A stretch of 64,000 nt of DNA, taken from the NCBI RefSeq assembly GCF_900090325.1, contig NZ_FMHW01000002.1, forward strand, positions 5,023,001-5,087,000. The letters are read 5' to 3'. Below, one piece after another: positions 1 to 64,000 of this stretch. Source of the DNA: Micromonospora pallida (lineage in GTDB: Bacteria; Actinomycetota; Actinomycetes; Mycobacteriales; Micromonosporaceae). Both the position numbers and the translations under genes were made by a program. The notes below the pieces were generated by a model that was not told the origin of the DNA, made no database searches, and saw only the letters and a list, made by a program, of their open reading frames with translations. Position 1 is the stretch's first letter, and each line of letters opens with the position of its first letter.

Positions 1-143
1 CCCGCTTTCCCGCGCAGTTTCACGCATTTCCCCGGTTGACCTTCAACGCGTTCGGGGAAGCGGACCCCGGTCGCGTGCGGGTGGACGCGGACCACCAACA
101 CACCACCTCCGATGATCACGAGCCACCAGAGCGTCGACGACAT
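1..143 (-). CDS. possible N-terminal part of a small membrane protein (runs off the window)
   Basis: An ATG at 143-141 on the minus strand has a good GGAGGG ribosome site just upstream and opens a frame that stays open to the window edge (47 codons). The first about 19 residues (MSSTLWWLVIIGGGVLVV) form one hydrophobic segment, as in a small membrane protein. Codon use after the first 30 codons is less typical of the genome, so the frame may be fortuitous. It would be divergent from the GtrA gene. No family recognised. Confidence 0.3.
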   Translation of the reverse strand, partial: MSSTLWWLVIIGGGVLVVRVHPHATGVRFPERVEGQPGKCVKLRGKA

Positions 144-228
144 CACCCTCCGTCACTGTCGGTAACGTCTTTACCCACTGCTGCCGTTGCTACCCGTCCG
201 GCAGGCCCCTTGCCGGTACGCTTCCCCC

Positions 229-774
229 GTGGCTGCGACCGTGACCGGGGACCAACCGGGGACCCCCCGTGCCCGCTCGGGCCTGGTTCGGTCGCTGTTC
301 GACCGGTTCGGCCACCTCCTGCATGAACTGAGCAAGTTCGCCACCGTTGGCGGAATCGCCTTCCTTGTCGACTTCGCCCTGTTCAACGTCCTCACCGCCG
401 GACGCGGGGTGGAGCCGGTCACCGCGAAGACGATCTCCACCGTCGTCGCGGCCACGCTCGCGTTCCTCGGCAACCGGTTCTGGACCTGGCGGCACCGGGA
501 GCGCTCCAACCCGGTCCGCGAGTACGCCCTGTTCTTCTTCTTCAACGGGGTGGGTCTCGGCATCGCGGTCGCCTGCCTCGCCATCAGCCGCTACGGGCTG
601 GGCAGCATCTGGCCGGGGGTCTTCCAGACCACGCTGGCCGACAACATCGCCAGCTTCATCGTCGGCACGGGCCTCGGCACGCTGTTCCGGTTCTGGTCGT
701 ACCGACGGTTCGTCTTCGTCGAAGCGGGAACCCGACGGGTTCCGCGAGGACCCGACCCAGATTCCCAGGCGTGA
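229..774 (+). CDS. GtrA-family membrane protein
   Basis: A GtrA/DPMS-like integral membrane protein of 181 aa with four predicted membrane segments; the family is thought to move lipid-linked sugars across the membrane during cell-envelope glycan assembly. Visible family marks are the N-terminal KFATVGGIAFLVDFALFN segment, the NRFWTWR loop and the C-terminal FRFWSYRRFVF segment. The GTG at 229 leaves a short polar N-terminus before the first membrane helix; an in-frame start at 187 only adds a non-conserved stretch. A second GtrA gene follows at 838. A GtrA gene beside a PH-domain gene and birA is also the order in Mycobacterium tuberculosis (Rv3277-Rv3279c). Confidence 0.85.
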   Translation: MAATVTGDQPGTPRARSGLVRSLFDRFGHLLHELSKFATVGGIAFLVDFALFNVLTAGRGVEPVTAKTISTVVAATLAFLGNRFWTWRHRERSNPVREYALFFFFNGVGLGIAVACLAISRYGLGSIWPGVFQTTLADNIASFIVGTGLGTLFRFWSYRRFVFVEAGTRRVPRGPDPDSQA

Positions 775-837
775 CCTGGGGCCCATCCCGTCCGGTCGAC
801 AGGCCGGAAAGCCACGATCAACCTTAAGGTGTTCCGC

Positions 838-1653
838 ATGCGTCTTGTCCGCCTCCTGCCCGAGCGCTGGCAGAAGTTCATCCGCGAGGCGCTCAAATTC
901 GGCATCGTCGGTGGCATCAACACCGTCATCAATTACGCCGTGTTCAACGCGCTGGCACTGACCGTGTTCACCGACGGTCAGTTGAAGGCCGCCGTCGCCG
1001 CGACCATCGTCGCCACCATCTCGTCGTATCTGATGAACCGGCACTGGACGTACCGGGACCGGCCGAAGTCAGCGATGCGGCGGGAATACGCGCTCTTCTT
1101 CCTCTTCAACGCGACCGGGTTGCTCATCGAACTGGGTGTGCTCGCCGCCGCGAAGTACGGCCTCGGCGTGACCGGCCTGCTCGCGCTGAACGTGGCGAAG
1201 ACCGGCGGCGTGGTACTCGCCACCCTGTTCCGGTTCTGGTCGTACCGGACCTTCGTCTTCCAGCCCGCCCCGGTGCCGGCTCCCGCCGAGCAGCGGAGCG
1301 AGCACGAGGCGGTCGCCGGCATGGACCCGGTGGCCGAACTCGCCGAGTCGGTCACCGAACTCGAACAGGCCCAGCCGGCACCGACATCGCCACCCGAGGT
1401 CAAGCCACGGCCGAGGCTCAGGCCCCGATCCCGGGTCGCGTCGAGCCCGACCGCCGGCCCCGGTCGAACGGTCAAGCCGCGTCCGGCAGGCGTCGGCGAC
1501 CCGGCCGTACCCCGGACGGACGCCCGACCCGGCCCCACGTCGCTGAGCCACCTCGACCGGCTCGCCCCCGGGCTCGTCTCGATCGACTCGGAGTTGGAAG
1601 CCGAACTCGCCGCCGAGCTGCACGCCGCATCCCGGCGTGCCCCGCGCCGATGA
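838..1653 (+). CDS. GtrA-family membrane protein with long disordered tail
   Basis: Second GtrA-family protein (271 aa). Residues about 15-140 hold the four membrane segments with FGIVGGINTVINYAVFN, NRHWTYRDR and FRFWSYRTFVFQ, parallel to the upstream copy, so the pair arose by duplication. The last about 130 residues are Pro/Ala/Arg-rich and look unstructured, which is unusual for the family and absent from the first copy. ATG 838 is preferred; a GTG at 829 would add three residues. The stop overlaps the next start as ATGA (1650-1653), so translation of the hydratase-like gene is probably coupled. Role inferred: polyprenyl-linked sugar transfer or flipping. Confidence 0.83.
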   Translation: MRLVRLLPERWQKFIREALKFGIVGGINTVINYAVFNALALTVFTDGQLKAAVAATIVATISSYLMNRHWTYRDRPKSAMRREYALFFLFNATGLLIELGVLAAAKYGLGVTGLLALNVAKTGGVVLATLFRFWSYRTFVFQPAPVPAPAEQRSEHEAVAGMDPVAELAESVTELEQAQPAPTSPPEVKPRPRLRPRSRVASSPTAGPGRTVKPRPAGVGDPAVPRTDARPGPTSLSHLDRLAPGLVSIDSELEAELAAELHAASRRAPRR

Positions 1654-2759
1654 GCGCCGAGCCGGTCCGCTCGGGGACCGGGGCCTCCGCCGAGCTGTTC
1701 TTCGAGGACCTCACCCCGGGCCGCTGGTTCGACCTGGGCGTGGTCACCGTCGACGGGGACGAGATGGTCGCCTTCGCGCGACGGTTCGACCCGCAGTGGT
1801 ACCACGTCGACGACGAACTGGCCCGGCAGAGCCACCACGGCGGGCTGATCGCCAGCGGGTTCTACACGGTCAGCCTCTTCATGCGGGCGTACGTCGACCA
1901 TGTGCTCTCCCGCGCGGCGGCCGACGCCTCTCCCGGGCTGGAGGAGCTGCGCTGGCTGGCCCCCGTACGGGCCGGTGACCGGCTGGCGGTACGGCTCGAC
2001 GTGATGGGGAGCAAGCCCTCCACCGCCCGCCCGGGGCTCGGCACCGTCACCCTCACCGGCACGATGCTCCGTCTCGACGCGGAGGGCAGTCCGGAGTGCG
2101 AGGTGCTGCGCACTCGGTTCCGCGGCTGGTTCACCCTCCGCACCGTCGAGGAGGAGCCCGACGAGGCCACCGGCGAGGCGGTCGATGTCGCCGAGCCGCT
2201 GCCCGACCGGCCAGCCCCGGCGCTGCCCGCCCAGCCGGCTCCGGCGCTGCCGACCCGACCGGCCCCGGTCAGCGGGCCACCGGTCTTCGGCGGCGTACCT
2301 GTCTCCGCCCCTCCGGCCGGTCTGCCGGCCCCACTGGGCGCACCCATCTCTGGGCCGCCGGCCCCACTGGGCGCACCGGTCTCCGCACCTCCGGTAGGCC
2401 CGCACGCCCCACTGGGCGCACCGGTCTCCGCACCTCCGGTAGGCCCGCACGCTCCGCTGGGCGCACCGGTCTCCGGGCCGCCGCTGCCCGTCGGATCAGC
2501 CATGCCGGTCGGCGTACCCGTCTCGGCGCCACCGGTCAGGCCGGCCGGCCCGGCGGTCGGACCGGTCAGTTCGCTGGACGCCCCCACCACCGTCCTACCC
2601 GGCCCGGTGGTCTCCGCGCCACCGGCACAGACCCCGGGTCCGTACGGCACCGACACGCCTACCGCCGTCATCCCGGCCGCCCGCGACCCGCACGACCCCC
2701 GTGGTCCCCACGATCACTTCGACCCGCTGCACCGGCACCACCCGCCCGAGACCACCTGA
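1650..2759 (+). CDS. MaoC-like dehydratase with Pro-rich repeat tail
   Basis: Residues about 8-160 form a MaoC/hot-dog hydratase domain: FFEDLTPGRWFDLG at the start and FDPQWYHVDD followed by HHGGLIASGFYT, the region that carries the hydratase motif. Such proteins hydrate enoyl-CoA thioesters. The remaining about 210 residues are Pro/Ala/Gly/Val repeats built on a 15-residue unit like PVSAPPVGPHAPLGA, encoded by near-identical 45-bp units at about 2325-2478. The tail looks disordered and is not part of the enzyme family. Start ATG overlaps the GtrA stop. Substrate unknown; with carboxylase genes nearby a fatty or branched-chain acyl-CoA is possible, but this is inference. Confidence 0.75.
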   Translation: MSAEPVRSGTGASAELFFEDLTPGRWFDLGVVTVDGDEMVAFARRFDPQWYHVDDELARQSHHGGLIASGFYTVSLFMRAYVDHVLSRAAADASPGLEELRWLAPVRAGDRLAVRLDVMGSKPSTARPGLGTVTLTGTMLRLDAEGSPECEVLRTRFRGWFTLRTVEEEPDEATGEAVDVAEPLPDRPAPALPAQPAPALPTRPAPVSGPPVFGGVPVSAPPAGLPAPLGAPISGPPAPLGAPVSAPPVGPHAPLGAPVSAPPVGPHAPLGAPVSGPPLPVGSAMPVGVPVSAPPVRPAGPAVGPVSSLDAPTTVLPGPVVSAPPAQTPGPYGTDTPTAVIPAARDPHDPRGPHDHFDPLHRHHPPETT

Positions 2760-2764
2760 CGGCC

Positions 2765-2795
2765 GCCCGCCGGTCGGGACACTCAGCCGGCGGGC
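2765..2795 (+). terminator. hairpin after MaoC-like gene
   Basis: Perfect 9-bp stem GCCCGCCGG/CCGGCGGGC with a 13-base loop, six bases after the stop at 2759. No U tract, as is usual in this genome. It separates the GtrA/MaoC unit from lspA. Confidence 0.5.
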
Positions 2796-2926
2796 CCGGC
2801 CGGACCGGTCCGGGAATCGCGCCGGCCGGGCCGGGGAGCTACCGGTGCTGGCCCGGGCGACCCGGTCCGCGCACCCGTCGGTCACGGCGGGTGGCGTGGT
2901 CGGCGGCGCGTGAGAGACTTGGCGAG

Positions 2927-3496
2927 ATGAGCGAGCAACCCGCGACCGACGAGGCTCCCCCTGCCACCGGGCCGGCCTCGGCCGCCACGCACCGGCCCCA
3001 ACGGTGGACGCGCCGCGCCCCGTGGCTGGCGGGCGGTACGGCCCTCGTCGTGGTCGTCACCGACCAGCTCACCAAGCTGTGGGCCGAACGCACCCTCACC
3101 CTGGGCGAGCGGACCCCGGTACTCGGTGACGCGCTCGGCATCCAGCTCATCTACAACTCGGGTGCGGCCCTGTCGATCGGCTCCGAGTCGACGTGGATCC
3201 TGACGATCGTCACAGCCATCGGCGTGGTCGCCGGCCTCTGGTACTCCTGGCGGGTACGGTCCCGGGCCTGGGCCCTGGCCCTCGGGCTGATCCTCGGCGG
3301 GGCGATCACGCACCTCGGTGACCGGCTCCTGCGCAAGCCGTCCTTCGGCCACGGCCACGTCGTGGACTTCATCGCGTACTTCGACTGGTTCATCGGCAAC
3401 GTCGCCGACATCGCGATCGTCGTCGGGGCGGGGATGTTCCTCCTCCTCACCGCGCGGGGCACCACGATGCGGCCGGAGGACGACCCCGGCCGCTGA
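2927..3496 (+). CDS. lspA: lipoprotein signal peptidase (LspA), divergent
   Basis: Aspartyl membrane peptidase that removes signal peptides from prolipoproteins after lipidation. The 189-aa protein has four membrane segments after a polar N-terminus of about 40 residues. Family motifs are VTDQLTKLWA (about 48-57), YNSGAALS, then GDRLLR followed by GHVVDFI, and GNVADIAIV, giving both catalytic Asp residues. The usual N-x-x-D before the first catalytic Asp reads HLGD here, so a normally conserved Asn is His. This may mark a second, divergent LspA paralogue rather than the housekeeping enzyme. ATG 2927 is chosen because it follows a purine-rich GGCGAG. Confidence 0.85.
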   Translation: MSEQPATDEAPPATGPASAATHRPQRWTRRAPWLAGGTALVVVVTDQLTKLWAERTLTLGERTPVLGDALGIQLIYNSGAALSIGSESTWILTIVTAIGVVAGLWYSWRVRSRAWALALGLILGGAITHLGDRLLRKPSFGHGHVVDFIAYFDWFIGNVADIAIVVGAGMFLLLTARGTTMRPEDDPGR

Positions 3497-3510
3497 CCTG
3501 GTGGCGCGGT

Positions 3511-4083
3511 TCAGGCGGTGGGGTCGCGCAGCGGCCGGCCGTCCTGCATGTCGGCCATGATCTCCCGCAGCTCGCCGTCGCCCACCGAGTGCCGGTCGTG
3601 GTGTGCCTCGACCAGCTCGTACAGCCGGGTCTGCACCTGCTCCACCCCGGGCACGTCGACCAGCACCGATTGTCCCCGCTCCCCGGCCGACTCGATGGTC
3701 AACGTGCCGCAGCCGAAGAGCCGCTCGACGAACCGCTGGTTCATCGAGTGGTCGTTGATCCGGCCCAGCGGGATGTCCCGCCGGTCGCGGGAGAGGATGC
3801 CCTGCTGGAGCAGCACCCGCTCGGTGGTGAACAGGTAGTGCGTGCTGCGCCAGGACAGGTACGGCACCAGGGTGAACACCACGGACAGCACCAGGGCGAA
3901 CCCGGCGACCAGGTAGAGGCCGATCCGGCCGGCCTGACCGTCCGGCAGGAGGATCCAGGCGGCCACCACCGCCGCGACGCTCAGCAGCAGTACCAGGACC
4001 GGCCGGACCAGCGCCTTCGCGTGCGGGTGCAGGTGCAGCACGATTTCCTCGTCCTCGGTGAGCACGTCATCGGGAAACGCCAC
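3511..4083 (-). CDS. PH domain-containing membrane protein (YdbS-like)
   Basis: 190-aa protein with two close membrane segments (about residues 24-65: LVRPVLVLLLSVAAVVAAW and IGLYLVAGFALVLSVVF) followed by a bacterial PH (bPH2) domain starting at WRSTHYLFTTERVLLQQGI and RRDIPLGRINDHS. Function in the family is poorly defined; envelope or secretion roles are assumed. The start is fixed by a GAGGAGG site 5 bases before GTG 4083; longer in-frame starts add a non-conserved stretch. It points toward and nearly meets lspA (14 bp gap). The location beside birA matches the Rv3278c position in M. tuberculosis. Confidence 0.82.
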   Translation of the reverse strand: MAFPDDVLTEDEEIVLHLHPHAKALVRPVLVLLLSVAAVVAAWILLPDGQAGRIGLYLVAGFALVLSVVFTLVPYLSWRSTHYLFTTERVLLQQGILSRDRRDIPLGRINDHSMNQRFVERLFGCGTLTIESAGERGQSVLVDVPGVEQVQTRLYELVEAHHDRHSVGDGELREIMADMQDGRPLRDPTA

Positions 4084-4231
4084 ACGAACCTCCTCGCAGA
4101 ACATCGACGCGCTGACGGTAGCCTGCCGCCGCCCGCGCACGCGGCACCCCCACCGTGGGGGTTCGGGATGTCGGTGCGGAGCATGGGGATCGTCCCGCCC
4201 GGCCGGCATGCGGCGCGGGCCCGTACCGGGC

Positions 4232-5179
4232 TCAGCGTAGGTGCAGCACGTCCCCGGCGGCGAGGCTCCGCTCGCCCTGCGCGGTGCGGACCAGGAGTCG
4301 CCCGTCGCCGTCGACGCCGGTGGCGTCGCCGGTCACTTCGTCACCGCCGGGCAGGAGCACGCGGACCGGGCGACCGACCGTGCCGCAGGCGGCCAGGTAG
4401 GCGTCGCGCAGACCGCTGGCGATGGCGTCGCCCCCGGCGTCCCGCCAACGCTCGTACCAGTCGGCGACCGCGCGGAGCAGGGCGCGCAGCAGCGGGTCCC
4501 GGTCGGTGGCGGCGGCCCCGGCGAGTTGCAGCGAGGTGGCGGGCAGGCCGGTGGGGTTCTCCGGCAGCTCGTCGGCCCGCAGGGTCACGTTGAGGCCGAC
4601 GCCGAGCACGATCGCGGTCGTCTGGGTGGCCGCGCCGGCGGGCACGATCGCCGCAGGCTGGGTGGCCGCGCCGCCGGGCACGATCGCCGCCGGCTGGGTG
4701 GCCGCGCCGCCGGGCACCGCCTCGGCGAGTACCCCGGCGCACTTGGCGTCGTCGAGCAGCAGGTCGTTGGGCCACTTCAGCCGGGCGTCCAACTCGGCCA
4801 GCCGGGCCACCGCCTCGACCAGCGCGACCCCGGCGAGCAGCGGCAGCCAGCCGTACCCGGCGGCCGGCACGGGTGACCAGCCACGCTCCGGGACGGCCTC
4901 ACCGGGCCGGAGCAGGACGCTGGCCGCGATGCCGGCCCGGGGCGGCGACTGCCAGACCCGGCCCCGTCGGCCCCGTCCGGCGGTCTGCCGCTCGGCGACC
5001 ACGACGAGGCCCTCCGGCTCGCCGGCCCGCGCGGCCTCGGCCACGTCGGCGTTGGTGGAGCCGGTCTCCGCGCGCAGCTCCAGCCGCCGCCACGGCCCGT
5101 ACGGGGCGACCAGCGCGCGCCGCAGCCGGGCCGCGCTCAGCGGCGGTCGGTCCAGGTCGGTGTACGGGGAGCCCGGCAT
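4232..5179 (-). CDS. birA: biotin-protein ligase BirA with an expanded loop
   Basis: Attaches biotin to the carrier domain of biotin-dependent carboxylases (here the protein at 22235). 315 aa, group I type without an N-terminal DNA-binding domain. Seen: ETGSTNADV, the adenylate loop AERQTAGRGRRGRVW (Gly-rich GRGRRGR), LKWPNDLL with the catalytic Lys region, and VLGVGLNV; a C-terminal SH3-like domain follows. Between the KWPNDLL strand and GVGLNV lies a tandem 12-residue repeat (PGGAATQPAAIV type, three near copies), which is not normal for BirA. ATG 5179 is preceded by TACGCT 6 bases upstream, suggesting a leaderless message. Divergent from the carboxyltransferase gene. Confidence 0.92.
   Translation of the reverse strand: MPGSPYTDLDRPPLSAARLRRALVAPYGPWRRLELRAETGSTNADVAEAARAGEPEGLVVVAERQTAGRGRRGRVWQSPPRAGIAASVLLRPGEAVPERGWSPVPAAGYGWLPLLAGVALVEAVARLAELDARLKWPNDLLLDDAKCAGVLAEAVPGGAATQPAAIVPGGAATQPAAIVPAGAATQTTAIVLGVGLNVTLRADELPENPTGLPATSLQLAGAAATDRDPLLRALLRAVADWYERWRDAGGDAIASGLRDAYLAACGTVGRPVRVLLPGGDEVTGDATGVDGDGRLLVRTAQGERSLAAGDVLHLR
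4604..4717 (-). repeat. 36-bp tandem repeat inside birA
   Basis: Two nearly identical 36-bp units (4624-4659, 4660-4695) plus a 22-bp third copy and a diverged half unit at 4604-4623. The length is a multiple of three, so the frame of birA is kept and the loop grows by 12 residues per unit. Confidence 0.85.
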
Positions 5180-5279
5180 CCCGCCAGCGTACGGCCCCGG
5201 CCTCGAAGCACCGCCGGACGGACGCGGACGGCCTCGGGTCTGAGGCGAACTGCACACTGCCGTACGCCTGAACCATCGT

Positions 5280-5292
5280 TATATTCCGTGGG
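5280..5292 (+). promoter_or_regulatory. -10 box of accD5 (leaderless)
   Basis: TATATT at 5280-5285 sits 6 bases before the GTG at 5292 in otherwise GC-rich sequence, the right spacing for transcription to begin at or beside the start codon. No Shine-Dalgarno sequence is present. The -35 region is not consensus. Confidence 0.5.
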
Positions 5293-6875
5293 TGACCATC
5301 GAGACCGGGATCAACGTCCACACCACCGCCGGCAAACTGGCGGACCTGGAGCGACGGGTCGACGAGGCGGTGCACGCGGGTTCGGCGCGCGCCGTGGAGA
5401 GGCAGCACGCGCGGGGCAAGAAGACCGCCCGGGAGCGGATCGAGCTGCTGCTCGACGAGGGCTCCTTCGTCGAGCTGGACGAGTTGGCCCGGCACCGCTC
5501 GACCAACTTCGGCCTCGACCGCACCCGCCCGTACGGCGACGGCGTAGTCACCGGGTACGGCACCGTCGACGGCCGGCAGGTCTGCGTCTTCGCGCAGGAC
5601 TTCACGGTCTTCGGTGGCTCCCTCGGCGAGGTCTTCGGTCAGAAGATCGTCAAGGTGATGGAGCTGGCCATGAAGATCGGCTGCCCGATCATCGGCATGA
5701 ACGACTCCGGTGGCGCGCGGATCCAGGAGGGCGTGGTCAGCCTCGGCCTGTACGCCGACATCTTCTTCCGCAACGTCCGCGCGTCCGGGGTGATCCCGCA
5801 GATCTCGCTGGTGATGGGGCCGTGCGCGGGTGGCGCGGTGTACTCGCCGGCACTCACCGACTTCACCGTCATGGTTGACCAGACCTCGCACATGTTCATC
5901 ACCGGCCCCGACGTGATCAAGACGGTGACCGGCGAGGACGTGGCGATGGAGGAGCTGGGCGGGGCGCGTACCCACAACACCCGCAGCGGCAACGCCCACT
6001 ACCTCGCCAGCGACGAGGACGACGCAGTCGACTACGTCAAGGCGTTGCTGTCGTACCTGCCGGCGAACAACATGGACGAGCCGCCGGCCTTCCCCGTCGA
6101 CGCGGACCTGACCGTCACCGAGGAGGACCGGGAACTCGACACGCTGATCCCCGACTCGGCGAACCAGCCGTACGACATCCACCGGGTGATCGAGCACGTC
6201 CTCGACGACGGGGAGTTCCTCGAGGTCCAGCCTCTCTACGCGCAGAACATCGTGGTCGGCTTCGGCCGGGTCGAGGGACGTCCGGTCGGCGTGGTCGCCA
6301 ACCAGCCGATGCACTTCGCCGGCACCCTGGACATCGCCGCGTCCGAGAAGGCGGCCCGGTTCGTCCGCACCTGCGACGCGTTCAATATCCCGGTGCTGAC
6401 CTTCGTGGACGTGCCCGGCTTCCTGCCCGGCACCGGCCAGGAGTGGGACGGCATCATCCGCCGGGGCGCGAAGCTGCTCTACGCGTACGCCGAGGCGACC
6501 GTCCCGAAGCTCACCGTGATCACCCGCAAGGCGTACGGCGGGGCGTACGACGTGATGGGCTCCAAGCACCTCGGCGCGGACCTGAACTTCGCCTGGCCGA
6601 CCGCGCAGATCGCGGTGATGGGCGCGCAGGGCGCGGTGAACATCCTCTACCGCGCCGAACTGGCCGCCGCCGAGGACCCGGCCGCCCTTCGGGCCGAGAA
6701 GATCACCGAGTACGAGGACACCCTGGCCAACCCGTACATCGCCGCCGAGCGGGGCTACGTGGACTCGGTGATCCCGCCGCACGAGACGCGGGTCCAGATC
6801 GTCCGGGGACTGCGGATGCTGCGCACCAAGCGGGAAACCCTCCCGCCGAAGAAGCACGGCAACATCCCGCTCTAA
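5292..6875 (+). CDS. accD5: acyl-CoA (propionyl-CoA) carboxylase beta subunit
   Basis: Carboxyltransferase subunit (527 aa) that moves CO2 from carboxybiotin to an acyl-CoA, usually propionyl-CoA giving methylmalonyl-CoA. The two crotonase-like halves are visible: [19 protein letters not shown], the acyl-CoA oxyanion-hole region [10 protein letters not shown] (about residues 138-147), [14 protein letters not shown], and in the C-half [20 protein letters not shown] and [10 protein letters not shown]. Length is typical. It works with the biotinylated alpha subunit at 22235 and epsilon at 15392. In M. tuberculosis accD5, accE5, maf and accA3 lie close together in this order; here they are spread over 19 kb. 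Methylmalonyl-CoA could feed the mutase at 49159. Confidence 0.95.
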
Positions 6876-6956
6876 CGACGGCTCCGCCCGCTCGCTGACC
6901 GGCCGGCCGGCTGAACGCTGGCTGGCTAGCTGACTGCCTGGCTGCTGCCTGCCTGA

Positions 6957-7014
6957 GGTGGTAGCAGGGGACCCCTGTTACCGCTTTATGAGTAGCAGGG
7001 GACCCCTGCTACCA
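6957..7014. repeat. interspersed paired-palindrome element, copy 1 (terminator-like)
   Basis: Two near-palindromes built on GTAGCAGGGGACCCCTGCTAC separated by GCTTTATGA; outer arms GGTGGTAGCAGGGG (6957-6970) and CCCCTGCTACCA (7003-7014) are complementary. It lies between the convergent genes ending at 6875 and 7123, so it can act as a terminator in both directions. Copies 2 and 3 are at 20245 and 24038. Flanking bases 6910-6955 (GCTG/GCCT) and 7020-7100 (CCA-rich) are low-complexity. Confidence 0.7.
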
Positions 7015-7122
7015 ACCCAACCCTCCCCTGCAACCACCCCAGCCCCACAACCAGCCCACCCCAGCCCACGCCATCCCACAACCACCCCAGCTCACGCCGA
7101 GCCGCCCCGAGCCGTCCAGCGG

Positions 7123-8181
7123 TCAGCAGGAGGGGTTCGCGGCGGTGCACATCCGGGTGGCGGCGATCCGGGCGAGCCGGCGCAGCTCCTCGTCCGACAT
7201 GGACCGGCCCGGCACGATCACGGTCACCAGGTCAGCCACCCGGACGATCGCCAGGCTCGTCGACCAGGGCGCCTCACCGAGCGACTCTCCGGTGGTCCGG
7301 TCACGGGGTTCGGACACCGAGTGGCGCAGCAGTGCCGCCTCGTCGCCGACGAAGTCGCGGTCCACCAGCGTCCAACTCTGCACCGCCTCCGCGGTGATCG
7401 TCCGCCCCTGCCATTCGACCGGACCGGTCGAGCGCCATGCGGCGCACGGGGCGACGAGCTGTTCCAGGCTCTGGAAGAAGCGGCCGGCCACCTCGGAGGT
7501 GACCCGGTAGAGATCCTGGCCGACCAACAGGTCGCTGGGCGGATGCTCGTAGCCGTCCGGGCGGTCCCGCAGCAGTGTCTGGGAACGGGACCAGAGGGAC
7601 ACCTCCCAGTCGGTTTCCATTCCCTGTGCCGCCCGACAGGCGCCGAGGCGGTCGTCGAGGCGGATCGACTCGCCGAGATCCGACACGGTCAGCGGCGGGT
7701 CGGTTGTCTCCCACAGGTCGGCCGGTTGCAGCAGCGCCTCCGGCGGGATCTCGCCGCGCGGTGCCGGATCCACCACCGGTACGGCCACCGGAGGCGGCAC
7801 CGCTCCGCTTATCGGCCGGAACACGGCGGCAACTCCCCCCACCACCAGCACCAGGGCGACCGCCGTCCCGGCCAACTGCCGCCGGGTACGCCGACGGGCG
7901 CGGGCCCGGATCTCCGCCGGCTCCGGCCAGCGTACGGTCGCCAGGTTGACGGCGATCCGGTCGGCCAGGGTGGGTCCGTGCTCGGCCCGGTCGTCGTCGC
8001 CACCGGGCTCGAACCCCTGGACCCAGTCGCCGCCCAGGGCCGGGTCCTCGTGTCCCCGGAACCAGCCGCCCCCCAGGGCCGGGTCCTCGTGCCGGAACCA
8101 GCCGCCGACCAGGGCTGAGTCCTCATGCCCGACCCAGTCGCCGCCCTGGGCTGGGTCCTCGTGTCGCTCGTGCTCACGCAT
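7123..8181 (-). CDS. membrane-anchored partner of the ECF sigma factor
   Basis: 352-aa protein with a cytoplasmic N-terminal part of about 100 residues, one membrane segment (about 105-122, AGTAVALVLVVGGVAAVF) and an outer domain of about 230 residues ending CTAANPSC. This topology and the 8-bp overlap with the upstream sigma gene suggest an anti-sigma or sigma-associated sensor, but no zinc-binding anti-sigma motif (HxxxCxxC) is visible, so the role is inferred. The first about 55 residues are four tandem 12-13 residue units like HEDPALGGGWFR. The outer domain has four Cys that could form disulfides. Confidence 0.7.
   Translation of the reverse strand: MREHERHEDPAQGGDWVGHEDSALVGGWFRHEDPALGGGWFRGHEDPALGGDWVQGFEPGGDDDRAEHGPTLADRIAVNLATVRWPEPAEIRARARRRTRRQLAGTAVALVLVVGGVAAVFRPISGAVPPPVAVPVVDPAPRGEIPPEALLQPADLWETTDPPLTVSDLGESIRLDDRLGACRAAQGMETDWEVSLWSRSQTLLRDRPDGYEHPPSDLLVGQDLYRVTSEVAGRFFQSLEQLVAPCAAWRSTGPVEWQGRTITAEAVQSWTLVDRDFVGDEAALLRHSVSEPRDRTTGESLGEAPWSTSLAIVRVADLVTVIVPGRSMSDEELRRLARIAATRMCTAANPSC
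8014..8163 (-). repeat. tandem 36-39 bp coding repeats (HEDPALGG units)
   Basis: Four in-frame units encoding HEDPAQGGDWVG, HEDSALVGGWFR, HEDPALGGGWFRG and HEDPALGGDWVQG. Units are contiguous without spacers. Confidence 0.85.
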
Positions 8182-8674
8182 CGGCGACCTCCTCCATGTC
8201 CGTGACGGCGAGCAGTCCGGCGAGCGCGGTACGCCCCCGGGAGAGCCGGGCCTTGACCGTGCCGACCGGGGCGTTGGTCTCCCGGGCGACCTCGGTGACC
8301 GGCATGCCGAGCAGGTAGTACAGGGCGAGCGCGACGCGCTGCTCCTCCGGCAGCCGGCGCAACGCGGCCACCACCTCGACGGTGTCGGTGGTCGGGGCGG
8401 GAACGGTCTCGACGGCCCCGTGCCGCAGGTACGCGCGGGCGCGACTGCGCAGGCTGCGCCAGCGGCTCACCGCGATCCGGCTGGCCACCACCCGTACCCA
8501 CGCCTCCGGCTCGTCGTACCGGCCCACGGTCGACCAGCGCTGCCACGCGCGCACGTACGCCTCCTGGACCGCGTCCTGGGCCTCGGCGAGGTCGCCGGTG
8601 AGCGCGTAGACGAACCCGAGCAGCCGTTGTCGGCTGCCCCGGTAGAACTCGTCGAACCCGTCGACGTCCGGCAC
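8174..8674 (-). CDS. ECF RNA polymerase sigma factor (SigE-family)
   Basis: 166-aa sigma-70 ECF protein. Region 2 lies at about residues 10-75 (RQRLLGFVYALTGD, AQDAVQEAYVRAWQRW) and region 4 at about 105-158 (LRRLPEEQRVALALYYLLG, APVGTVKARLSRGRTAL). No C-terminal SnoaL extension. Start GTG 8674 follows GGGGAGG at good spacing. The stop overlaps the start of the membrane protein at 8181 by 8 bp, a typical sigma/partner arrangement. Target promoters are not evident from the window. Confidence 0.9.
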   Translation of the reverse strand: MPDVDGFDEFYRGSRQRLLGFVYALTGDLAEAQDAVQEAYVRAWQRWSTVGRYDEPEAWVRVVASRIAVSRWRSLRSRARAYLRHGAVETVPAPTTDTVEVVAALRRLPEEQRVALALYYLLGMPVTEVARETNAPVGTVKARLSRGRTALAGLLAVTDMEEVADA

Positions 8675-8876
8675 CTGCTACCTCCCCGTGGGCCACTCCC
8701 AGGTGACACGCACCGGAGCCCCCGCCCGGTTGCCGCAGGCGGTGGCGGGTGACCTGAACGTCCGCCGCAGGTCCGTCCAGGACCCGGAGCCGGGTACGCC
8801 GTGACGCCCGAACCCGACGGGCACCTACTTCACCCGGAGTTACCGTCCGGCTGTGGCCTACCTACTTCTTTTCCGC

Positions 8877-9002
8877 CCTTTGCTTTGCACCCACCCATGC
8901 ACCACACACCCTGAGTCATCGAGGACGCTGTCCCACGCGAACCGCGCTCTCCAAATAATCGCTGTTCATTCGGGTGGCGCTTCCGTGGGTGCAGAGCAAA
9001 GG
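8877..9002. other. long imperfect hairpin in a gene-free interval; possible structured RNA
   Basis: The interval 8675-9120 (446 bp) holds no convincing gene. Within it, CCTTTGCTTTGCACCCAC (8877-8894) and GTGGGTGCAGAGCAAAGG (8985-9002) pair at 17 of 18 positions; weaker pairing (CACCACACCC with GGGTGGCGC) extends the stem inward. The about 60-base apical part is unusually A/T-rich for this genome (for example CCAAATAATCGC). It could be a non-coding RNA or the worn ends of a small mobile element. The upstream part also contains the promoter side of the sigma gene. Confidence 0.4.
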
Positions 9003-9120
9003 ACCAACGAAAGACATAGTCGCCCCCCGCCTTCCATCCCAAAGCCTTCACACAGCGTCATCGAGCCAAGCCGGCACGCTGCGTTACCGGTCGCGGCTGC
9101 ACGCCGGCCGGGTGCCCCCG

Positions 9121-9738
9121 TCACCGCACGTTCTGGCGAACGACGAGATGGGCCTGCCAGCGCTGCCCGACCGGCGAGACGTCCCGCTCCAGCCGTAGCG
9201 GAGTGAATCCCGCCCCGGCGAGCAGGGCGGCTGCCTCCTCCGAGCCGTAGTGGGCGAAGAAGCGGGCGGGGTCGTCCGGGCCGGGCCGATGTTCCCAGCC
9301 CTCCCCGGCGCCCTCCTGAAGCGACACCAGCAGCGGGCCACCCGGCCGGAGCACCCGACGCATCTCGGCGAGCGCGGCCGGCGCAAGCGCCTTCGACAGA
9401 TGCAGCAGCGACGCCGAGCACCACACTCCGCTGAACGCGCCGCCCACGAAGGGCAGGCGCAGCATGTCGCCCTGCACGAGCGGGGCGCTGCCGACACCCC
9501 GAGCGTGGTCGAGCATCGACCGGGACAGGTCGAGCCCGACGGTCGGCACGCCCTGCCCGGTCCAGTAGGCGAGGTCCCGGCCGACGCCGCAGCCGAGGTC
9601 GAGCACCGCGCCGGCGAGCCGCCGCCGGAACTCGTCGGCGAGTGCGAGGTACGCCGGCGGCATGCTGGCGTTGCGGACGGCGAAGTCGGCGGCCATCCGG
9701 TCGTAGGCTGCCTGGATCCGCCTGGTCGGTTCGTCCAT
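9121..9738 (-). CDS. class I SAM-dependent methyltransferase
   Basis: 205-aa Methyltransf_11/25-type enzyme. Motif I is VLDLGCGVGRDLAYW (about residues 45-59), the acidic end of strand 2 is VGLDLS, and the later LRLPFVGGAFSGVWC and MRRVLRPGGPLLVSLQEG segments match motifs II/III. Substrate unknown. ATG 9738 is preferred because TAGGTT lies 7 bases upstream (leaderless pattern); an upstream TTG adds only three residues. The gene continues in the same direction after the M50 peptidase gene (30-bp gap), so the two may be co-transcribed. Confidence 0.85.
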   Translation of the reverse strand: MDEPTRRIQAAYDRMAADFAVRNASMPPAYLALADEFRRRLAGAVLDLGCGVGRDLAYWTGQGVPTVGLDLSRSMLDHARGVGSAPLVQGDMLRLPFVGGAFSGVWCSASLLHLSKALAPAALAEMRRVLRPGGPLLVSLQEGAGEGWEHRPGPDDPARFFAHYGSEEAAALLAGAGFTPLRLERDVSPVGQRWQAHLVVRQNVR

Positions 9739-9768
9739 GCTGGCCAACCTATTGGCGGTGGCGGCTGA

Positions 9769-10512
9769 TCAGAGGTGCAGGCCCGCGTCGGTGAGGAGGG
9801 GGCCGGCGAGCAGGGCCGCGCCGACCACCAGGGTGACCATGTTGACCAGCGCGAAGAACGTCACCCAGAAGAACGCCGGGAACCCGGTCAGCCCGGCGAG
9901 CTGGTCGGCGTCGGACGCGGGCATCCGGCCCCGGCTGCGTACCCGTTGCAGCTCCACCACCGGGCGCACCCCGCCGAGCAGCAGGAACCACACCCCGGTG
10001 TACGCGAACGCCGCCTGCACCTGCGGCGAGGTGTACCAGGACACGGCGAGCACCAGCCCGCCGGTGACCACCAGGGACACCACGCCGAACGCGTTGCGCA
10101 CCATGACCAGCATGGCCAGCAGCAACGCCACCGCCACCCAGAGCAGCAGGGTGATCCGGTTACCGCCGAGCAGCCACGCCCCGGCAAGCCCGATCAGCGG
10201 CGGGGCGACGTACCCGGCGAGCAGGGTGAGGATCATCCCGGGGCCGGTGGGTCGCCCGGCCGAGAGGGTGAGCCCGGAGGTGTCCGAGTGCAGTCGGATG
10301 CCGTGCAGCCGGCGACCGGTCAGCAGCGCGGCCAGCGCGTGCCCGCCTTCGTGGGCGATGGTGATCACGTTACGGGCGATCCGCCACGGCAGCCGGGTCG
10401 ACACCACGACCAGCGCCACGGCGGCGGTGGCGAGAACGAGCAACGGAGGCGGGTCGGGCTGCGCGCCGAGGAGGCGGTCCCACAGGCTGCCCAGGCCGTC
10501 GATCGGCGTCAT
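9769..10512 (-). CDS. M50-family membrane zinc metallopeptidase
   Basis: 247-aa multi-pass protein with the metalloprotease motif HEGGHALAALLTGRR (HExxH at about residues 53-57) placed in a hydrophobic context, as in M50B peptidases. About six membrane segments follow. A second conserved M50 motif (NxxPxxxxDG) is not evident, so activity is likely but unproven. M50 enzymes cut membrane-embedded substrates, often anti-sigma factors; no adjacent substrate is obvious, though an ECF pair lies 1.1 kb downstream. ATG 10512 gives a start just before the first helix. Divergent from the Uma2 gene, 112 bp apart. Confidence 0.78.
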   Translation of the reverse strand: MTPIDGLGSLWDRLLGAQPDPPPLLVLATAAVALVVVSTRLPWRIARNVITIAHEGGHALAALLTGRRLHGIRLHSDTSGLTLSAGRPTGPGMILTLLAGYVAPPLIGLAGAWLLGGNRITLLLWVAVALLLAMLVMVRNAFGVVSLVVTGGLVLAVSWYTSPQVQAAFAYTGVWFLLLGGVRPVVELQRVRSRGRMPASDADQLAGLTGFPAFFWVTFFALVNMVTLVVGAALLAGPLLTDAGLHL

Positions 10513-10624
10513 GGGCGGCCAGCCTACCGCCTCGGCGCACCTCCGCCACCCCCGCTGCTTCCCGGTCCGGGCCGGTTGACCGTGGGAACGTGGCCTGATG
10601 ACGACGCGAATCGGAGGGGACGCG

Positions 10625-11176
10625 ATGACCGCAACGCCCCTTGAGCCGCACGTCGGGCCGTGGACCGAGGCGGAGTACCTCGCCATGGCCGAGACGCCCG
10701 GCCGAATCGAACTGCTCGACGGAAGCCTGATCGTCAGCCCTGCCCCGAGTAAGCGACACCAGATGGTGTCCCGGCGCTTGGCGAACACCCTTGAGGCTGC
10801 CACGGAGCAGCACGGACTCGTGGTGTTCGAGGCGGTCAACGTCCGGCTGGGCGCAGATCGGATCGCCATCCCCGACCTGGTCGTCGCCGACACCGACGAC
10901 GAGGGTTCGGTGGTGGAGGCGGCCGAGGTCACCCTCGTCGGGGAGGTCGTCTCGCCCGGCAACGCCGCCGCCGACCGGGTGCTCAAGATGCAGCTCTACT
11001 CGATCGCCCGTATCCCCTGGTATCTCCTGGTCGAGCCGGACGGCGACAGCCACACGTTGCGGCTGTTCCGCCTCGACGGCACGCACTACGTCGAGCACGC
11101 GGTGGCCAAGGCCGGCGAGCGGCTGACCCTCGTGACACCCTTCCCGCTCTCGCTCGACCCGGTGTCCCTGCGCTGA
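10625..11176 (+). CDS. Uma2-family (DUF820) putative endonuclease
   Basis: 183-aa protein of the PD-(D/E)xK-like Uma2 family. Seen are the entry motif [21 protein letters not shown], the H following [15 protein letters not shown], and [20 protein letters not shown] with the conserved Lys, then PWYLLVEPD. Function in actinobacteria is unknown. The start is ATG 10625 because GGAGGGG lies eight bases upstream; another ATG at 10598 has no ribosome site. No toxin-antitoxin partner is visible, and the gene appears monocistronic. Confidence 0.82.
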
Positions 11177-11302
11177 CCTCGGCCCCTCGAAGCGATTGAC
11201 ACACACCAATCATCCTGCGGCAATTCTTTTAACAGGTGTTGCGATCTCGGGCGCTTCTCTCCAATGATGCGTCAATAACGGACACGTCGGGAGGGAAGCC
11301 TC

Positions 11303-12058
11303 ATGTCGCGTACCCGCCTCACCCTGCGCCGGCTGCTCGCCACCGGTATGGCCGCACTCGCCACAGCCGCCGTCGGCCTGGTCGCGACTGCGGCCCCGGC
11401 CTCCGCCGCCACCGTCGCCGGCATCGACGTCTCGCACTGGCAGGGCTCGATCAACTGGACCAGCGTCCGCAACTCCGGCATCGAGTTCGCCTACATCAAG
11501 GCCACCGAGGGTACGAGCTACAAGGATCCGCAGTTCAACGCCAACTACACCAACTCCTACTACGCGGGCGTGATCCGTGGGGCGTACCACTTCGCCCGGC
11601 CGAACATCTCCTCCGGCGCGATCCAGGCCAACTACCTCGCCAGCAACGGTGGCGCATGGTCAGCGGACAGTCGCACCCTCCCGGCCGCCCTGGACGTCGA
11701 GGGCAACCCGTACGCCGGCGGGTACTGCTACGGCCTGAGCACCACCGGGATGCGCAACTGGATCCAGGACTTCCTGAACACCTACCGCTCGCGCACCGGC
11801 CGCTACGCGGTCATCTACACCACCACGAGCTGGTGGAACCAGTGCACCGGCAGCTGGACCGGCCCCTGGGCCAACCACCCGCTCTGGGTCGCCCGCTGGG
11901 CGAGCAGCCCGGGCACTCTGCCGGCCGGCGCGCCGGTCTGGAGCTTCTGGCAGTACACCGACTCGGGCAGCGTCTCCGGCATCAGTGGTGCGGTCGACCG
12001 CAACTACTGGAACGGCGACCGCTCCCGCCTGATCGCCCTGGCGAACAACACCCCCTGA
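11303..12058 (+). CDS. secreted GH25 lysozyme (muramidase)
   Basis: 251 aa. A Sec signal peptide with twin-arginine-like basic start (MSRTRLTLRRLL, then a hydrophobic stretch and cleavage near APASA-A, residue about 36) leads into a GH25 domain. Catalytic acids are the Asp of VAGIDVSHWQGSINW and the Glu of ALDVEGNPY; AYIKATEG and GAYHFARP are family signatures, and the domain ends in DRNYWNGD. It hydrolyses beta-1,4 bonds in peptidoglycan outside the membrane. GGGAGG at about -11 supports the ATG. No cell-wall binding module is attached. No c-di-AMP riboswitch-like leader was recognised upstream. Confidence 0.92.
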   Translation: MSRTRLTLRRLLATGMAALATAAVGLVATAAPASAATVAGIDVSHWQGSINWTSVRNSGIEFAYIKATEGTSYKDPQFNANYTNSYYAGVIRGAYHFARPNISSGAIQANYLASNGGAWSADSRTLPAALDVEGNPYAGGYCYGLSTTGMRNWIQDFLNTYRSRTGRYAVIYTTTSWWNQCTGSWTGPWANHPLWVARWASSPGTLPAGAPVWSFWQYTDSGSVSGISGAVDRNYWNGDRSRLIALANNTP

Positions 12059-12150
12059 GCCGCACCGCGTCCGGCCGGGCGGCGCCGCACCTCGCGGCCC
12101 GTCCGGCCGCGCCACGTCCTGATCGGATACGCCTCCGCGATCGTCCGGCA

Positions 12151-12202
12151 GGGATCGTGGTGGCGACTGGCCCCCAGGAGGGCCGAAAGCCACCACGATC
12201 CC
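12151..12202. terminator. bidirectional terminator between GH25 and GntR genes
   Basis: GGGATCGTGGTGGC (12151-12164) pairs perfectly with GCCACCACGATCCC (12189-12202); the loop contains a further short GGCC/GGCC pairing. It lies between convergent genes. A weaker hairpin at about 12071-12106 follows the lysozyme stop. Confidence 0.7.
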
Positions 12203-12221
12203 CCATTGGCACGACTCAGCC

Positions 12222-12440
12222 CTACGGCTTCTCCGCCACGAACACCCCGACGCCCGGCACGCCCTTTACCAATCCGGTCGCCTTGAGCCAGCTAACGGCA
12301 CCGCGCACAACGGTGATCGACACACCATGTTGCGCCCGCAGCTCGGCAGCACTCGGAATCTGGTCACCAGGCCGCAGTTCGCCGGATTCGATCTTCGCCT
12401 TGATGTCATCGATGATCTTCTGGGTTTTCGAGATAGTCAT
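12222..12440 (-). CDS. small GntR-family regulator (DNA-binding domain only)
   Basis: 72-aa winged-helix protein: KTQKIIDDIKAKIESGELRP, GDQIPSAAELRAQHGVS, and VVRGAVSWLKATGLVKG followed by the wing GVGVFV. It corresponds to the GntR DNA-binding domain without any effector domain, a common actinobacterial form. ATG 12440 follows GGGGTG. It is divergent from the small Cys-rich gene at 12678; the shared region carries dyads that may be its operator. Confidence 0.85.
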   Translation of the reverse strand: MTISKTQKIIDDIKAKIESGELRPGDQIPSAAELRAQHGVSITVVRGAVSWLKATGLVKGVPGVGVFVAEKP

Positions 12441-12496
12441 CTGGCACCCCCTGGTCCGCACCGTCATTCGATCACGGACGGGTAAGCGCCTACAAC

Positions 12497-12551
12497 CCAT
12501 AGATGCACAAAGAGGCATCAAGAGTTGCTTGGTGCCCCTAGATGCCCTAGG
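12497..12551. promoter_or_regulatory. candidate operator of the GntR gene
   Basis: CCTAGATGCCCTAGG (12537-12551) is a perfect dyad CCTAG-N5-CTAGG. A related CCCATAGATGC lies at 12497-12507, a direct repeat of the CC-TAGATGC core about 40 bp away. Both sit upstream of the GntR start and before the divergent gene. Binding is inferred from symmetry and position. Confidence 0.4.
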
Positions 12552-12677
12552 TTGAAGTTGCCGATTTCCCCTGGTCCGCAGCCGGTGGAGTTGGCCTTCC
12601 CCCGCGCGGCGGCTCGCGTCTCCCCCGTTGTCGGCGAGCCGCCGCGCACCCCCGTCCGCCCACCCGTAGGTGTCACC

Positions 12678-12878
12678 GTGGAACGGGACCGCGCGATGCT
12701 GATCGCCGACCGGCACCAACCCCCGCCGCTCTGGCGGCTGCTACGTATCCGCCACTGCCCCACCTGCCACTGTCGCTGGCCCTGCCCCCGTTACCTGGAC
12801 GCTCGCGCGGTCCTGCTCGGCAACGACCGGATCGACGTCGCCGCCCTGATCCGCCGCAACAGCCGCTGGCCGTCGTGA
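12678..12878 (+). CDS. small Cys/His-rich protein of unknown function
   Basis: 66-aa protein from GTG 12678. It contains RIRHCPTCHCRWPCPRYLDAR, with four Cys (CPTCHC and C in WPCP) and a His that may bind a metal, then a short Leu/Arg-rich C-terminus. I associate this kind of protein with small GntR genes in Micromonosporaceae from memory; function is not known. The frame also extends upstream to 12525 without a clear start there. Confidence 0.5.
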   Translation: MERDRAMLIADRHQPPPLWRLLRIRHCPTCHCRWPCPRYLDARAVLLGNDRIDVAALIRRNSRWPS

Positions 12879-12977
12879 ACCGGACCGGCACCAACACCAC
12901 CCACTGGACACGGGTAGCGGCAGCGGGATCGGCTGTCACCCGGAAGGGTCGACAACTGGTCCGGCTGCCGCCAGCGT

Positions 12978-13013
12978 GTTGATTCAGACTCCCTGGTTGA
13001 TTCAGACTCCCTG
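12978..13013. repeat. perfect 18-bp tandem duplication
   Basis: GTTGATTCAGACTCCCTG occurs twice head to tail (12978-12995 and 12996-13013), directly downstream of the stop of the small membrane protein gene. The A/T-richer unit stands out from its surroundings. Confidence 0.9.
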
Positions 13014-13015
13014 CG

Positions 13016-13255
13016 TCAGGCTTCCCGTCGCCGGGTGACCGAGACGCCGTCCGCTGCGGGCACCCTGCCCTGCGCGGACGCGCTCCGGCGCAGCACCAGT
13101 CGACCGCCCACCACGGCGGCGACGATGGTCACGACGCTGACCAGGGCGATCAGCGCCGAGATGCCGACACTGGCGAGGAGCAGGACGGCGTCGCCGAGGG
13201 CGACGAGCATCCACAGTGCCACCGAGGACTTCGTGGTCTTCTGTCGGTAACCCAT
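13016..13255 (-). CDS. small two-helix membrane protein
   Basis: 79 aa with a basic N-terminus (MGYRQKTTKSS), two closely spaced hydrophobic stretches covering about residues 12-55 and a basic tail. ATG 13255 has GGAGGT at good spacing. It follows the kinase gene in the same direction after 103 bp, so it may be in that transcript. No family recognised. Confidence 0.6.
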   Translation of the reverse strand: MGYRQKTTKSSVALWMLVALGDAVLLLASVGISALIALVSVVTIVAAVVGGRLVLRRSASAQGRVPAADGVSVTRRREA

Positions 13256-13358
13256 CGGGCGTACCTCCCTTCCGTCGTCACGGATGAGATACCCCGATCG
13301 ACGGGAGGTCATGCGAACGGATGTCGCACCGACGCGAATCCCAAGCTCAGCGCGTTGT

Positions 13359-15299
13359 TCAGTCCTGCCTGTCGGGCTTGAATCCCTTGGCGATCAGGTC
13401 GAACTCGTCGAGCTTCTGGTCCCACTCGCTGGCGGCGACCTCCCACCGGATTGCGTAGCCCCGGTTACTGGCCGTCACGAAGCCCCGGTTACGGACGTGG
13501 ATCCGGGTGTTGTCCCGGGTCTCCAGCCACTCCCAGTCCGCGCAGGTCTTCCAGTACCCCTCGCACTCCTCGATGCTGAGAAACTGGTAGTTCCGCACGA
13601 TCCCCTTGCGGTCCGGCTCGATCTCCCGCCAGGCCTCTGCCGCGTCCGAGCCCGGTCGGTCGGTGCGGTCGATGACCACCTCACCGACACCGTTCGGCTC
13701 CTGGAACTTCACCCAGGTTGCGTCGCTGCTCCGCCGCCAACCTTCCGGCAGGGGCATGGCGAAGCCGGTCTGGTCCCTGTGCATCTTCCAGCCGGCCGGC
13801 AGCGTGATCCCACCGGAGGCGCTCGGGCTCGGCGTGGGGCTGGCCGGAGCCGTGCTCGGCGAGGCCGGGGCCGACGCGCTGGTCGGCGCGGACGACTCGG
13901 GGGCGGTCGTACCCCCGGTCTGCGGGCCCGGGCCGGTGTTGTCGGGGTCGTCCCTGAGCAGCGGCACAATGAGCACCGCCGCGAGCAGCAGCACCGCCAC
14001 CAGCGCACCGACAATCAGGTTACGACGGCGGTTGTCCGGCTTCGTCCCGGTGGACGGCGGCACGGCGGCCCGCCCGGACATCGGCGCGGACGGGCTCACC
14101 GGGGCCGACATCACCGCGGTCGGATTCTGCACCGGTGGCGCCACCCGGGTCGGCGGCTTCTCGTCCGTACCCCGGTCGGCCGGCACCACGGCGGTGGGCG
14201 CGGCATCCGAGGTGGACCCGGCGTCCCCCGGACCGGGCACCTTCGCCGTCGCGTCGTCTCCGGCACCGGTCGCGCCGGACGTGGTGGCCTTCACCGTGGC
14301 GTCGCTGTCGGCGGCGGCGCCCAGCGCGGCGGCACCGGCGGCGGCCGCGGCCGGGGACACCGGACGCTGGTCGGACTCACCGGTGAAGCGCGGTCCGGGC
14401 ACCACCGGCGGACGCGGCTCGCGGGGACCGTTCGGCCCCGGCCGGCGTACCCCGTCGAGCAGTGGAATGCCCCGGCTGCGCTTGCCGCCGGCACGGCGCA
14501 GCATCCGCTCGGCCACCTCGGCGTCGATCCGCTCGGCCGGGTCCTTGCGGAGCAGTCCGTTGAGGACCGGCTTCAGTGGACCGGCGTTCTTCGGCGGTGG
14601 CATCGGCTCGGTGGCCAGCGCCGCCAGGGTGGCGATCGCCGACGGCCGGGCGTACGGGGACTTGCCCTCCACGGCGGCGTAGAGCGTCGCGCCCAGCGAC
14701 CACAGGTCGGCCTCCGGGCCGGCCGTGCCGTCCCGCGCCCGCTCCGGGGCGATGTACGCGGGCGAGCCGAGCACCATGCCCGTCCGGGTGACGTTCGGGT
14801 CACCGGGGATGGTGGCCAGCCCGAAGTCGGTCAGCACCACCCGACCGTCGTGGCCGAGCAGCACGTTGCCGGGCTTCACGTCCCGGTGCATCACGCCGGC
14901 CTTGTGCGCCGCATTGAGCGCACCGAGCACCCCGAGACCGATCTCGATGCAGCGGGCCACCGACACCGGACCGTCCTCGGCGAGGGTGTCCTGAAGCGAC
15001 TTCGACGCGACGTACTCCATGACGATCCACGGGTCGCCGTCGGTACGCAGCACGTCGAAGATACGGACGACGTTGATGTGGTTCAGCCGGGCGATGGCCC
15101 GCGCCTCCCGCAGCGACCGCTCGCGCATCTCCCGACGCTCCTCGTCGGTGAGGCTGGGCGGCGGGACCAATTCCTTGATCGCCACGTCGCGGTGCAGCAC
15201 CTCGTCGCGCGCCTTCCAGACCCGACCCATGCCGCCCTGACCGAGCGGCGAGAGAAGCCGGTATCGGTTGGCGACGAGTTGGGGAAGCGCGTTCGACAT
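13359..15299 (-). CDS. receptor-type Ser/Thr protein kinase
   Basis: 646-aa Hanks-type kinase. Kinase domain about 13-275: LGQGGMGRVWKA (P-loop, 19-30), VAIKEL (Lys 42), HRDVKPGNVLL (about 138-148) and TDFGLA. A long Ala/Pro/Thr-rich linker follows, then one membrane helix (about 430-450, LIVGALVAVLLLAAVLIVPLL) and an outer domain of about 190 residues with two Cys (EECEGYWKTCADW). No PASTA repeats, so it is not PknB-like in ligand type. The ATG has TACCGT 7 bases upstream (leaderless pattern). Divergent from accE5, next to the type VII substrate operon. A paralogue is at 50950. Confidence 0.92.
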   Translation of the reverse strand: MSNALPQLVANRYRLLSPLGQGGMGRVWKARDEVLHRDVAIKELVPPPSLTDEERREMRERSLREARAIARLNHINVVRIFDVLRTDGDPWIVMEYVASKSLQDTLAEDGPVSVARCIEIGLGVLGALNAAHKAGVMHRDVKPGNVLLGHDGRVVLTDFGLATIPGDPNVTRTGMVLGSPAYIAPERARDGTAGPEADLWSLGATLYAAVEGKSPYARPSAIATLAALATEPMPPPKNAGPLKPVLNGLLRKDPAERIDAEVAERMLRRAGGKRSRGIPLLDGVRRPGPNGPREPRPPVVPGPRFTGESDQRPVSPAAAAAGAAALGAAADSDATVKATTSGATGAGDDATAKVPGPGDAGSTSDAAPTAVVPADRGTDEKPPTRVAPPVQNPTAVMSAPVSPSAPMSGRAAVPPSTGTKPDNRRRNLIVGALVAVLLLAAVLIVPLLRDDPDNTGPGPQTGGTTAPESSAPTSASAPASPSTAPASPTPSPSASGGITLPAGWKMHRDQTGFAMPLPEGWRRSSDATWVKFQEPNGVGEVVIDRTDRPGSDAAEAWREIEPDRKGIVRNYQFLSIEECEGYWKTCADWEWLETRDNTRIHVRNRGFVTASNRGYAIRWEVAASEWDQKLDEFDLIAKGFKPDRQD

Positions 15300-15391
15300 T
15301 GCCGAGACGGTACCCGGAGCGGCTGATCGTCACACCGCCGGCACGCCACTATGCGGGATAGGTCAACTTGGCGGGGCGTACCCTTGACAGC

Positions 15392-15604
15392 ATGTCTGCC
15401 GACGAGCCGCTGTTCCGGGTGGTCCGGGGAGTCCCGACCACCGAGGAGTTGGCCGCACTGGTGGGCGCGATCCTCGTCCGGTCCCGCCCCGCCACCGTAC
15501 CCTCCCCCGCCGGCTCGTCCACCTGGGGACGCAGCGGTCGGCCGGGAAGCGCGTTCCCCACCGCCGGCCCCGACGCCTGGCGCACCTCCGGCCTGCCGCG
15601 CTGA
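15392..15604 (+). CDS. accE5: acyl-CoA carboxylase epsilon subunit
   Basis: 70-aa protein matching the actinobacterial AccE/PccE family: PLFRVVRGVPTTEELAALVG at the N-terminus, a variable Pro/Ser/Arg centre, and the ending PDAWRTSGLPR. Epsilon binds the carboxyltransferase and stimulates complex activity. ATG 15392 is preceded by TACCCT 7 bases upstream, indicating a leaderless message. In M. tuberculosis the gene directly follows accD5; here 8.5 kb separate them. Confidence 0.88.
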   Translation: MSADEPLFRVVRGVPTTEELAALVGAILVRSRPATVPSPAGSSTWGRSGRPGSAFPTAGPDAWRTSGLPR

Positions 15605-15724
15605 CGAAGCGTATCGACGAATTGACATAAAGTGGCCAGTTCCACCGCGTGTGGGGCTGCTCGCCGTCGCACCCACCGATTAGCCTCACTCAGGGGCACC
15701 GGGCTGTGACAAGCGGGAGGGCCG

Positions 15725-16207
15725 ATGATCTCTGAGGAAGACCTCGGACCAAGGTGGCTGCGCGACTACGGCGACATCGAGGCCGACATCCGCCAGATGC
15801 GCGAGTTCGCCACCCGACTGGAAGCCGAGGTACGCCGGAACTACGCGCCCCACCTCGCGTACATCGCGGACGACATGTCGGTGAAGCTGCCCGACCCGTG
15901 TGACGCCTTCATCGAGCTGGTCCACTTCCTCACCGCGCACCAGCAGGTCCAGCAGGACTCGACGAACCGGGTCTACGACGTCGCCAGCCACACCGGCGGC
16001 CTCGCCCACGCCGCCGGCACGATCAGCCAACGGTACGAGGGCAGCGATGCGTTCGCCCGCGCGCGGGTCCAGGACGTCGAGCGGGCGCTGCGCGACGTGC
16101 AGGCACCGGTACGCACCGACCAGCCGCTGCCCCCACGCGTCGTGCCCGATCCAACCGTCGTGCCCGATCCAGCCGGCGCGCCCACCACGCCGGAGGTACT
16201 GCCGTGA
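15725..16207 (+). CDS. helical type VII-associated protein (first gene of mycosin operon)
   Basis: 160 aa, mostly alpha-helical for residues 1-128, with a Pro-rich tail carrying VVPDPTVVPDPAG. No signal peptide or membrane segment. Position as first of three overlapping genes ending in a mycosin, and sequence character, suggest a type VII secretion substrate or chaperone, but there is no WXG motif. GGGAGGG lies seven bases before ATG 15725. The stop overlaps the next GTG as GTGA. Confidence 0.6.
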   Translation: MISEEDLGPRWLRDYGDIEADIRQMREFATRLEAEVRRNYAPHLAYIADDMSVKLPDPCDAFIELVHFLTAHQQVQQDSTNRVYDVASHTGGLAHAAGTISQRYEGSDAFARARVQDVERALRDVQAPVRTDQPLPPRVVPDPTVVPDPAGAPTTPEVLP

Positions 16208-17574
16208 TCGAACAGGGCGGTGGCCCGACGTCCGGCCTGACCAACTGGCTCAACATGGACGTCGCCACGATGTGGGCCACCATTCAGGACCACCAGACGG
16301 ACAACCACTGGCGGCAGGTCGCCGGCTGGCGCAAGACCAGCGAGCTGGCGTTGACCCACCTGAGCCGGCTCAAGGAGTACCGGCGCGGGCTCGCCCAGGC
16401 CTGGCCGCCGGAGAAGAGCGCCGCCTCGCGGGCGTACCTCGCCGAGCTGGACCAGCTCATCGACACCGTGCAGCAGACGTACGACGCGGCCGTCGCCAAC
16501 TACACCGCCCTCTCCGCCGCCACCAGCGCGATCAGCAGTACGCGCACCGAGCTGAAGAAGCTCCACGACCAGTACGCCGAGAAGGTCCGGCTCAAGCAGG
16601 CGTACGAGGAGACGCTCGGCCAGGCTCCGCTGCACCGGGTCGGACGCCCCGCCCCCGCCCGCCCACCGGTCACCGACGCCGAACTGGAGCAACTGAACGG
16701 CCGCGCCCGTTCCCTGATGTACGGCCTCAGCGGCGAACTCCAACAAGCCCAAGCCGCCCTAAAACCACCCCCGCCCCGCCCGGCGTCCATACCAGGAAAA
16801 GACCCGGGAACTCCTGATGCTTACGCGGGTGGTTCGCCCCCTGTTATTCCGCCGATCGTGCCCACGCCGCTTGTCACAACGGGTCCTGGCGGCTCGACAA
16901 ACAAGCCCTCGAGGGTGGCCCGGCCCGTGCCGACGCCAACTACTCCTGGTCTGGGTCCGATCCTCGGCGGGGCTGTCCCCGGTGCGCCGCCTCAGGTGAA
17001 TCCGACGATGCCCGCCATCACGCCTCCGGCGACGCCACCGCACCCGGGCATCAGTCCCGGAGTGGTGGCACCCATTCCACCCGTCTCCGGCCCCTCACCA
17101 CGCGGTCCGCTCAACACACCGGGCGGAAGTGGTGCCGCTACTCCGATCGGCAAGCCGCACGTGGGCGGGACTCCGACCGCTCCTAAACCGATGCCGCCAG
17201 GTGGCCTCATCGGTGGACCGCCGGGAATGGGACTCGGTCAGCCTGCTCCGGGGGCACCTCCACCAAGAAGGGTGAACCCGATCGGTGGAGTGATCGGCGG
17301 TGGCGGCGCAGGTACCGCCCCCACGGGCGGCGCAGGGTCCCGGCCAGGTGCTGGGCGCGGGCCATCCATCAGCGGCATGCATGGCATGGGTCCCTTTGGC
17401 GGATCGCCTGGCCTTGCCAGCCAGTTGGGCCGACGCGAGCAAGACGAAGGCGACCCACGCCGTTGGGATCCCGACAACCCGTGGGAGACCGCTCAAGGTG
17501 TGGACCCGATCGTCCGGCCACCGGACGAGGAAGGTCCAATCGATCCAGGTCCGGCGATCGGCCTTAACCGGTGA
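16204..17574 (+). CDS. PPE/WXG-like putative type VII secretion substrate
   Basis: 456 aa. Residues 1-190 are long amphipathic helices (NHWRQVAGWRKTSELALTHL, AQAWPPEKSAASRAYLAELD) like the helical hairpin of ESX substrates with an AWPP segment. Residues about 190-400 are Gly/Pro-rich, and the C-terminus is DPDNPWETAQGVDPIV then PGPAIGLNR, a tail I recognise from actinobacterial WXG/PPE-type proteins. Starts and stops overlap with both neighbours (GTGA junctions at 16204 and 17571). From about 16780 third positions become noticeably less G/C-rich, continuing into the mycosin gene. Secretion is inferred. Confidence 0.65.
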   Translation: MIEQGGGPTSGLTNWLNMDVATMWATIQDHQTDNHWRQVAGWRKTSELALTHLSRLKEYRRGLAQAWPPEKSAASRAYLAELDQLIDTVQQTYDAAVANYTALSAATSAISSTRTELKKLHDQYAEKVRLKQAYEETLGQAPLHRVGRPAPARPPVTDAELEQLNGRARSLMYGLSGELQQAQAALKPPPPRPASIPGKDPGTPDAYAGGSPPVIPPIVPTPLVTTGPGGSTNKPSRVARPVPTPTTPGLGPILGGAVPGAPPQVNPTMPAITPPATPPHPGISPGVVAPIPPVSGPSPRGPLNTPGGSGAATPIGKPHVGGTPTAPKPMPPGGLIGGPPGMGLGQPAPGAPPPRRVNPIGGVIGGGGAGTAPTGGAGSRPGAGRGPSISGMHGMGPFGGSPGLASQLGRREQDEGDPRRWDPDNPWETAQGVDPIVRPPDEEGPIDPGPAIGLNR

Positions 17575-18707
17575 GATCACGCGCCGCGCTCGCGACGCTC
17601 GCCGTGGCCGCAACCATCATTCTTCCAGCCACCCCTGCGCACGCCGATCGGATCCGCGACGACCAGTGGCACCTGCGGTTTCTCAAGGTGGCCGAGGCAC
17701 ACCGGATCACCCAGGGCGAGGGGGTTGTCGTGGCCGTGCCAGACACCGGCGTCGATCCGCACCCGGACCTACGTAACAACCTGCTACCGGGCACGGACAT
17801 CATCGCCGGCGGCTCCGGCGACGGCCGTCAAGATCCGAATAGCCACGGAAGCGGCATGGCCGGCTTGATCGCAGCACACGGGCAGGAAGGCAACAGCGGC
17901 GCACTGGGCATAGCACCGAAAGCGAAGATTCTGCCCATCATGGCCTCGTCAAGAGAAAACATAGGCAGCGCTGACAGCCTCGCCGCAGCCATCAAGTTCG
18001 CCACGAGCAAGGGCGTAGGTGTAATCAGCATCTCGTCTGGTGGTGGCTCGAACACAGATCTCCACACAGCCGTCGAGGCTGCGCTGGCGGCGGACATTGT
18101 TGTGGTTGCTGCTGCCGGTAACCACCCCCAGGACTTTGTGGTGGGGTATCCGGCGCGGCATCCGGGGGTGATCGCGGTGGGCGGGGTCGACCGGAAGGGG
18201 AACCACGCCACCGTCTCGGTTACCGGGCGCGAGATCGCCGTGGTCGCGCCGGCCACCGACATCTACAGCACCAGCATGAACGGCAAGTACCGCAAGGGCA
18301 CCGGCACATCCAACTCCACGGCGATCGTGGCTGGGGCGGTGGCGTTGATTCGGGCGAAGTATCCGGACCTGTCGGCGGCGGAGGTGACCCATCGGCTCAC
18401 CGCGACCGCCGTCGACAAGGGCGCGCCAGGGCGGGACGACGAGTACGGGTACGGCGTCATCGACCTGGTGGCGGCGCTGACGGCAGACGTACCGCCGCTG
18501 GCTGGGCAACCGGCGACGGCGAGTGCGTCGGCCGAGGTCACGCCGACCACGACGGCGGCCGGGCCGGAGGCTGAAGGCGACGACGACACGATGCGGTGGC
18601 TGCTTGCGGCGGGCGGCCTGGCCGTGCTCGGCGGTGGCGCGGCGTGGGCGTTGGCCGCGCGGCGGCGTCGCCGGGCCGGCACGGCGCCCACACCGACGGG
18701 CGGCTGA
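17571..18707 (+). CDS. mycosin-type S8 serine protease (type VII secretion-associated)
   Basis: 378 aa: signal peptide (1-25, ending ATPAHA), S8 protease domain and one C-terminal membrane helix (about 344-362) with a basic end, the layout of mycosins that process or stabilise ESX machinery outside the membrane. Catalytic residues: Asp in VAVPDTGVDPHPD (about 58), His in NSHGSGMAGL (about 91), Ser in GTSNSTAIVAG (about 247); the usual GTSMA reads GTSNS. No EccB-E genes are in the window, so it is an orphan copy. The 5' two-thirds have relaxed codon use that changes back near 18130. Confidence 0.87.
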   Translation: MRSRAALATLAVAATIILPATPAHADRIRDDQWHLRFLKVAEAHRITQGEGVVVAVPDTGVDPHPDLRNNLLPGTDIIAGGSGDGRQDPNSHGSGMAGLIAAHGQEGNSGALGIAPKAKILPIMASSRENIGSADSLAAAIKFATSKGVGVISISSGGGSNTDLHTAVEAALAADIVVVAAAGNHPQDFVVGYPARHPGVIAVGGVDRKGNHATVSVTGREIAVVAPATDIYSTSMNGKYRKGTGTSNSTAIVAGAVALIRAKYPDLSAAEVTHRLTATAVDKGAPGRDDEYGYGVIDLVAALTADVPPLAGQPATASASAEVTPTTTAAGPEAEGDDDTMRWLLAAGGLAVLGGGAAWALAARRRRRAGTAPTPTGG

Positions 18708-18851
18708 CCAGGTCGACTCCTGGCCGGGCACGAACGCCCGCCCAGCGGGCCGCACCGGGCGCGACAAGTGGGCCGCACGACAGTGTTCGACGTGCGGCTT
18801 TTCGGCGAGCCGGTGATCTGGGGTTCGACGTCACTCGGTACCCTCCCGGGC

Positions 18852-19505
18852 GTGCCGAACCAGACAATCCGCCTTGTGCTCGCCTCGGCGAGTCCCGCTC
18901 GCCGCAAGCTCCTCCAGGCCGCCGGTATCGAACCGGAGGTGCTGGTCAGTGGGGTCGACGAGTCCCAGGTGAAGACCGACCAGCCGGACGAGCTGTGCCT
19001 GACGCTGGCCCGGCTCAAGGCCGTGGCGGTGGCCGAGCGGCTACGTCCGACCGTGGGCGAGCGGCCGTTGGTGCTGGGGTGTGACTCGGTGCTGGCCTTC
19101 GACGGCGAGATCCTCGGCAAGCCGGATGACGCGGCGGACGCCACCCGCCGGTTGGAGCGGATGCGCGGCCGGAGCGGCGTGCTGTACACCGGCCACTGCC
19201 TGGTGGACCTGGCGATGGAGAGCCGGGTGGAGGCGGTGGCCGCCACGACCGTGCACTTCGCCGAGATCAGCGACGAGGAGATCGCCGCGTACGTGGCGAC
19301 GGGTGAGCCGCTGGCGGTGGCCGGGTCGTTCACCATCGACGGTCTGGGCGGGGCGTTCGTGGAGCGGATCGAGGGCGACCCGGGGACGGTCGTGGGCCTG
19401 TCCATGCCGTTGCTGCGCGACCTGCTGATCGAGCTGGAGCTGAGCATCACCGACCTCTGGGCGCAGCCCGCGCCGGGCGGCCAGACGGTGGAATCACCGG
19501 TCTGA
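18852..19505 (+). CDS. maf: Maf-family nucleoside triphosphate pyrophosphatase
   Basis: 217-aa house-cleaning enzyme hydrolysing non-canonical or modified nucleotides. Seen: LVLASASPARRKLLQAAGI (SxSxxR motif), VLGCDSVLAFDGEILGKP with the catalytic Asp, and SVTxFA-like TVHFAEIS plus GSFTIDGLGGAFVE. GTG 18852 is preferred over an in-frame GTG at 18768 because TACCCT (18839-18844) lies 7 bases upstream. The gene belongs to the carboxylase neighbourhood, as in M. tuberculosis (Rv3282). Confidence 0.93.
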   Translation: MPNQTIRLVLASASPARRKLLQAAGIEPEVLVSGVDESQVKTDQPDELCLTLARLKAVAVAERLRPTVGERPLVLGCDSVLAFDGEILGKPDDAADATRRLERMRGRSGVLYTGHCLVDLAMESRVEAVAATTVHFAEISDEEIAAYVATGEPLAVAGSFTIDGLGGAFVERIEGDPGTVVGLSMPLLRDLLIELELSITDLWAQPAPGGQTVESPV

Positions 19506-19557
19506 CCGGCAGCGGGTCGGCGCGGCCGGGGTCCGGCGGTCGGTTAGCGTCCGGGAC

Positions 19558-20211
19558 ATGAGCCTGAAGTCCCTGCCCCTGACCGACGAGTTGCACGCGT
19601 ATCTGGTGGCGCACGGTGCCGCGCCGGACGAGGTCGTCCGGGAACTGATGGAGGAGACCCGGGCCGTGTTGCCCGCCGAGGCGGAGATGCAGGTCGCCCC
19701 GGAGCAGGCGGCCCTGCTGACCTTCCTGACCCGGCTGGTGGGGGCGCGGCAGGCGGTGGAGGTGGGCACCTTCACCGGCCTCTCCGCGCTGTCCATCGCC
19801 CGGGGGCTGGTTGACGGCGGCCAGTTGACCTGCTTCGACATCTCTGAGGAGTACACGTCGGTGGCCCGGCGCTACTGGGCGCGCGCGGGTGTGGACGACC
19901 GGGTCGAGTTGCGGATCGGCCCGGCCGCCGACGGGCTGCACGCGCTGCCGCACGAGCGTTACCTGGACTTCGCGTTCATCGACGCGGACAAGGTGGGTTA
20001 CCCGGTGTACTGGTCGGAGTTGGTTCCCCGGATGCGTCCGGGCGGTCTGATCGCGGTGGACAACGTGCTGCGCGGTGGCCGGGTGCTTGCTCCGCAGGAT
20101 GCCGGCGACCGGGCGATCGCCGCGTTCAACGACGAGGTGCTGGCGGACGTCCGGGTGGACGTGGTGATGCTGCCGATCGCCGACGGCCTCACCCTGGCCC
20201 GGGTGCGCTGA
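19558..20211 (+). CDS. SAM-dependent O-methyltransferase (class I, catechol type)
   Basis: 217-aa member of the bacterial O-methyltransferase family (PF01596). Seen: EQAALLTFLTRLVGARQAVE, VGTFTGLSALSIARGL (motif I), DFAFIDADKVGYPVYW (metal-binding Asp residues) and GLIAVDNVLRGGRV. Probable Mg-dependent methylation of a vicinal diol or small molecule; substrate unknown. TAGCGT lies 7 bases before ATG 19558. Convergent with the ABC exporter, with palindrome copy 2 between. Confidence 0.9.
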   Translation: MSLKSLPLTDELHAYLVAHGAAPDEVVRELMEETRAVLPAEAEMQVAPEQAALLTFLTRLVGARQAVEVGTFTGLSALSIARGLVDGGQLTCFDISEEYTSVARRYWARAGVDDRVELRIGPAADGLHALPHERYLDFAFIDADKVGYPVYWSELVPRMRPGGLIAVDNVLRGGRVLAPQDAGDRAIAAFNDEVLADVRVDVVMLPIADGLTLARVR

Positions 20212-20244
20212 ACTCCGGCTGGGTGCCGACTTCCGTGGGTGTTT

Positions 20245-20300
20245 GCAGGGGTCCCCTGCTCGGCAGAAAACGGCTGTAGGGGACCCCTGCTACCACCAAA
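20245..20300. repeat. interspersed paired-palindrome element, copy 2 (terminator-like)
   Basis: GCAGGGGTCCCCTGC (20245-20259) followed after about 17 bases by GTAGGGGACCCCTGCTAC and CCACCAAACCC. Same family as 6957 and 24038, again between convergent genes (ends 20211 and 20309). Confidence 0.65.
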
Positions 20301-20308
20301 CCCACCCG

Positions 20309-21064
20309 TCAGCGGACGCTGCGGGCGAAGGCGCGGGCGGCCCAGGTGACGGCGAGCAGGGTCAGCACGCTGATGATGCCCAGGCCCTGCCAGACGCGGT
20401 CGTTGTCGAGGTCACCGGCGAAGAGGGCCCGGGTGCCCTCGACCGCCCAGGAGAACGGGTTCCACTTGGCGATGCCCTGCAACCAGCCGGGGGCGAAGGT
20501 CAGCGGCAGCAGGATGCCGGAGAGCAGCAGCACCGGCTGGGCGACCGTGTTCATCAGCGGGGCCAGCGCCTCCTCGCTGCGCACCTTCAGCGCGACGCCG
20601 TAGGAGACGGCCGAGGTCATCAGCGCGATCAGGGCGAGCATCAGGTACGCCAGCAGCAGGTCGCCGATGATCACGCTGAGCCCGAAGACCAGGGCCAGCA
20701 GGGTGATGATGACCGCCTGCACCAGCAGCGAGACCACGTCCCGCAGGGAACGGCCGAGCAGCAGGGCGAGGCGGCTGACCGGGGTGACCCGGGAGCGTTC
20801 GATGACCCCGGCGCGGAGTTCGGCGAGGAGGCCGAAGCCCTGGAACAGGCCGCCGAAGATGGCGAGCAGCACGAGCAGGCCGGGTACGAAGATCTTGTAC
20901 GCCTCGGCCTGGGTGGGCGCGTTCAGGGCCGGTTTGAGCAGCGGGGCGAAGAGCAGCAGGTACATCACCGGCTGGAAGACGCCGACGAAGACCCAGACCG
21001 GGTTGCGGAGCAGCAGTTGGAACTGGCGTTGGAAGATCAGCCAGGTGTCGCGGGCGAGTTTCAT
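20309..21064 (-). CDS. ABC-2 type transporter permease (DrrB-like)
   Basis: 251-aa membrane protein with six predicted segments. It starts KLARDTWLIFQRQFQLLLRN and has the family region AELRAGVIERSRVTPVSRLA (about 83-102) and PLTFAPGWLQGIAKWNPFSW near the end. It forms the channel for the ATPase at 21083-22042 (18-bp gap). DrrAB-type exporters move lipids, antibiotics or drugs outward. Transported compound unknown. Confidence 0.88.
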   Translation of the reverse strand: MKLARDTWLIFQRQFQLLLRNPVWVFVGVFQPVMYLLLFAPLLKPALNAPTQAEAYKIFVPGLLVLLAIFGGLFQGFGLLAELRAGVIERSRVTPVSRLALLLGRSLRDVVSLLVQAVIITLLALVFGLSVIIGDLLLAYLMLALIALMTSAVSYGVALKVRSEEALAPLMNTVAQPVLLLSGILLPLTFAPGWLQGIAKWNPFSWAVEGTRALFAGDLDNDRVWQGLGIISVLTLLAVTWAARAFARSVR

Positions 21065-21082
21065 GTGCGGTCTCCTAAATGA

Positions 21083-22042
21083 TCAGGACTCGCGCAGCGA
21101 GCGGCCGGTCTTGGTGAGGAAGACGTCGTCGAGGCTGGGGCGGTGCAGTTCGATGGAGCGCAGGTCGAGCCCGGCACCGTCGATCCGGCGGAGGATCTGC
21201 GGGATGGTGGTCGCGCCCTCGCCGACCCAGAGCCGCAGGCCGCCCTCGTCGAGGCTCTCCAGCCGGTTGACGTAGACCTCGCCGTCGAAGAGCCGGTACG
21301 CGGTCGGCGTGTTGGCCCGGTCGAGTCCGACGACCACCACGTCCCCGGAGATCTCCCGCTTCAGGTCGGCCGGGGTGCCCTCGGCGACGATCTCGCCGTG
21401 GTCCATGATCGCGATCCGGTCGCAGAGGGCGTCGGCCTCGTCGAGGTAGTGGGTGGTGATGAAGACCGTCATCCCGTCGCCGCGTAGCCGCCGGATCTCG
21501 TCCCACATGTGGGCGCGACTCTGCGGGTCGAGGCCGGTGGTCGGCTCGTCCAGGAAGACGATCTTCGGTTCGTGGATGATGCCGAGGGCGATCTCGACGC
21601 GCCGCCGCTGGCCGCCGGAGTAGGTCTTGCACTTGCGGTCGGCGTACTCGGAAAGCTGGAAGGCGGCCAGTGCACGGTCGGTGCGGCGCTGTGCCTCGGC
21701 CTTGCCGAGGCCGTACATCCGGGCCTGGAGGACGAGTTCCTCACGGGCGGTCGACTCGTCCCAACTGCTGCCGCCCTGCGGGACGTACCCGATGCGACGC
21801 CGCACCCCGGCGGGGTCGGCGCGCAGGTCCGCGCCGGCGATGGTGGCCTCGCCGCCGTCGGGTTCGATGAGGGTGGCGAGCATCCGCAGGGTGGTGGTCT
21901 TGCCGGCCCCGTTGGGACCGAGGAAACCGAAGATCTCGCCTTCGGCGACGTCGAGGTCGACGCCCCGGACCGCGTCGACCGTCCCGGCCTTGCGGCCTGC
22001 CCGGGAGCGGTACGACTTGCGCAGCCCTCTGGTCCTGATCAT
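21083..22042 (-). CDS. ABC transporter ATPase (DrrA-like)
   Basis: 319-aa nucleotide-binding protein. Walker A GPNGAGKTTT (about 41-50), Q-loop VPQGGSSWD, signature YSGGQRRRVEIALG, Walker B KIVFLDEPTTGLDP and H-loop TTHYLDEAD. The C-terminal about 90 residues match the DrrA extension (LHRPSLDDVFL). ATG 22042 with GGGAG upstream is preferred to the GTG four codons earlier. Operon with the permease downstream. Divergent from accA3. Confidence 0.92.
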   Translation of the reverse strand: MIRTRGLRKSYRSRAGRKAGTVDAVRGVDLDVAEGEIFGFLGPNGAGKTTTLRMLATLIEPDGGEATIAGADLRADPAGVRRRIGYVPQGGSSWDESTAREELVLQARMYGLGKAEAQRRTDRALAAFQLSEYADRKCKTYSGGQRRRVEIALGIIHEPKIVFLDEPTTGLDPQSRAHMWDEIRRLRGDGMTVFITTHYLDEADALCDRIAIMDHGEIVAEGTPADLKREISGDVVVVGLDRANTPTAYRLFDGEVYVNRLESLDEGGLRLWVGEGATTIPQILRRIDGAGLDLRSIELHRPSLDDVFLTKTGRSLRES

Positions 22043-22172
22043 GCCTGCTCCCACCCGTTCGTCGGTTGCGTGGTCCCGAAACCGGTTCGGTCCAGTTCAG
22101 CAGACCACCTCCGCCCGAGTGACCGGGATCCGGGGCGGGCGGGACAGTGCGCCGTACCACACTTAGCGAACG

Positions 22173-22201
22173 TTAGGGTCTCTCCCGCTGGCCGATACAC
22201 T
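22173..22201 (+). promoter_or_regulatory. candidate accA3 promoter
   Basis: TTAGGG (22173-22178) and TACACT (22196-22201) are separated by 17 bases; transcription would begin about 27 bases before the GTG, which has GGGAGGAG at good spacing. Confidence 0.4.
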
Positions 22202-22234
22202 CCCGGGCAGTAGCCTCCCGGGAGGAGCCACAAG

Positions 22235-23986
22235 GTGCGCAAGGTTCTCATCGCCAACCGGGGCGAGATCGCCGTCCGCGTCATCCGGGCCTGCCGCGAC
22301 GCCGGCCTGGGCAGCGTCGCCGTCTACGCCGACTCCGACCGGGACGCCCTGCACGCCACCCTCGCCGACGAGGCGTACGCCTTGGGTGGCGACAGCGCCG
22401 CCGAGACGTACCTGCGGATCGACAAGCTGATCGACGTGGCCGCGCGGGCCGGCGCGGACGCGGTCCACCCCGGGTACGGCTTCCTCTCGGAGAACGCCGA
22501 CTTCGCCCAGGCGGTCATCGACGCCGGCCTGACCTGGATCGGCCCCACCCCGCAGGCGATCCGGGACCTCGGGGACAAGGTGACCGCCCGGCACATCGCC
22601 CAGCGGGCCGGCGCGCCCCTGGTGCCGGGCACTCCCGACCCGGTGGGCAGCCCGGACGAGGTGATGGCGTTCGCGGTCGACCACGGCCTGCCGGTGGCGA
22701 TCAAGGCCGCCTTCGGCGGTGGCGGACGCGGCCTGAAGGTGGCCCGCACGATGGAGGAGATCCCGCAGCTCTTCGAGTCGGCCACTCGGGAGGCGGTGGC
22801 CGCGTTCGGCCGCGGCGAGTGCTTCGTCGAGCGGTACCTGGACCAGCCGCGCCACGTCGAGGCGCAGGTCCTCGCCGACCAGCACGGCAACGTGATCGTC
22901 GTCGGCACCCGGGACTGCTCCCTCCAGCGGCGGCACCAGAAGCTGGTCGAGGAGGCGCCCGCGCCGTTCCTCACCGACGCGCAGCGCGCCCAGATCCACG
23001 ACTCGGCCAAGGCGATCTGCCGGGAGGCCGGCTACCACGGCGCGGGCACGGTGGAGTACCTGGTCGGCGCGGACGGCACCATCTCCTTCCTGGAGGTCAA
23101 CACCCGCCTCCAGGTGGAGCACCCGGTGACCGAGGAGACCGCCGGCATCGACCTGGTCCGCGAGCAGTTCCGGATCGCCGACGGGGAGAAGCTCCGGTTC
23201 ACCGGTGACCCGACGCCACGCGGGCACGCCATCGAGTTCCGGATCAACGGCGAGGACCCGGGCCGCAGCTTCCTGCCCGCCCCGGGCACGGTCACCGCGC
23301 TGCGGCTGCCGAGCGGCCCCGGCGTGCGGGTGGACACCGGCATCTCGGCCGGCGACGTGATCGGCGGCAACTTCGACTCGCTGCTGGCCAAGGTGATCAT
23401 CACCGGCGAGACGCGTACCGAGGCGCTGGAGCGGGCGAGGCGCGCACTGGACGAGATGGTCGTCGAGGGGATGGCCACCGCGCTGCCGTTCCACCGTCTC
23501 GTCGTCCGGGACCCCGCGTTCACCGCCGAGCCGTTCACCGTGCACACCCGGTGGATCGAGACCGAGTTCGACAACACCGTGCCGCCGTTCACCGCCGCCG
23601 CCGGCCCCGCCGAGGGTCCGGCCGAACGCGAGACCGTCGTGGTCGAGGTGGGCGGCAAGCGGCTGGAGGTCACCCTCCCCGCCGGCCTCGGCACCGGTAC
23701 GACCACCGCGTCCCCGGCCGGGAAGAAGCCGGCCCGACGGGGTACCGGGACGAAGCCCGGCGCGACGGTCGGCGGCGACACGCTCACCTCCCCCATGCAG
23801 GGCACCATCGTCAAGATTGCCGTCGCCGACGGGGACACCGTCGCCGAGGGCGACCTGGTGGTGGTGCTCGAGGCGATGAAGATGGAGCAGCCGCTGCACG
23901 CGCACAAGGCCGGTACGGTCAGCGGCCTCTCCGCCGACGTCGGCGCGGTGATCACCGCCGGCGCCGCCATCTGCACGATCGCCTGA
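22235..23986 (+). CDS. accA3: acyl-CoA carboxylase alpha subunit (biotin carboxylase plus biotin carrier)
   Basis: 583 aa. Biotin carboxylase domain about 1-445: [32 protein letters not shown] (ATP grasp loop), [27 protein letters not shown] with catalytic residues. After a linker comes the biotinyl carrier domain (about 515-583) with the biotinylation motif [10 protein letters not shown], Lys being the target of BirA. It supplies carboxybiotin to AccD-type subunits, including that at 5292. GTG 22235 follows a strong GGGAGGAG site. Length and order are standard for actinobacterial AccA3. Confidence 0.96.
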
Positions 23987-24037
23987 GCGCCCGCAACCCT
24001 GTCCCGCCCAGCCCTGCGACGTCGCAGCCTCGTGTGA

Positions 24038-24097
24038 GGTGGTAGCAGGGGACCCTTCCTCATCAAAAAGCGTGAGCAGGGGACCCCTGCTACCACC
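24038..24097. repeat. interspersed paired-palindrome element, copy 3 (terminator-like)
   Basis: Perfect 14-bp outer arms GGTGGTAGCAGGGG (24038-24051) and CCCCTGCTACCACC (24084-24097), with ACCCTTCCTCATCAAAAAGC between them. It lies between convergent accA3 and lysG. Confidence 0.72.
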
Positions 24098-24136
24098 AAA
24101 CCCCGGCGGCGGGCGTGGGGCGGGAGTGGGTGACGG

Positions 24137-25027
24137 TCAGCGGAGGGATTCGGCGGCCACCGCGTGTACGGCGGTGGTGAGCGCGCCCAGCACGGACGCC
24201 TCCAGTCGCCAGTGCTGCCAGTACAGCGGCACGTCCAGGTGCCGGCCGGGGGCGAGGTTCACGCAGCGGCCGGCGGCCAGGTCGTCCCGGGCGAGTTGTT
24301 CGGGCACCAGGCCCCAGCCGAGCCCGAGCCGGATCGCCGCCCCGAAGGCGGGCACCGACGGCACGTAGTGCACCGGCGGATCGAGCGGCTGCCCGGTGAC
24401 GGCCTCGACGAAGCGGTGCTGGATCCGGTCCTTGCGGTCGAAGACGACCACCGGCGCCTCCGTCAGGGCTGCCGGGGTGGGGCCGTCGGCGAAGTAGCGG
24501 GCGGCGAATCCGGGGGCGGCCAGGGCGAGATAGCGCATCGCGCCGAGCGGTTGGGACCGGCAGCCCTGCACCGGTTCGCGTTCGGCGGTCACCGCCGCCG
24601 TCACCGTGCCGTCGCGGAGCAACTGCGCGGTGTGTTCCTGGTCGTCCTGGCGAAGATCGAACGAGCAGACCAGGTCGGAGGGGAGTCGGGCCAGGGCGGT
24701 CGGGAACCAGGTGGCGAGCGAGTCGGCGTTGACCACCACGGCGACCCGGACCCGGTCGCGTCCACCGACCAGTGGGGCGCGCGCCTCGGCCAGCGCTTCC
24801 TGTTCGAGGAGGGCGACCTGCCCGGCGAGGCGCAGCAGCGGCTGTCCCGCCGGGGTGGCCCGGCACGGCTTGGCCCGTCGGACCAGGACCTGCCCGACGG
24901 TCTCCTCCAGCGCCTTGATCCGCTGGCTCACCGCCGACGGGGTGACGTGCAGGAGGGCGGCGGCGGCCTCGAAACTGCCCTCCTCGACCACGGCGGCGAA
25001 CGTACGGAGTTGTGTCGAGTCGAGCAT
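24137..25027 (-). CDS. lysG: LysR-type regulator of the LysG/ArgP group
   Basis: 296 aa. N-terminal helix-turn-helix: MLDSTQLRTFAAVVEEGSFE, AAALLHVTPSAVSQRIKALE, with the ArgP-like VLVRRAKPCRATPAGQ that follows. The effector domain fills the rest. LysG/ArgP activates the lysine/arginine exporter gene when basic amino acids are abundant. It is divergent from lysE with 69 bp between starts, the standard arrangement. Confidence 0.92.
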   Translation of the reverse strand: MLDSTQLRTFAAVVEEGSFEAAAALLHVTPSAVSQRIKALEETVGQVLVRRAKPCRATPAGQPLLRLAGQVALLEQEALAEARAPLVGGRDRVRVAVVVNADSLATWFPTALARLPSDLVCSFDLRQDDQEHTAQLLRDGTVTAAVTAEREPVQGCRSQPLGAMRYLALAAPGFAARYFADGPTPAALTEAPVVVFDRKDRIQHRFVEAVTGQPLDPPVHYVPSVPAFGAAIRLGLGWGLVPEQLARDDLAAGRCVNLAPGRHLDVPLYWQHWRLEASVLGALTTAVHAVAAESLR

Positions 25028-25046
25028 CAGGCAATCTTAACGATGT

Positions 25047-25089
25047 CCAGAAAGGTTAACTGGACTTAAGAGTGGCTGGCTCCTAGCCT
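25047..25089 (+). promoter_or_regulatory. lysE promoter and LysG operator candidate
   Basis: CCAGAAAGGTTAACTGG (25047-25063, ends inverted) overlaps TGGACT (25061-25066), which is spaced 17 bases from TAGCCT (25084-25089). The -10 box ends 7 bases before GTG 25097, indicating a leaderless lysE message. An operator overlapping the -35 box fits activation by a LysR protein. Confidence 0.5.
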
Positions 25090-25096
25090 CGCTCCC

Positions 25097-27188
<2,092 letters not shown>

Positions 27189-27254
27189 GCAGGCGGCCGG
27201 GTGGCCGGTTCCGACCGGGGGCGGGCGGTCGTCGTCGCTGTGGCGACAATTCGT

Positions 27255-27283
27255 TTGGGTCCTGACTATCAGGGGGCTAATGT
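27255..27283 (+). promoter_or_regulatory. MarR-gene promoter with operator in the spacer
   Basis: TTGGGT (27255-27260), a 17-base spacer and TAATGT (27278-27283), 6 bases before ATG 27290, so the message would be leaderless. The spacer contains the dyad CCTGA-N3-TCAGG (27261-27273), well placed for repression by the MarR product. Confidence 0.55.
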
Positions 27284-27289
27284 GTCCCC

Positions 27290-27910
27290 ATGGATCTGCA
27301 CGACCTCCGGGACGCGTCCCTGGGCCGCCTGCTCGTGGTGGCCGGGCACCTGGCGGCCCAGCGGTGGAACCGTCTGCTCACCGAGGAGTACGGCCTCACC
27401 CAGGCCGGCCTGGCCACCCTGATGACCCTCGACCAGCACGGCGCGATGACCCACCGCGCGGTCGCCGAACGATGCTTCGTCCGGCCGGCCACCCTGACCG
27501 GCATCATCGACACCCTGGAACGGGACGGACTCGTCAGCCGGCAGCGGGACGAGACCGACCGCCGGGCGGTACGCCTCGCCATCACCCCCGCCGGCCGGGA
27601 GAAGATCGCGGGGCCCGCCGGCCTGGTCGCCGCCAACCCACCGCTGACCTCGGTCGACGCCGACCCGGCGCGGGCCGCCGTGATCCGGGAGTTCCTGCTC
27701 GAGGTGATCGGCAGCGGCGAGCCGCCGTCCTGCGGGAACGACGGCCCCGACGGCAGGCCGGCCGCCCGCCGGGAGGCCGGACCGGAGAACGGCCGACGGC
27801 CCGAGAGCGACGCACCGCCAGGAGACGACACACAGCCGGAGAGCGGCGCACAGCCGGAGAGCGGCGCACAGCCGGGCTGCGACGTACGGCTGGGGGGCGC
27901 GTCGTGCTGA
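27290..27910 (+). CDS. MarR-family transcriptional regulator with repeat tail
   Basis: 206 aa. Winged-helix domain about 1-140: GRLLVVAGHLAAQRWNRLLT, LTQAGLATLMTLDQHG, AERCFVRPATLTGIIDTLER and the wing RDETDRRAVRLAITPAGRE. The last about 60 residues are Pro/Glu/Gly-rich with PESGAQ repeats and are not part of the MarR fold. Its stop overlaps the start of the ABC exporter gene. It probably represses the operon in the absence of a drug-like ligand. Confidence 0.88.
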   Translation: MDLHDLRDASLGRLLVVAGHLAAQRWNRLLTEEYGLTQAGLATLMTLDQHGAMTHRAVAERCFVRPATLTGIIDTLERDGLVSRQRDETDRRAVRLAITPAGREKIAGPAGLVAANPPLTSVDADPARAAVIREFLLEVIGSGEPPSCGNDGPDGRPAARREAGPENGRRPESDAPPGDDTQPESGAQPESGAQPGCDVRLGGASC

Positions 27911-29634
27911 TCCGGCTCCTGCGGCGACACCTGCGGCCGTACACCCGACCGCTGCTGGCGGTGGTGGTGCTCCAACTCGTCGGCACGATGGCCATGCTCT
28001 ACCTGCCGCGTCTCAACGCCGACATCATCGACCGGGGCATCGCCCGGGGCGACACCGGTCTCATCGTCCGGCTCGGCGGGTGGATGCTGCTGGTCAGCGC
28101 GGTCCAGGTGGTCTGCGCGATCGTGGCCGTCCGGTACAGCGCGCTGGCCGCCACGGGCTTCGGCCGGGACGTACGGGCCGCCGTCTTCGGGCACGTCACC
28201 CGCTTCTCCGCCCGCGAGGTGGCCCGGTTCGGCGCGCCGTCCCTGATCACCCGGAACACCAACGACGTGCAGCAGGTGCAGATGCTCGTGCTGGTGGCCG
28301 GCACGGTGCTGGTGGCCGCGCCGGTCATGAGCGTCGGCGGGCTGGTGATGGCACTGCGCGAGGATGTCGGGCTCTCCTGGCTGGTAGTGGTCAGCATCCC
28401 GGCGGTGACCCTGGCGATCAGCCTGATCACCCGGCGACTGGTCCCGCTCTTCCGGCGTCAGCAGACCCGGATCGACGCGGTCAACCGGGTGCTGCGCGAG
28501 CAGATCAGCGGCATCCGGGTGGTCCGGGCCTTCGTCCGCGAACCGTACGAAACGGAGCGTTTCGCCACCGCGAACGCCGACCTGACCGGCACCGCGCTGC
28601 GCGCCGGCCAACTGCTCGCGACGATCTATCCGTTGGTCCTGCTGGTGCTCAACGTCTCCAGCGTCGCGGTGCTCTGGTTCGGGGCGCTGCGGGTCGAGAA
28701 CGGCCAGATCCAGGTCGGCGCGCTCACCGCGTTCGTCGCCTACCTCACCCAGATGCTGATGGCGGTGATGATGGCGACGTTGACCCTGATGATGGTCCCC
28801 CGCGCGGCGGCCTGCGCCGAACGGATCACCGAGGTCCTCGACACCGAGCCGTCGGTCGTCCCAACCCGGGAGCCGGTGCACCCCACCGGGCCGACCGGCG
28901 TGGAGCTGCGCGACGTGCGGTTCCAGTACCCGGGCGCGGCGGCCCCGGTGCTGCGCGACGTCTCCTTCCAGGTCACCGCCGGCACCACCACCGCGATCGT
29001 GGGCAGCACCGGCGCGGGCAAGACCACTCTGGTGTCGCTGATCCCCCGGCTGGTCGACGTGACCGGGGGCGCGTTGCTGGTCGACGGGGTCGACGTCCGG
29101 GACCTCGACCCGGAGACACTGTGGAGCCGGATCGGGTTGGTGCCGCAGCGGCCGTACCTGTTCACCGGCACGGTGGCGAGCAACCTGCGGTACGGCAACC
29201 CGGACGCCACCGACGAGGAGCTGTGGGCCGCGCTGGAGATCGCCCAGGCGCGGGAGTTCGTGGCGGCGATGCCGGGCGGGCTGACCGCCGAGATCGCGCA
29301 GGGCGGTACGAACGTCTCCGGCGGCCAGCGACAACGGCTCGCCATCGCCCGTGCGCTGGTCCGTCGCCCCGGGATCTACCTCTTCGACGACTCGTTCTCC
29401 GCCCTCGACCTGGGCACGGACGCCCGGCTGCGCGCCGCGCTGCGGCCGGTCACCCGGGACGCCGCCGTGCTGATCGTGGCGCAGCGGGTCTCCACGGTCG
29501 TCGACGCCGACCAGATCGTCGTACTGGAGGACGGGGCGGTGGTCGGGATCGGCCGGCACGCCGACCTGCTCGACACCTGCCCGACGTACGCGGAGATCGT
29601 CGCCTCCCAGCAGACCGCGGGGGTGGCGGCGTGA
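27904..29634 (+). CDS. ABC exporter half-transporter with degenerate ATPase site
   Basis: 576 aa: six-helix exporter membrane domain (about 15-300) and nucleotide-binding domain (about 330-570). Walker A GSTGAGKTTLVSL, Q-loop VPQRPYLFTG, signature NVSGGQRQRLAIARAL, and Walker B IYLFDDSFSALD where the catalytic Glu is Asp. This is the degenerate-site subunit of heterodimeric exporters of the BmrC type. GTG 27904 overlaps the MarR stop; its own stop overlaps the next GTG (GTGA at 29631-29634), so the three genes are one operon. Confidence 0.92.
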   Translation: MLIRLLRRHLRPYTRPLLAVVVLQLVGTMAMLYLPRLNADIIDRGIARGDTGLIVRLGGWMLLVSAVQVVCAIVAVRYSALAATGFGRDVRAAVFGHVTRFSAREVARFGAPSLITRNTNDVQQVQMLVLVAGTVLVAAPVMSVGGLVMALREDVGLSWLVVVSIPAVTLAISLITRRLVPLFRRQQTRIDAVNRVLREQISGIRVVRAFVREPYETERFATANADLTGTALRAGQLLATIYPLVLLVLNVSSVAVLWFGALRVENGQIQVGALTAFVAYLTQMLMAVMMATLTLMMVPRAAACAERITEVLDTEPSVVPTREPVHPTGPTGVELRDVRFQYPGAAAPVLRDVSFQVTAGTTTAIVGSTGAGKTTLVSLIPRLVDVTGGALLVDGVDVRDLDPETLWSRIGLVPQRPYLFTGTVASNLRYGNPDATDEELWAALEIAQAREFVAAMPGGLTAEIAQGGTNVSGGQRQRLAIARALVRRPGIYLFDDSFSALDLGTDARLRAALRPVTRDAAVLIVAQRVSTVVDADQIVVLEDGAVVGIGRHADLLDTCPTYAEIVASQQTAGVAA

Positions 29635-31724
29635 GCGCACCAGCCGTACCCGGGGGAAAGCGGAAGGAAAAGATGGGCGGGAACGAGCGGACGCCTCGGC
29701 GGTTGCCGCCGGGTGGCCGGCGCGGCGGGCCGATGACCGGCGTGGGCGCACCGGCGGAAAAACCGCTGGACTTCGGGCCGTCGGCGCGCCGGCTGCTCGG
29801 CCTGCTCCGGCCGCACCGGGGCCGGCTCGTCGCGGTGGTCGCCCTCGCCGTGGGCGGCGTGGGGCTCAGCGCGGTCGGGCCGCTGATCCTCGGGTACGCC
29901 ACGGACCTGATCTTCGGTGGGGTGCTCAGCCGGCAGTTCCCGGCCGGGCTGACCACCGAGGAGGCCGTCGCGCGGGCCCGGGCGGCCGGCGACGACACCC
30001 TCGCCGACCTGATCGCCCGGATGGACGTGGTGCCCGGCGCGGGCATCGACCTCGACCGGCTCGGGCAGGTGCTGCTGCTGGCTCTCGGCCTGTTCCTGCT
30101 GGCCAGCCTGCTGACCTGGGTACAGGGGCACGTACTCACCGGCGTGGTGCAGCGGACCGTGCAGCGGCTACGCGCCGACGTGGCGGCGAAGCTGCACCGG
30201 TTGCCGCTGCCCTACTTCGACCGGCAGCCCCGGGGCGAGTTGCTCAGTCGGGTCACCAACGACATCGACAACGTCGCGCAGAGTCTGCAACAGACGCTGA
30301 GCCAACTGCTCACCTCGGCGCTGACCGTGCTCGGGGCGGTGGTGATGATGCTCGTGGTGTCGCCGCTGCTGACCGCGCTCACCCTGCTGGCGATACCGGC
30401 GTCGGTGCTGGTCACCCGGCAGGTGGCGAAGCGTTCGCAGCGCCAGTTCGTCGCCCAGTGGACCTACACCGGGCAGCTCAACGCCCTGGTCGAGGAGGCG
30501 TACACCGGGCACGAACTGGTCAAGGTCTTCGGCCGGCAGCGCGAGGCCGAGGCGGCGTTCGCGGCGAAGAACGAGGAGCTGTACCGGGCCGGCTTCGGCG
30601 CGCAGTTCGTCTCCGGGATCATCATGCCGGCGTTGATGTTCGTCGGGAACCTCGGCTACGTGCTGGTCGCGGTGGTCGGTGGCCTGCGGGTGGCGGCGGG
30701 GGCGATGAGCCTGGGCGAGGTACAGGCGTTCATCCACTACTCCCGGCAGTTCACCCATCCGCTGACCCAGTTCGCCTCGATGATCAACCTGCTCCAGTCC
30801 GGGGTGGCCTCGGCCGAGCGCGTCTTCGCCGTCCTCGACGCCCCGGAGCAGACCCCGGACCCGGTGGCTCAGGAGCCAGCCCCGGTGGTCACCCAGCGGA
30901 CCGGTCGTCCGGCCGGGCGGGTCGCGACCGGCCGGGTCGAGTTCGAGAAGGTCTCCTTCCGGTACGACCCGGACCGGCCGCTGATCGAGGACCTGTCACT
31001 GGTCGCCGAGCCCGGCCACACGGTGGCGATCGTCGGGCCGACCGGCGCGGGCAAGACCACCCTGGTCAACCTGGTCCTGCGCTTCTACGAGCTGGACGCC
31101 GGTCGGATCACCCTGGACGGGGTGGACATCACCGAGTTGCGCCGCGACGACCTGCGCGGCCGGATCGGCATGGTGCTCCAGGACACCTGGCTGTTCGGCG
31201 GGACCATCCGGGAGAACATCGCCTACGGTCGGCCGGACGCCACCGAGGAGGAGATCCTCGCGGCGGCCCGGGCGACCTTCGTGGACCGGTTCGTCCGGAG
31301 CCTGCCCGACGGGTACGACACGGCCATCGACTCCGAGGGTGGCAACGTCAGTGCCGGCGAGAAGCAGCTCATCACCATCGCGCGGGCCTTCCTCGCCGAG
31401 CCGTCGCTGCTCATCCTGGACGAGGCGACCAGCTCGGTGGACACCCGTACCGAGGTGCTGGTGCAGCAGGCGATGGCAGCACTCCGGTCGGACCGGACGA
31501 GCTTCGTCATCGCCCACCGGCTCTCCACCATCCGGGACGCCGATCTGATCCTGATGATGGAGCAGGGCCGGATCGTCGAACAGGGCACCCACGAGGACCT
31601 CCTCGCCGTCGAAGGCGCCTACCACCGCCTGTACCACGCCCAGTTCTCCGCGCCGGTCCAGGACGACCCGTCGGCAGTCCAGGACGACCCGTCGGCGGTG
31701 CAGGACGCGGCGCCGGCGCGCTGA
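29631..31724 (+). CDS. ABC exporter half-transporter with canonical ATPase site
   Basis: 697 aa. A Gly/Arg-rich cytoplasmic N-terminus (1-40), six-helix membrane domain with an insert near 100-130, and an ATPase domain: Walker A GPTGAGKTTLVNL, signature NVSAGEKQLITIARAF, Walker B SLLILDEATSSVDTRTEV with Glu present, H-loop VIAHRLSTIRDAD. Signature reads SAGEK instead of SGGQR. It pairs with the preceding subunit. The C-terminus carries a tandem repeat (VQDDPSA twice). Likely a multidrug or lipid exporter; substrate unknown. Confidence 0.92.
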   Translation: MSAPAVPGGKRKEKMGGNERTPRRLPPGGRRGGPMTGVGAPAEKPLDFGPSARRLLGLLRPHRGRLVAVVALAVGGVGLSAVGPLILGYATDLIFGGVLSRQFPAGLTTEEAVARARAAGDDTLADLIARMDVVPGAGIDLDRLGQVLLLALGLFLLASLLTWVQGHVLTGVVQRTVQRLRADVAAKLHRLPLPYFDRQPRGELLSRVTNDIDNVAQSLQQTLSQLLTSALTVLGAVVMMLVVSPLLTALTLLAIPASVLVTRQVAKRSQRQFVAQWTYTGQLNALVEEAYTGHELVKVFGRQREAEAAFAAKNEELYRAGFGAQFVSGIIMPALMFVGNLGYVLVAVVGGLRVAAGAMSLGEVQAFIHYSRQFTHPLTQFASMINLLQSGVASAERVFAVLDAPEQTPDPVAQEPAPVVTQRTGRPAGRVATGRVEFEKVSFRYDPDRPLIEDLSLVAEPGHTVAIVGPTGAGKTTLVNLVLRFYELDAGRITLDGVDITELRRDDLRGRIGMVLQDTWLFGGTIRENIAYGRPDATEEEILAAARATFVDRFVRSLPDGYDTAIDSEGGNVSAGEKQLITIARAFLAEPSLLILDEATSSVDTRTEVLVQQAMAALRSDRTSFVIAHRLSTIRDADLILMMEQGRIVEQGTHEDLLAVEGAYHRLYHAQFSAPVQDDPSAVQDDPSAVQDAAPAR

Positions 31725-31735
31725 CAATCACGAGT

Positions 31736-31767
31736 GGTGCTGCCAGCCGCCGACGGCTGGCAGCACC
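31736..31767. terminator. bidirectional terminator, ABC exporter / ThrRS-like
   Basis: Perfect 14-bp stem GGTGCTGCCAGCCG / CGGCTGGCAGCACC with a 4-base loop, 11 bases past the exporter stop, between convergent genes. Confidence 0.75.
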
Positions 31768-31815
31768 GGACGGTCACCTGCGGGCGCCGCCGACGAGGGA
31801 TACGCCCGGTGACGG

Positions 31816-33015
31816 TCACCCCAGCGGCGGGCGGGCGGCGGCGGTGAGCAGGTCGAGGGCGGCGGAGGTGGGCAGCGGGTCGAGAAGTCGGCCGTCGCGC
31901 TGGCGGAGGCTGACCCGTCCCTCGGCGGCCTCCCGGGGGCCGACCACGGCGACGTACGGAATCCGGCGACGGGCGGCGTCCCGGATCCGCGCGCCGAGGG
32001 AGCCGGCCCCGTCCACCTCGACCCGCAACCCGGCGTGGACGCAGTCCCGGGCGAACTCCGCCGCCGGCCCGCCCTGCCGGTCGTCCAACGGGAGAACCAC
32101 CACCTGCACCGGGGCGTACCAGACCGGGAACGCGCCCGCGTGCTCCTCGATCAGGTACGCGAAGAGGCGTTCCATGCTGCCGACCAGGCTCCGGTGCACC
32201 ATCACCGGTCGACGTCGCGCCCCGCCCGCGTCGACGTACGACAGGTCGAACCGCTCCGGTTTGTCGAAGTCGAGCTGGATGGTGGAGAGGGTGAACTCCC
32301 GTCCCGCCGCGTCCCGTACCTGGATGTCGATCTTTGGGCCGTAGAAAGCGGCCTCGCCGGGAGCCTCGGTGTGGTCGATCCCGGCCAGCGCGGCCCGCAG
32401 CAGGTCCTCGGCCCGGTGCCACTGCTCCTCGTCGCCGACGTACTTCTCTCCCGGCCCGCGCAGCGACAGCCGATACCCGGCGATCCGCACGCCGAGCGCA
32501 GCGTGCGCCGCCCCGATCAGTCCGAGGATCTCGGCGACCTCCGCGCCGACCTGCTCCAGAGCGCAGAAGTTGTGCGCGTCGTTGAGCGAAATGGCGCGTA
32601 CCCGGGACAGTCCGCCGAGCACCCCCGACCGTTCCGCCCGGTACATGCCGCCCAGTTCGGCGACGCGCAGCGGCAACTCCCGGTAGGAACGGCCCCGGGC
32701 CCGGTAGACCAGGGCATGGTGCGGGCAGAGCGCCGGACGGAGGACGAACTCGTCGTCGGCACTCAGCCGCATCGGCGGAAACATGTCACCGGCGAAGTAG
32801 CCAAGGTGCCCGGAGAGGTCGAACAGCTCCCGCCGGCCCAACGGCGGGGTGTGGACGTGCTGGTAGCCGGCCCGGCGCTCCAACTCCCGGAGGTACTCCT
32901 CGACCGCGTGCCGGGCGGCGGCGCCGGCCGGCAGCCAGAACGGCAGGCCGGCACCGCTGAGCGGGTCGGAGGCGAAGAGGTCCAGCTCGCGGCCGAGCCT
33001 ACGGTGGTCGATCAT
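31816..33015 (-). CDS. threonyl-tRNA synthetase paralogue lacking TGS and editing domains
   Basis: 399 aa, against about 640-690 for full ThrRS. It comprises only the class II catalytic core and the C-terminal anticodon-binding domain. The three zinc ligands seen in ThrRS are kept: Cys in LRPALCPHHALVY, His in LNDAHNFC, and His in PVMVHRSLVGSMERL (motif 3). Motif 2 is MYRAERSGVLGGLSRVR. The anticodon domain runs from WYAPVQVVVLPL. It should charge tRNA-Thr but cannot edit mischarged Ser. ATG 33015 follows GGGAG; a start at 33063 would begin at the edge of the terminator. It is probably an inducible or resistance second copy; a Thr-rich leader lies upstream. Confidence 0.9.
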   Translation of the reverse strand: MIDHRRLGRELDLFASDPLSGAGLPFWLPAGAAARHAVEEYLRELERRAGYQHVHTPPLGRRELFDLSGHLGYFAGDMFPPMRLSADDEFVLRPALCPHHALVYRARGRSYRELPLRVAELGGMYRAERSGVLGGLSRVRAISLNDAHNFCALEQVGAEVAEILGLIGAAHAALGVRIAGYRLSLRGPGEKYVGDEEQWHRAEDLLRAALAGIDHTEAPGEAAFYGPKIDIQVRDAAGREFTLSTIQLDFDKPERFDLSYVDAGGARRRPVMVHRSLVGSMERLFAYLIEEHAGAFPVWYAPVQVVVLPLDDRQGGPAAEFARDCVHAGLRVEVDGAGSLGARIRDAARRRIPYVAVVGPREAAEGRVSLRQRDGRLLDPLPTSAALDLLTAAARPPLG

Positions 33016-33063
33016 CAGGTCTCCCGGTTTCGGGTACGGCCCGGTAGCGACCAGCCAGAGCAC

Positions 33064-33100
33064 GACGAAGGCCCCGGGGCGGATCGCCCGGGGCCTCGTC
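33064..33100 (-). terminator. attenuator terminator hairpin of the ThrRS-like gene
   Basis: Read on the minus strand, GACGAGGCCCCGGGCG pairs with CGCCCCGGGGCCTTCGTC, about 16 pairs with two single-base bulges and a 3-4 base loop. It lies between the leader-peptide stop (33112) and the synthetase start (33015). No long U tract, as in other hairpins of this genome. Confidence 0.65.
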
Positions 33101-33111
33101 GACGGATCAGG

Positions 33112-33165
33112 TCAGCGCGGCACGCCGGGGTCACCCGGCGTCGTCGTCACCACCGCACTGCGCAT
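33112..33165 (-). CDS. threonine-rich leader peptide of the ThrRS-like gene
   Basis: ATG 33165 to TGA 33112 encodes MRSAVVTTTPGDPGVPR (17 aa) with three consecutive Thr codons, all ACG (33147-33139). The hairpin ACGCCGGG-N4-CCCGGCGT (33141-33122) begins exactly at the third Thr codon, and a terminator hairpin follows. TACCGT (33178-33173) stands 7 bases before the ATG, the same leaderless promoter pattern seen at other genes here. This is the classic layout of ribosome-mediated attenuation: stalling at Thr codons when charged tRNA-Thr is scarce would melt the first hairpin and spare the synthetase gene from termination. Translation has not been shown. Confidence 0.7.
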   Translation of the reverse strand: MRSAVVTTTPGDPGVPR

Positions 33166-33178
33166 ACGGCCGACGGTA
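33122..33178 (-). promoter_or_regulatory. promoter -10 box and pause hairpin of the Thr attenuator
   Basis: TACCGT at 33178-33173 is the candidate -10 box. The 8-bp stem with 4-base loop at 33141-33122 is the candidate 1:2 hairpin. Its 3' arm CCCCGG can alternatively pair with the CCGGG of the terminator's 5' arm (region 33085-33095), giving an antiterminator. Confidence 0.55.
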
Positions 33179-33238
33179 CGCCGACCGCGGGACGGAACGC
33201 ACCCGATTTCGTGGGAGCCGGAGCAGCCCGGGACAAGT

Positions 33239-33289
33239 GACGCACTCGTAATGCGCAGGTCGACGGTTCGATTCCGTCAGGCGGCTCCA
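33239..33289 (+). tRNA. 3' fragment of a tRNA-Thr(CGU) gene (not a complete tRNA)
   Basis: 51 bases match the 3' two-thirds of a tRNA: anticodon arm CGCACTCGTAATGCG (anticodon CGT, decoding ACG), variable region, T arm GACGGTTCGATTCCGTC, and acceptor AGGCGGC-T-CCA with encoded CCA. The expected 5' acceptor GCCGCCT and D arm are missing. Such 3' halves are typically left as attachment sites by integrative elements that target tRNA genes. Curiously GGAGCCG (33214-33220) could pair with CGGCTCC (33282-33288) at about tRNA length, probably by chance. Confidence 0.7.
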
Positions 33290-33343
33290 GGGTGAGGCTC
33301 TGACCAGTAGAAGGCCAGGGTAGGCCCATGATCACCGCGCCGG

Positions 33344-34318
33344 TCAGGCCGGCGTGATGGGCCCGTCCGGTGCCGGAGTGCGGTGGTCGAGCCAGTCGCG
33401 GTAGACCGGGTATCTTCTCGCCTCCACCCGGTGCGCTTCGGTGAGCGCGTCCCGTAGCCGATCCGCGTGCGGCACGAGCGGCCCACGGCAGGGCCAGATG
33501 AGCCGGTGGCGTACCCACATCGGGTTACCGGCCAGGGGCCGGATCACGACACCCGCGCGGGCCGGCGTCAACGCGTGGGTGAGTGCCACCCCGTGCCCCT
33601 GGCTGATGAGCGGGAAGACGACGCTGGCGTTCATTCGCTGCACTTGGCGTGGGGTGAAGCCGGCACGCCGGGAGGCAGCTCGGAACAGGGCGCGCATCCG
33701 TACGTCCTTGCCCTCACCGACGAGCCACTGCTCGGTGGCGAGGTCGGGGAGCGCCACCTCCGCCCGGCCGGCCAGCGGGTGCCCCGCGGAGAGCGCGACG
33801 AAGATGGGATCCACCGCGAGTACGGCGTCGCCGAGTTCGGGCGGCAACGCCAGCTCGTACCCGGGATAGTCCATGCCCAGCCCGAACTCCAGGCGTCCGC
33901 CGACCAGCAGGTCGAGGAGTTCCTCCTCGGTGTCGGCCACCTGCAGGGAGACGTCGGCGTGCGGGAGCAGGGTGCGGACGGCGGTCATCAGCGGCCCGGT
34001 CAGCGGACCAGGTATCGAACCCAGCCGCACTGTGTTCAGGTCGGTGTCGTCGGGTCCACGTTGACGTACGTCACGGAGCAGGTCGTCGTAGAGAGCCAGG
34101 AGGCCGGTGGAGTGGTTCAGGACGATGGTGCCGAGTGTGGTGGGCCGGACACCACTGCCGCCGCGTTCGAACAGCGGGCCGCCGAGGGCGCGTTCGATCC
34201 GCTGCAACTGGGCGGTCAGCGCCGGTTGGGTGTACCCGAGAGCCGCGGCGGCCCGGCTGATGCTGCCGGCCGTCGCGATCGCGGTCACCACCCTTAGATG
34301 GCGGATCTCCAGGTCCAT
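33344..34318 (-). CDS. LysR-family transcriptional regulator
   Basis: 324 aa. N-terminal domain MDLEIRHLRVVTAIATAGSI, SRAAAALGYTQPALTAQLQR, IERALGGPLFERGGSGVRPT. Effector domain from about residue 90. The C-terminus (HRVEARRYPVYRDWLDHRTP) extends slightly beyond the usual length. It lies divergent from the secreted protease, 93 bp between starts, and may regulate it; no clear operator was picked out. Confidence 0.87.
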   Translation of the reverse strand: MDLEIRHLRVVTAIATAGSISRAAAALGYTQPALTAQLQRIERALGGPLFERGGSGVRPTTLGTIVLNHSTGLLALYDDLLRDVRQRGPDDTDLNTVRLGSIPGPLTGPLMTAVRTLLPHADVSLQVADTEEELLDLLVGGRLEFGLGMDYPGYELALPPELGDAVLAVDPIFVALSAGHPLAGRAEVALPDLATEQWLVGEGKDVRMRALFRAASRRAGFTPRQVQRMNASVVFPLISQGHGVALTHALTPARAGVVIRPLAGNPMWVRHRLIWPCRGPLVPHADRLRDALTEAHRVEARRYPVYRDWLDHRTPAPDGPITPA

Positions 34319-34411
34319 AACCCGATGCTATGGCCGGCTGGGATTTCCCGGTAGATCGTGCCGGTCGGGACAGTAACCCCGGCCTGATCAGGACATTTGC
34401 AGGAGGCATGG

Positions 34412-37400
34412 GTGCGGCGGAGACGATTTTACAGACTGGCAACAATCATGTCGGCGGCGCTGGTCGTGGGTACCGCCTCGGTGCTGCCGGCGGCCGCCGC
34501 GCCGGATACGCCGGGCGCGTCCGGCGCCTCCGGCTGGCAGACGGGCGGCGCGGCCCGTCCCGACGACGGGCACTGGGTCACCCTGGTCACCGGCGACCGC
34601 GTTTACCTGGCCGACAAGCGGGTCTCGGTGATCCCCGGCGTCGGCCGGGAGCGGATCGGCTTCAGCCAGTTCACCCAGGAGGACCACCAGTACGTGGTGC
34701 CGAACGACGCGCTGCGGCTGGTCTCCGCCGGACAGGTGGACCGCCGGCTGTTCGACGTCACCGGGCTGGTCGAGGCAGGCTACGACGACGCGCACCTGAG
34801 CGAGCTGCCGACCATCGTCGGGCACCCGGGGACCGCGGGCCGGGCGCCGCTGCGGGCCAACGGAGGATCGCGGGTGACCCGGGCGCTGCCCAGCGTGGGC
34901 GGCTCGGCGGTGCGGGTGGACAAGAGGCGGGCTGCGACCTTCTGGGCCGACATCACCGCCAAGGGCAGCAAGTTCGGCAAGCTCTGGCTGGACGGCCGGC
35001 GCACGGTCAGCCTCGACCAGAGCGTGCCGCAGATCGGTGCGCCGCAGGCGTGGTCGGCCGGGTACGACGGAGCCGGGGTCACCGTCGCCGTCCTGGACAC
35101 CGGGGTCGACGACACCCACCCCGACCTGGTCGGGCGGATCGCGGAGAAGCAGGACTTCACCGGCGCCGGGGACGCCAGCGACACGGTCGGACACGGCACC
35201 CACGTGGCGGCCACCATCGCGGGTACCGGGGCGGGCTCCGACGGCCGGTACCGCGGTGTCGCGCCCGGCGCCTCGCTGCTGATCGGCAAGGTCTGCGAGA
35301 CCCGCAACTGCGCGGAGTCGGCGATCCTCGCCGGCATGGAGTGGGCGGCGCCGCGCGCGAAGGTCATCAACATGAGCCTCGGCGGACCGGATGTGGGCGA
35401 CGATCCGATGAAGGCGGCGGTGAACACGCTGACCGCGCAGACCGGGGCGCTGTTCGTCATCGCGGCCGGCAACAACGGCCAGGACGGCGGCGTCTCCTCG
35501 CCGGCCACCGCCGACGCCGCGCTCGCGGTGGGCGCGGTGGACAAGCAGGACAACCTGGCCGACTTCTCCAACCGTGGGCCGCGCTCGGACGGCGCCATCA
35601 AGCCGGAGATCACCGCACCCGGCGTCGGCATCGTCGCGGCACTCTCCAAGGACAGCCAGTACCCGGTCTACGCTCCCGGGTACACCCAGCTGAACGGCAC
35701 CTCGATGGCAACGCCGCACGTGGCCGGAGCCGCCGCGCTGCTGGCCGACCAGCACCCGGGCTGGGCCGCTGGCGAGCTCAAGGCGCAGCTGATGGCCTCG
35801 GCCAAGCCGAACCCAGCGCTGAACGCGTTTCAGCAGGGTGCCGGACGGGTGGACGTGGGCCGCGCCGTCCAGCAGGCGGTGCTGCCCAGCCCGACCAGCC
35901 TTGGTCTGGGTGTCCAGTCCTACCCGGCCGACGACGACGTGCCGGTGACCCGGACCGTGACCTACCGCAACGACAGCCCGGTCGCGGTGACCCTGAACCT
36001 GACCGTGTCGGCGACCGGCCCCGAGGGCTCGGCGGCACCGGCCGGCATGTTCACGGTCAGCCCGGGCCAGTTGACCATCCCGGCCGGCGGCACCGCCGGA
36101 GCCACGGTCACCGCCGACACCCGGGTGAACAGCGCCACCGGCCTGTTCAGCGGGGCCGTGGTGGCCAGCTCCGTGGACGGCACAGTCTCCGTCCGGGTGC
36201 CGGTAGCCGTCACCAAGGAACACGAGTCGCGCAAGCTGTCGGTAAAGCTCATCGACCGCAACGGAGCGCCCGCCAGTAACTACTCGCTCAGTATCGTGGG
36301 CGTCGACTTCTTCACCTTCAAGGTGCCGTACGACGCTTCAGGATCCCTCACGACCTCGTTGCGGCCCGGCCGGTTCACCGTCCAGGCGACCGTCCTCACG
36401 GACGAGGCTGACGGCACCAGCTCGACCCTGCTGACGTACCCGGTCTTCACGGTCACCTCCGGCAGCGACGCCGAACTGGTGCTGGACGCCCGCAAGGGAA
36501 CCTCGGCCTCGGTCACCGTGCCAGACGCCGGGGCCGCCAGCCACAGCGCCCACCTCGGCTTCTACCGGACGGTTCCGTTCGGGTACGGGCTGGACTTCCG
36601 AATCAGCGGGAACACCTTCGACAAGCTGTACATGGCGAACGTGGGCAGCCCGGTACCGGCGGACGCGGGCACGCTCACCAGCGAGGTACGTACGGTCTGG
36701 GCACAGCAGAACGCCGACGGTACCTTCGACAACTCGCCCTACGAGTACGACCTCGTCTGGTTCCGCCAGGGTGACCTGTTCACCAACTTCCGGCACACCG
36801 TCAAGAAGAACGAGTTGGCCACTGTGGTCAACCGATTCCACTCGGTCACGCCGGATAGGCAGAACGGGTACATGCACAACTGGGGCATCCCGGCGTCGGG
36901 TGGCAGCGCGATCTCCGCACCCATCCCGTTCACCATCCCCAGCGAGCGCACCATCTACCACTCCGCCCGCGACACGGTCTGGCGGACCATGTGGCAGCAG
37001 GTTGGGCCGGGGTACGGGACGCAGTTGCTCAGGGACGACGTGACGTACCAGGCGGGCCAGCGGTCCGTGGTGAACTGGCAGAAGGGGCCGGCCGCGCCGA
37101 TCTTCAACGGGTACCGGTGGGGGCCGGTGACCTTCGTCCGGCAGGGCAACGTCATGAGTTTCCACGTGCCACCGTTCGGGGACCAGGCCGGGCACACCGG
37201 GTTTTCGTCCCTGGACACCGGGCAGACGAAGTTCTACCAGGACGACAAGCTGCTCGCGGACGTCCCCACCTATTTCTACGACGCGGCGGGCCCGGTAACC
37301 GCGGCGGAGAGCACGTACCGGCTGGAGTACGAGACGACCCGCGGCGCGGACGGCGGGTTCGACAACAGCACGGCGATCAGCGGCAGATGGACGTTCCGCT

Positions 37401-37753
37401 CCGCCGAGACACCAGGTGACAGGCCGACCGCCCTGCCGCTCGCCTCGGTCCGGTTCCAACCGGAGTTGGACCTCCACAACAGTGCGCGCGGTGGTGGGGT
37501 GCTCCCGGTCCCGCTCAGCATCGAGCGCCAGCCGGGCGCGGCCGCCTCCAACCTGACGTCGGTCAACGTCGAGGTGTCGTACGACGAGGGAGCGACCTGG
37601 CACCGGGTGACGCTGCGGAAGACCGGAGAGGGCGCTTTCCTGGCCCTGCTCGACCAGCCGAAGCGCGGTCACGTGTCGCTGCGCGCCAGCGCGGCCTACG
37701 CCGACGGGGCCACCGTCGACTACACCGTCATCAAGGCGTACCGGCTGCGTTGA
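34412..37753 (+). CDS. large secreted subtilisin-like (S8) serine protease
   Basis: 1113 aa. Signal peptide about 1-29 (RRRRFYRLATIMSAALVVG, cleavage near PAAAA). A propeptide-like region precedes the S8 domain: Asp in VAVLDTGVDDTHPDL (about 229), His in VGHGTHVAATIAG (about 261), oxyanion Asn in AAGNNGQDGG, Ser in NGTSMATPHVAG (about 431). The C-terminal 600 residues are beta-rich, probably Ig/jelly-roll-like domains for substrate or surface binding. GTG 34412 follows AGGAGG. Extracellular protein degradation is likely. Confidence 0.92.
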   Translation: MRRRRFYRLATIMSAALVVGTASVLPAAAAPDTPGASGASGWQTGGAARPDDGHWVTLVTGDRVYLADKRVSVIPGVGRERIGFSQFTQEDHQYVVPNDALRLVSAGQVDRRLFDVTGLVEAGYDDAHLSELPTIVGHPGTAGRAPLRANGGSRVTRALPSVGGSAVRVDKRRAATFWADITAKGSKFGKLWLDGRRTVSLDQSVPQIGAPQAWSAGYDGAGVTVAVLDTGVDDTHPDLVGRIAEKQDFTGAGDASDTVGHGTHVAATIAGTGAGSDGRYRGVAPGASLLIGKVCETRNCAESAILAGMEWAAPRAKVINMSLGGPDVGDDPMKAAVNTLTAQTGALFVIAAGNNGQDGGVSSPATADAALAVGAVDKQDNLADFSNRGPRSDGAIKPEITAPGVGIVAALSKDSQYPVYAPGYTQLNGTSMATPHVAGAAALLADQHPGWAAGELKAQLMASAKPNPALNAFQQGAGRVDVGRAVQQAVLPSPTSLGLGVQSYPADDDVPVTRTVTYRNDSPVAVTLNLTVSATGPEGSAAPAGMFTVSPGQLTIPAGGTAGATVTADTRVNSATGLFSGAVVASSVDGTVSVRVPVAVTKEHESRKLSVKLIDRNGAPASNYSLSIVGVDFFTFKVPYDASGSLTTSLRPGRFTVQATVLTDEADGTSSTLLTYPVFTVTSGSDAELVLDARKGTSASVTVPDAGAASHSAHLGFYRTVPFGYGLDFRISGNTFDKLYMANVGSPVPADAGTLTSEVRTVWAQQNADGTFDNSPYEYDLVWFRQGDLFTNFRHTVKKNELATVVNRFHSVTPDRQNGYMHNWGIPASGGSAISAPIPFTIPSERTIYHSARDTVWRTMWQQVGPGYGTQLLRDDVTYQAGQRSVVNWQKGPAAPIFNGYRWGPVTFVRQGNVMSFHVPPFGDQAGHTGFSSLDTGQTKFYQDDKLLADVPTYFYDAAGPVTAAESTYRLEYETTRGADGGFDNSTAISGRWTFRSAETPGDRPTALPLASVRFQPELDLHNSARGGGVLPVPLSIERQPGAAASNLTSVNVEVSYDEGATWHRVTLRKTGEGAFLALLDQPKRGHVSLRASAAYADGATVDYTVIKAYRLR

Positions 37754-37781
37754 CGACCGCGTCCAGCTCCTAACGACCAGT

Positions 37782-37811
37782 GGGGCCGCCGACACCGGTG
37801 TCGGCGGCCCC
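37782..37811. terminator. hairpin after the secreted protease gene
   Basis: Perfect 15-bp inverted repeat GGGGCCGCCGACACC / GGTGTCGGCGGCCCC with no loop, 28 bases after the stop. Confidence 0.65.
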
Positions 37812-37899
37812 GCTCAGCTGAGCCCCGCACCGTGGTGTCCCAGCCAGGCTCGGTCTCCAGGGCGAACCGGAAACCCGTGCCAAGGGCTGACTGCCAATG

Positions 37900-38130
37900 A
37901 CAAGTGGTGATCACCGCGCGGCCCCCGTTTGTGCAGCTCGACGCTAACTTGATCTTTAACCTGTGCGGCGTGGACGGGATTGACGGACTTCGTCTTCTTT
38001 GCGGCTGCTGTTTTGGTGTTCGTGGTGGTCGCGGTGTGGACGTCGTAACGCGGGGGGTGGTTGTTGCGGCGGCCGGGTGGCCGCCCTGGTCCTGGCCGGG
38101 AGGTTTTGGGTGCACCGGCCGGGCAGGTGG
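37900..38130 (-). pseudogene. 3' part of an interrupted transposase gene
   Basis: Minus-strand reading gives CPAGAPKTSRPGPGRPPGRR, NNHPPRYDVHTATTT and a Lys-rich end, the C-terminus of a transposase type I recall as NF041680-like (DDE family). It continues exactly in frame from the 5' part at 39768 once the IS1182 element and one GTGG copy are removed. The C-terminal end is uncertain; the frame stays open to 37814. Confidence 0.65.
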
Positions 38131-39767
38131 GAGCCTGTCGCACAGCTTTCGATCTTGAGTTGTCAAGCGGCCTTCGGTCTGGCGTCGTGACGAAAGATCT
38201 TGTTCAGGTTGTGCACGATGCCGAGCAGTTTGATCTCGGCGTCGACGTCGCTGGTGCCGCGGTGGTGCAGGCGGCGTCCGAACCGTTGGAAGAGTTGGGC
38301 GAAGCCGGGTTCGACGAGGGCGCCGCGGCGGGCGTAGAGCTGCTTGCCTTCGGTGGATGCCAGTCGGGCTGCCATGTCGCGGTGGCCGGCGGGGACGTCC
38401 TGGCTGCGTGGCGTGGTGGCCCTGGTCTGGTCGTACTCCTTGGTGAGCGACACGAGCAGCGGAAGGTCTGCCAGGGCGGTGAAGTTCGCGGTGCTGGCGT
38501 ATCCGCTGTCGGCCAGCCACGCCTCGACATCGGCGGTGAGGCCTGCGGTCGCGCAGTTGTGCTGAGCGCGTCTGATGACCGGAACCAGGGCAGTGGTGTC
38601 GGACGGATTGTCGTGCAGCTCGATCGCGAGGAGGATCTGGTTGCGGGAGCAGGCGATCTGCACGTTGTAGCCCTGCACGTAGCCGCCGTGCTTGCCGAGC
38701 ATGAGCCGCGACGCCGGATCGGTGAGTGATGCCCTGGCAGCCGCAGACGGGATTGGCCGAGGGTTGAGCGCATGGTGCAGCCCGGCCTGCGCCCTGGCCA
38801 GCCGGGCCTGCTGCCGGACGACCTTGGTCTTGGCCTCGATCGCAACTGGTGGGCGCCCGGTGGCGCGCCGCCGTCCCGCGGCCTGGTCCTGCAGGCTCCG
38901 GCGGGCGTAGTCGGCCAGCCGCTGCTGCTGGGCGGCGGTGACGTCGGCGAGGCGCTGGACGGCCCTGGCCACCATCCGCTCGGCGGCCTCGACCTTGATC
39001 CGGATCTCGCCGGCCGAGGGCAGCACGCGTTCATGCAGCTTGTCCCGGGCCATTCGGGCTCGCGCCAGGCGGTCGCCGAGTCGAGACAGCCGCCGCAGGC
39101 AGCTGCCGGCGGCGGTGTGCCAGGTGCTGTCTTCGGCGGCTGCTGGGGCGTCCATGTCACCCATCAACTGGTCAACCTCGGCTTCGCCATCGGCGATCAT
39201 GGTCTCCAGCGCGTGGAGGCTGCGGTTGGTGGAGCGGGCGGCGGCGGCCTGCATCGGTGAACCGTCCACCGCCACCGCGGCCAGGTCCACCAGCCCACGC
39301 TGGGCGCAAAGCGCCAGGACCTGCACGAACAGCGCCTTCATACCGTCACGATGACGGCGCAGAAAACGCGCGACGGTGGCATGGTCGATGTGCTGGTTGC
39401 CGGTGATGATCCGGCAGCCCACATCGTCGAGGCACGCCGCCTCGATCCTGCGCGACGAGCGCACGCCCTTGCAGTAGCAGTACAACACCAAGGCCAGCAG
39501 CACCTGCGGTGGATACGCCGCCGCGCCCTGGCCATCGGCGCGGTAGCTCCGCAGGAACTCCGACAGGTCGAGCTCACCGACGACCTTCAGGACCTGCCAG
39601 CAAAGATGCTGCGGCGGCAGCCACCCGCGCAGGTCCTGCCGGGGCAAGAACGAGCCGTCCGAGCAGGAGATGAAGTTGTATGCCACGGCACGACATGATC
39701 GACCATCATGGACAAACCACAGCAACAACTCTTGACAACTCAAGATCGAAAGCTGTGCGACAGGCTC
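38131..39767 (-). mobile_element. IS1182-family insertion sequence
   Basis: 1637-bp element. Terminal inverted repeats are perfect over 37 bp (38131-38167 and 39731-39767), beginning GAGCCTGTCGCACAG. GTGG occurs directly outside both ends (38127-38130 and 39768-39771), a 4-bp target duplication; deleting the element plus one copy restores an unbroken reading frame of the host transposase remnant. It contains one intact transposase gene and appears recently inserted. Confidence 0.93.
38163..39686 (-). CDS. IS1182-family transposase
   Basis: 507 aa. It begins MAYNFISCSDGSFLPRQDLR and WLPPQHLCWQVLKVVGELDL, the characteristic IS1182/DUF772 opening, then HIDHATVARFLRRHRDG. DDE-type catalytic residues are expected at AVDGSPMQ, in the central LADSGY region, and near the C-terminal Glu segment. 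GTG 39686 is chosen by family alignment; an upstream TTG extension would run into the inverted repeat. The stop lies inside the left inverted repeat. Intact and probably active. Confidence 0.92.
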   Translation of the reverse strand: MAYNFISCSDGSFLPRQDLRGWLPPQHLCWQVLKVVGELDLSEFLRSYRADGQGAAAYPPQVLLALVLYCYCKGVRSSRRIEAACLDDVGCRIITGNQHIDHATVARFLRRHRDGMKALFVQVLALCAQRGLVDLAAVAVDGSPMQAAAARSTNRSLHALETMIADGEAEVDQLMGDMDAPAAAEDSTWHTAAGSCLRRLSRLGDRLARARMARDKLHERVLPSAGEIRIKVEAAERMVARAVQRLADVTAAQQQRLADYARRSLQDQAAGRRRATGRPPVAIEAKTKVVRQQARLARAQAGLHHALNPRPIPSAAARASLTDPASRLMLGKHGGYVQGYNVQIACSRNQILLAIELHDNPSDTTALVPVIRRAQHNCATAGLTADVEAWLADSGYASTANFTALADLPLLVSLTKEYDQTRATTPRSQDVPAGHRDMAARLASTEGKQLYARRGALVEPGFAQLFQRFGRRLHHRGTSDVDAEIKLLGIVHNLNKIFRHDARPKAA

Positions 39768-39990
39768 GTGGTCTTCGCGCGGAGGTGCCGAAATCCTCGG
39801 CGGACGCGGGCGTGCCGGGTGACAGGCGCTCGGGTGGTGCGGGTTGCTCCCAAGGCCGGCGCAGGTCGATGGCGAGGGCGCGGGCCAGACGTAGCTGGGT
39901 GTAGGCGGCGAGGATCATCCAGGCCCATCGGTCGGCTGCCTGCGGGGTGCGGATCTTGGGGCAGGTCCAGCCGAGGGAATCGGGGGAACT
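39768..39990 (-). pseudogene. 5' remnant of the interrupted transposase gene
   Basis: Reads SLGWTCPKIRTPQAADRWAW, MILAAYTQLRLARALAIDLR and RPWEQPAPPERLSP, then after a frameshift near 39830 RVRRGFRHLRAKT, joining the remnant left of the IS. The first half of the gene upstream of about 39990 is lost. The frameshift and truncation show it was already dead, or died independently, of the IS insertion. Confidence 0.65.
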
Positions 39991-40246
39991 GGATCTTCCA
40001 CGGCGCGCTCGACGCATCGCCTCTAGTGCGGTCCTACGACCTGCTGAAGCCATGCTCTGTCGGCGGCCTTCAACCTGGCCACACGCTCTACACCTCCTGG
40101 GCAAGCGCCTGGCCACGTCGACCGTCCTCACCGGCGCCGACGAGTACGGCGAAGACGAGGGGAACGCTGCACTTGCGGAACTGGCAGACCTTGCCAGCGA
40201 AATCAGAGTGCTCGACCCGGCCGCCTTTGCGGGCGATGACCACACA
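39991..40246. other. gene-free interval with degraded sequence
   Basis: No intact gene. A plus-strand frame encodes a short acidic helix-like stretch (TGADEYGEDEGNAALAELAD, then LASEIRVLDPAAF) at about 40120-40230 that may be the end of a lost protein; I do not recognise it. Confidence 0.3.
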
Positions 40247-40328
40247 CCCCGTCGATCATGGAGTTGTGGTGTGCGATTGGTGCTGATTGCGAGGTTTGCG
40301 AGGTGCCAAAAGTCCATGATCGACGGGG
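40247..40328. repeat. inverted-repeat element (16-bp arms)
   Basis: CCCCGTCGATCATGGA (40247-40262) and TCCATGATCGACGGGG (40313-40328) are perfect inverted copies enclosing 50 bases. The compact, self-contained shape resembles a REP/MITE-like unit; it sits beside the transposase remnant. Confidence 0.6.
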
Positions 40329-40362
40329 CGGTGGGGAGCTGCGGTTGGAGGGGGTGGTGCAG

Positions 40363-40397
40363 GCGGGCCGCCGGCACGGGACCTGCCGGCGGCCCGC
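40363..40397. terminator. hairpin in the 40.3-40.6 kb interval
   Basis: Perfect 12-bp stem GCGGGCCGCCGG / CCGGCGGCCCGC with an 11-base loop. The interval from here to 40640 has no gene that I can support. Confidence 0.4.
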
Positions 40398-40640
40398 GAG
40401 CGACCCGCTCGTCAGGAACGGGGGACCCGACGCGATCGGGCCGCGCCATCAACGGTACGCGCGCGGTGGCCGATCTGCCGTCCCCCCGCGACGCCGCGGT
40501 TTTCCGTACCCTCTGCGGTAGCTCATCGTTGTAATCAGGTGACTCCATCCGTGGTGGGGGTCACCGCCGGCCGGGGCCGTCCGTGGTGACACGGCACACC
40601 CCGTCAGGCTCGGTAGACCCTGATCGGCCCGAACCGCGAG

Positions 40641-41285
40641 GTGGCAGTGGCGCCCGACCTTCTCACCGACGTGGCGTCACCCCTGTGGGCGTACCTGATC
40701 CTGCTCGGACTCCTGGCGGTGGACGCCTTCGTCCCGGTGATCCCGACGCAGGCCGTCATGATCACCGGTGGCGCGTTGACCGTCTACGGGGAGCTGAGCC
40801 TGCCGCTGATCATCGGGATCGGGGCGACCGGGGTGTTCGTCGGTGATCTGGCCTGCTATCTGCTTGGCCGGCAGGCACCGGAACGGGTGGTGCCGCGCCC
40901 CCGGCAGCGGGGCCGGGCCCGCCGCGCCGCCGGCCGGTTCACCCAGGGGCTACGCCGTCCCGGGCCGCTGGTGATCCTGCTCTGTCGGTTCGTGCCGGGC
41001 GGACGGATGGCGGCGTGCTTCTCCGCCGGCCGCAGTCGCTACCCGTACCGGCTCTTCCTCTGTTACGAGGCCATCGCCGCGCTGGGCTGGGCCGGCTACG
41101 GCGGGCTCGTCGGCCACCTGGGCGGCGCGGCACTGACCCGGTCGGTGTGGCTGCTGGCGCTGATCGCCGCCGGTGCGGCGGCGGGGTTCGCGGCGGCCGG
41201 CTGGGCGTTGAACCGGGTCGCCGCCCGCCAGACCCGTCCAGCCGACGAAACCTCCCCCGCGCCCGCCGAGGCGACGTCAGCCTGA
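40641..41285 (+). CDS. DedA/SNARE-associated (VTT domain) membrane protein
   Basis: 214 aa, five or so membrane segments. Family marks: FVPVIPTQAVMITGGAL, FVGDLACYLLGR, LLCRFVPGGRMAACFSAGRS (conserved RFxPGxR) and AIAALGWAGYGGLVG. DedA proteins are linked to phospholipid or undecaprenyl-phosphate flipping and membrane homeostasis. The start could be GTG 40641 or GTG 40647. Convergent with lpdA. Confidence 0.85.
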   Translation: MAVAPDLLTDVASPLWAYLILLGLLAVDAFVPVIPTQAVMITGGALTVYGELSLPLIIGIGATGVFVGDLACYLLGRQAPERVVPRPRQRGRARRAAGRFTQGLRRPGPLVILLCRFVPGGRMAACFSAGRSRYPYRLFLCYEAIAALGWAGYGGLVGHLGGAALTRSVWLLALIAAGAAAGFAAAGWALNRVAARQTRPADETSPAPAEATSA

Positions 41286-41337
41286 GCCCCGCCAGGCCAC
41301 GCCCTCGGCCAGCCCCGGGCCGCCGAGCCAGCCCAAG

Positions 41338-41384
41338 GCGGGCGGGCCCCGGCGCGAGGGCCCCGGGGCAGGCCCGCCCCAGGG
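41338..41384. terminator. hairpin between DedA and lpdA genes
   Basis: G/C-only interrupted dyad (GGGCGGGCCCCGG with CCGGGGCAGGCCCGCCC) between convergent genes ending at 41285 and 41386. Confidence 0.5.
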
Positions 41385-41385
41385 G

Positions 41386-42789
41386 TTACTCCAGTTCGTG
41401 CAGCATGAGCTGGCGGGCCGCCTCGGCGATCGAGCCGGAGAGCGACGGGTAGATGGTGAAGGTCTGGGCCAGCTCGTTGACGGTGAGGTTGTTCTCCACC
41501 GCCATGGTGATCGGCAGGATCAGCTCGCTGGCCTTCGGCGCGACCACCACGCCGCCGACCACCTGGCCGCTGGCCGGCCGGCAGAACAGCTTGACGAAAC
41601 CGTCGTCGAGGCCGGCCATCTTCGCCCGCGGGTTGCCCGACAGCGGCAGCATCACCTGCCGGGCCGGCACCTTGCCGGCGTCCACCTCGTTCTGCGACAC
41701 CCCGACGGTGGCCAGCTCCGGGTCGGTGAAGACGTTCGCCGACACAGTCCGTAGCCGCAGCGGCCGGACCGCCTCGCCGAGCGCATGCCACATGGCGATC
41801 CGCCCCTGCATCGCGGCCACGCTCGCCAGCGGGAGCAGGCCGGTGCAGTCCCCGGCGGCGTAGATGCCGGGGACCGTGGTCCGGGAGACCCGGTCGACGG
41901 TCACGTAGCCGCCCTGGGCGAGCCGGACGCCGTACTCGGGCAGGTTGAGGTTCGCGGTGTTCGGCACCGAACCGACCGCGATCAGCGCGTGCGAGCCGTA
42001 CACGACGCGTCCGTCGGAGAGCTGGACCTCGACGCCGCCGTCGGTCCGGCGGACCGCATCGGCGCGGGAGTTGTTGAGGATGCTCATGCCCCGGGAGCGG
42101 AAGACCCGCTCGATGGCCATGGCCGCGTCGGCGTCCTCGTGCGGCATGACCCGGTCCCGACTGGAGACCAGGGTGACCTCCACCCCCATCGCCAGGTACG
42201 CGCTGGCGAACTCCGCACCGGTCACGCCGGAGCCGACCACGATCAAATGTTCGGGCAGTTCGGGAAGGTCGTAGACCTGCCGCCAGGTGAGGATGCGCTC
42301 GCCGTCGGGCGCGGCGGTGGGGAGCTGGCGCGGGGTGGCGCCGGTGGCGATCAGCACGGTGTCCGCGGCGATCGAGTACTCCGGCTCGTCGCCGGCCGGG
42401 GTGACCACGACCCGGTGGGTGTGGCCGAGGGTGTCCTCACCGAGCCGGGCCCGGCCGTCGACCACGTTCACGCCCGCCTTGACGAGCTTGGCATGGATGT
42501 CGGCGGACTGCGCCAGGGCCAGCCGCTTGACCCGGTCGTGGACGGCCTGCGCGTCGACGGTGACCGCCTCCAGGCCGTCCGAGTGCACCCCGAACTCCTC
42601 GGTGTCCCGGTAGCCGGTCACCACAGAGGAGCTGGCGATGAAGGTCTTCGACGGTACGCAGTCCCAGAGCACGCAGGCGCCGCCGGCCCCCTCGGTCTCC
42701 ACCACGGTGACATCGGCGTCGAGCTGGGCGGCGACCAACGCTGCCTCGTACCCGGCCGGCCCGCCGCCGATGATCACGATCCGGCTCAC
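41386..42789 (-). CDS. lpdA: NAD(P)H-quinone dehydrogenase LpdA (flavoprotein reductase family)
   Basis: 467 aa with the two-dinucleotide fold of lipoamide dehydrogenases: RIVIIGGGPAGYEAALVAAQ (FAD), LIVVGSGVTGAEFASAYLAMG (NAD(P)) and YAAGDCTGLLPLAS. The redox region is GACVLWDCVPSKTF, keeping C-x4-C. The C-terminal His-Glu pair of disulfide reductases is absent (IYPSLSGS replaces HPTxSE), as I recall for mycobacterial LpdA (Rv3303c), a quinone reductase tied to oxidative-stress defence. GTG 42789 has GGAGGG at good spacing. Confidence 0.9.
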   Translation of the reverse strand: MSRIVIIGGGPAGYEAALVAAQLDADVTVVETEGAGGACVLWDCVPSKTFIASSSVVTGYRDTEEFGVHSDGLEAVTVDAQAVHDRVKRLALAQSADIHAKLVKAGVNVVDGRARLGEDTLGHTHRVVVTPAGDEPEYSIAADTVLIATGATPRQLPTAAPDGERILTWRQVYDLPELPEHLIVVGSGVTGAEFASAYLAMGVEVTLVSSRDRVMPHEDADAAMAIERVFRSRGMSILNNSRADAVRRTDGGVEVQLSDGRVVYGSHALIAVGSVPNTANLNLPEYGVRLAQGGYVTVDRVSRTTVPGIYAAGDCTGLLPLASVAAMQGRIAMWHALGEAVRPLRLRTVSANVFTDPELATVGVSQNEVDAGKVPARQVMLPLSGNPRAKMAGLDDGFVKLFCRPASGQVVGGVVVAPKASELILPITMAVENNLTVNELAQTFTIYPSLSGSIAEAARQLMLHELE

Positions 42790-42896
42790 AGTGCTCGCCC
42801 TCCGTCGCTACCCATGATGGTTTTCTTTTCCCCAAACTGCCCGACACGCACCGTTCGTATTCTCCCTCGCCCGTCCGCCGGGCTATCGTCATCGCC

Positions 42897-43352
42897 GTGC
42901 GTCATTACGCCGCCTACGGCTCAAACCTGGACCCCGCCCGGATGCGCGCCTACTGCCCGCACTCGCCGATGGTCGGCGTCGGCTGGCTGGAAGGCTGGCG
43001 GTTCACCTTCGCCGGTGAGGACGTCATCGGCTGGGAGGGCGCGGTCAGCACCGTCGTCGAGTCCCCCGGCGACCGGGTGTTCGTGGCGCTCTACGACATC
43101 CACCCGTACGACGCCGCCCAGCTCGACGAGATCGAGGGGGTGACCGCCGGCACGTACCAGAAGCTGCACGTACGGGTCTCGACCCTGGACGGCGACGTGA
43201 CCGCCTGGATCTACGTCTTCGCCGGGTACGAGGGCGGACTCCCCACCGCGTGGTATCTCTCCGAGATCGCCAACGCCGCCGAGAAGGCGGGTGCGCCCGA
43301 CGACTACGTCAAGGAGCTGCGGTCCCGGCCCACCGGCACCGCGTCCGCGTAG
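42897..43352 (+). CDS. gamma-glutamylcyclotransferase-like (AIG2/GGCT) protein
   Basis: 151 aa with the GGCT fold: YAAYGSNLDPARMRAYCP at the N-terminus (YGSNL binding loop) and DAAQLDEIEGVTAGTYQ with the catalytic Glu. Such enzymes release 5-oxoproline from gamma-glutamyl compounds. TATCGT lies 7 bases before GTG 42897, a leaderless pattern. Divergent from lpdA. Confidence 0.85.
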   Translation: MRHYAAYGSNLDPARMRAYCPHSPMVGVGWLEGWRFTFAGEDVIGWEGAVSTVVESPGDRVFVALYDIHPYDAAQLDEIEGVTAGTYQKLHVRVSTLDGDVTAWIYVFAGYEGGLPTAWYLSEIANAAEKAGAPDDYVKELRSRPTGTASA

Positions 43353-43491
43353 CACGTCCGACACCCCTTCAGTCTGCGCTGGTGGTCGCTGGTCTGCCCG
43401 ACCGACCCCACCCCGGGTAGGTTGACGCACCCGAAAAGCACCCGAGAGTGGAGCACCGGTCACGCACTGCTAAGTCAACGGGTCCGGGTCG

Positions 43492-44267
43492 TCAGTCGAC
43501 GACCGGTGGGGCGTTGGGCACGGGGTCGATGGCGGCACGCACCGTCCGGCGGGTCACGGTGAGCAACTCGGCCAGTTCGACCCGCTCCGCCGGAGCCAGC
43601 GCCCGGAAGGCGGGAGCGGCCAACCGGTCGGTCACGGCCTCCGCCCAGAGCCGCCGACGCACCAGCGGGCCCGCCGGCGGGTACGGCCCGGGCCAGCCGC
43701 CGGCCATCGCCTCGGTCTCCCCCTCCGCCCCGGCGAGCACCGCCTCCAGCGGACTCATCCCGCTGGCCCGGACGGCGAGCAGGTACGCGCCGAGGTAGTG
43801 CTCCCGCAGCAGGTGCAGCCCGACTGCGGCCCGCGCGCCCGGGGCGTCGTCCGGCACCGGCATCGCCCGCCAGGCCGCGAAGAGGGGCAGTCCGTACGCC
43901 TCGGCGGCGGCCACTGCCCGGTGCAGCAGGTCGGCGAGGCGGGCCGTCCCGGGAGCCTCGGCCAGGTGCTGGCGGCCCCAGCGGCAGCACTCGGCGAGGC
44001 CGGCCGCGGCCACCTCGCGGGGGCCTCCACGCGGGCCGCCGCGTCCCAGCCCTCGGCGACCGCCTCCGGGGAGATCAGACCCAGGCAGGCGGCGGCGGTC
44101 TCCGACCCGACGTCACCGAGCGCTCCGCCCCGGGCGGTGACATAGAAGGCCCAGCCGGAGATGCCGAGCAGCCGCGCCCGGCGGCGGGTGGTGGGGCACC
44201 GGGTGTACGCGTCGCCCAGCTCCACCACGGCCGGTCTGCTCGCCGTGGCGGCCTGTTCCGGGGTCAT
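43492..44267 (-). pseudogene. SCO6745-like gene with a single-base frameshift
   Basis: Begins MTPEQAATASRPAVVELGDA and continues WAFYVTARGGALGDVGSETA, EGWDAAARVEAP in one frame; the remainder (VAAAGLAECCRWGRQHLAEA to VPNAPPVVD) is in another. The switch lies at a run of five G (44019-44023; C on the coding strand). One extra base there would restore a continuous protein of about 258 aa, similar in plan to the SCO6745 family of unknown function. It could be a real mutation, a slippage site or a sequencing error. Confidence 0.6.
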
Positions 44268-44310
44268 TCGGCCCGTCCGGGACGGGTCGCCAGCCGTACG
44301 TCCATCCGGC

Positions 44311-45375
44311 TCAGTCTGCCGTGTCGTCCCCCGTCCCGGCAGCCCCCTCCTCGGCGAGCAGCGCCTCCAGCGCCCCCTCGACCTCGCCGGTGCGCCGCCG
44401 GGCCGCCGTGGCGGCGCGTTCGGCGGTACGCCGGGCCAGCTTGCGCCGGCTCACTTCCTGCTCGGCACCGGCCCGTCGGCGTTCGAGTTCCGCCAGTTCG
44501 GCCTCGATCGCGGTCAGGGCGTCGGCGGCGTCGCGTTCGGCCGTGGTCGCGCCGATCAGCTCCGTCTCGGCCCGGTCCTGGTCGGTACGCGCCTTCGCCA
44601 GTTCCCGTTCCAATGCCCGCCGCTGCTTCGCCCGCTCGGCCCGTTCGGCCCGCTCAGCTCGTTCAGCTCGTTCGGCTGCTCTGGCTCGGGCGGCCCGGTC
44701 GGCCTGCTCTGCCCGGTCGGTCCGGTGGCCGGCCTGCTCCGCCCGCTCGCGGGGTCCCGCCCGGCCGGGGCGTTCTCCGGTCCGCGTCTTGCCGGCTGAC
44801 GGTTTCCCGGCTGGAGGTTCGGCGGTGGACGGTTTCCCGGTGGACGGTTCGGCGGCGCCGCCGGTGAGCAGCCGGAGCTGCGGCCGGGGCACCTCGCCGA
44901 AGCCGGCGTAGCTGGTGGACCGGAGCAGCCGGCCGGAGCGGACCTGGGCAGCTACCCCGGTGTCGGCGAGCGCGGCGTTGAGCGTCGACTCGACCTCGGC
45001 CAGCGGCAGCCGGCCGGCCGGGGGCGCGCCCTCGGTGTCGGCGGCCAGCGTCCGGGCCTCGGCCACCAGGGCGGCGACCACCGCGCGACGCTGGGCGGAG
45101 AGTTCCCGCAGTTTCGGCCCGCGCAGGTCCCGCTGGGCCGTCCGGAGTGCCTCGGCGAGGTCCGCCAGGTCGGCCACCAGCTCAGGGCGCCGGATGGCGA
45201 GCAGGTTGACCAGCCAGGCTGCCACGGTGGGCCGGCGCAGCTTCGCGATCTCCCGGGCGGTCGCCGGGTCGCCGGCCCGGCGGGCCTCCGCCACGGCGGC
45301 GTCCCGGGCGGCCACGAACCGGTCCGGTGGCGTGCCGTAGAGCCGTTCGGCCAGGTCGCGGGAGGGATCGGGCAT
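44311..45375 (-). CDS. Ala/Arg/Glu-rich coiled-coil protein of unknown function
   Basis: 354 aa. N-terminal about 160 residues are helical (ERLYGTPPDRFVAARDAAVA, KLRRPTVAAWLVNLLAIRRP); a Pro/Lys-rich linker with PSTGKPSTAEPPAGKPSAGK-like repeats follows, then a long coiled coil (about 225-345) rich in Ala, Glu and Arg. No signal peptide or membrane segment. Start 3 bp after the MBL gene stop, so co-transcribed with it. No assigned function. Confidence 0.7.
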   Translation of the reverse strand: MPDPSRDLAERLYGTPPDRFVAARDAAVAEARRAGDPATAREIAKLRRPTVAAWLVNLLAIRRPELVADLADLAEALRTAQRDLRGPKLRELSAQRRAVVAALVAEARTLAADTEGAPPAGRLPLAEVESTLNAALADTGVAAQVRSGRLLRSTSYAGFGEVPRPQLRLLTGGAAEPSTGKPSTAEPPAGKPSAGKTRTGERPGRAGPRERAEQAGHRTDRAEQADRAARARAAERAERAERAERAERAKQRRALERELAKARTDQDRAETELIGATTAERDAADALTAIEAELAELERRRAGAEQEVSRRKLARRTAERAATAARRRTGEVEGALEALLAEEGAAGTGDDTAD

Positions 45376-45378
45376 CGC

Positions 45379-46011
45379 TCAGACGTTGATCTGGGTGCCC
45401 GGCGTCAACCGCTGATAGTCGACGGAGGAGAGCCGGCGGAAGTTGTTGTCCAGCACGGCGAGCCCGTTGGCGTTGAGCAGCCCGTCGTGCAGGGCGTACG
45501 CCTGACGTGGGGCGACCGCCCGGAGGAAGTCCAGCGACTCGGAGAACTTCGCCCACGGCGCGTGGATCGGCAGGAAGAGGGTGTGGACCGATACGTCGTC
45601 GGGGGCCACCAGGGCGTCACCGGGGTGGTAGACCACCTCGTCGACCAGGTACCCGAGGTTGTCGACCACCGGGATGTCCGGGTGGATCACGGCGTGCCGC
45701 CCGCCGTAGGCGCGGACCGGGATGCCGGCTGCGGTGAACGACTGCCCCGGCTCGACCGGGCTCAGCACGTCGGGCAGGCCGTCCACGGTGGCGGCCAGCG
45801 ACGCCGGCCCGTACAGGGTGAACGGGCGACGGTCGAGCTGACGGGTCAGTGCCGCCACGTCCACGTGGTCCGGGTGCTGGTGGGTGATCAGCACCGCGTC
45901 CGCGCCGTCGAGCGCCTCGGCCGTCTCGCTGAACGTTCCCGGGTCGATGACCAGCACTCCCCCGTCGTGCTCGACACGTACGCAAGAGTGGCCGTACTTG
46001 GTCAAACGCAT
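45379..46011 (-). CDS. MBL-fold metal-dependent hydrolase
   Basis: 210 aa. Metallo-beta-lactamase fold of the UlaG-like branch: MRLTKYGHSCVRVEHDGGVL, the metal motif THQHPDHVD (HxHxDH), and later VYHPGDALVAP and LFLPIHAPW; His of YALHDG near the end. Substrate unknown. ATG 46011 follows GAGGAG. Operon with the coiled-coil gene downstream. Confidence 0.87.
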   Translation of the reverse strand: MRLTKYGHSCVRVEHDGGVLVIDPGTFSETAEALDGADAVLITHQHPDHVDVAALTRQLDRRPFTLYGPASLAATVDGLPDVLSPVEPGQSFTAAGIPVRAYGGRHAVIHPDIPVVDNLGYLVDEVVYHPGDALVAPDDVSVHTLFLPIHAPWAKFSESLDFLRAVAPRQAYALHDGLLNANGLAVLDNNFRRLSSVDYQRLTPGTQINV

Positions 46012-46155
46012 TCGTGACTCCTCGACAACCAAATCGTGATCTCTTCAGCGCAGTTTGCCGGAACGGACACGCCCCCGCTCCCCGTCTGATCGAACGCCTC
46101 GGCAGGTCGGGTCAGCGGACCCGATCGCCGGGAGCGCGAGGATCGGAGAAAAACC

Positions 46156-47280
46156 ATGATGGATAACGGACGACGGCGGTGGGGCGTACCGCTGGTGGCG
46201 CTGGGCCTGACGGCACTGTTCGCGGTCGGCGGGTGCTCCGCTGGCAGCGGCGGCAGCGAGCGGGCCGCCTCGGACAACGCGGCCCCCGGCCCGGCGGCGC
46301 CGGAGGCGGCCGGCGGGGACAACGCGGGGTCGAAGGACACGTCGGCCGGGGCCGGCGGGGTGGACCTGCGGGTGGACCAGCGCGCCATCATCTACACCGG
46401 ATCGGTACGGGTGCAGGTCGAGGACGTGGACCGGGCCGCCCAGGACACCGTCGCACTGGTCACCGCGGCCGGCGGCTTCGTCGGCGGGGACGAGCGGCGC
46501 GGCGTCGACGAGCACGCCCGCGCCGACCTGGAGCTGCGGGTGCCGGCGGCCCGGTTCACCGGCGTGGTCGACGGCATCGCCAAGTTGGGCGAGCAGCAGT
46601 GGCGGGAGATCCGGACCGAGGACGTGACCGAGCAGACGGTCGATCTGGACGCCCGGATCACCACCCAGCGGGCCCGGGTGGAGAGCGCCCGTCGGCTGCT
46701 GGCCCGGGCCTCCTCGATCGACGACCTCGTGTCGATCGAGAACGAGCTGGGCCGGCGGGAGGCCGACCTCGCCTCGCTGGAGGCGAAGAAGCGCCGGCTG
46801 GCCGACCTCACCGCGCTCTCCACGATCAACGTCTCGCTGGTCACCGAGAACACCCGCAGCAGCGACACGGACGAGACCGGTTTCCTGGCCGGGCTCGCCG
46901 ACGGCTGGCGGGCCTTCCTGGAGTCGGTGACCGTCCTGGTCACCGTGCTCGGGGCGCTGCTGCCCTGGCTGGTCGTGCTCGCCGTACCGGTGGTGCTGGT
47001 CTGGCGGCTGGCCCGCCGGCGGCGTCAGCGGCGGGCCGGGCAGGTCGCTCCCGGCGCTCCGGCGTACCCGGCGATGGCCGCCCCGGTGCCGGCCGGGGTC
47101 GGTGCCCCGACGCGACCGGCGGCGCCCGCTCAGCGGTCCGGTGCCGTTGCCGCGCCGCAGCCGATGACGCCCGCGCAGCGCCCGGCCGGCGCGGATGCCA
47201 CGCCGAAGCCGGATGCCGCACCGCGACCGGGTGCCATGCCGAAGCCGGATGTCGCGCCGAAGCCGGATGCCATGCCTTGA
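46156..47280 (+). CDS. DUF4349 lipoprotein with C-terminal membrane helix
   Basis: 374 aa. Lipoprotein signal with lipobox AVGGCSAG (Cys about 27), acidic linker, DUF4349 domain (about 75-265: RAIIYTGSVRVQVEDVDRAA, LELRVPAARFTGVVDGI, a coiled coil at IENELGRREADLASLEAKKR) and a membrane helix (about 263-285). The cytoplasmic tail is basic then Pro/Ala/Met repeats (AAPRPGAMPKPDVAPKPDAM). Function of the family is unknown. ATG 46156 is preferred. Confidence 0.82.
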   Translation: MMDNGRRRWGVPLVALGLTALFAVGGCSAGSGGSERAASDNAAPGPAAPEAAGGDNAGSKDTSAGAGGVDLRVDQRAIIYTGSVRVQVEDVDRAAQDTVALVTAAGGFVGGDERRGVDEHARADLELRVPAARFTGVVDGIAKLGEQQWREIRTEDVTEQTVDLDARITTQRARVESARRLLARASSIDDLVSIENELGRREADLASLEAKKRRLADLTALSTINVSLVTENTRSSDTDETGFLAGLADGWRAFLESVTVLVTVLGALLPWLVVLAVPVVLVWRLARRRRQRRAGQVAPGAPAYPAMAAPVPAGVGAPTRPAAPAQRSGAVAAPQPMTPAQRPAGADATPKPDAAPRPGAMPKPDVAPKPDAMP

Positions 47281-47286
47281 CCGGAT

Positions 47287-47333
47287 CCGCTCCCGGCCGA
47301 CGGTGACGCCCGCCCGCCGTCGGCCGGGAGCGG
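47287..47333. terminator. bidirectional terminator, DUF4349 / M20
   Basis: Perfect 17-bp stem CCGCTCCCGGCCGACGG / CCGTCGGCCGGGAGCGG with a 13-base loop, between convergent genes. Confidence 0.75.
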
Positions 47334-47356
47334 GGCGTCGCCGTCGACGGGAGACG

Positions 47357-48616
47357 TCAGCGAGCCTCGGCCAGCGCCCGGAGCGCGGTCTGCACCATGA
47401 GTCGGACGCCGACCGCGATGGCGCGCTCGTCCACGTCGAACGAGGGGCGGTGCAGGTCCAGACTGGGCCCGGAACGGCCGACCCCGAGCCGGGCGAGCGC
47501 GCCGGGGACGTACTCCAGGTACCAGGAGAAGTCCTCGCCGCCCATGCTCTGCGGGGTCTCGGCGACGCCGTCCGGGCCGAGCGCGGTGACCGTAGCGGCG
47601 GTGAGCACCTTGATCGCCCGCGCGTCGTTGCTGACCGGCGGCCGGCCGCGCAGGTACTCCAGGTCGACGGTGGCGCCGGTGGGGGCGAGGACGTCCCGGA
47701 CCACCTGGGCCACGATCTTCGGCGCCTCCTCCCAGGCTTCCCGGGTCATGGCGCGCAGGGTGCCGGAGGCGACCGCCTCGGACGGGATGACGTTGTAGCG
47801 GGTGCCGGCCGAGGCCTGCCCGAACACCAGCAGCAGGCCGCTGTTGGCCGGTACCCGCCGGCTGACCAGCGCCGGGACCTCGGTGACCAGCCGGCCGAGG
47901 GCGTCGACCATGTCGACGGTGAGGTGGGGCCGCGCGGTGTGCCCGCCCGGCCCACTCAGCCGGACGGTGACGTTGTCGGCGGCGGCGGTGATCGGACCGA
48001 CCCGCAGGCCGATCTTGCCGACCGGCAGGTTGGGGTCGCAGTGCAGGGCGAAGATCTGGGTGACGTCCTCCAGTCCGCCGGCCTCGATGACCTCCAGCGA
48101 GCCGCAGGGCAGGATCTCCTCGGCCGGCTGGAAGATCAGCCGGACCCGGCCGGGCAGCTCGCCGAGGTCGGCGAGCTGGGCGAGGAGCATGCCGACCCCG
48201 AGCAGCACGGTGGTGTGCACGTCGTGTCCGCAGGCGTGGCAGACCCCGTCGACCGTGGAGCGGTACGACACGTCCTTCACGTCGGTCAGCGGCAGCGCGT
48301 CGATGTCGGCGCGCAGCGCCACCACCGGACCGTCCGGGCGGCCGTCGACGTCGCAGATCACCCCGTTGCCCTTGGGCAGCAGTCGGGGGTGCAGCCCGGC
48401 CAGGGAGAGTTCCCGGGCGATCAGCGCGGCCGTCTCGAACTCCTCGCCCGAGAGTTCCGGGTGCGAGTGGAGGTGCCGCCGGGTGGCGATGAGGCCCGGT
48501 GTCCGGAGCTCGAGCAGATGGTCGAGCTCGAACGGCAGGGGCTGGGATCCGGGCGGCGCCTCGTGCCAGGACGACGCCAGATGGCTGCCGTTCGGCAGCG
48601 TCAACGCACTCGTCAC
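47357..48616 (-). CDS. M20-family amidohydrolase (AmiA/AmiB-like)
   Basis: 419-aa M20D peptidase/N-acyl-amino-acid hydrolase. Seen: RRHLHSHPELSGEEFETAAL, ALRADIDALPL, CHACGHDVHTTVLLG (metal ligands), IFQPAEEILPCGS (catalytic Glu), ALHCDPNLPVG, and GGEDFSWYLE near the C-terminus. GTG 48616 gives the family-length protein; an in-frame ATG at 48790 with AGGAGG upstream would add 58 non-conserved residues. Similar genes sit near lpdA and pmmB in M. tuberculosis. Confidence 0.88.
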   Translation of the reverse strand: MTSALTLPNGSHLASSWHEAPPGSQPLPFELDHLLELRTPGLIATRRHLHSHPELSGEEFETAALIARELSLAGLHPRLLPKGNGVICDVDGRPDGPVVALRADIDALPLTDVKDVSYRSTVDGVCHACGHDVHTTVLLGVGMLLAQLADLGELPGRVRLIFQPAEEILPCGSLEVIEAGGLEDVTQIFALHCDPNLPVGKIGLRVGPITAAADNVTVRLSGPGGHTARPHLTVDMVDALGRLVTEVPALVSRRVPANSGLLLVFGQASAGTRYNVIPSEAVASGTLRAMTREAWEEAPKIVAQVVRDVLAPTGATVDLEYLRGRPPVSNDARAIKVLTAATVTALGPDGVAETPQSMGGEDFSWYLEYVPGALARLGVGRSGPSLDLHRPSFDVDERAIAVGVRLMVQTALRALAEAR

Positions 48617-49158
48617 GTCGATTTCTCGATCACTGTGGATGGGATGGGACTCGGACAGCCTAGACCTTCGACGGTGACGCTGCGCAATTTCGTTACGGTG
48701 ATCGTCGGAGCGCGCAGAGTCACGAAAACCCTGGTTGGAGCGCTCGTAGATCTGCGGTACAGCAGGTAGATCGCCGTCGAGAGCCTTCATCCGCCCCACA
48801 CCTCCTACACCGTGTAACCGCCTGCCGACCGGCGACAACGGCGTCGGCGCGGACCTTTCATTGCGAATTGTCGCATTGGTCCGTCCGGTTACGATCGGCT
48901 CGGACAACCACCCGACACCGAGACGTCCCGGCATCCGGGAGGACCGGGCCCGGGGAAAACACCGACACTGCCACGCCCCGCCCGGGACTCCCCGCACAGC
49001 CTGTCCGTCGCGGACCCACCAAATACCCGTCGGCCCACCCCGCACACGCCTGGACGGGCGCGGGGTGGGCCGAGACAGTCAGAAACAGTCGGAACCGGCC
49101 AGCACCGGCCAGCGTGGCCCAGGAACGACCAGTGGCGGCCAGAAAACGGCCAGCGCGG
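48617..49158. other. gene-free interval, M20 promoter side and mutase 3' flank
   Basis: 542 bp without a convincing gene. TAGGCT about 40 bases upstream of the M20 GTG is a possible -10 box. A 13-bp stem CGGCCCACCCCGC / GCGGGGTGGGCCG (49031-49072) is the likely terminator of the mutase gene. Between 49075 and 49180 short GGCCAG and GTCAGAAAC motifs recur imperfectly. Confidence 0.45.
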
Positions 49159-50742
<1,584 letters not shown>

Positions 50743-50949
50743 CCCCGGATGGTAGGACGCACCGCTCGACGCGGGGATGAGGGATTGCGCACACCTCGCT
50801 GGACGAGCCCGGACGGACGGCTTCCGGACCAGCACGTATGGTCGTCACTGAAAGAACGCCCGCCGCGTCGGCTTTCGCATCGGGTGTCGGACCCCGCAAG
50901 ATAGGGGGGTTGTGTCCCAGCCCCCTCGATTTACTCCGGTGGCTTTTCT

Positions 50950-53148
50950 GTGACTCAGATCCCGACGTGGAGCGGCGGACCGGCCAGTCCCCCCAACGGG
51001 CGCGCAGCCTCTGGCACCACCATCGGTGGTCGCTACGAGCTGCGTTCTCCGGTGGGCAATGGCGGCATGGGCACGGTCTGGCGGGCCACAGACACACTTC
51101 TCCGACGTGACGTGGCGGTCAAGGAGGTCGTCCTCCCGCCGGGCCTGGCGCCCAGCGACCGCGACGCGATGTACGAACGCACACTCCGCGAGGCACGCGC
51201 CGCCGCGGCCATCCAGCACCCGGCCGTGGTGCAGGTCTACGACGTGGTCACCGAGGGCGGCCGGCCGTGGATCGTGATGGAGCTGCTCGACGCGCGCAGC
51301 CTCGCCGACATGGTGATCGAGGACGGACCGCTCGCCGCGCGTGCGGTCGCCAAGATCGGCATCGCGCTGCTCGGCGCGCTCGAGGTCGCGCACGCGCTCA
51401 GCGTGCTGCACCGGGACGTGAAGCCGGCCAACGTGCTGATCTGCACCGACGGCCGCTGCGTGCTCACCGACTTCGGCGTCGCCCGGATGCCCACCGACGT
51501 CCAGCTCACCACCCCGGGGATGGTGCTCGGCTCACCGCACTTCATCTCCCCCGAGCGGGCGATGGGGCAGGACTTCGGCCCGCCGAGCGACCTGTTCTCG
51601 CTGGGCGTGACCCTCTACACCGCGGTCGAGGGGCGGCCCCCCTTCGACAAGGGCGACCCGATCGAGACGATGCACTCGGTGGTCGAGGACGAGCCGGCCC
51701 CACCGACCCGCAGCGGACCGCTGACCCGGGTGCTGATGGGCTTGCTGGAGAAGGACCCGGCCCGCCGCTTCGACGTGCACACCTCCCGGGCCATGCTGCG
51801 CGAGCTGCTCGCCGGCCCGCTGGCGAGCAACGCGGCGGCGGTCAACTCGGTCACCGACCCGTACGCGGTGGTGCCGGTACAGCGCCCGGCCACGCCGCCC
51901 CCGACCCCGGTCCAGGCCGAGGAGGCGAAGCCGACCGGCCAGATCGGCGGCCGGGCGATGCTCGCGCCCGGGGAGTCGCTGACCGACCGGCTCGCCGCGC
52001 TGCGACGGGGTGAGGAGCCGAAGACGGCCACCCCGGCGTCGGCGGCGAAGGCCGCCCTGGAGGACACCAGTGCGGACGCCCTCGCCGGCCCGCTGCACAC
52101 CCCGACCGGCGCGATGCCCCCACCCACCGCCCGCGTCGAGCGGCCGGGCACCACCTACGGCGCCCGTGCCGAGGCCGCGCCACCGGCCGCCGGGGCCACC
52201 GGGTCGGGGTTCCGGGAGGACACCTCGCCGACGGTCAACCTCGGCCGCACCGCCGGGGCCAAGAGCGGCTTCGGCGCCGACCCGACCGTCGCCCTCGGCC
52301 GGCAGCCGGAGACGCCCCGCCCGGTGACCTACGGCCGTCCGGCGGACGCCACCCAGCAGGTGCCGGCCGGTGGTATGCCAGCGGACCCCCAGCGCTCCGG
52401 ATTTCCGTACGGGACCACGTACGGCGCGCCGGCCGGCAACCAGTGGTCGGTGCCGGGCACCGGTCAGCCGTGGGCCGTACCGGCCGCCACCGGCCCGGTA
52501 CCCGCCGGCAACGGCGGTGGCGGAGGCGGCGTCGGGCGGGTGCTGGCGCAGGTCCGGAACCTGCCGCGCAAGGTCCAGCTCGCTGCCGCCGGTGGGCTGG
52601 CCGTGGTGCTGCTGATCGCCCTGGTCGCCGTGTTCGGCGGTGGCGACCCGGAACCGCCGGCCACCCCGCAGGCCCAGCCGAGCGCCTCCGCGTCGGCCGC
52701 GCCCAGCCTGGAGATGCAGGAACACTCCGGGCGGGGGATCTCCATGCTGGTGCCCAAGGGCTGGACGCGCGCCAGCGGCGGCAGCTACACCGACTACACC
52801 GACCCCGAGGACAGCGGCCGGCGGGTCCGCATCATCATCGAGCCGTTCCGCACCAGCTCGCTGCGCTGGGCGGAGGTCGCCGCGAACGGGCTGCGTACCC
52901 GGGACTCCTGCGCCAAGCCGTACAACCAGCTCGCCCTGGACGAGCAGGAGCTGGCCGGCAAGCCGGCCGCCCAGCTCGAGTACACCTGCGGCGAGGGCGA
53001 CGGCATGCGGCACGGGATGTGGCGCGGCGTCGTGCACGACGGCAAGGCGTACTCCTTCTACCTGACCGCCAACGACTCCCGCTTCGCCGAGAGCAAGCCG
53101 ATCTTCGACGAGATGGTGAAGTCGTTCCAACTGACCGACGCCGGCTGA
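50950..53148 (+). CDS. receptor-type Ser/Thr protein kinase
   Basis: 732 aa. Kinase domain about 25-285: VGNGGMGTVWRA (P-loop), VAVKEV (Lys), HRDVKPANVLI, TDFGVA, GSPHFISPERAMG. A long Pro/Thr/Ala-rich linker (about 290-540) leads to one membrane helix (LAVVLLIALVAVFGGG) and an outer domain of about 155 residues (HSGRGISMLVPKGWTRASGG onward) with two Cys. No PASTA repeats. Domain order and the outer-domain plan parallel the kinase at 13359. GTG 50950 has no ribosome site. Divergent from the mutase. Confidence 0.92.
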   Translation: MTQIPTWSGGPASPPNGRAASGTTIGGRYELRSPVGNGGMGTVWRATDTLLRRDVAVKEVVLPPGLAPSDRDAMYERTLREARAAAAIQHPAVVQVYDVVTEGGRPWIVMELLDARSLADMVIEDGPLAARAVAKIGIALLGALEVAHALSVLHRDVKPANVLICTDGRCVLTDFGVARMPTDVQLTTPGMVLGSPHFISPERAMGQDFGPPSDLFSLGVTLYTAVEGRPPFDKGDPIETMHSVVEDEPAPPTRSGPLTRVLMGLLEKDPARRFDVHTSRAMLRELLAGPLASNAAAVNSVTDPYAVVPVQRPATPPPTPVQAEEAKPTGQIGGRAMLAPGESLTDRLAALRRGEEPKTATPASAAKAALEDTSADALAGPLHTPTGAMPPPTARVERPGTTYGARAEAAPPAAGATGSGFREDTSPTVNLGRTAGAKSGFGADPTVALGRQPETPRPVTYGRPADATQQVPAGGMPADPQRSGFPYGTTYGAPAGNQWSVPGTGQPWAVPAATGPVPAGNGGGGGGVGRVLAQVRNLPRKVQLAAAGGLAVVLLIALVAVFGGGDPEPPATPQAQPSASASAAPSLEMQEHSGRGISMLVPKGWTRASGGSYTDYTDPEDSGRRVRIIIEPFRTSSLRWAEVAANGLRTRDSCAKPYNQLALDEQELAGKPAAQLEYTCGEGDGMRHGMWRGVVHDGKAYSFYLTANDSRFAESKPIFDEMVKSFQLTDAG

Positions 53149-53217
53149 CCTCGGATCGAGACCGGCCTCGACCGATCCGACCCGCCGTGGTGATCCGCCG
53201 CCGTGCTATCAAGAGGC

Positions 53218-54891
53218 ATGGCGGCGGATCCCACTGACAGCATCGACGACCTTCGTGAGCGCGCCCGGCGCTGGCTCGACGACGACCCCGACCCGGCCGA
53301 CCGCGAGGAACTCCAGGCCGTGCTCGACCGGCTCCCGGAGAGCGGCCCGGAGCTGGCCGACCGGTTCGCCGGGCCACTGACCTTCGGCACCGCCGGGTTG
53401 CGCGGTCCGCTGCGCGCCGGCCCGAACGGGATGAACCTCGCGGTGGTCACCCAGGCCGCGGCCGGGCTGGTCGCCTGGCTCGCCGCCCAGGACGCCACCG
53501 GCCCCCTGGTGATCGGGTACGACGCCCGGCGCGGCTCGAAGGAGTTCGCCGAACGCACCGCCGAGGTCGCCACCGGGGCGGGCCGCGCCGCGATGCTGCT
53601 GCCCCGGCCGCTGCCCACCCCCGTGCTCGCGTACGCGGTGCGCCACCTCGAGGCGGCGGCCGGGGTGATGGTCACGGCCAGCCACAACCCGCCGGAGGAC
53701 AACGGCTACAAGGTCTACCTGGGGGCGCAGCTCGGCGGGACGACCGGTGCGGGCGCGCAGATCGTGCCGCCCGCCGACCGGGAGATCGAGGCGGCGATCC
53801 GCGCGGTCGGCCCGCTGGCCGAGGTGCCGCTCGGCCCGCCCGGTCAGGTGCTCGGCGACGACCTGACCGTCGAGTACGTCAGGCAGGCGGTGGCGGTGAT
53901 CGACCCGGACGGCCCGCGGGGCCTGAAGGTCGCGTACACGCCCCTGCACGGGGTGGGCGCGGCGGTGCTCACCGCCACGTTCAGCAAAGCCGGTTTCGGG
54001 GTGCCCGGGGTGGTGCCCGAGCAGGCCGAGCCGGACGGCACCTTCCCGACCGTCTCCTTCCCCAACCCGGAGGAACCGGGTGCGGTGGACCGGCTGGTCG
54101 CGCTCGCCGGATCGATCCGGGCGGACCTCGCCATCGCCAACGACCCGGACGCCGACCGGTGTGCCGTGGTCGTCCCGGACCCGTCGGCCGGTGGGTGGCG
54201 GATGTTGCGCGGGGACGAGGTCGGGGTGCTCCTCGCCGACCATCTCATGCGTCGGGGCGTCCGCGGCCTGTACGCCACCACGATCGTGTCGTCCGCGCTG
54301 CTGCGGGCCATGTGCACGGCCCGCGACCTGCCGTACGACGAGACGCTGACCGGATTCAAGTGGATCGTCCGGGCCGGCGGCGGCGCCGAGCCGCTGGTCT
54401 TCGGGTACGAGGAGGCGCTCGGCTACTGCGTCGCGCCGGAGCACGTCCGGGACAAGGACGGCATCACCGCCGCGCTGACCGTCGCCGAACTGGCCGCCGA
54501 CCTGAAGGCCCGGGGCCGGACCCTCACCGACCGGCTGGACGAACTGGCGGCCGAGTTCGGCGTGCACCACACCGACCAGTACTCCGTCCGAGTGACCGAC
54601 CTGCGGCTGATCGCCGACGCGATGGCCCGGGTCCGGGCCGCCACCCCGACCGCGCTGCTCGGCCGGTCGGTCACCGAGACACGGGACCTGCTGCCCGAGG
54701 CGGACGTGGTCATCCTGCGTACCGACACCGCCCGGGTGGTAATCCGTCCCTCCGGCACCGAGCCGAAGCTGAAGGCGTACCTGGAGGTGGTGGAGCCGGT
54801 GGTCGACGGCGACGTGGCGGCGGCGCGGGGCCGGGCCACCGAGGCGGTCGCCGCCCTCCGCACCGAGATCGCCACCGTGCTCGGCCTGTAG
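53218..54891 (+). CDS. pmmB: phosphoglucomutase/phosphomannomutase-family enzyme
   Basis: 557-aa alpha-D-phosphohexomutase. Seen: TFGTAGLRGPLRAGPNGMN, the phosphoserine loop VTASHNPPEDNGYKVYL (Ser about 161), metal loop NDPDADRCAV, sugar loop GYEEALGYCV and phosphate site RPSGTEPKLKAYLEV. In this neighbourhood (upp, deoC) it may act as phosphopentomutase on ribose- or deoxyribose-1-phosphate; that is inferred from context. ATG 53218 is taken; a GTG at 53203 is possible. Confidence 0.92.
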   Translation: MAADPTDSIDDLRERARRWLDDDPDPADREELQAVLDRLPESGPELADRFAGPLTFGTAGLRGPLRAGPNGMNLAVVTQAAAGLVAWLAAQDATGPLVIGYDARRGSKEFAERTAEVATGAGRAAMLLPRPLPTPVLAYAVRHLEAAAGVMVTASHNPPEDNGYKVYLGAQLGGTTGAGAQIVPPADREIEAAIRAVGPLAEVPLGPPGQVLGDDLTVEYVRQAVAVIDPDGPRGLKVAYTPLHGVGAAVLTATFSKAGFGVPGVVPEQAEPDGTFPTVSFPNPEEPGAVDRLVALAGSIRADLAIANDPDADRCAVVVPDPSAGGWRMLRGDEVGVLLADHLMRRGVRGLYATTIVSSALLRAMCTARDLPYDETLTGFKWIVRAGGGAEPLVFGYEEALGYCVAPEHVRDKDGITAALTVAELAADLKARGRTLTDRLDELAAEFGVHHTDQYSVRVTDLRLIADAMARVRAATPTALLGRSVTETRDLLPEADVVILRTDTARVVIRPSGTEPKLKAYLEVVEPVVDGDVAAARGRATEAVAALRTEIATVLGL

Positions 54892-54897
54892 GCGCGA

Positions 54898-54943
54898 GGA
54901 AGGCCCCTCCCTGTCGACGGAGCGACAGGGAGGGCCCCACCTT
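54898..54943. terminator. bidirectional terminator, pmmB / GPP34
   Basis: GGCCCCTCCCTGTCG pairs with CGACAGGGAGGGCCC (about 14 pairs, 6-base loop), between convergent genes. Confidence 0.72.
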
Positions 54944-54951
54944 ACAGCTGA

Positions 54952-55632
54952 CTAACCGCGACGTGGGCCGAGCGCCTGGTCGACGGCCTGGCCGAGGGCG
55001 GCGATGACCAGCGCCACCGAGGGGCGTACGACGGAGTCCTCCAGGCCGACGGTGCCGGAGAAACCGGCCCCGCCGGCGATCTCCTCCAGCCGGCGGTGGG
55101 CACTGGCGGCGTCCCCGGTCAGCCGGAGGGCCGGCTCCATCCGGACCGCCGAGACCAGGGTGGCCAGGGCGGCGGTCCGCTCGTCCGGCACCGGACCACC
55201 GGTGAGCGCCTCGGCAAGCCGTCGCCGGGTGTCCTGCTCCACCGACGGGTCGACCATCGGGTAGCGGTGGACGTGGATGAAACCGAGCTCGGTCTCGTCG
55301 ACGTCCCGCACCACGCCGCGCCCGCAGAGATCCCCGAGGATCCGGTCGCGCAGGCCGTGGCGGAGCCGCTGCACCCAGGAGGAGGGACTGCGAGGGGCGT
55401 CGTCGGCGACGATCCGGGCGAGCACGTCGTCGACGATCGGCTCACCGGTCGGGGAGGGATCGGCCACCACCAGGAGGCCGTCGGAGTAGGCGATCCGGCC
55501 GGCGAGGGCGAGTTCCACCAGGACCGCGGCGGCCATACCGAGATCCAGGCTGATCCGCGGCATCGTCGCCTTGCCGGTTTCGTCGTCGTAGGCGAGGAGC
55601 AGCAGCTCTTCGGCAAGCGCAACACCAGTCAT
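54952..55632 (-). CDS. GPP34 (GOLPH3)-family phosphoprotein
   Basis: 226 aa with the GOLPH3/VPS74 plan: LAEELLLLAYDDETGKATMP at the N-terminus, LGMAAAVLVELALAGRI, and helical repeats to the end. Eukaryotic relatives bind PI4P; the bacterial role is unknown. ATG 55632 has TACCGT 8 bases upstream. It stands alone between pmmB and upp. Confidence 0.88.
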   Translation of the reverse strand: MTGVALAEELLLLAYDDETGKATMPRISLDLGMAAAVLVELALAGRIAYSDGLLVVADPSPTGEPIVDDVLARIVADDAPRSPSSWVQRLRHGLRDRILGDLCGRGVVRDVDETELGFIHVHRYPMVDPSVEQDTRRRLAEALTGGPVPDERTAALATLVSAVRMEPALRLTGDAASAHRRLEEIAGGAGFSGTVGLEDSVVRPSVALVIAALGQAVDQALGPRRG

Positions 55633-55724
55633 GGCCGGAGACGGTAGCGGGTGGAAGCCGCCTCCCGCACCCGTCTCCCCCGGGCCGTCGCCCGAACCCC
55701 CGTTCCGGGCGACGAAACCCCTGT

Positions 55725-56357
55725 TCAGAAGCGCGGCATACCGCCGAACTGCCGGTCACCGGCGTCCCCGAGACCGGGCACGATGAACATCTGGTCGTTC
55801 AGCCCCTCGTCGATCGAGGCGGTCACCAGGCGCAGCGGCAGGCCGGACTGCTCCAGCCGGGCGATGCCGGCCGGCGCGGCCAGCACGCAGAGCACGGTGA
55901 TGTCGGTGCAGCCCCGGTCGGCGAGCAGCCGGCAGCAGTGCTCCAGCGAACCGCCGGTGGCGAGCATCGGGTCGAGGACCAGCACCGGCAGCCCGGCCAG
56001 GTCGCGCGGAAGCGACTCCATGTACGCGCGGGGCTCGTACGTCTCCTCGTCGCGGGCCAGTCCGACGAAGCCCATCGAGGACTCCGGCAGCAGACCGAGC
56101 GCGGCGTCGGCCATCCCGAGACCGGCCCGGAGCACCGGCACCAGCAGCGGCGGGTTGGCTAGGCGGGTGCCCTCGGTGTCGGTGACCGGCGTGCTCACCG
56201 GGTACTTCTCCACCGGGAAGAAGCGCGCGGCCTCGTACACCAGCATGGTGGTGAGTTCGTGCAGCGCCGCCCGGAACGACGAGGAGTCGGTGCGGGCGTC
56301 GCGCATCGCGGTGAGCCGCGACTGGGCGAGCGGATGGTCGATCACGTGTACGTCCAC
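55725..56357 (-). CDS. upp: uracil phosphoribosyltransferase
   Basis: 210 aa. Converts uracil and PRPP to UMP. Seen: [34 protein letters not shown], the PRPP loop [15 protein letters not shown] (about 129-143) and [12 protein letters not shown] at the end. GTG 56357 gives the canonical start; TAGGTT lies 8 bases upstream. A longer reading adds a non-conserved N-terminus. Confidence 0.95.
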
Positions 56358-56513
56358 GATCGTCCAACCTACCGAACGCGCCCCGCGCGGGCAGCCGGCC
56401 GGCGGGACCGCCACCAGCACTTTCGCCAGCCTGACCCGGCCCCTTGCCCACCCCGACCCTGACCGGGCACGTGATGAGGATCACCGATGTCCCGGGTGCG
56501 TAGACTTCCCGGC

Positions 56514-57503
56514 ATGACGGCGACAGCGACGTCGGCCCGGTCGGACCTCTCCGAGCTGGGACGATCCGAGACCGCTCTGCGGACCTTCCTACACGGCCTG
56601 CCGGGCGTGGACCAGGTCGGCGCGGAGCAGCGGGCGGCCCAGCTCGGCACCCGCTCCATCAAGACCACGGCCAAGGCCCAGGCGATCGACCTGGCGATCC
56701 GGATGGTCGACCTGACCACCCTCGAAGGGGCGGACACCCCCGGCAAGGTACGGGCACTGGCCGCCAAGGCACTGCGTCCCGACCCGGCCGACCCGTCCTG
56801 CCCGCACGTCGGCGCGGTCTGCGTCTACCCGGCGATGGTCCCGTACGTGGCCGAGGTGCTGCGGGGCAGCAAGGTGCACCTGGCGAGCGTGGCGACGGCG
56901 TTCCCGTCCGGGCAGGCCCCGCTGGAGATCAAGCTCGCCGACACCCGGGCCGCCGTCGCGGCCGGTGCGGACGAGATCGACATGGTGATCAGCCGGGGTG
57001 ACTTCCTCGCCGGCCGGTACCGGGCCGTCTACGACGAGATCGTCGCCATCAAGGAAGCCTGCGGCGGCGCCGATGCCGGTCGCCAGGGGCGACCGCGAGC
57101 CCACCTCAAGGTCATCCTGGAGACCGGTGAGCTGGCCACCTACGACAACGTCCGGCGGGCCTCCTGGCTGGCGATGCTGGCCGGCGCCGACTTCATCAAG
57201 ACCTCGACCGGCAAGGTGCCGTCGGCGGCCACCCTGCCGGTGACGCTGGTGATGCTGGAGGCGGTCCGCGACTTCCGGGCCGCGACCGGACGACAGGTCG
57301 GCGTGAAGCCGGCCGGCGGCATCAAGACCTCGAAGGACGCCATCAAGTACCTGGTGATGGTCAACGAGACGGTCGGCCCGGACTGGCTCGACCCGGACTG
57401 GTTCCGGTTCGGCGCGTCCAGCCTCCTCAACGACCTGCTGATGCAGCGCACCAAGCTGACGACCGGCGTCTACTCCGGTCCCGACTACTTCACCCTGGAC
57501 TAG
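56514..57503 (+). CDS. deoC: deoxyribose-phosphate aldolase
   Basis: 329 aa TIM barrel splitting 2-deoxyribose-5-phosphate into glyceraldehyde-3-phosphate and acetaldehyde. Seen: VDLTTLEGADTPGKVRALAA, VCVYPAMVPYV, ADEIDMVISRGDFLAG, HLKVILETGEL and the Schiff-base region ADFIKTSTGKVPS (Lys). KPAGGIKTSKDA follows. The N-terminus is longer than in E. coli. ATG 56514 has TAGACT 7 bases upstream. An aldehyde dehydrogenase gene starts 5 bp downstream, fitting removal of the acetaldehyde. Confidence 0.95.
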   Translation: MTATATSARSDLSELGRSETALRTFLHGLPGVDQVGAEQRAAQLGTRSIKTTAKAQAIDLAIRMVDLTTLEGADTPGKVRALAAKALRPDPADPSCPHVGAVCVYPAMVPYVAEVLRGSKVHLASVATAFPSGQAPLEIKLADTRAAVAAGADEIDMVISRGDFLAGRYRAVYDEIVAIKEACGGADAGRQGRPRAHLKVILETGELATYDNVRRASWLAMLAGADFIKTSTGKVPSAATLPVTLVMLEAVRDFRAATGRQVGVKPAGGIKTSKDAIKYLVMVNETVGPDWLDPDWFRFGASSLLNDLLMQRTKLTTGVYSGPDYFTLD

Positions 57504-57508
57504 GAGCG

Positions 57509-58939
57509 ATGTTCGAATACGCACCCGCCCCCGAGTCCCGCTCGGTGGTGGACATCAAGGCCTCGTACGGGCTCTTCGTCGACGGCGAGTTCGTCGACCC
57601 GACCGACGGCGGCAGCTTCAAGTCGATCAACCCGGCCTCCGAGGAGGTCCTGGCCGAGGTCGCCGAGGGCGGCGCGGCGGACGTGGACCGCGCGGTCCTC
57701 GCCGCGCGGAAGGCGTACGAGAAGGTCTGGGGTCCGATGCCGGGCCGGGACCGGGCCAAGTACCTGTTCCGGATCGCCCGGATCATCCAGGAACGCTCCC
57801 GTGAGCTGGCGGTGCTGGAGTCGCTGGACAACGGCAAGCCGATCAAGGAGTCGCGGGACGTCGACCTACCGCTGGTCGCCGCGCACTTCTTCTACTACGC
57901 CGGCTGGGCCGACAAGCTGCCGTACGCCGGCTTCGGATCGAACCCGCAGCCGCTCGGGGTGGCCGCCCAGGTCATCCCGTGGAACTTCCCGCTGCTCATG
58001 CTGGCCTGGAAGATCGCCCCGGCGCTGGCCGCCGGCAACACGGTGGTGCTGAAGCCGGCCGAGACCACCCCGCTGAGCGCGCTGTTCTTCGCCGAGATCT
58101 GCCAGCAGGCCGACCTGCCGCCCGGCGTGGTCAACATCGTCACCGGGGCCGGCGAGACCGGCCGCGCGCTGGTCGAGCACCCGGGCACCGACAAGGTCGC
58201 CTTCACCGGCTCGACCGATGTCGGCCGGGCCATCGCCCGCGCGGTCGCCGGCACCCGCAAGAAGCTCACCCTCGAGCTGGGCGGCAAGGCGGCGAACATC
58301 GTCTTCGACGACGCCCCGGTCGACCAGGCGGTCGAGGGGATCGTCAACGGCATCTTCTTCAACCAGGGGCACGTCTGCTGCGCCGGCTCGCGGCTGCTGC
58401 TCCAGGAGTCGGTCGCCGAGCCGGTGCTGGAGTCGCTGAAGCGGCGGATGGCCCAGCTCCGCGTCGGTGACCCGCTGGACAAGAACACCGACATCGGCGC
58501 GATCAACTCGGCCGCCCAGCTCGCCCGGATCACCGAGCTGTCCGAGGCCGGCGCCGCTGAGGGCGCCGAGCGCTGGTCGCCCGCGTGCGAGCTGCCCGAA
58601 CGGGGCTTCTGGTTCGCCCCGACGATCTTCACCGGGGTCACCCAGGCGCACCGGATCGCCCGGGAGGAGATCTTCGGCCCGGTGCTCTCCGTGCTGACCT
58701 TCCGTACCCCGGCCGAGGCCGTCGAGAAGGCCAACAACACGCCGTACGGGCTGTCGGCCGGGATCTGGACGGAGAAGGGCTCCCGCATCCTGTGGATGGC
58801 CGACCGGCTGCGCGCCGGGGTGGTCTGGGCCAACACGTTCAACAAGTTCGACCCGACCTCGCCGTTCGGCGGCTACAAGGAGTCGGGCTACGGCCGCGAG
58901 GGCGGCCGGCACGGGCTGGAGGCGTACCTCAATGTCTGA
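57509..58939 (+). CDS. aldehyde dehydrogenase (catalytic subunit)
   Basis: 476 aa NAD(P)-dependent ALDH. Seen: VIPWNFPLLMLAWKIAPALA, FTGSTDVGRAI, LELGGKAANIVFDDA (general-base Glu) and NQGHVCCAGSRLLLQE with the catalytic Cys (about 290), then EEIFGPVLSVL and NTFNKFDPTSPFGGYKESGY. Complete domain. Its stop overlaps the next ATG by 8 bp. Probable substrate: acetaldehyde from DeoC, by context. Confidence 0.92.
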   Translation: MFEYAPAPESRSVVDIKASYGLFVDGEFVDPTDGGSFKSINPASEEVLAEVAEGGAADVDRAVLAARKAYEKVWGPMPGRDRAKYLFRIARIIQERSRELAVLESLDNGKPIKESRDVDLPLVAAHFFYYAGWADKLPYAGFGSNPQPLGVAAQVIPWNFPLLMLAWKIAPALAAGNTVVLKPAETTPLSALFFAEICQQADLPPGVVNIVTGAGETGRALVEHPGTDKVAFTGSTDVGRAIARAVAGTRKKLTLELGGKAANIVFDDAPVDQAVEGIVNGIFFNQGHVCCAGSRLLLQESVAEPVLESLKRRMAQLRVGDPLDKNTDIGAINSAAQLARITELSEAGAAEGAERWSPACELPERGFWFAPTIFTGVTQAHRIAREEIFGPVLSVLTFRTPAEAVEKANNTPYGLSAGIWTEKGSRILWMADRLRAGVVWANTFNKFDPTSPFGGYKESGYGREGGRHGLEAYLNV

Positions 58940-59798
58940 CAGGTCGGGTGCGAAGGCCAAGGCGAAGCCGCCAGCGCCGCAGCGGGTCGAGGTACGCAAG
59001 ACGTACAAGCTCTTCATCGGCGGGAAGTTCCCCCGCAGCGAGTCGGGACGGTCGTATCCGGTGCAGAACGCCAATGTCGCCCTCTCCTCCCGCAAGGACG
59101 TCCGGGACGCGGTGGTCGCCGCCCGCGCCGCGGTGAAGGGCTGGTCGGGTGCGACCGCCTACAACCGGGGGCAGATCCTCTACCGGGTCGCCGAGATGCT
59201 GGAGGGGCGGCGCGAGCAGTTCGTCGCGCTCGGCGTGCCGGGCGACGAGGTGGACGCGGCCACCGACCGCTGGGTCTGGTACGCCGGCTGGTCCGACAAG
59301 CTCCCCCAGGTGTACGGCGGCGCGAACCCGGTCGCCGGGCCGTACTTCAACCTCTCCGCGCCGGAGCCGACCGGCGTGGTCGGCGTGGTGGCCCCGGAGC
59401 GGCCCGCGCTGCTCGGCCTGGTCAGCGTGATCGCCCCGGCGATCGTCACCGGCAACACGGTGGTGGTGCTCGCCTCGCCGACCGAGCCGCTGGCCGCGAT
59501 CACCCTGGCCGAGGTGCTCGCCACCTCCGACCTGCCCGGCGGCGTGGTCAACCTGCTCACCGGCCGGGTCACCGAGACCGCCCCGCCGCTCGCCGGTCAC
59601 ATGGACGTCAACGCCCTCGACCTGACCGGCGTCACCGACGCCGAACTGGCGAAGGAGCTGGAGGTCAAGGCCGCGGAGAACCTGAAGCGGGTGCTCCGGC
59701 CCGCCCCCGCCCCGCACGACTGGACGGCCGACCCGGGCCTGACCAGGATGACGTCCCTGCTGGAGACGAAGACGGTCTGGCACCCGAAGGGCGTCTGA
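58932..59798 (+). CDS. non-catalytic ALDH-like partner (N-terminal domain only)
   Basis: 288 aa resembling the NAD-binding half of an ALDH: RKTYKLFIGGKFPRSESGRS, WSGATAYNRGQILYRVAEML, VVGVVAPERPALLGLVSVIA, LPGGVVNLLTGRV. It stops before the catalytic Cys region. The last about 40 residues are unrelated. ALDH16 enzymes contain a complete ALDH domain followed by a second one without active-site Cys; this gene pair looks like a split version. Translationally coupled to the catalytic gene. Confidence 0.8.
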   Translation: MSDRSGAKAKAKPPAPQRVEVRKTYKLFIGGKFPRSESGRSYPVQNANVALSSRKDVRDAVVAARAAVKGWSGATAYNRGQILYRVAEMLEGRREQFVALGVPGDEVDAATDRWVWYAGWSDKLPQVYGGANPVAGPYFNLSAPEPTGVVGVVAPERPALLGLVSVIAPAIVTGNTVVVLASPTEPLAAITLAEVLATSDLPGGVVNLLTGRVTETAPPLAGHMDVNALDLTGVTDAELAKELEVKAAENLKRVLRPAPAPHDWTADPGLTRMTSLLETKTVWHPKGV

Positions 59799-59811
59799 CC
59801 TTCATCCCGTA

Positions 59812-59851
59812 GGGAAGAGTGGCCTCCGCACCGCGGACGGCCACTCTTCCC
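59812..59851 (+). terminator. terminator of the deoC-ALDH operon
   Basis: Perfect 13-bp stem GGGAAGAGTGGCC / GGCCACTCTTCCC with a 14-base loop, 13 bases after the stop. Confidence 0.72.
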
Positions 59852-59928
59852 GCTTCCGGCCTCCCGCAGAGCGGCAACCCCCGATTGCCCTGGCCAGTGG
59901 ACGAGTGGGGCTGCTCTACCCTCCTGGC

Positions 59929-60166
59929 GTGATCAACCCCTTCCCGACCACCGAGAGCCGTGCGGCGCGGATCGCGCTGAGCCTTGTGGCCCTCGCGCTC
60001 GCCACCGCCGGCACGGCCTTCGGCGCCCCACCCCGATCGCCCCACCGAACCGCCCCGCCGGTTCAGCGGGGCGCTCGTGGTCACGGGCGTCGTCGGCTGG
60101 GCGATCGGCACGCCGCTCCTCGCCATGCTGCTGCTCTACCGGCTGTTCGACTCGGCGATCGGGTAG
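59929..60166 (+). pseudogene. small two-helix membrane protein gene, possibly frameshifted
   Basis: From GTG 59929 the frame gives INPFPTTESRAARIALSLVA then LALATAGTAFGA, one membrane helix; the continuation as a helix (FSGALVVTGVVGWAIG, TPLLAMLLLYRLFDSAIG, then TAG) is in the +1 frame. The switch lies in C-rich sequence near 60020-60050. A joined product would be about 78 aa. No family recognised. Confidence 0.35.
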
Positions 60167-60193
60167 CTGCCCGGTGGCCTCCGCCGGCACCTA

Positions 60194-60209
60194 CTACGGA
60201 GGGTAGGAT
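60194..60209 (+). promoter_or_regulatory. blaI-like promoter with CTAC-N5-GTAG operator
   Basis: CTACGGAGGGTAG (60194-60206) overlaps TAGGAT (60204-60209), which stands 7 bases before GTG 60217. The same dyad with equal spacing occurs upstream of cydA. The overlap suits autorepression. Confidence 0.6.
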
Positions 60210-60216
60210 TGGGGGC

Positions 60217-60669
60217 GTGACTCGGCTGGGGGACCTTGAGCGTGCGGTGATGGACGTGCTGTGGGACGGCACGTCCGGCGACACCGGGAGCGGGGCGACC
60301 GTACGCGAGGTGGCCGACGCGCTGGCCGGCCGCGAGCTGGCGTACACCACGGTGATGACCGTGCTGGACCGGCTCGCCGGCAAGGGCATGGTGCAGCGCG
60401 AGCGGGAGGGTCGGGCCTGGCGGTACCGGGCCGCCGCCAGCCGCGAGGCGCACATCGCCCAGCTCATGCTCGACGCGCTCGACCTCGGCGGCAGCCGCGA
60501 CGCGGCACTGGTGCGCTTCGCCCGGTCGGTCACCGGCACGGAGGCGGACGTGCTCCGGGCCGCGCTGAACACGCAGGCGTCGCGATCGGCGGGCCCGGGT
60601 CAGGAGCCCGCCCGCCAGACCGACGCGACACGGCAGCCGGTCCCGGTCGACGAGGGTCCGGACCGGTAG
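60217..60669 (+). CDS. BlaI/MecI-family transcriptional repressor
   Basis: 150 aa. Winged helix: TRLGDLERAVMDVLWDG, VREVADALAGRELAYTTVMT and VLDRLAGKGMVQREREGRAW, then a dimerisation helix region and a Pro/Gln-rich tail. Members repress by binding TAC-type dyads and are inactivated by cleavage by a partner M56 peptidase, here encoded 10 bp downstream. GTG start supported by the -10 box 7 bases upstream. Confidence 0.92.
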   Translation: MTRLGDLERAVMDVLWDGTSGDTGSGATVREVADALAGRELAYTTVMTVLDRLAGKGMVQREREGRAWRYRAAASREAHIAQLMLDALDLGGSRDAALVRFARSVTGTEADVLRAALNTQASRSAGPGQEPARQTDATRQPVPVDEGPDR

Positions 60670-60679
60670 GGCGGCGGCC

Positions 60680-61585
60680 GTGGCGTACGCCCTGCACTTC
60701 GCCGTGACGGTGCTGACCTGTTGGCTGACCGCCCAGGTGCTCGCCGCAGCCGCCTGGCCCGGGCGCAGCCCTCGGGTGGCGATCCTCTGCTGGCAGGGGG
60801 TCGGACTGGCGCTCGGGCTCTCCGCGATGGGCGTGCCGATCGCCCTCGGGCTGGCCCCCTACGACCTGCCGACCGGCAGTGCGCTGCTCGCGCTCGCCGA
60901 CGACCTGATCCACGACCGCCTGCCGCCCGGTCTCGGGGTGCTCCACCTGGCCGGCGTCGGCATCGGGTTCGGCATCGGCACCATGCTGCTCACCACCACC
61001 GCGCGCAGCATCCTCGGCACGGTCCGCGCCCAGCGCCGGCACCGGGAACTGCTCACCCTGGTCGCCCGGGACGACCCGGCCGCCCCGGGCGCGCTGGTGC
61101 TCGACCACCCGTGCGCCGCGGCGTACTGCCTGCCCGGAATGCGCCCCCAGGTGGTGGTCAGCGCGGGCACCCTCGACCTGCTGGATCGCACTGAGCTGGC
61201 CGCCGTGCTCGCCCACGAGCAGGCGCACGCCCGGGAGCGGCACGACCTCGTGCTGCTGCCGTTCACCGCGCTGTGCCGGGCGCTGCCGTGGTTCGGCTGG
61301 GTCCGCGCCGCACACGAGCGGGTGGCGCTGCTGGTCGAGATGCGCGCCGACGACAAGGCCCGTCAGGCGCACGCCGAGGCCCCGCTGGCCGGCGCGCTCC
61401 GCCGGTTCGCCGCCGCCGGCAACCGGATCACCCCGGCCGGGGCGCTCGGCCTCGGTGACCGCGATCTCGACCTGCGGGTCCACCGGCTGATGGTGCGGGA
61501 GCGGCCGCCCCGGCTGCTCGGGGCCGGGGTGCTCGCCCTGACCACCACCCTGGCCGCGTTGCCGATCTCGCTCTTCCTGAGCTGA
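60680..61585 (+). CDS. M56-family membrane metallopeptidase (BlaR1-like, no sensor domain)
   Basis: 301 aa with about four membrane segments and the cytoplasmic zinc motif LAHEQAHARERHD (HExxH, about 178-182). The outer beta-lactam sensor of BlaR1 is absent, as in mycobacterial BlaR, so the activating signal is unknown. Probably cleaves the BlaI-like repressor. GTG 60680. Confidence 0.88.
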   Translation: MAYALHFAVTVLTCWLTAQVLAAAAWPGRSPRVAILCWQGVGLALGLSAMGVPIALGLAPYDLPTGSALLALADDLIHDRLPPGLGVLHLAGVGIGFGIGTMLLTTTARSILGTVRAQRRHRELLTLVARDDPAAPGALVLDHPCAAAYCLPGMRPQVVVSAGTLDLLDRTELAAVLAHEQAHARERHDLVLLPFTALCRALPWFGWVRAAHERVALLVEMRADDKARQAHAEAPLAGALRRFAAAGNRITPAGALGLGDRDLDLRVHRLMVRERPPRLLGAGVLALTTTLAALPISLFLS

Positions 61586-61687
61586 TTCCGCCCTGCCCCG
61601 ACCGCACCAGGTGGCCACCGCTCCGGTCGGCCTCGTTCCGGAATCGATGGACAGATGTCGACCCACCGAGCGAGACACGCTATGGTC

Positions 61688-61737
61688 CTACCCCACGTAG
61701 TGACCAGGTGGATGAGTAGGGTAACTACCTGTAGGCT
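61688..61737 (+). promoter_or_regulatory. cydA promoter with repeated CTAC/GTAG operators
   Basis: CTACCCCACGTAG (61688-61700) has the same CTAC-N5-GTAG form as the blaI site. GTAG-N5-CTAC-N2-GTAG follows (61716-61734) and lies between TGGATG (61709-61714) and TAGGCT (61732-61737), 17 bases apart. Transcription would start near 61744, with AGGAG before the ATG. Repression by the BlaI-like protein is inferred. Confidence 0.55.
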
Positions 61738-61775
61738 GCCGGCAAAAAGCTACTCCCTCAATAGGAGAGCCGGCC

Positions 61776-63029
61776 ATGGACCCATTGATGTTGGCGCGCC
61801 TGCAGTTCGCCACCACGACCTCGATCCACTTCCTCTTCGTCCTCGTGACGCTCGGCCTGATCACACTGCTCGTCTATCTCCAGACGGCCTGGGTGATCAC
61901 CAAGAAACCGATCTACGAGCGGATGACCCGCTTCTGGGGCACGCTCTACGTCATCAACTACGTCCTCGGCATCGCTGCCGGCGTGGTGCTGGAGTTCCAG
62001 TTCGGACTCAACTGGAGCGGCCTGTCGAAGTACGTCGGCAACGTCTTCGGTGCCCCCCTGGCTATCGAGACGCTGGCCGCGTTCTTCCTGGAATCCACCT
62101 TCCTCGGGATGTGGATCTTCGGCTGGCACCGGCTGCGTCGGGGCGTCCACCTGGCGCTGCTCTGGGGCGTCGCGCTGACCGCGTACGTCTCGGCTTTCTG
62201 GATCATGGCGGGCAACGCCTGGATGCAGAACCCGGTTGGGTACGAGATGCGCGACGGCATCGCCCACCTCACCGACTTCTCCGCCCTGGTGACCAACCCC
62301 GCCTTCACCATGGCCTTCGTGCACGCCACGCTCGCCGCCCTGGTCACCGGGGGCATCCTGATGGCCTCGATCAGCTCCTGGCACCTGATCCGGCGCACTG
62401 CGGACTACGAACTCTTCCGCAAGTCGCTGCGGACCGGCCTGGTCACCGCTGCGGTCGCCGTCGGCCCGCTGCTGCACTTCGGCTTCATCCAGGCCGCCGA
62501 CATGGCCCCGCTCCAGCCGAGCAAGTACGGCACCCCGGAGCAGAAGGAGGCCAAGATCGCCGAATGGACCGCGGCGTTCGGCCCGGGCGACTACGAGCCT
62601 CCACTGGCCGCCCTGCACAGCCTCAGCTTCATGTTCATCATCGGCTTCATCCTGGTGCTGATCTGCCTGCAGTTCCTGCTGCTCCCCAAGGACCTGCTGA
62701 TCCGGCTCCGCTTCCCGCTCTGGATCCTGCTGTTCGCCCTGCCGCTGCCCTTCATCGCGGCGATCCTCGGCTGGCTCGCCCGGGAGATCGGTCGCCAGCC
62801 CTGGGCGGTGTACGGACTGCTCCGGGTGGAGGACGCGGTCTCGCCGGTCAGCGGCGGGGTGATGTTCGCCTCGTTCCTCGGCTTCACCCTGGTGCTCGCC
62901 GCCCTCGCCATCACGAACTGGGTGCTGATCGCCAAGCACGCCGCCCGGGGCGCACACGACGACCTCGCGCTCGGCCGACCGCCCGAGCAGCAGTCCGCCG
63001 ACGACCGTCCCGACCCCGCCTTCGTCTGA
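61776..63029 (+). CDS. cydA: cytochrome bd oxidase subunit I
   Basis: 417 aa, short Q-loop type. Quinol oxidase subunit carrying haems b558, b595 and d. Seen: RLQFATTTSIHFLFVLVTLG with the first haem His, ETLAAFFLESTFLGMWIFGW with conserved Glu residues, AFTMAFVHATLAAL with the second haem His. Nine membrane segments. ATG 61776 follows TAGGAGAG. Operon with cydB. Confidence 0.95.
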   Translation: MDPLMLARLQFATTTSIHFLFVLVTLGLITLLVYLQTAWVITKKPIYERMTRFWGTLYVINYVLGIAAGVVLEFQFGLNWSGLSKYVGNVFGAPLAIETLAAFFLESTFLGMWIFGWHRLRRGVHLALLWGVALTAYVSAFWIMAGNAWMQNPVGYEMRDGIAHLTDFSALVTNPAFTMAFVHATLAALVTGGILMASISSWHLIRRTADYELFRKSLRTGLVTAAVAVGPLLHFGFIQAADMAPLQPSKYGTPEQKEAKIAEWTAAFGPGDYEPPLAALHSLSFMFIIGFILVLICLQFLLLPKDLLIRLRFPLWILLFALPLPFIAAILGWLAREIGRQPWAVYGLLRVEDAVSPVSGGVMFASFLGFTLVLAALAITNWVLIAKHAARGAHDDLALGRPPEQQSADDRPDPAFV

Positions 63030-63039
63030 GGAGCTGACC

Positions 63040-64000
63040 GTGGAACTCGCCTGGTACGCCCTCCTGGGCTTCTTCTTCGCCGCCTACCTTGTGCTCGGCG
63101 GCCTCGACTACGGGACCGGCCTGCTGCTCACCCGGACCGGTGACCCGACCGCCCGGCGCGGCATGCTCAACGCGGTCGGCCCGTTCTTCCTCGGCAACGA
63201 GGTATGGCTGATCGCCACCATCGGCATCCTCTTCGGGGCGTTCCCGATCATGGAGGGGGAACTCCTCTCCGGCCTCTACCCGGCCTTCGCCGGGGCGCTC
63301 CTCGGCGTGATCCTGGTCACCGCAGCGGTGCAGTTGCGCAGCCGGCCGGCGAGCCGGTGGGCCCGTGCCGCCTGGGACCAGGTGATCATCGTCGGCTCCG
63401 CGCTCGCCGCGCTGGGCTGGGGCGCGGTGCTCGCCGGAATGCTCCAGGGCGTCCCGTTGAACGCCGAGGGCACGGTGGTCGGTATCAGCCACCTCTTCAC
63501 CCCGTTCGCGCTGGTCGCCGCAGTGACCATGGTGGCGCTGGTGGTCGTGCACGGCGCGGCCTTCCTGGCCCTGCGGCTGCCCGCCGACGAGGCCGCGCCG
63601 GTCGCCGCGCTGGGTCGCAAGCTGGTGCCGGTCGCCCTCGCCGCGAGCGTCGTGACCACCGTCGTGGGCCTGCTCTCCGACCGGGTACGCGACGCGGCGC
63701 AGCAGCCCGTCGCCGCGATCGCCCTGCCCGTACTGCTGGTGGTGGCCCTGGCGGTGGCGCTGGTCGGTTTCGGCCGCCGCCCCGGCCTGGCCTTCACCGC
63801 CACCAGCGTGGCGCTGGCGCTGCCGGTGCTGCTGGTCGGGGCGACCCTCTGGCCCAACGCGCTGTACTCCACCATCGACCCGGCGGCCAGCCTGACCGTG
63901 GCCGACGCGGCGGCCAGCGGACCGACCCTGCGCCTGTTGGGCTGGCTGACGGTGCCGCTCGTGCCGGCCCTACTAGGCTTCCAGGTGATGTTGTGGTGGG
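63040..64000 (+). CDS. cydB: cytochrome bd oxidase subunit II (partial, cut by window end)
   Basis: 320 codons present from GTG 63040, which follows GAGGAG. Seen: AWYALLGFFFAAYLVLGGLD, YGTGLLLTRTGD, FFLGNEVWLIATIGILFGAF and TPFALVAAVTMVALVVVHGA. Multi-pass partner of CydA; begins 10 bp after cydA. The C-terminus lies outside the window. Confidence 0.93.
   Translation, partial: MELAWYALLGFFFAAYLVLGGLDYGTGLLLTRTGDPTARRGMLNAVGPFFLGNEVWLIATIGILFGAFPIMEGELLSGLYPAFAGALLGVILVTAAVQLRSRPASRWARAAWDQVIIVGSALAALGWGAVLAGMLQGVPLNAEGTVVGISHLFTPFALVAAVTMVALVVVHGAAFLALRLPADEAAPVAALGRKLVPVALAASVVTTVVGLLSDRVRDAAQQPVAAIALPVLLVVALAVALVGFGRRPGLAFTATSVALALPVLLVGATLWPNALYSTIDPAASLTVADAAASGPTLRLLGWLTVPLVPALLGFQVMLWW

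Follow-up and report, generated by a model that had tools for sequence, protein, structure and literature searches.

The question raised by this locus is whether the DNA in front of a short threonyl-tRNA synthetase (ThrRS) gene of Micromonospora pallida encodes a leader through which the translating ribosome controls that gene. The window – the whole 64,000-nucleotide stretch of DNA that was analysed – carries the gene on its minus strand, and the features at issue, in the order in which they would be transcribed, are as follows.

33173..33178, minus strand: -10 box TACCGT of a predicted leaderless promoter (read from the sequence; TAnnnT box in 145 of 146 loci)
33112..33165, minus strand: leader open reading frame (ORF), codons MRSAVVTTTPGDPGVPR plus the stop TGA (33114-33112); 17 codons, ORF in 145 of 146 loci
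33139..33147, minus strand: ACG ACG ACG, three Thr codons in a row (three in 139 of 145 leaders)
33122..33141, minus strand: hairpin 1, 8 bp, loop TGAC, starting inside the third Thr codon (from the fold and an 80-sequence alignment)
33063..33101, minus strand: strong terminator-like hairpin without a U-tract (from the fold; main helix with double changes in 80 sequences)
33046..33052, minus strand: 3' strand of helix H3, whose partner, 33088-33082, is terminator arm and loop
33021..33025, minus strand: Shine-Dalgarno-like GGGAG of the ThrRS paralogue (read from the sequence)
31816..33015, minus strand: ThrRS paralogue without TGS and editing domains, 399 amino acids, ATG at 33015 (PF00587, PF03129, TIGR00418)

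Much of this had been proposed in a sequence-only reading of the window, and most of the anatomy stands as described: a TACCGT box (33178-33173) with 7 bases between it and the leader ATG (33165), three consecutive ACG codons at 33147-33139, an 8-bp hairpin beginning at the third ACG and, downstream, a truncated ThrRS paralogue. The arms of the hairpin, ACGCCGGG (33141-33134) and CCCGGCGT (33129-33122), form 8 pairs in the fold; folding of the leader in the window sequence beats all of 200 shuffles (z -3.39). The spacing of the box suggests a transcription start on, or close to, the A of the leader's ATG, in which case the start would be leaderless. The claimed terminator-like hairpin is present and strong, at 33101-33063 rather than the proposed 33100-33064, but it has no U-tract, and a scan for consensus promoters and terminators at the leader found neither.

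The Thr leader before the short ThrRS gene is deeply conserved. In 145 of 146 orthologous upstream regions a leader ORF shows [TN]T[TP]P close to its start and has a TAnnnT box 6-8 nt ahead of that start, a count flattered by a leader finder that favours candidates with such a box. Orthologues lacking Thr codons or hairpins at the same place had been named beforehand as evidence against the proposal; they were looked for and did not turn up. The sole miss (locus L148, genome G641) is a contig that begins 54 bases before the gene. The 146 regions include genomes present in two collections, and comprise 131 distinct leader-to-gene sequences, 80 of them below 85% identity; five loci that were other own-genome synthetases or non-actinobacterial (L002, L003, L004, L051 and L054) had been left out before this count. 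A test free of ORF choice concerns the reading frame: in 130 of 137 box/start pairs (131 distinct sequences) the start codon behind the TAnnnT box shares its frame with the Thr codons, against an expectation of one third, the sequences being related and hence not 137 independent trials. Leaders carry three Thr codons in 139 of 145 cases and two in the other six (L029, L034, L038, L042 and L050 of Salinispora, plus L105). Among loci L124-L151, which come from four other families, most leaders resemble M[KQ]RAxxTTTP[ED]xVPAR.

Pairing was then compared across an alignment of 80 sequences, whose columns derive from folds of the same sequences, which favours them. Taken together, hairpin 1 and the terminator are paired in 92.0% of cells, compared with 87.4% in shuffled and at most 62.6% in slid alignments, and 8 pairs show double changes compared with 4.0 in shuffles (0 of 500 shuffles reach 8). 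The main helix of the terminator has double changes in 7 of its 10 pairs; hairpin 1, paired in 91.5% of cells, has none. The terminator helix thus covaries, above shuffles and slides. An alignment of orthologous upstream regions, the check suggested by the sequence-only reading, therefore returns conserved Thr codons and a covarying terminator helix, but no double changes in hairpin 1. As for the antiterminator, the claimed complementarity between the 3' arm of hairpin 1 and the 5' arm of the terminator is present and pairs in 93.6% of cells, the same as in shuffles and with no double changes; because both arms hardly vary, covariation is uninformative here.

The effect of a ribosome on these structures was followed in silico in 131 sequences, with an RNA that ends before the 3' arm of the terminator and with no shuffled control. 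With a ribosome placed on the first Thr codon, an average of 4.7 pairs link the 3' arm of hairpin 1 to the terminator's 5' arm, versus 0.2 in the free leader; a stall at the third Thr codon gives a weaker antiterminator (2.0 pairs). In every ribosome state the terminator prevails at equilibrium (mean 0.90-0.93), and the switch must therefore be kinetic. The hairpin is strong and placed shortly past the leader stop in most of the 131 sequences, and is followed by no U-tract: in 99 of the 131, the next 10 nt contain 2 or 3 T.

Very probably, then, the leader is a peptide-type (ribosome-mediated) attenuator that senses tRNA-Thr charging and governs a spare ThrRS having neither a TGS nor an editing domain. 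When Thr-tRNA is ample the ribosome would pass the Thr codons to the stop, the strong hairpin would form, and transcription would end or pause. When Thr-tRNA is scarce the ribosome would stall at the Thr codons, hiding the 5' arm of hairpin 1 and leaving its 3' arm free to pair with the terminator's emerging 5' arm; with this antiterminator formed RNA polymerase would continue into the ThrRS gene. The basis in hand is conservation, reading frame, in-silico geometry and the covariation of the terminator helix, and to that extent the earlier claim of Thr attenuation is sustained; the start site, the response to charging and – given a hairpin without a U-tract – termination itself are predicted components of the model. 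Against it stand the missing U-tract, the lack of a consensus terminator, the equilibrium preference for the terminator, the weaker antiterminator on a stall at the third codon, the absence of double changes from hairpin 1 and the antiterminator, and the six leaders with two Thr codons.

A different reading, which partly overlaps the attenuator, is that the leader acts mainly on translation or via Rho, replacing or adding to intrinsic termination: a stalled or terminating ribosome would alter access to the gene start or to Rho sites. The helix H3 would belong to that layer. H3 pairs the end of the terminator 5' arm and the loop with a stretch that ends about 29 bases (median) before the gene start; in the window (33088-33082 with 33052-33046) its z is only -0.7. 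Across 127 sequences its mean duplex energy is -13.6 compared with -10.7 when shuffled (mean z -1.4; z < -1 in 65%). In the 80-sequence alignment 85.1% of H3 cells are paired, compared with 76.5% in shuffled and 42-50% in slid alignments, and double changes occur in 8 of 9 pairs compared with 5.1 in shuffles (2 of 500 shuffles reach 8), the columns again coming from folds of the same 80 sequences, which favours them. H3 and the complete terminator are mutually exclusive: the two do not fully coexist. Imposing H3 on the fold raises the opening of the Shine-Dalgarno by more than 0.2 in 49 of 106 sequences; in 4 it has the opposite, closing effect. The duplex and Shine-Dalgarno tests cover 127 and 106 of the 131 sequences; in the others there was not enough room, H3 was weak, or the aligned gene start held no ATG, GTG or TTG.

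Control of translation or of Rho access is thus favoured by a hairpin without a U-tract and by a covarying helix that excludes the full terminator, reaches the stretch before the Shine-Dalgarno and, when forced, tends to open it. The masking effect is, on the other hand, unspecific – the Shine-Dalgarno is unpaired at 0.42 with the H3 strand masked and at 0.39 with the adjacent stretch masked – and in most sequences there is a strong hairpin shortly past the leader stop. We consider this reading possible but rather unlikely. Nor do we claim that H3 frees the Shine-Dalgarno, since masking the neighbouring stretch has a nearly equal effect.

It is very unlikely that the leader product is a small or arrest peptide whose own sequence is important. 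Own-family leaders do carry TTTPGxPGxP and most other-family leaders have TTTPExVPAR-like ends, but the conserved residues past TTT are encoded by hairpin 1, the residues directly before TTT vary, and the PG pattern does not hold in L107, L111 and L112. In the whole 64-kb window no Rfam family attains its gathering threshold, and at E<=1 positions 32900-33320 match neither a T-box nor a thr leader. In E. coli, thrS is autoregulated through binding of ThrRS to its own leader. Such binding here, or a T-box, is scarcely credible, for although the part of PMC2965389 that bears on it mentions control by E. coli ThrRS of its own expression, the leader region has no T-box or thr leader match at E<=1 and conserves a translated Thr ORF.

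The short ThrRS gene is present in at least 124 of 151 genus genomes (E<=1e-120), at least 223 of 300 family genomes (1e-112) and at least 61 of 394 class genomes (1e-108; own and five further families), the strict cut-offs making all three counts lower bounds. When 20 of the 27 genus genomes without a match were rechecked, 18 gave only canonical-level ThrRS matches, one (G052) has the short gene in two overlapping pieces, and one (G059) has three weaker ThrRS-like genes. The latter lie within 46 kb of one contig (C64, 2907-49240; L294, L296) and are 40, 39 and 30% identical to the query; in this genome, of the same genus and lacking the short paralogue, they are perhaps a cluster with self-protection.

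As a control, the upstream regions of canonical thrS genes from class genomes were searched: in 0 of 70 is a Thr leader accompanied by a -10 box, and 3 of 70 have a TTT-containing ORF but no box (the search covered 70 of 188 genomes, and one region, L244, is of just 151 bases). An RNA model made from 45 leaders – about 11 of them from the class genomes searched, which match by construction – finds this locus in its own genome at 4.7e-23, with the next-best place at 3.7e-4. In the 394 class genomes, counting matches at 1.2e-6 or better and not those between 2.4e-6 and 0.01, 63 genomes have a match, and in 59 of the 61 with the short gene it lies directly upstream of that gene. The two gene-bearing genomes without a strong match are G641, the one with the contig-cut locus L148, and G502. 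G439, which has a strong match and is outside the 61, does carry the short gene (L193). In G583 (L196) the leader lies at a contig end, and no short ThrRS was found in the genome. In G590 and G726 (L194, L195) leader, hairpin and terminator precede a full-length ThrRS, the sole ThrRS found in each genome: the switch can therefore precede either kind of ThrRS.

The surroundings of the locus were also compared. On the plus strand at 33245-33289 lies a 45-base 3' part of a tRNA-Thr(cgt), from the anticodon loop to CCA; an intact tRNA-Thr(cgt) 467 kb away contains almost the same sequence (3 mismatches). Among 83 loci compared the piece occurs in this one alone; on these grounds it was rejected as part of the leader, and it looks like a separate attachment-site scar or tRNA fragment. 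The stretch 33344-37753 beyond holds a LysR gene and a peptidase gene (subtilisin-like by eye), which occur in 0 of 48 relatives' loci; a local rearrangement with one end close to the tRNA fragment may lie behind this. On the other side two convergent ABC transporter genes recur in 37 of the 48. An operon role for these neighbours was discarded: no gene sharing the leader was seen, the LysR and peptidase genes being absent from all 48 loci and the ABC genes convergent.

The sequence-only reading knew of no described leader of this type; here it was mistaken. PMC8079986 gives, for Streptomyces lividans TK24, thrL (MKRVRPFLETTPGFVPAR) before thrS, leaderless, with one hairpin and no U-tract. As presented there, it shares with our locus a short leaderless Thr leader before a Thr-tRNA ligase gene and a hairpin without a U-tract; its peptide resembles MKRAQPFLTTTPDSVPAR of L138, a leader before a short ThrRS gene. 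The features of the thrL type found here are a Thr leader with TTP...P, a ThrRS gene and a hairpin without a U-tract, the leaderless start being predicted. The S. lividans case differs in concerning one species and two Thr codons, and the section on thrL contains neither alternative structures, covariation nor the type of ligase; we infer that the ligase behind thrL, SLIV_19410, is a short ThrRS. The metL leader of S. lividans also contains TTTPG (Table 4 of PMC8079986) and might sense Thr too. A Thr leader before thrS is, then, already known from one Streptomyces, and its spread over several families is an extension; among the matches listed in the open-licence literature no wider description of such a Thr leader was found.

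Streptomyces coelicolor TrpRS1 is under ribosome-mediated attenuation and, like the gene studied here, is the product of an additional synthetase gene preceded by a leader for the cognate amino acid. A table in PMC9437257 lists this auxiliary TrpRS1 as indolmycin-resistant: resistance is established there, whereas here it is only residues that suggest it. PMC1262725, in its passages on these genes, predicts attenuators at trpS2 and leuS of Streptomyces, likewise peptide-type and on actinobacterial synthetase genes but for Trp and Leu; where it treats threonine operons it reports no conserved structures. ThrRS T2 of Anabaena, as described in the relevant part of PMC4787780, is similar in being an inducible second ThrRS with impaired editing, and different in being controlled by Zur and zinc, with no leader peptide.

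What kind of enzyme the leader would control can be read in part from its residues. The paralogue has the class II core (PF00587) and the anticodon-binding domain (PF03129); its match to TIGR00418 (thrS) covers positions 172-547 of 565 and begins only at 172, so the protein lacks the TGS and editing domains. Among named proteins and loci the closest belong to Micromonospora, and the own genome also has a canonical ThrRS, 44% identical to the paralogue over the shared part. Residues, in human numbering and mapped by motif, were surveyed in 147 paralogue and 54 canonical loci, of which 145 and 41 passed a filter for length and absence of stops, leaving 132 and 40 distinct sequences. The zinc ligands, the arginines of motifs 2 and 3, and T560, Q562 and D564 are invariant in the 132 paralogues.

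Twelve residues that contact borrelidin are altered in resistant archaeal ThrRS, according to the part of PMC4389257 concerned with them. In the paralogues M411 is A, S or G (132 of 132; M in 40 of 40 canonical proteins), Q460 is L (132 of 132; Q in 40 of 40), L567 is K, Q or R (131 of 132; L in 35 of 40) and A592 is S or G (132 of 132; A in 40 of 40). At Y392, 99 of 132 paralogues have F; H391 and Q566 are changed in paralogues and canonical proteins alike, and neither group is changed at S386, G387, H388, F539 or Y540. Changes at E. coli L489 (= L567) increase Ki, as noted in the same part of PMC4389257; that L567R inactivates human ThrRS counts against a reading in terms of resistance. The best solved-structure match of the paralogue is 1nyq/1nyr, 1NYR being S. 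aureus ThrRS (a figure legend in PMC4389257). In the alignment S. aureus ThrRS has L at Q460 and G at A592, but M at 411 and L at 567: two of the paralogues' four changes are thus partly shared by it, and descent may account for some of the difference from canonical ThrRS at the contact sites. Since the catalytic and zinc residues are kept while four borrelidin-contact sites differ, the paralogue may be a spare enzyme that is inducible and tolerates inhibitors.

An editing-less ThrRS with a remodelled inhibitor pocket, guarded by a Thr leader across several families of Actinomycetes, could tentatively be seen as an old, inducible self-rescue from natural ThrRS inhibitors such as borrelidin – a possibility, though not one we would bet on. 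The signal would be the poisoned canonical ThrRS itself: Thr-tRNA would fall, ribosomes would stall, and the tolerant spare would be made, with the conserved extra helix, which links the terminator loop to the pre-gene stretch, as a second layer of control. The work on the leader extends a table entry from a single species to an element that several families of the class possess and that has a clear genetic target, and the alignment and RNA model serve its annotation. If the self-rescue hypothesis is true, soil actinobacteria hold in reserve an inhibitor-tolerant ThrRS whose induction comes from the inhibitor's own damage.
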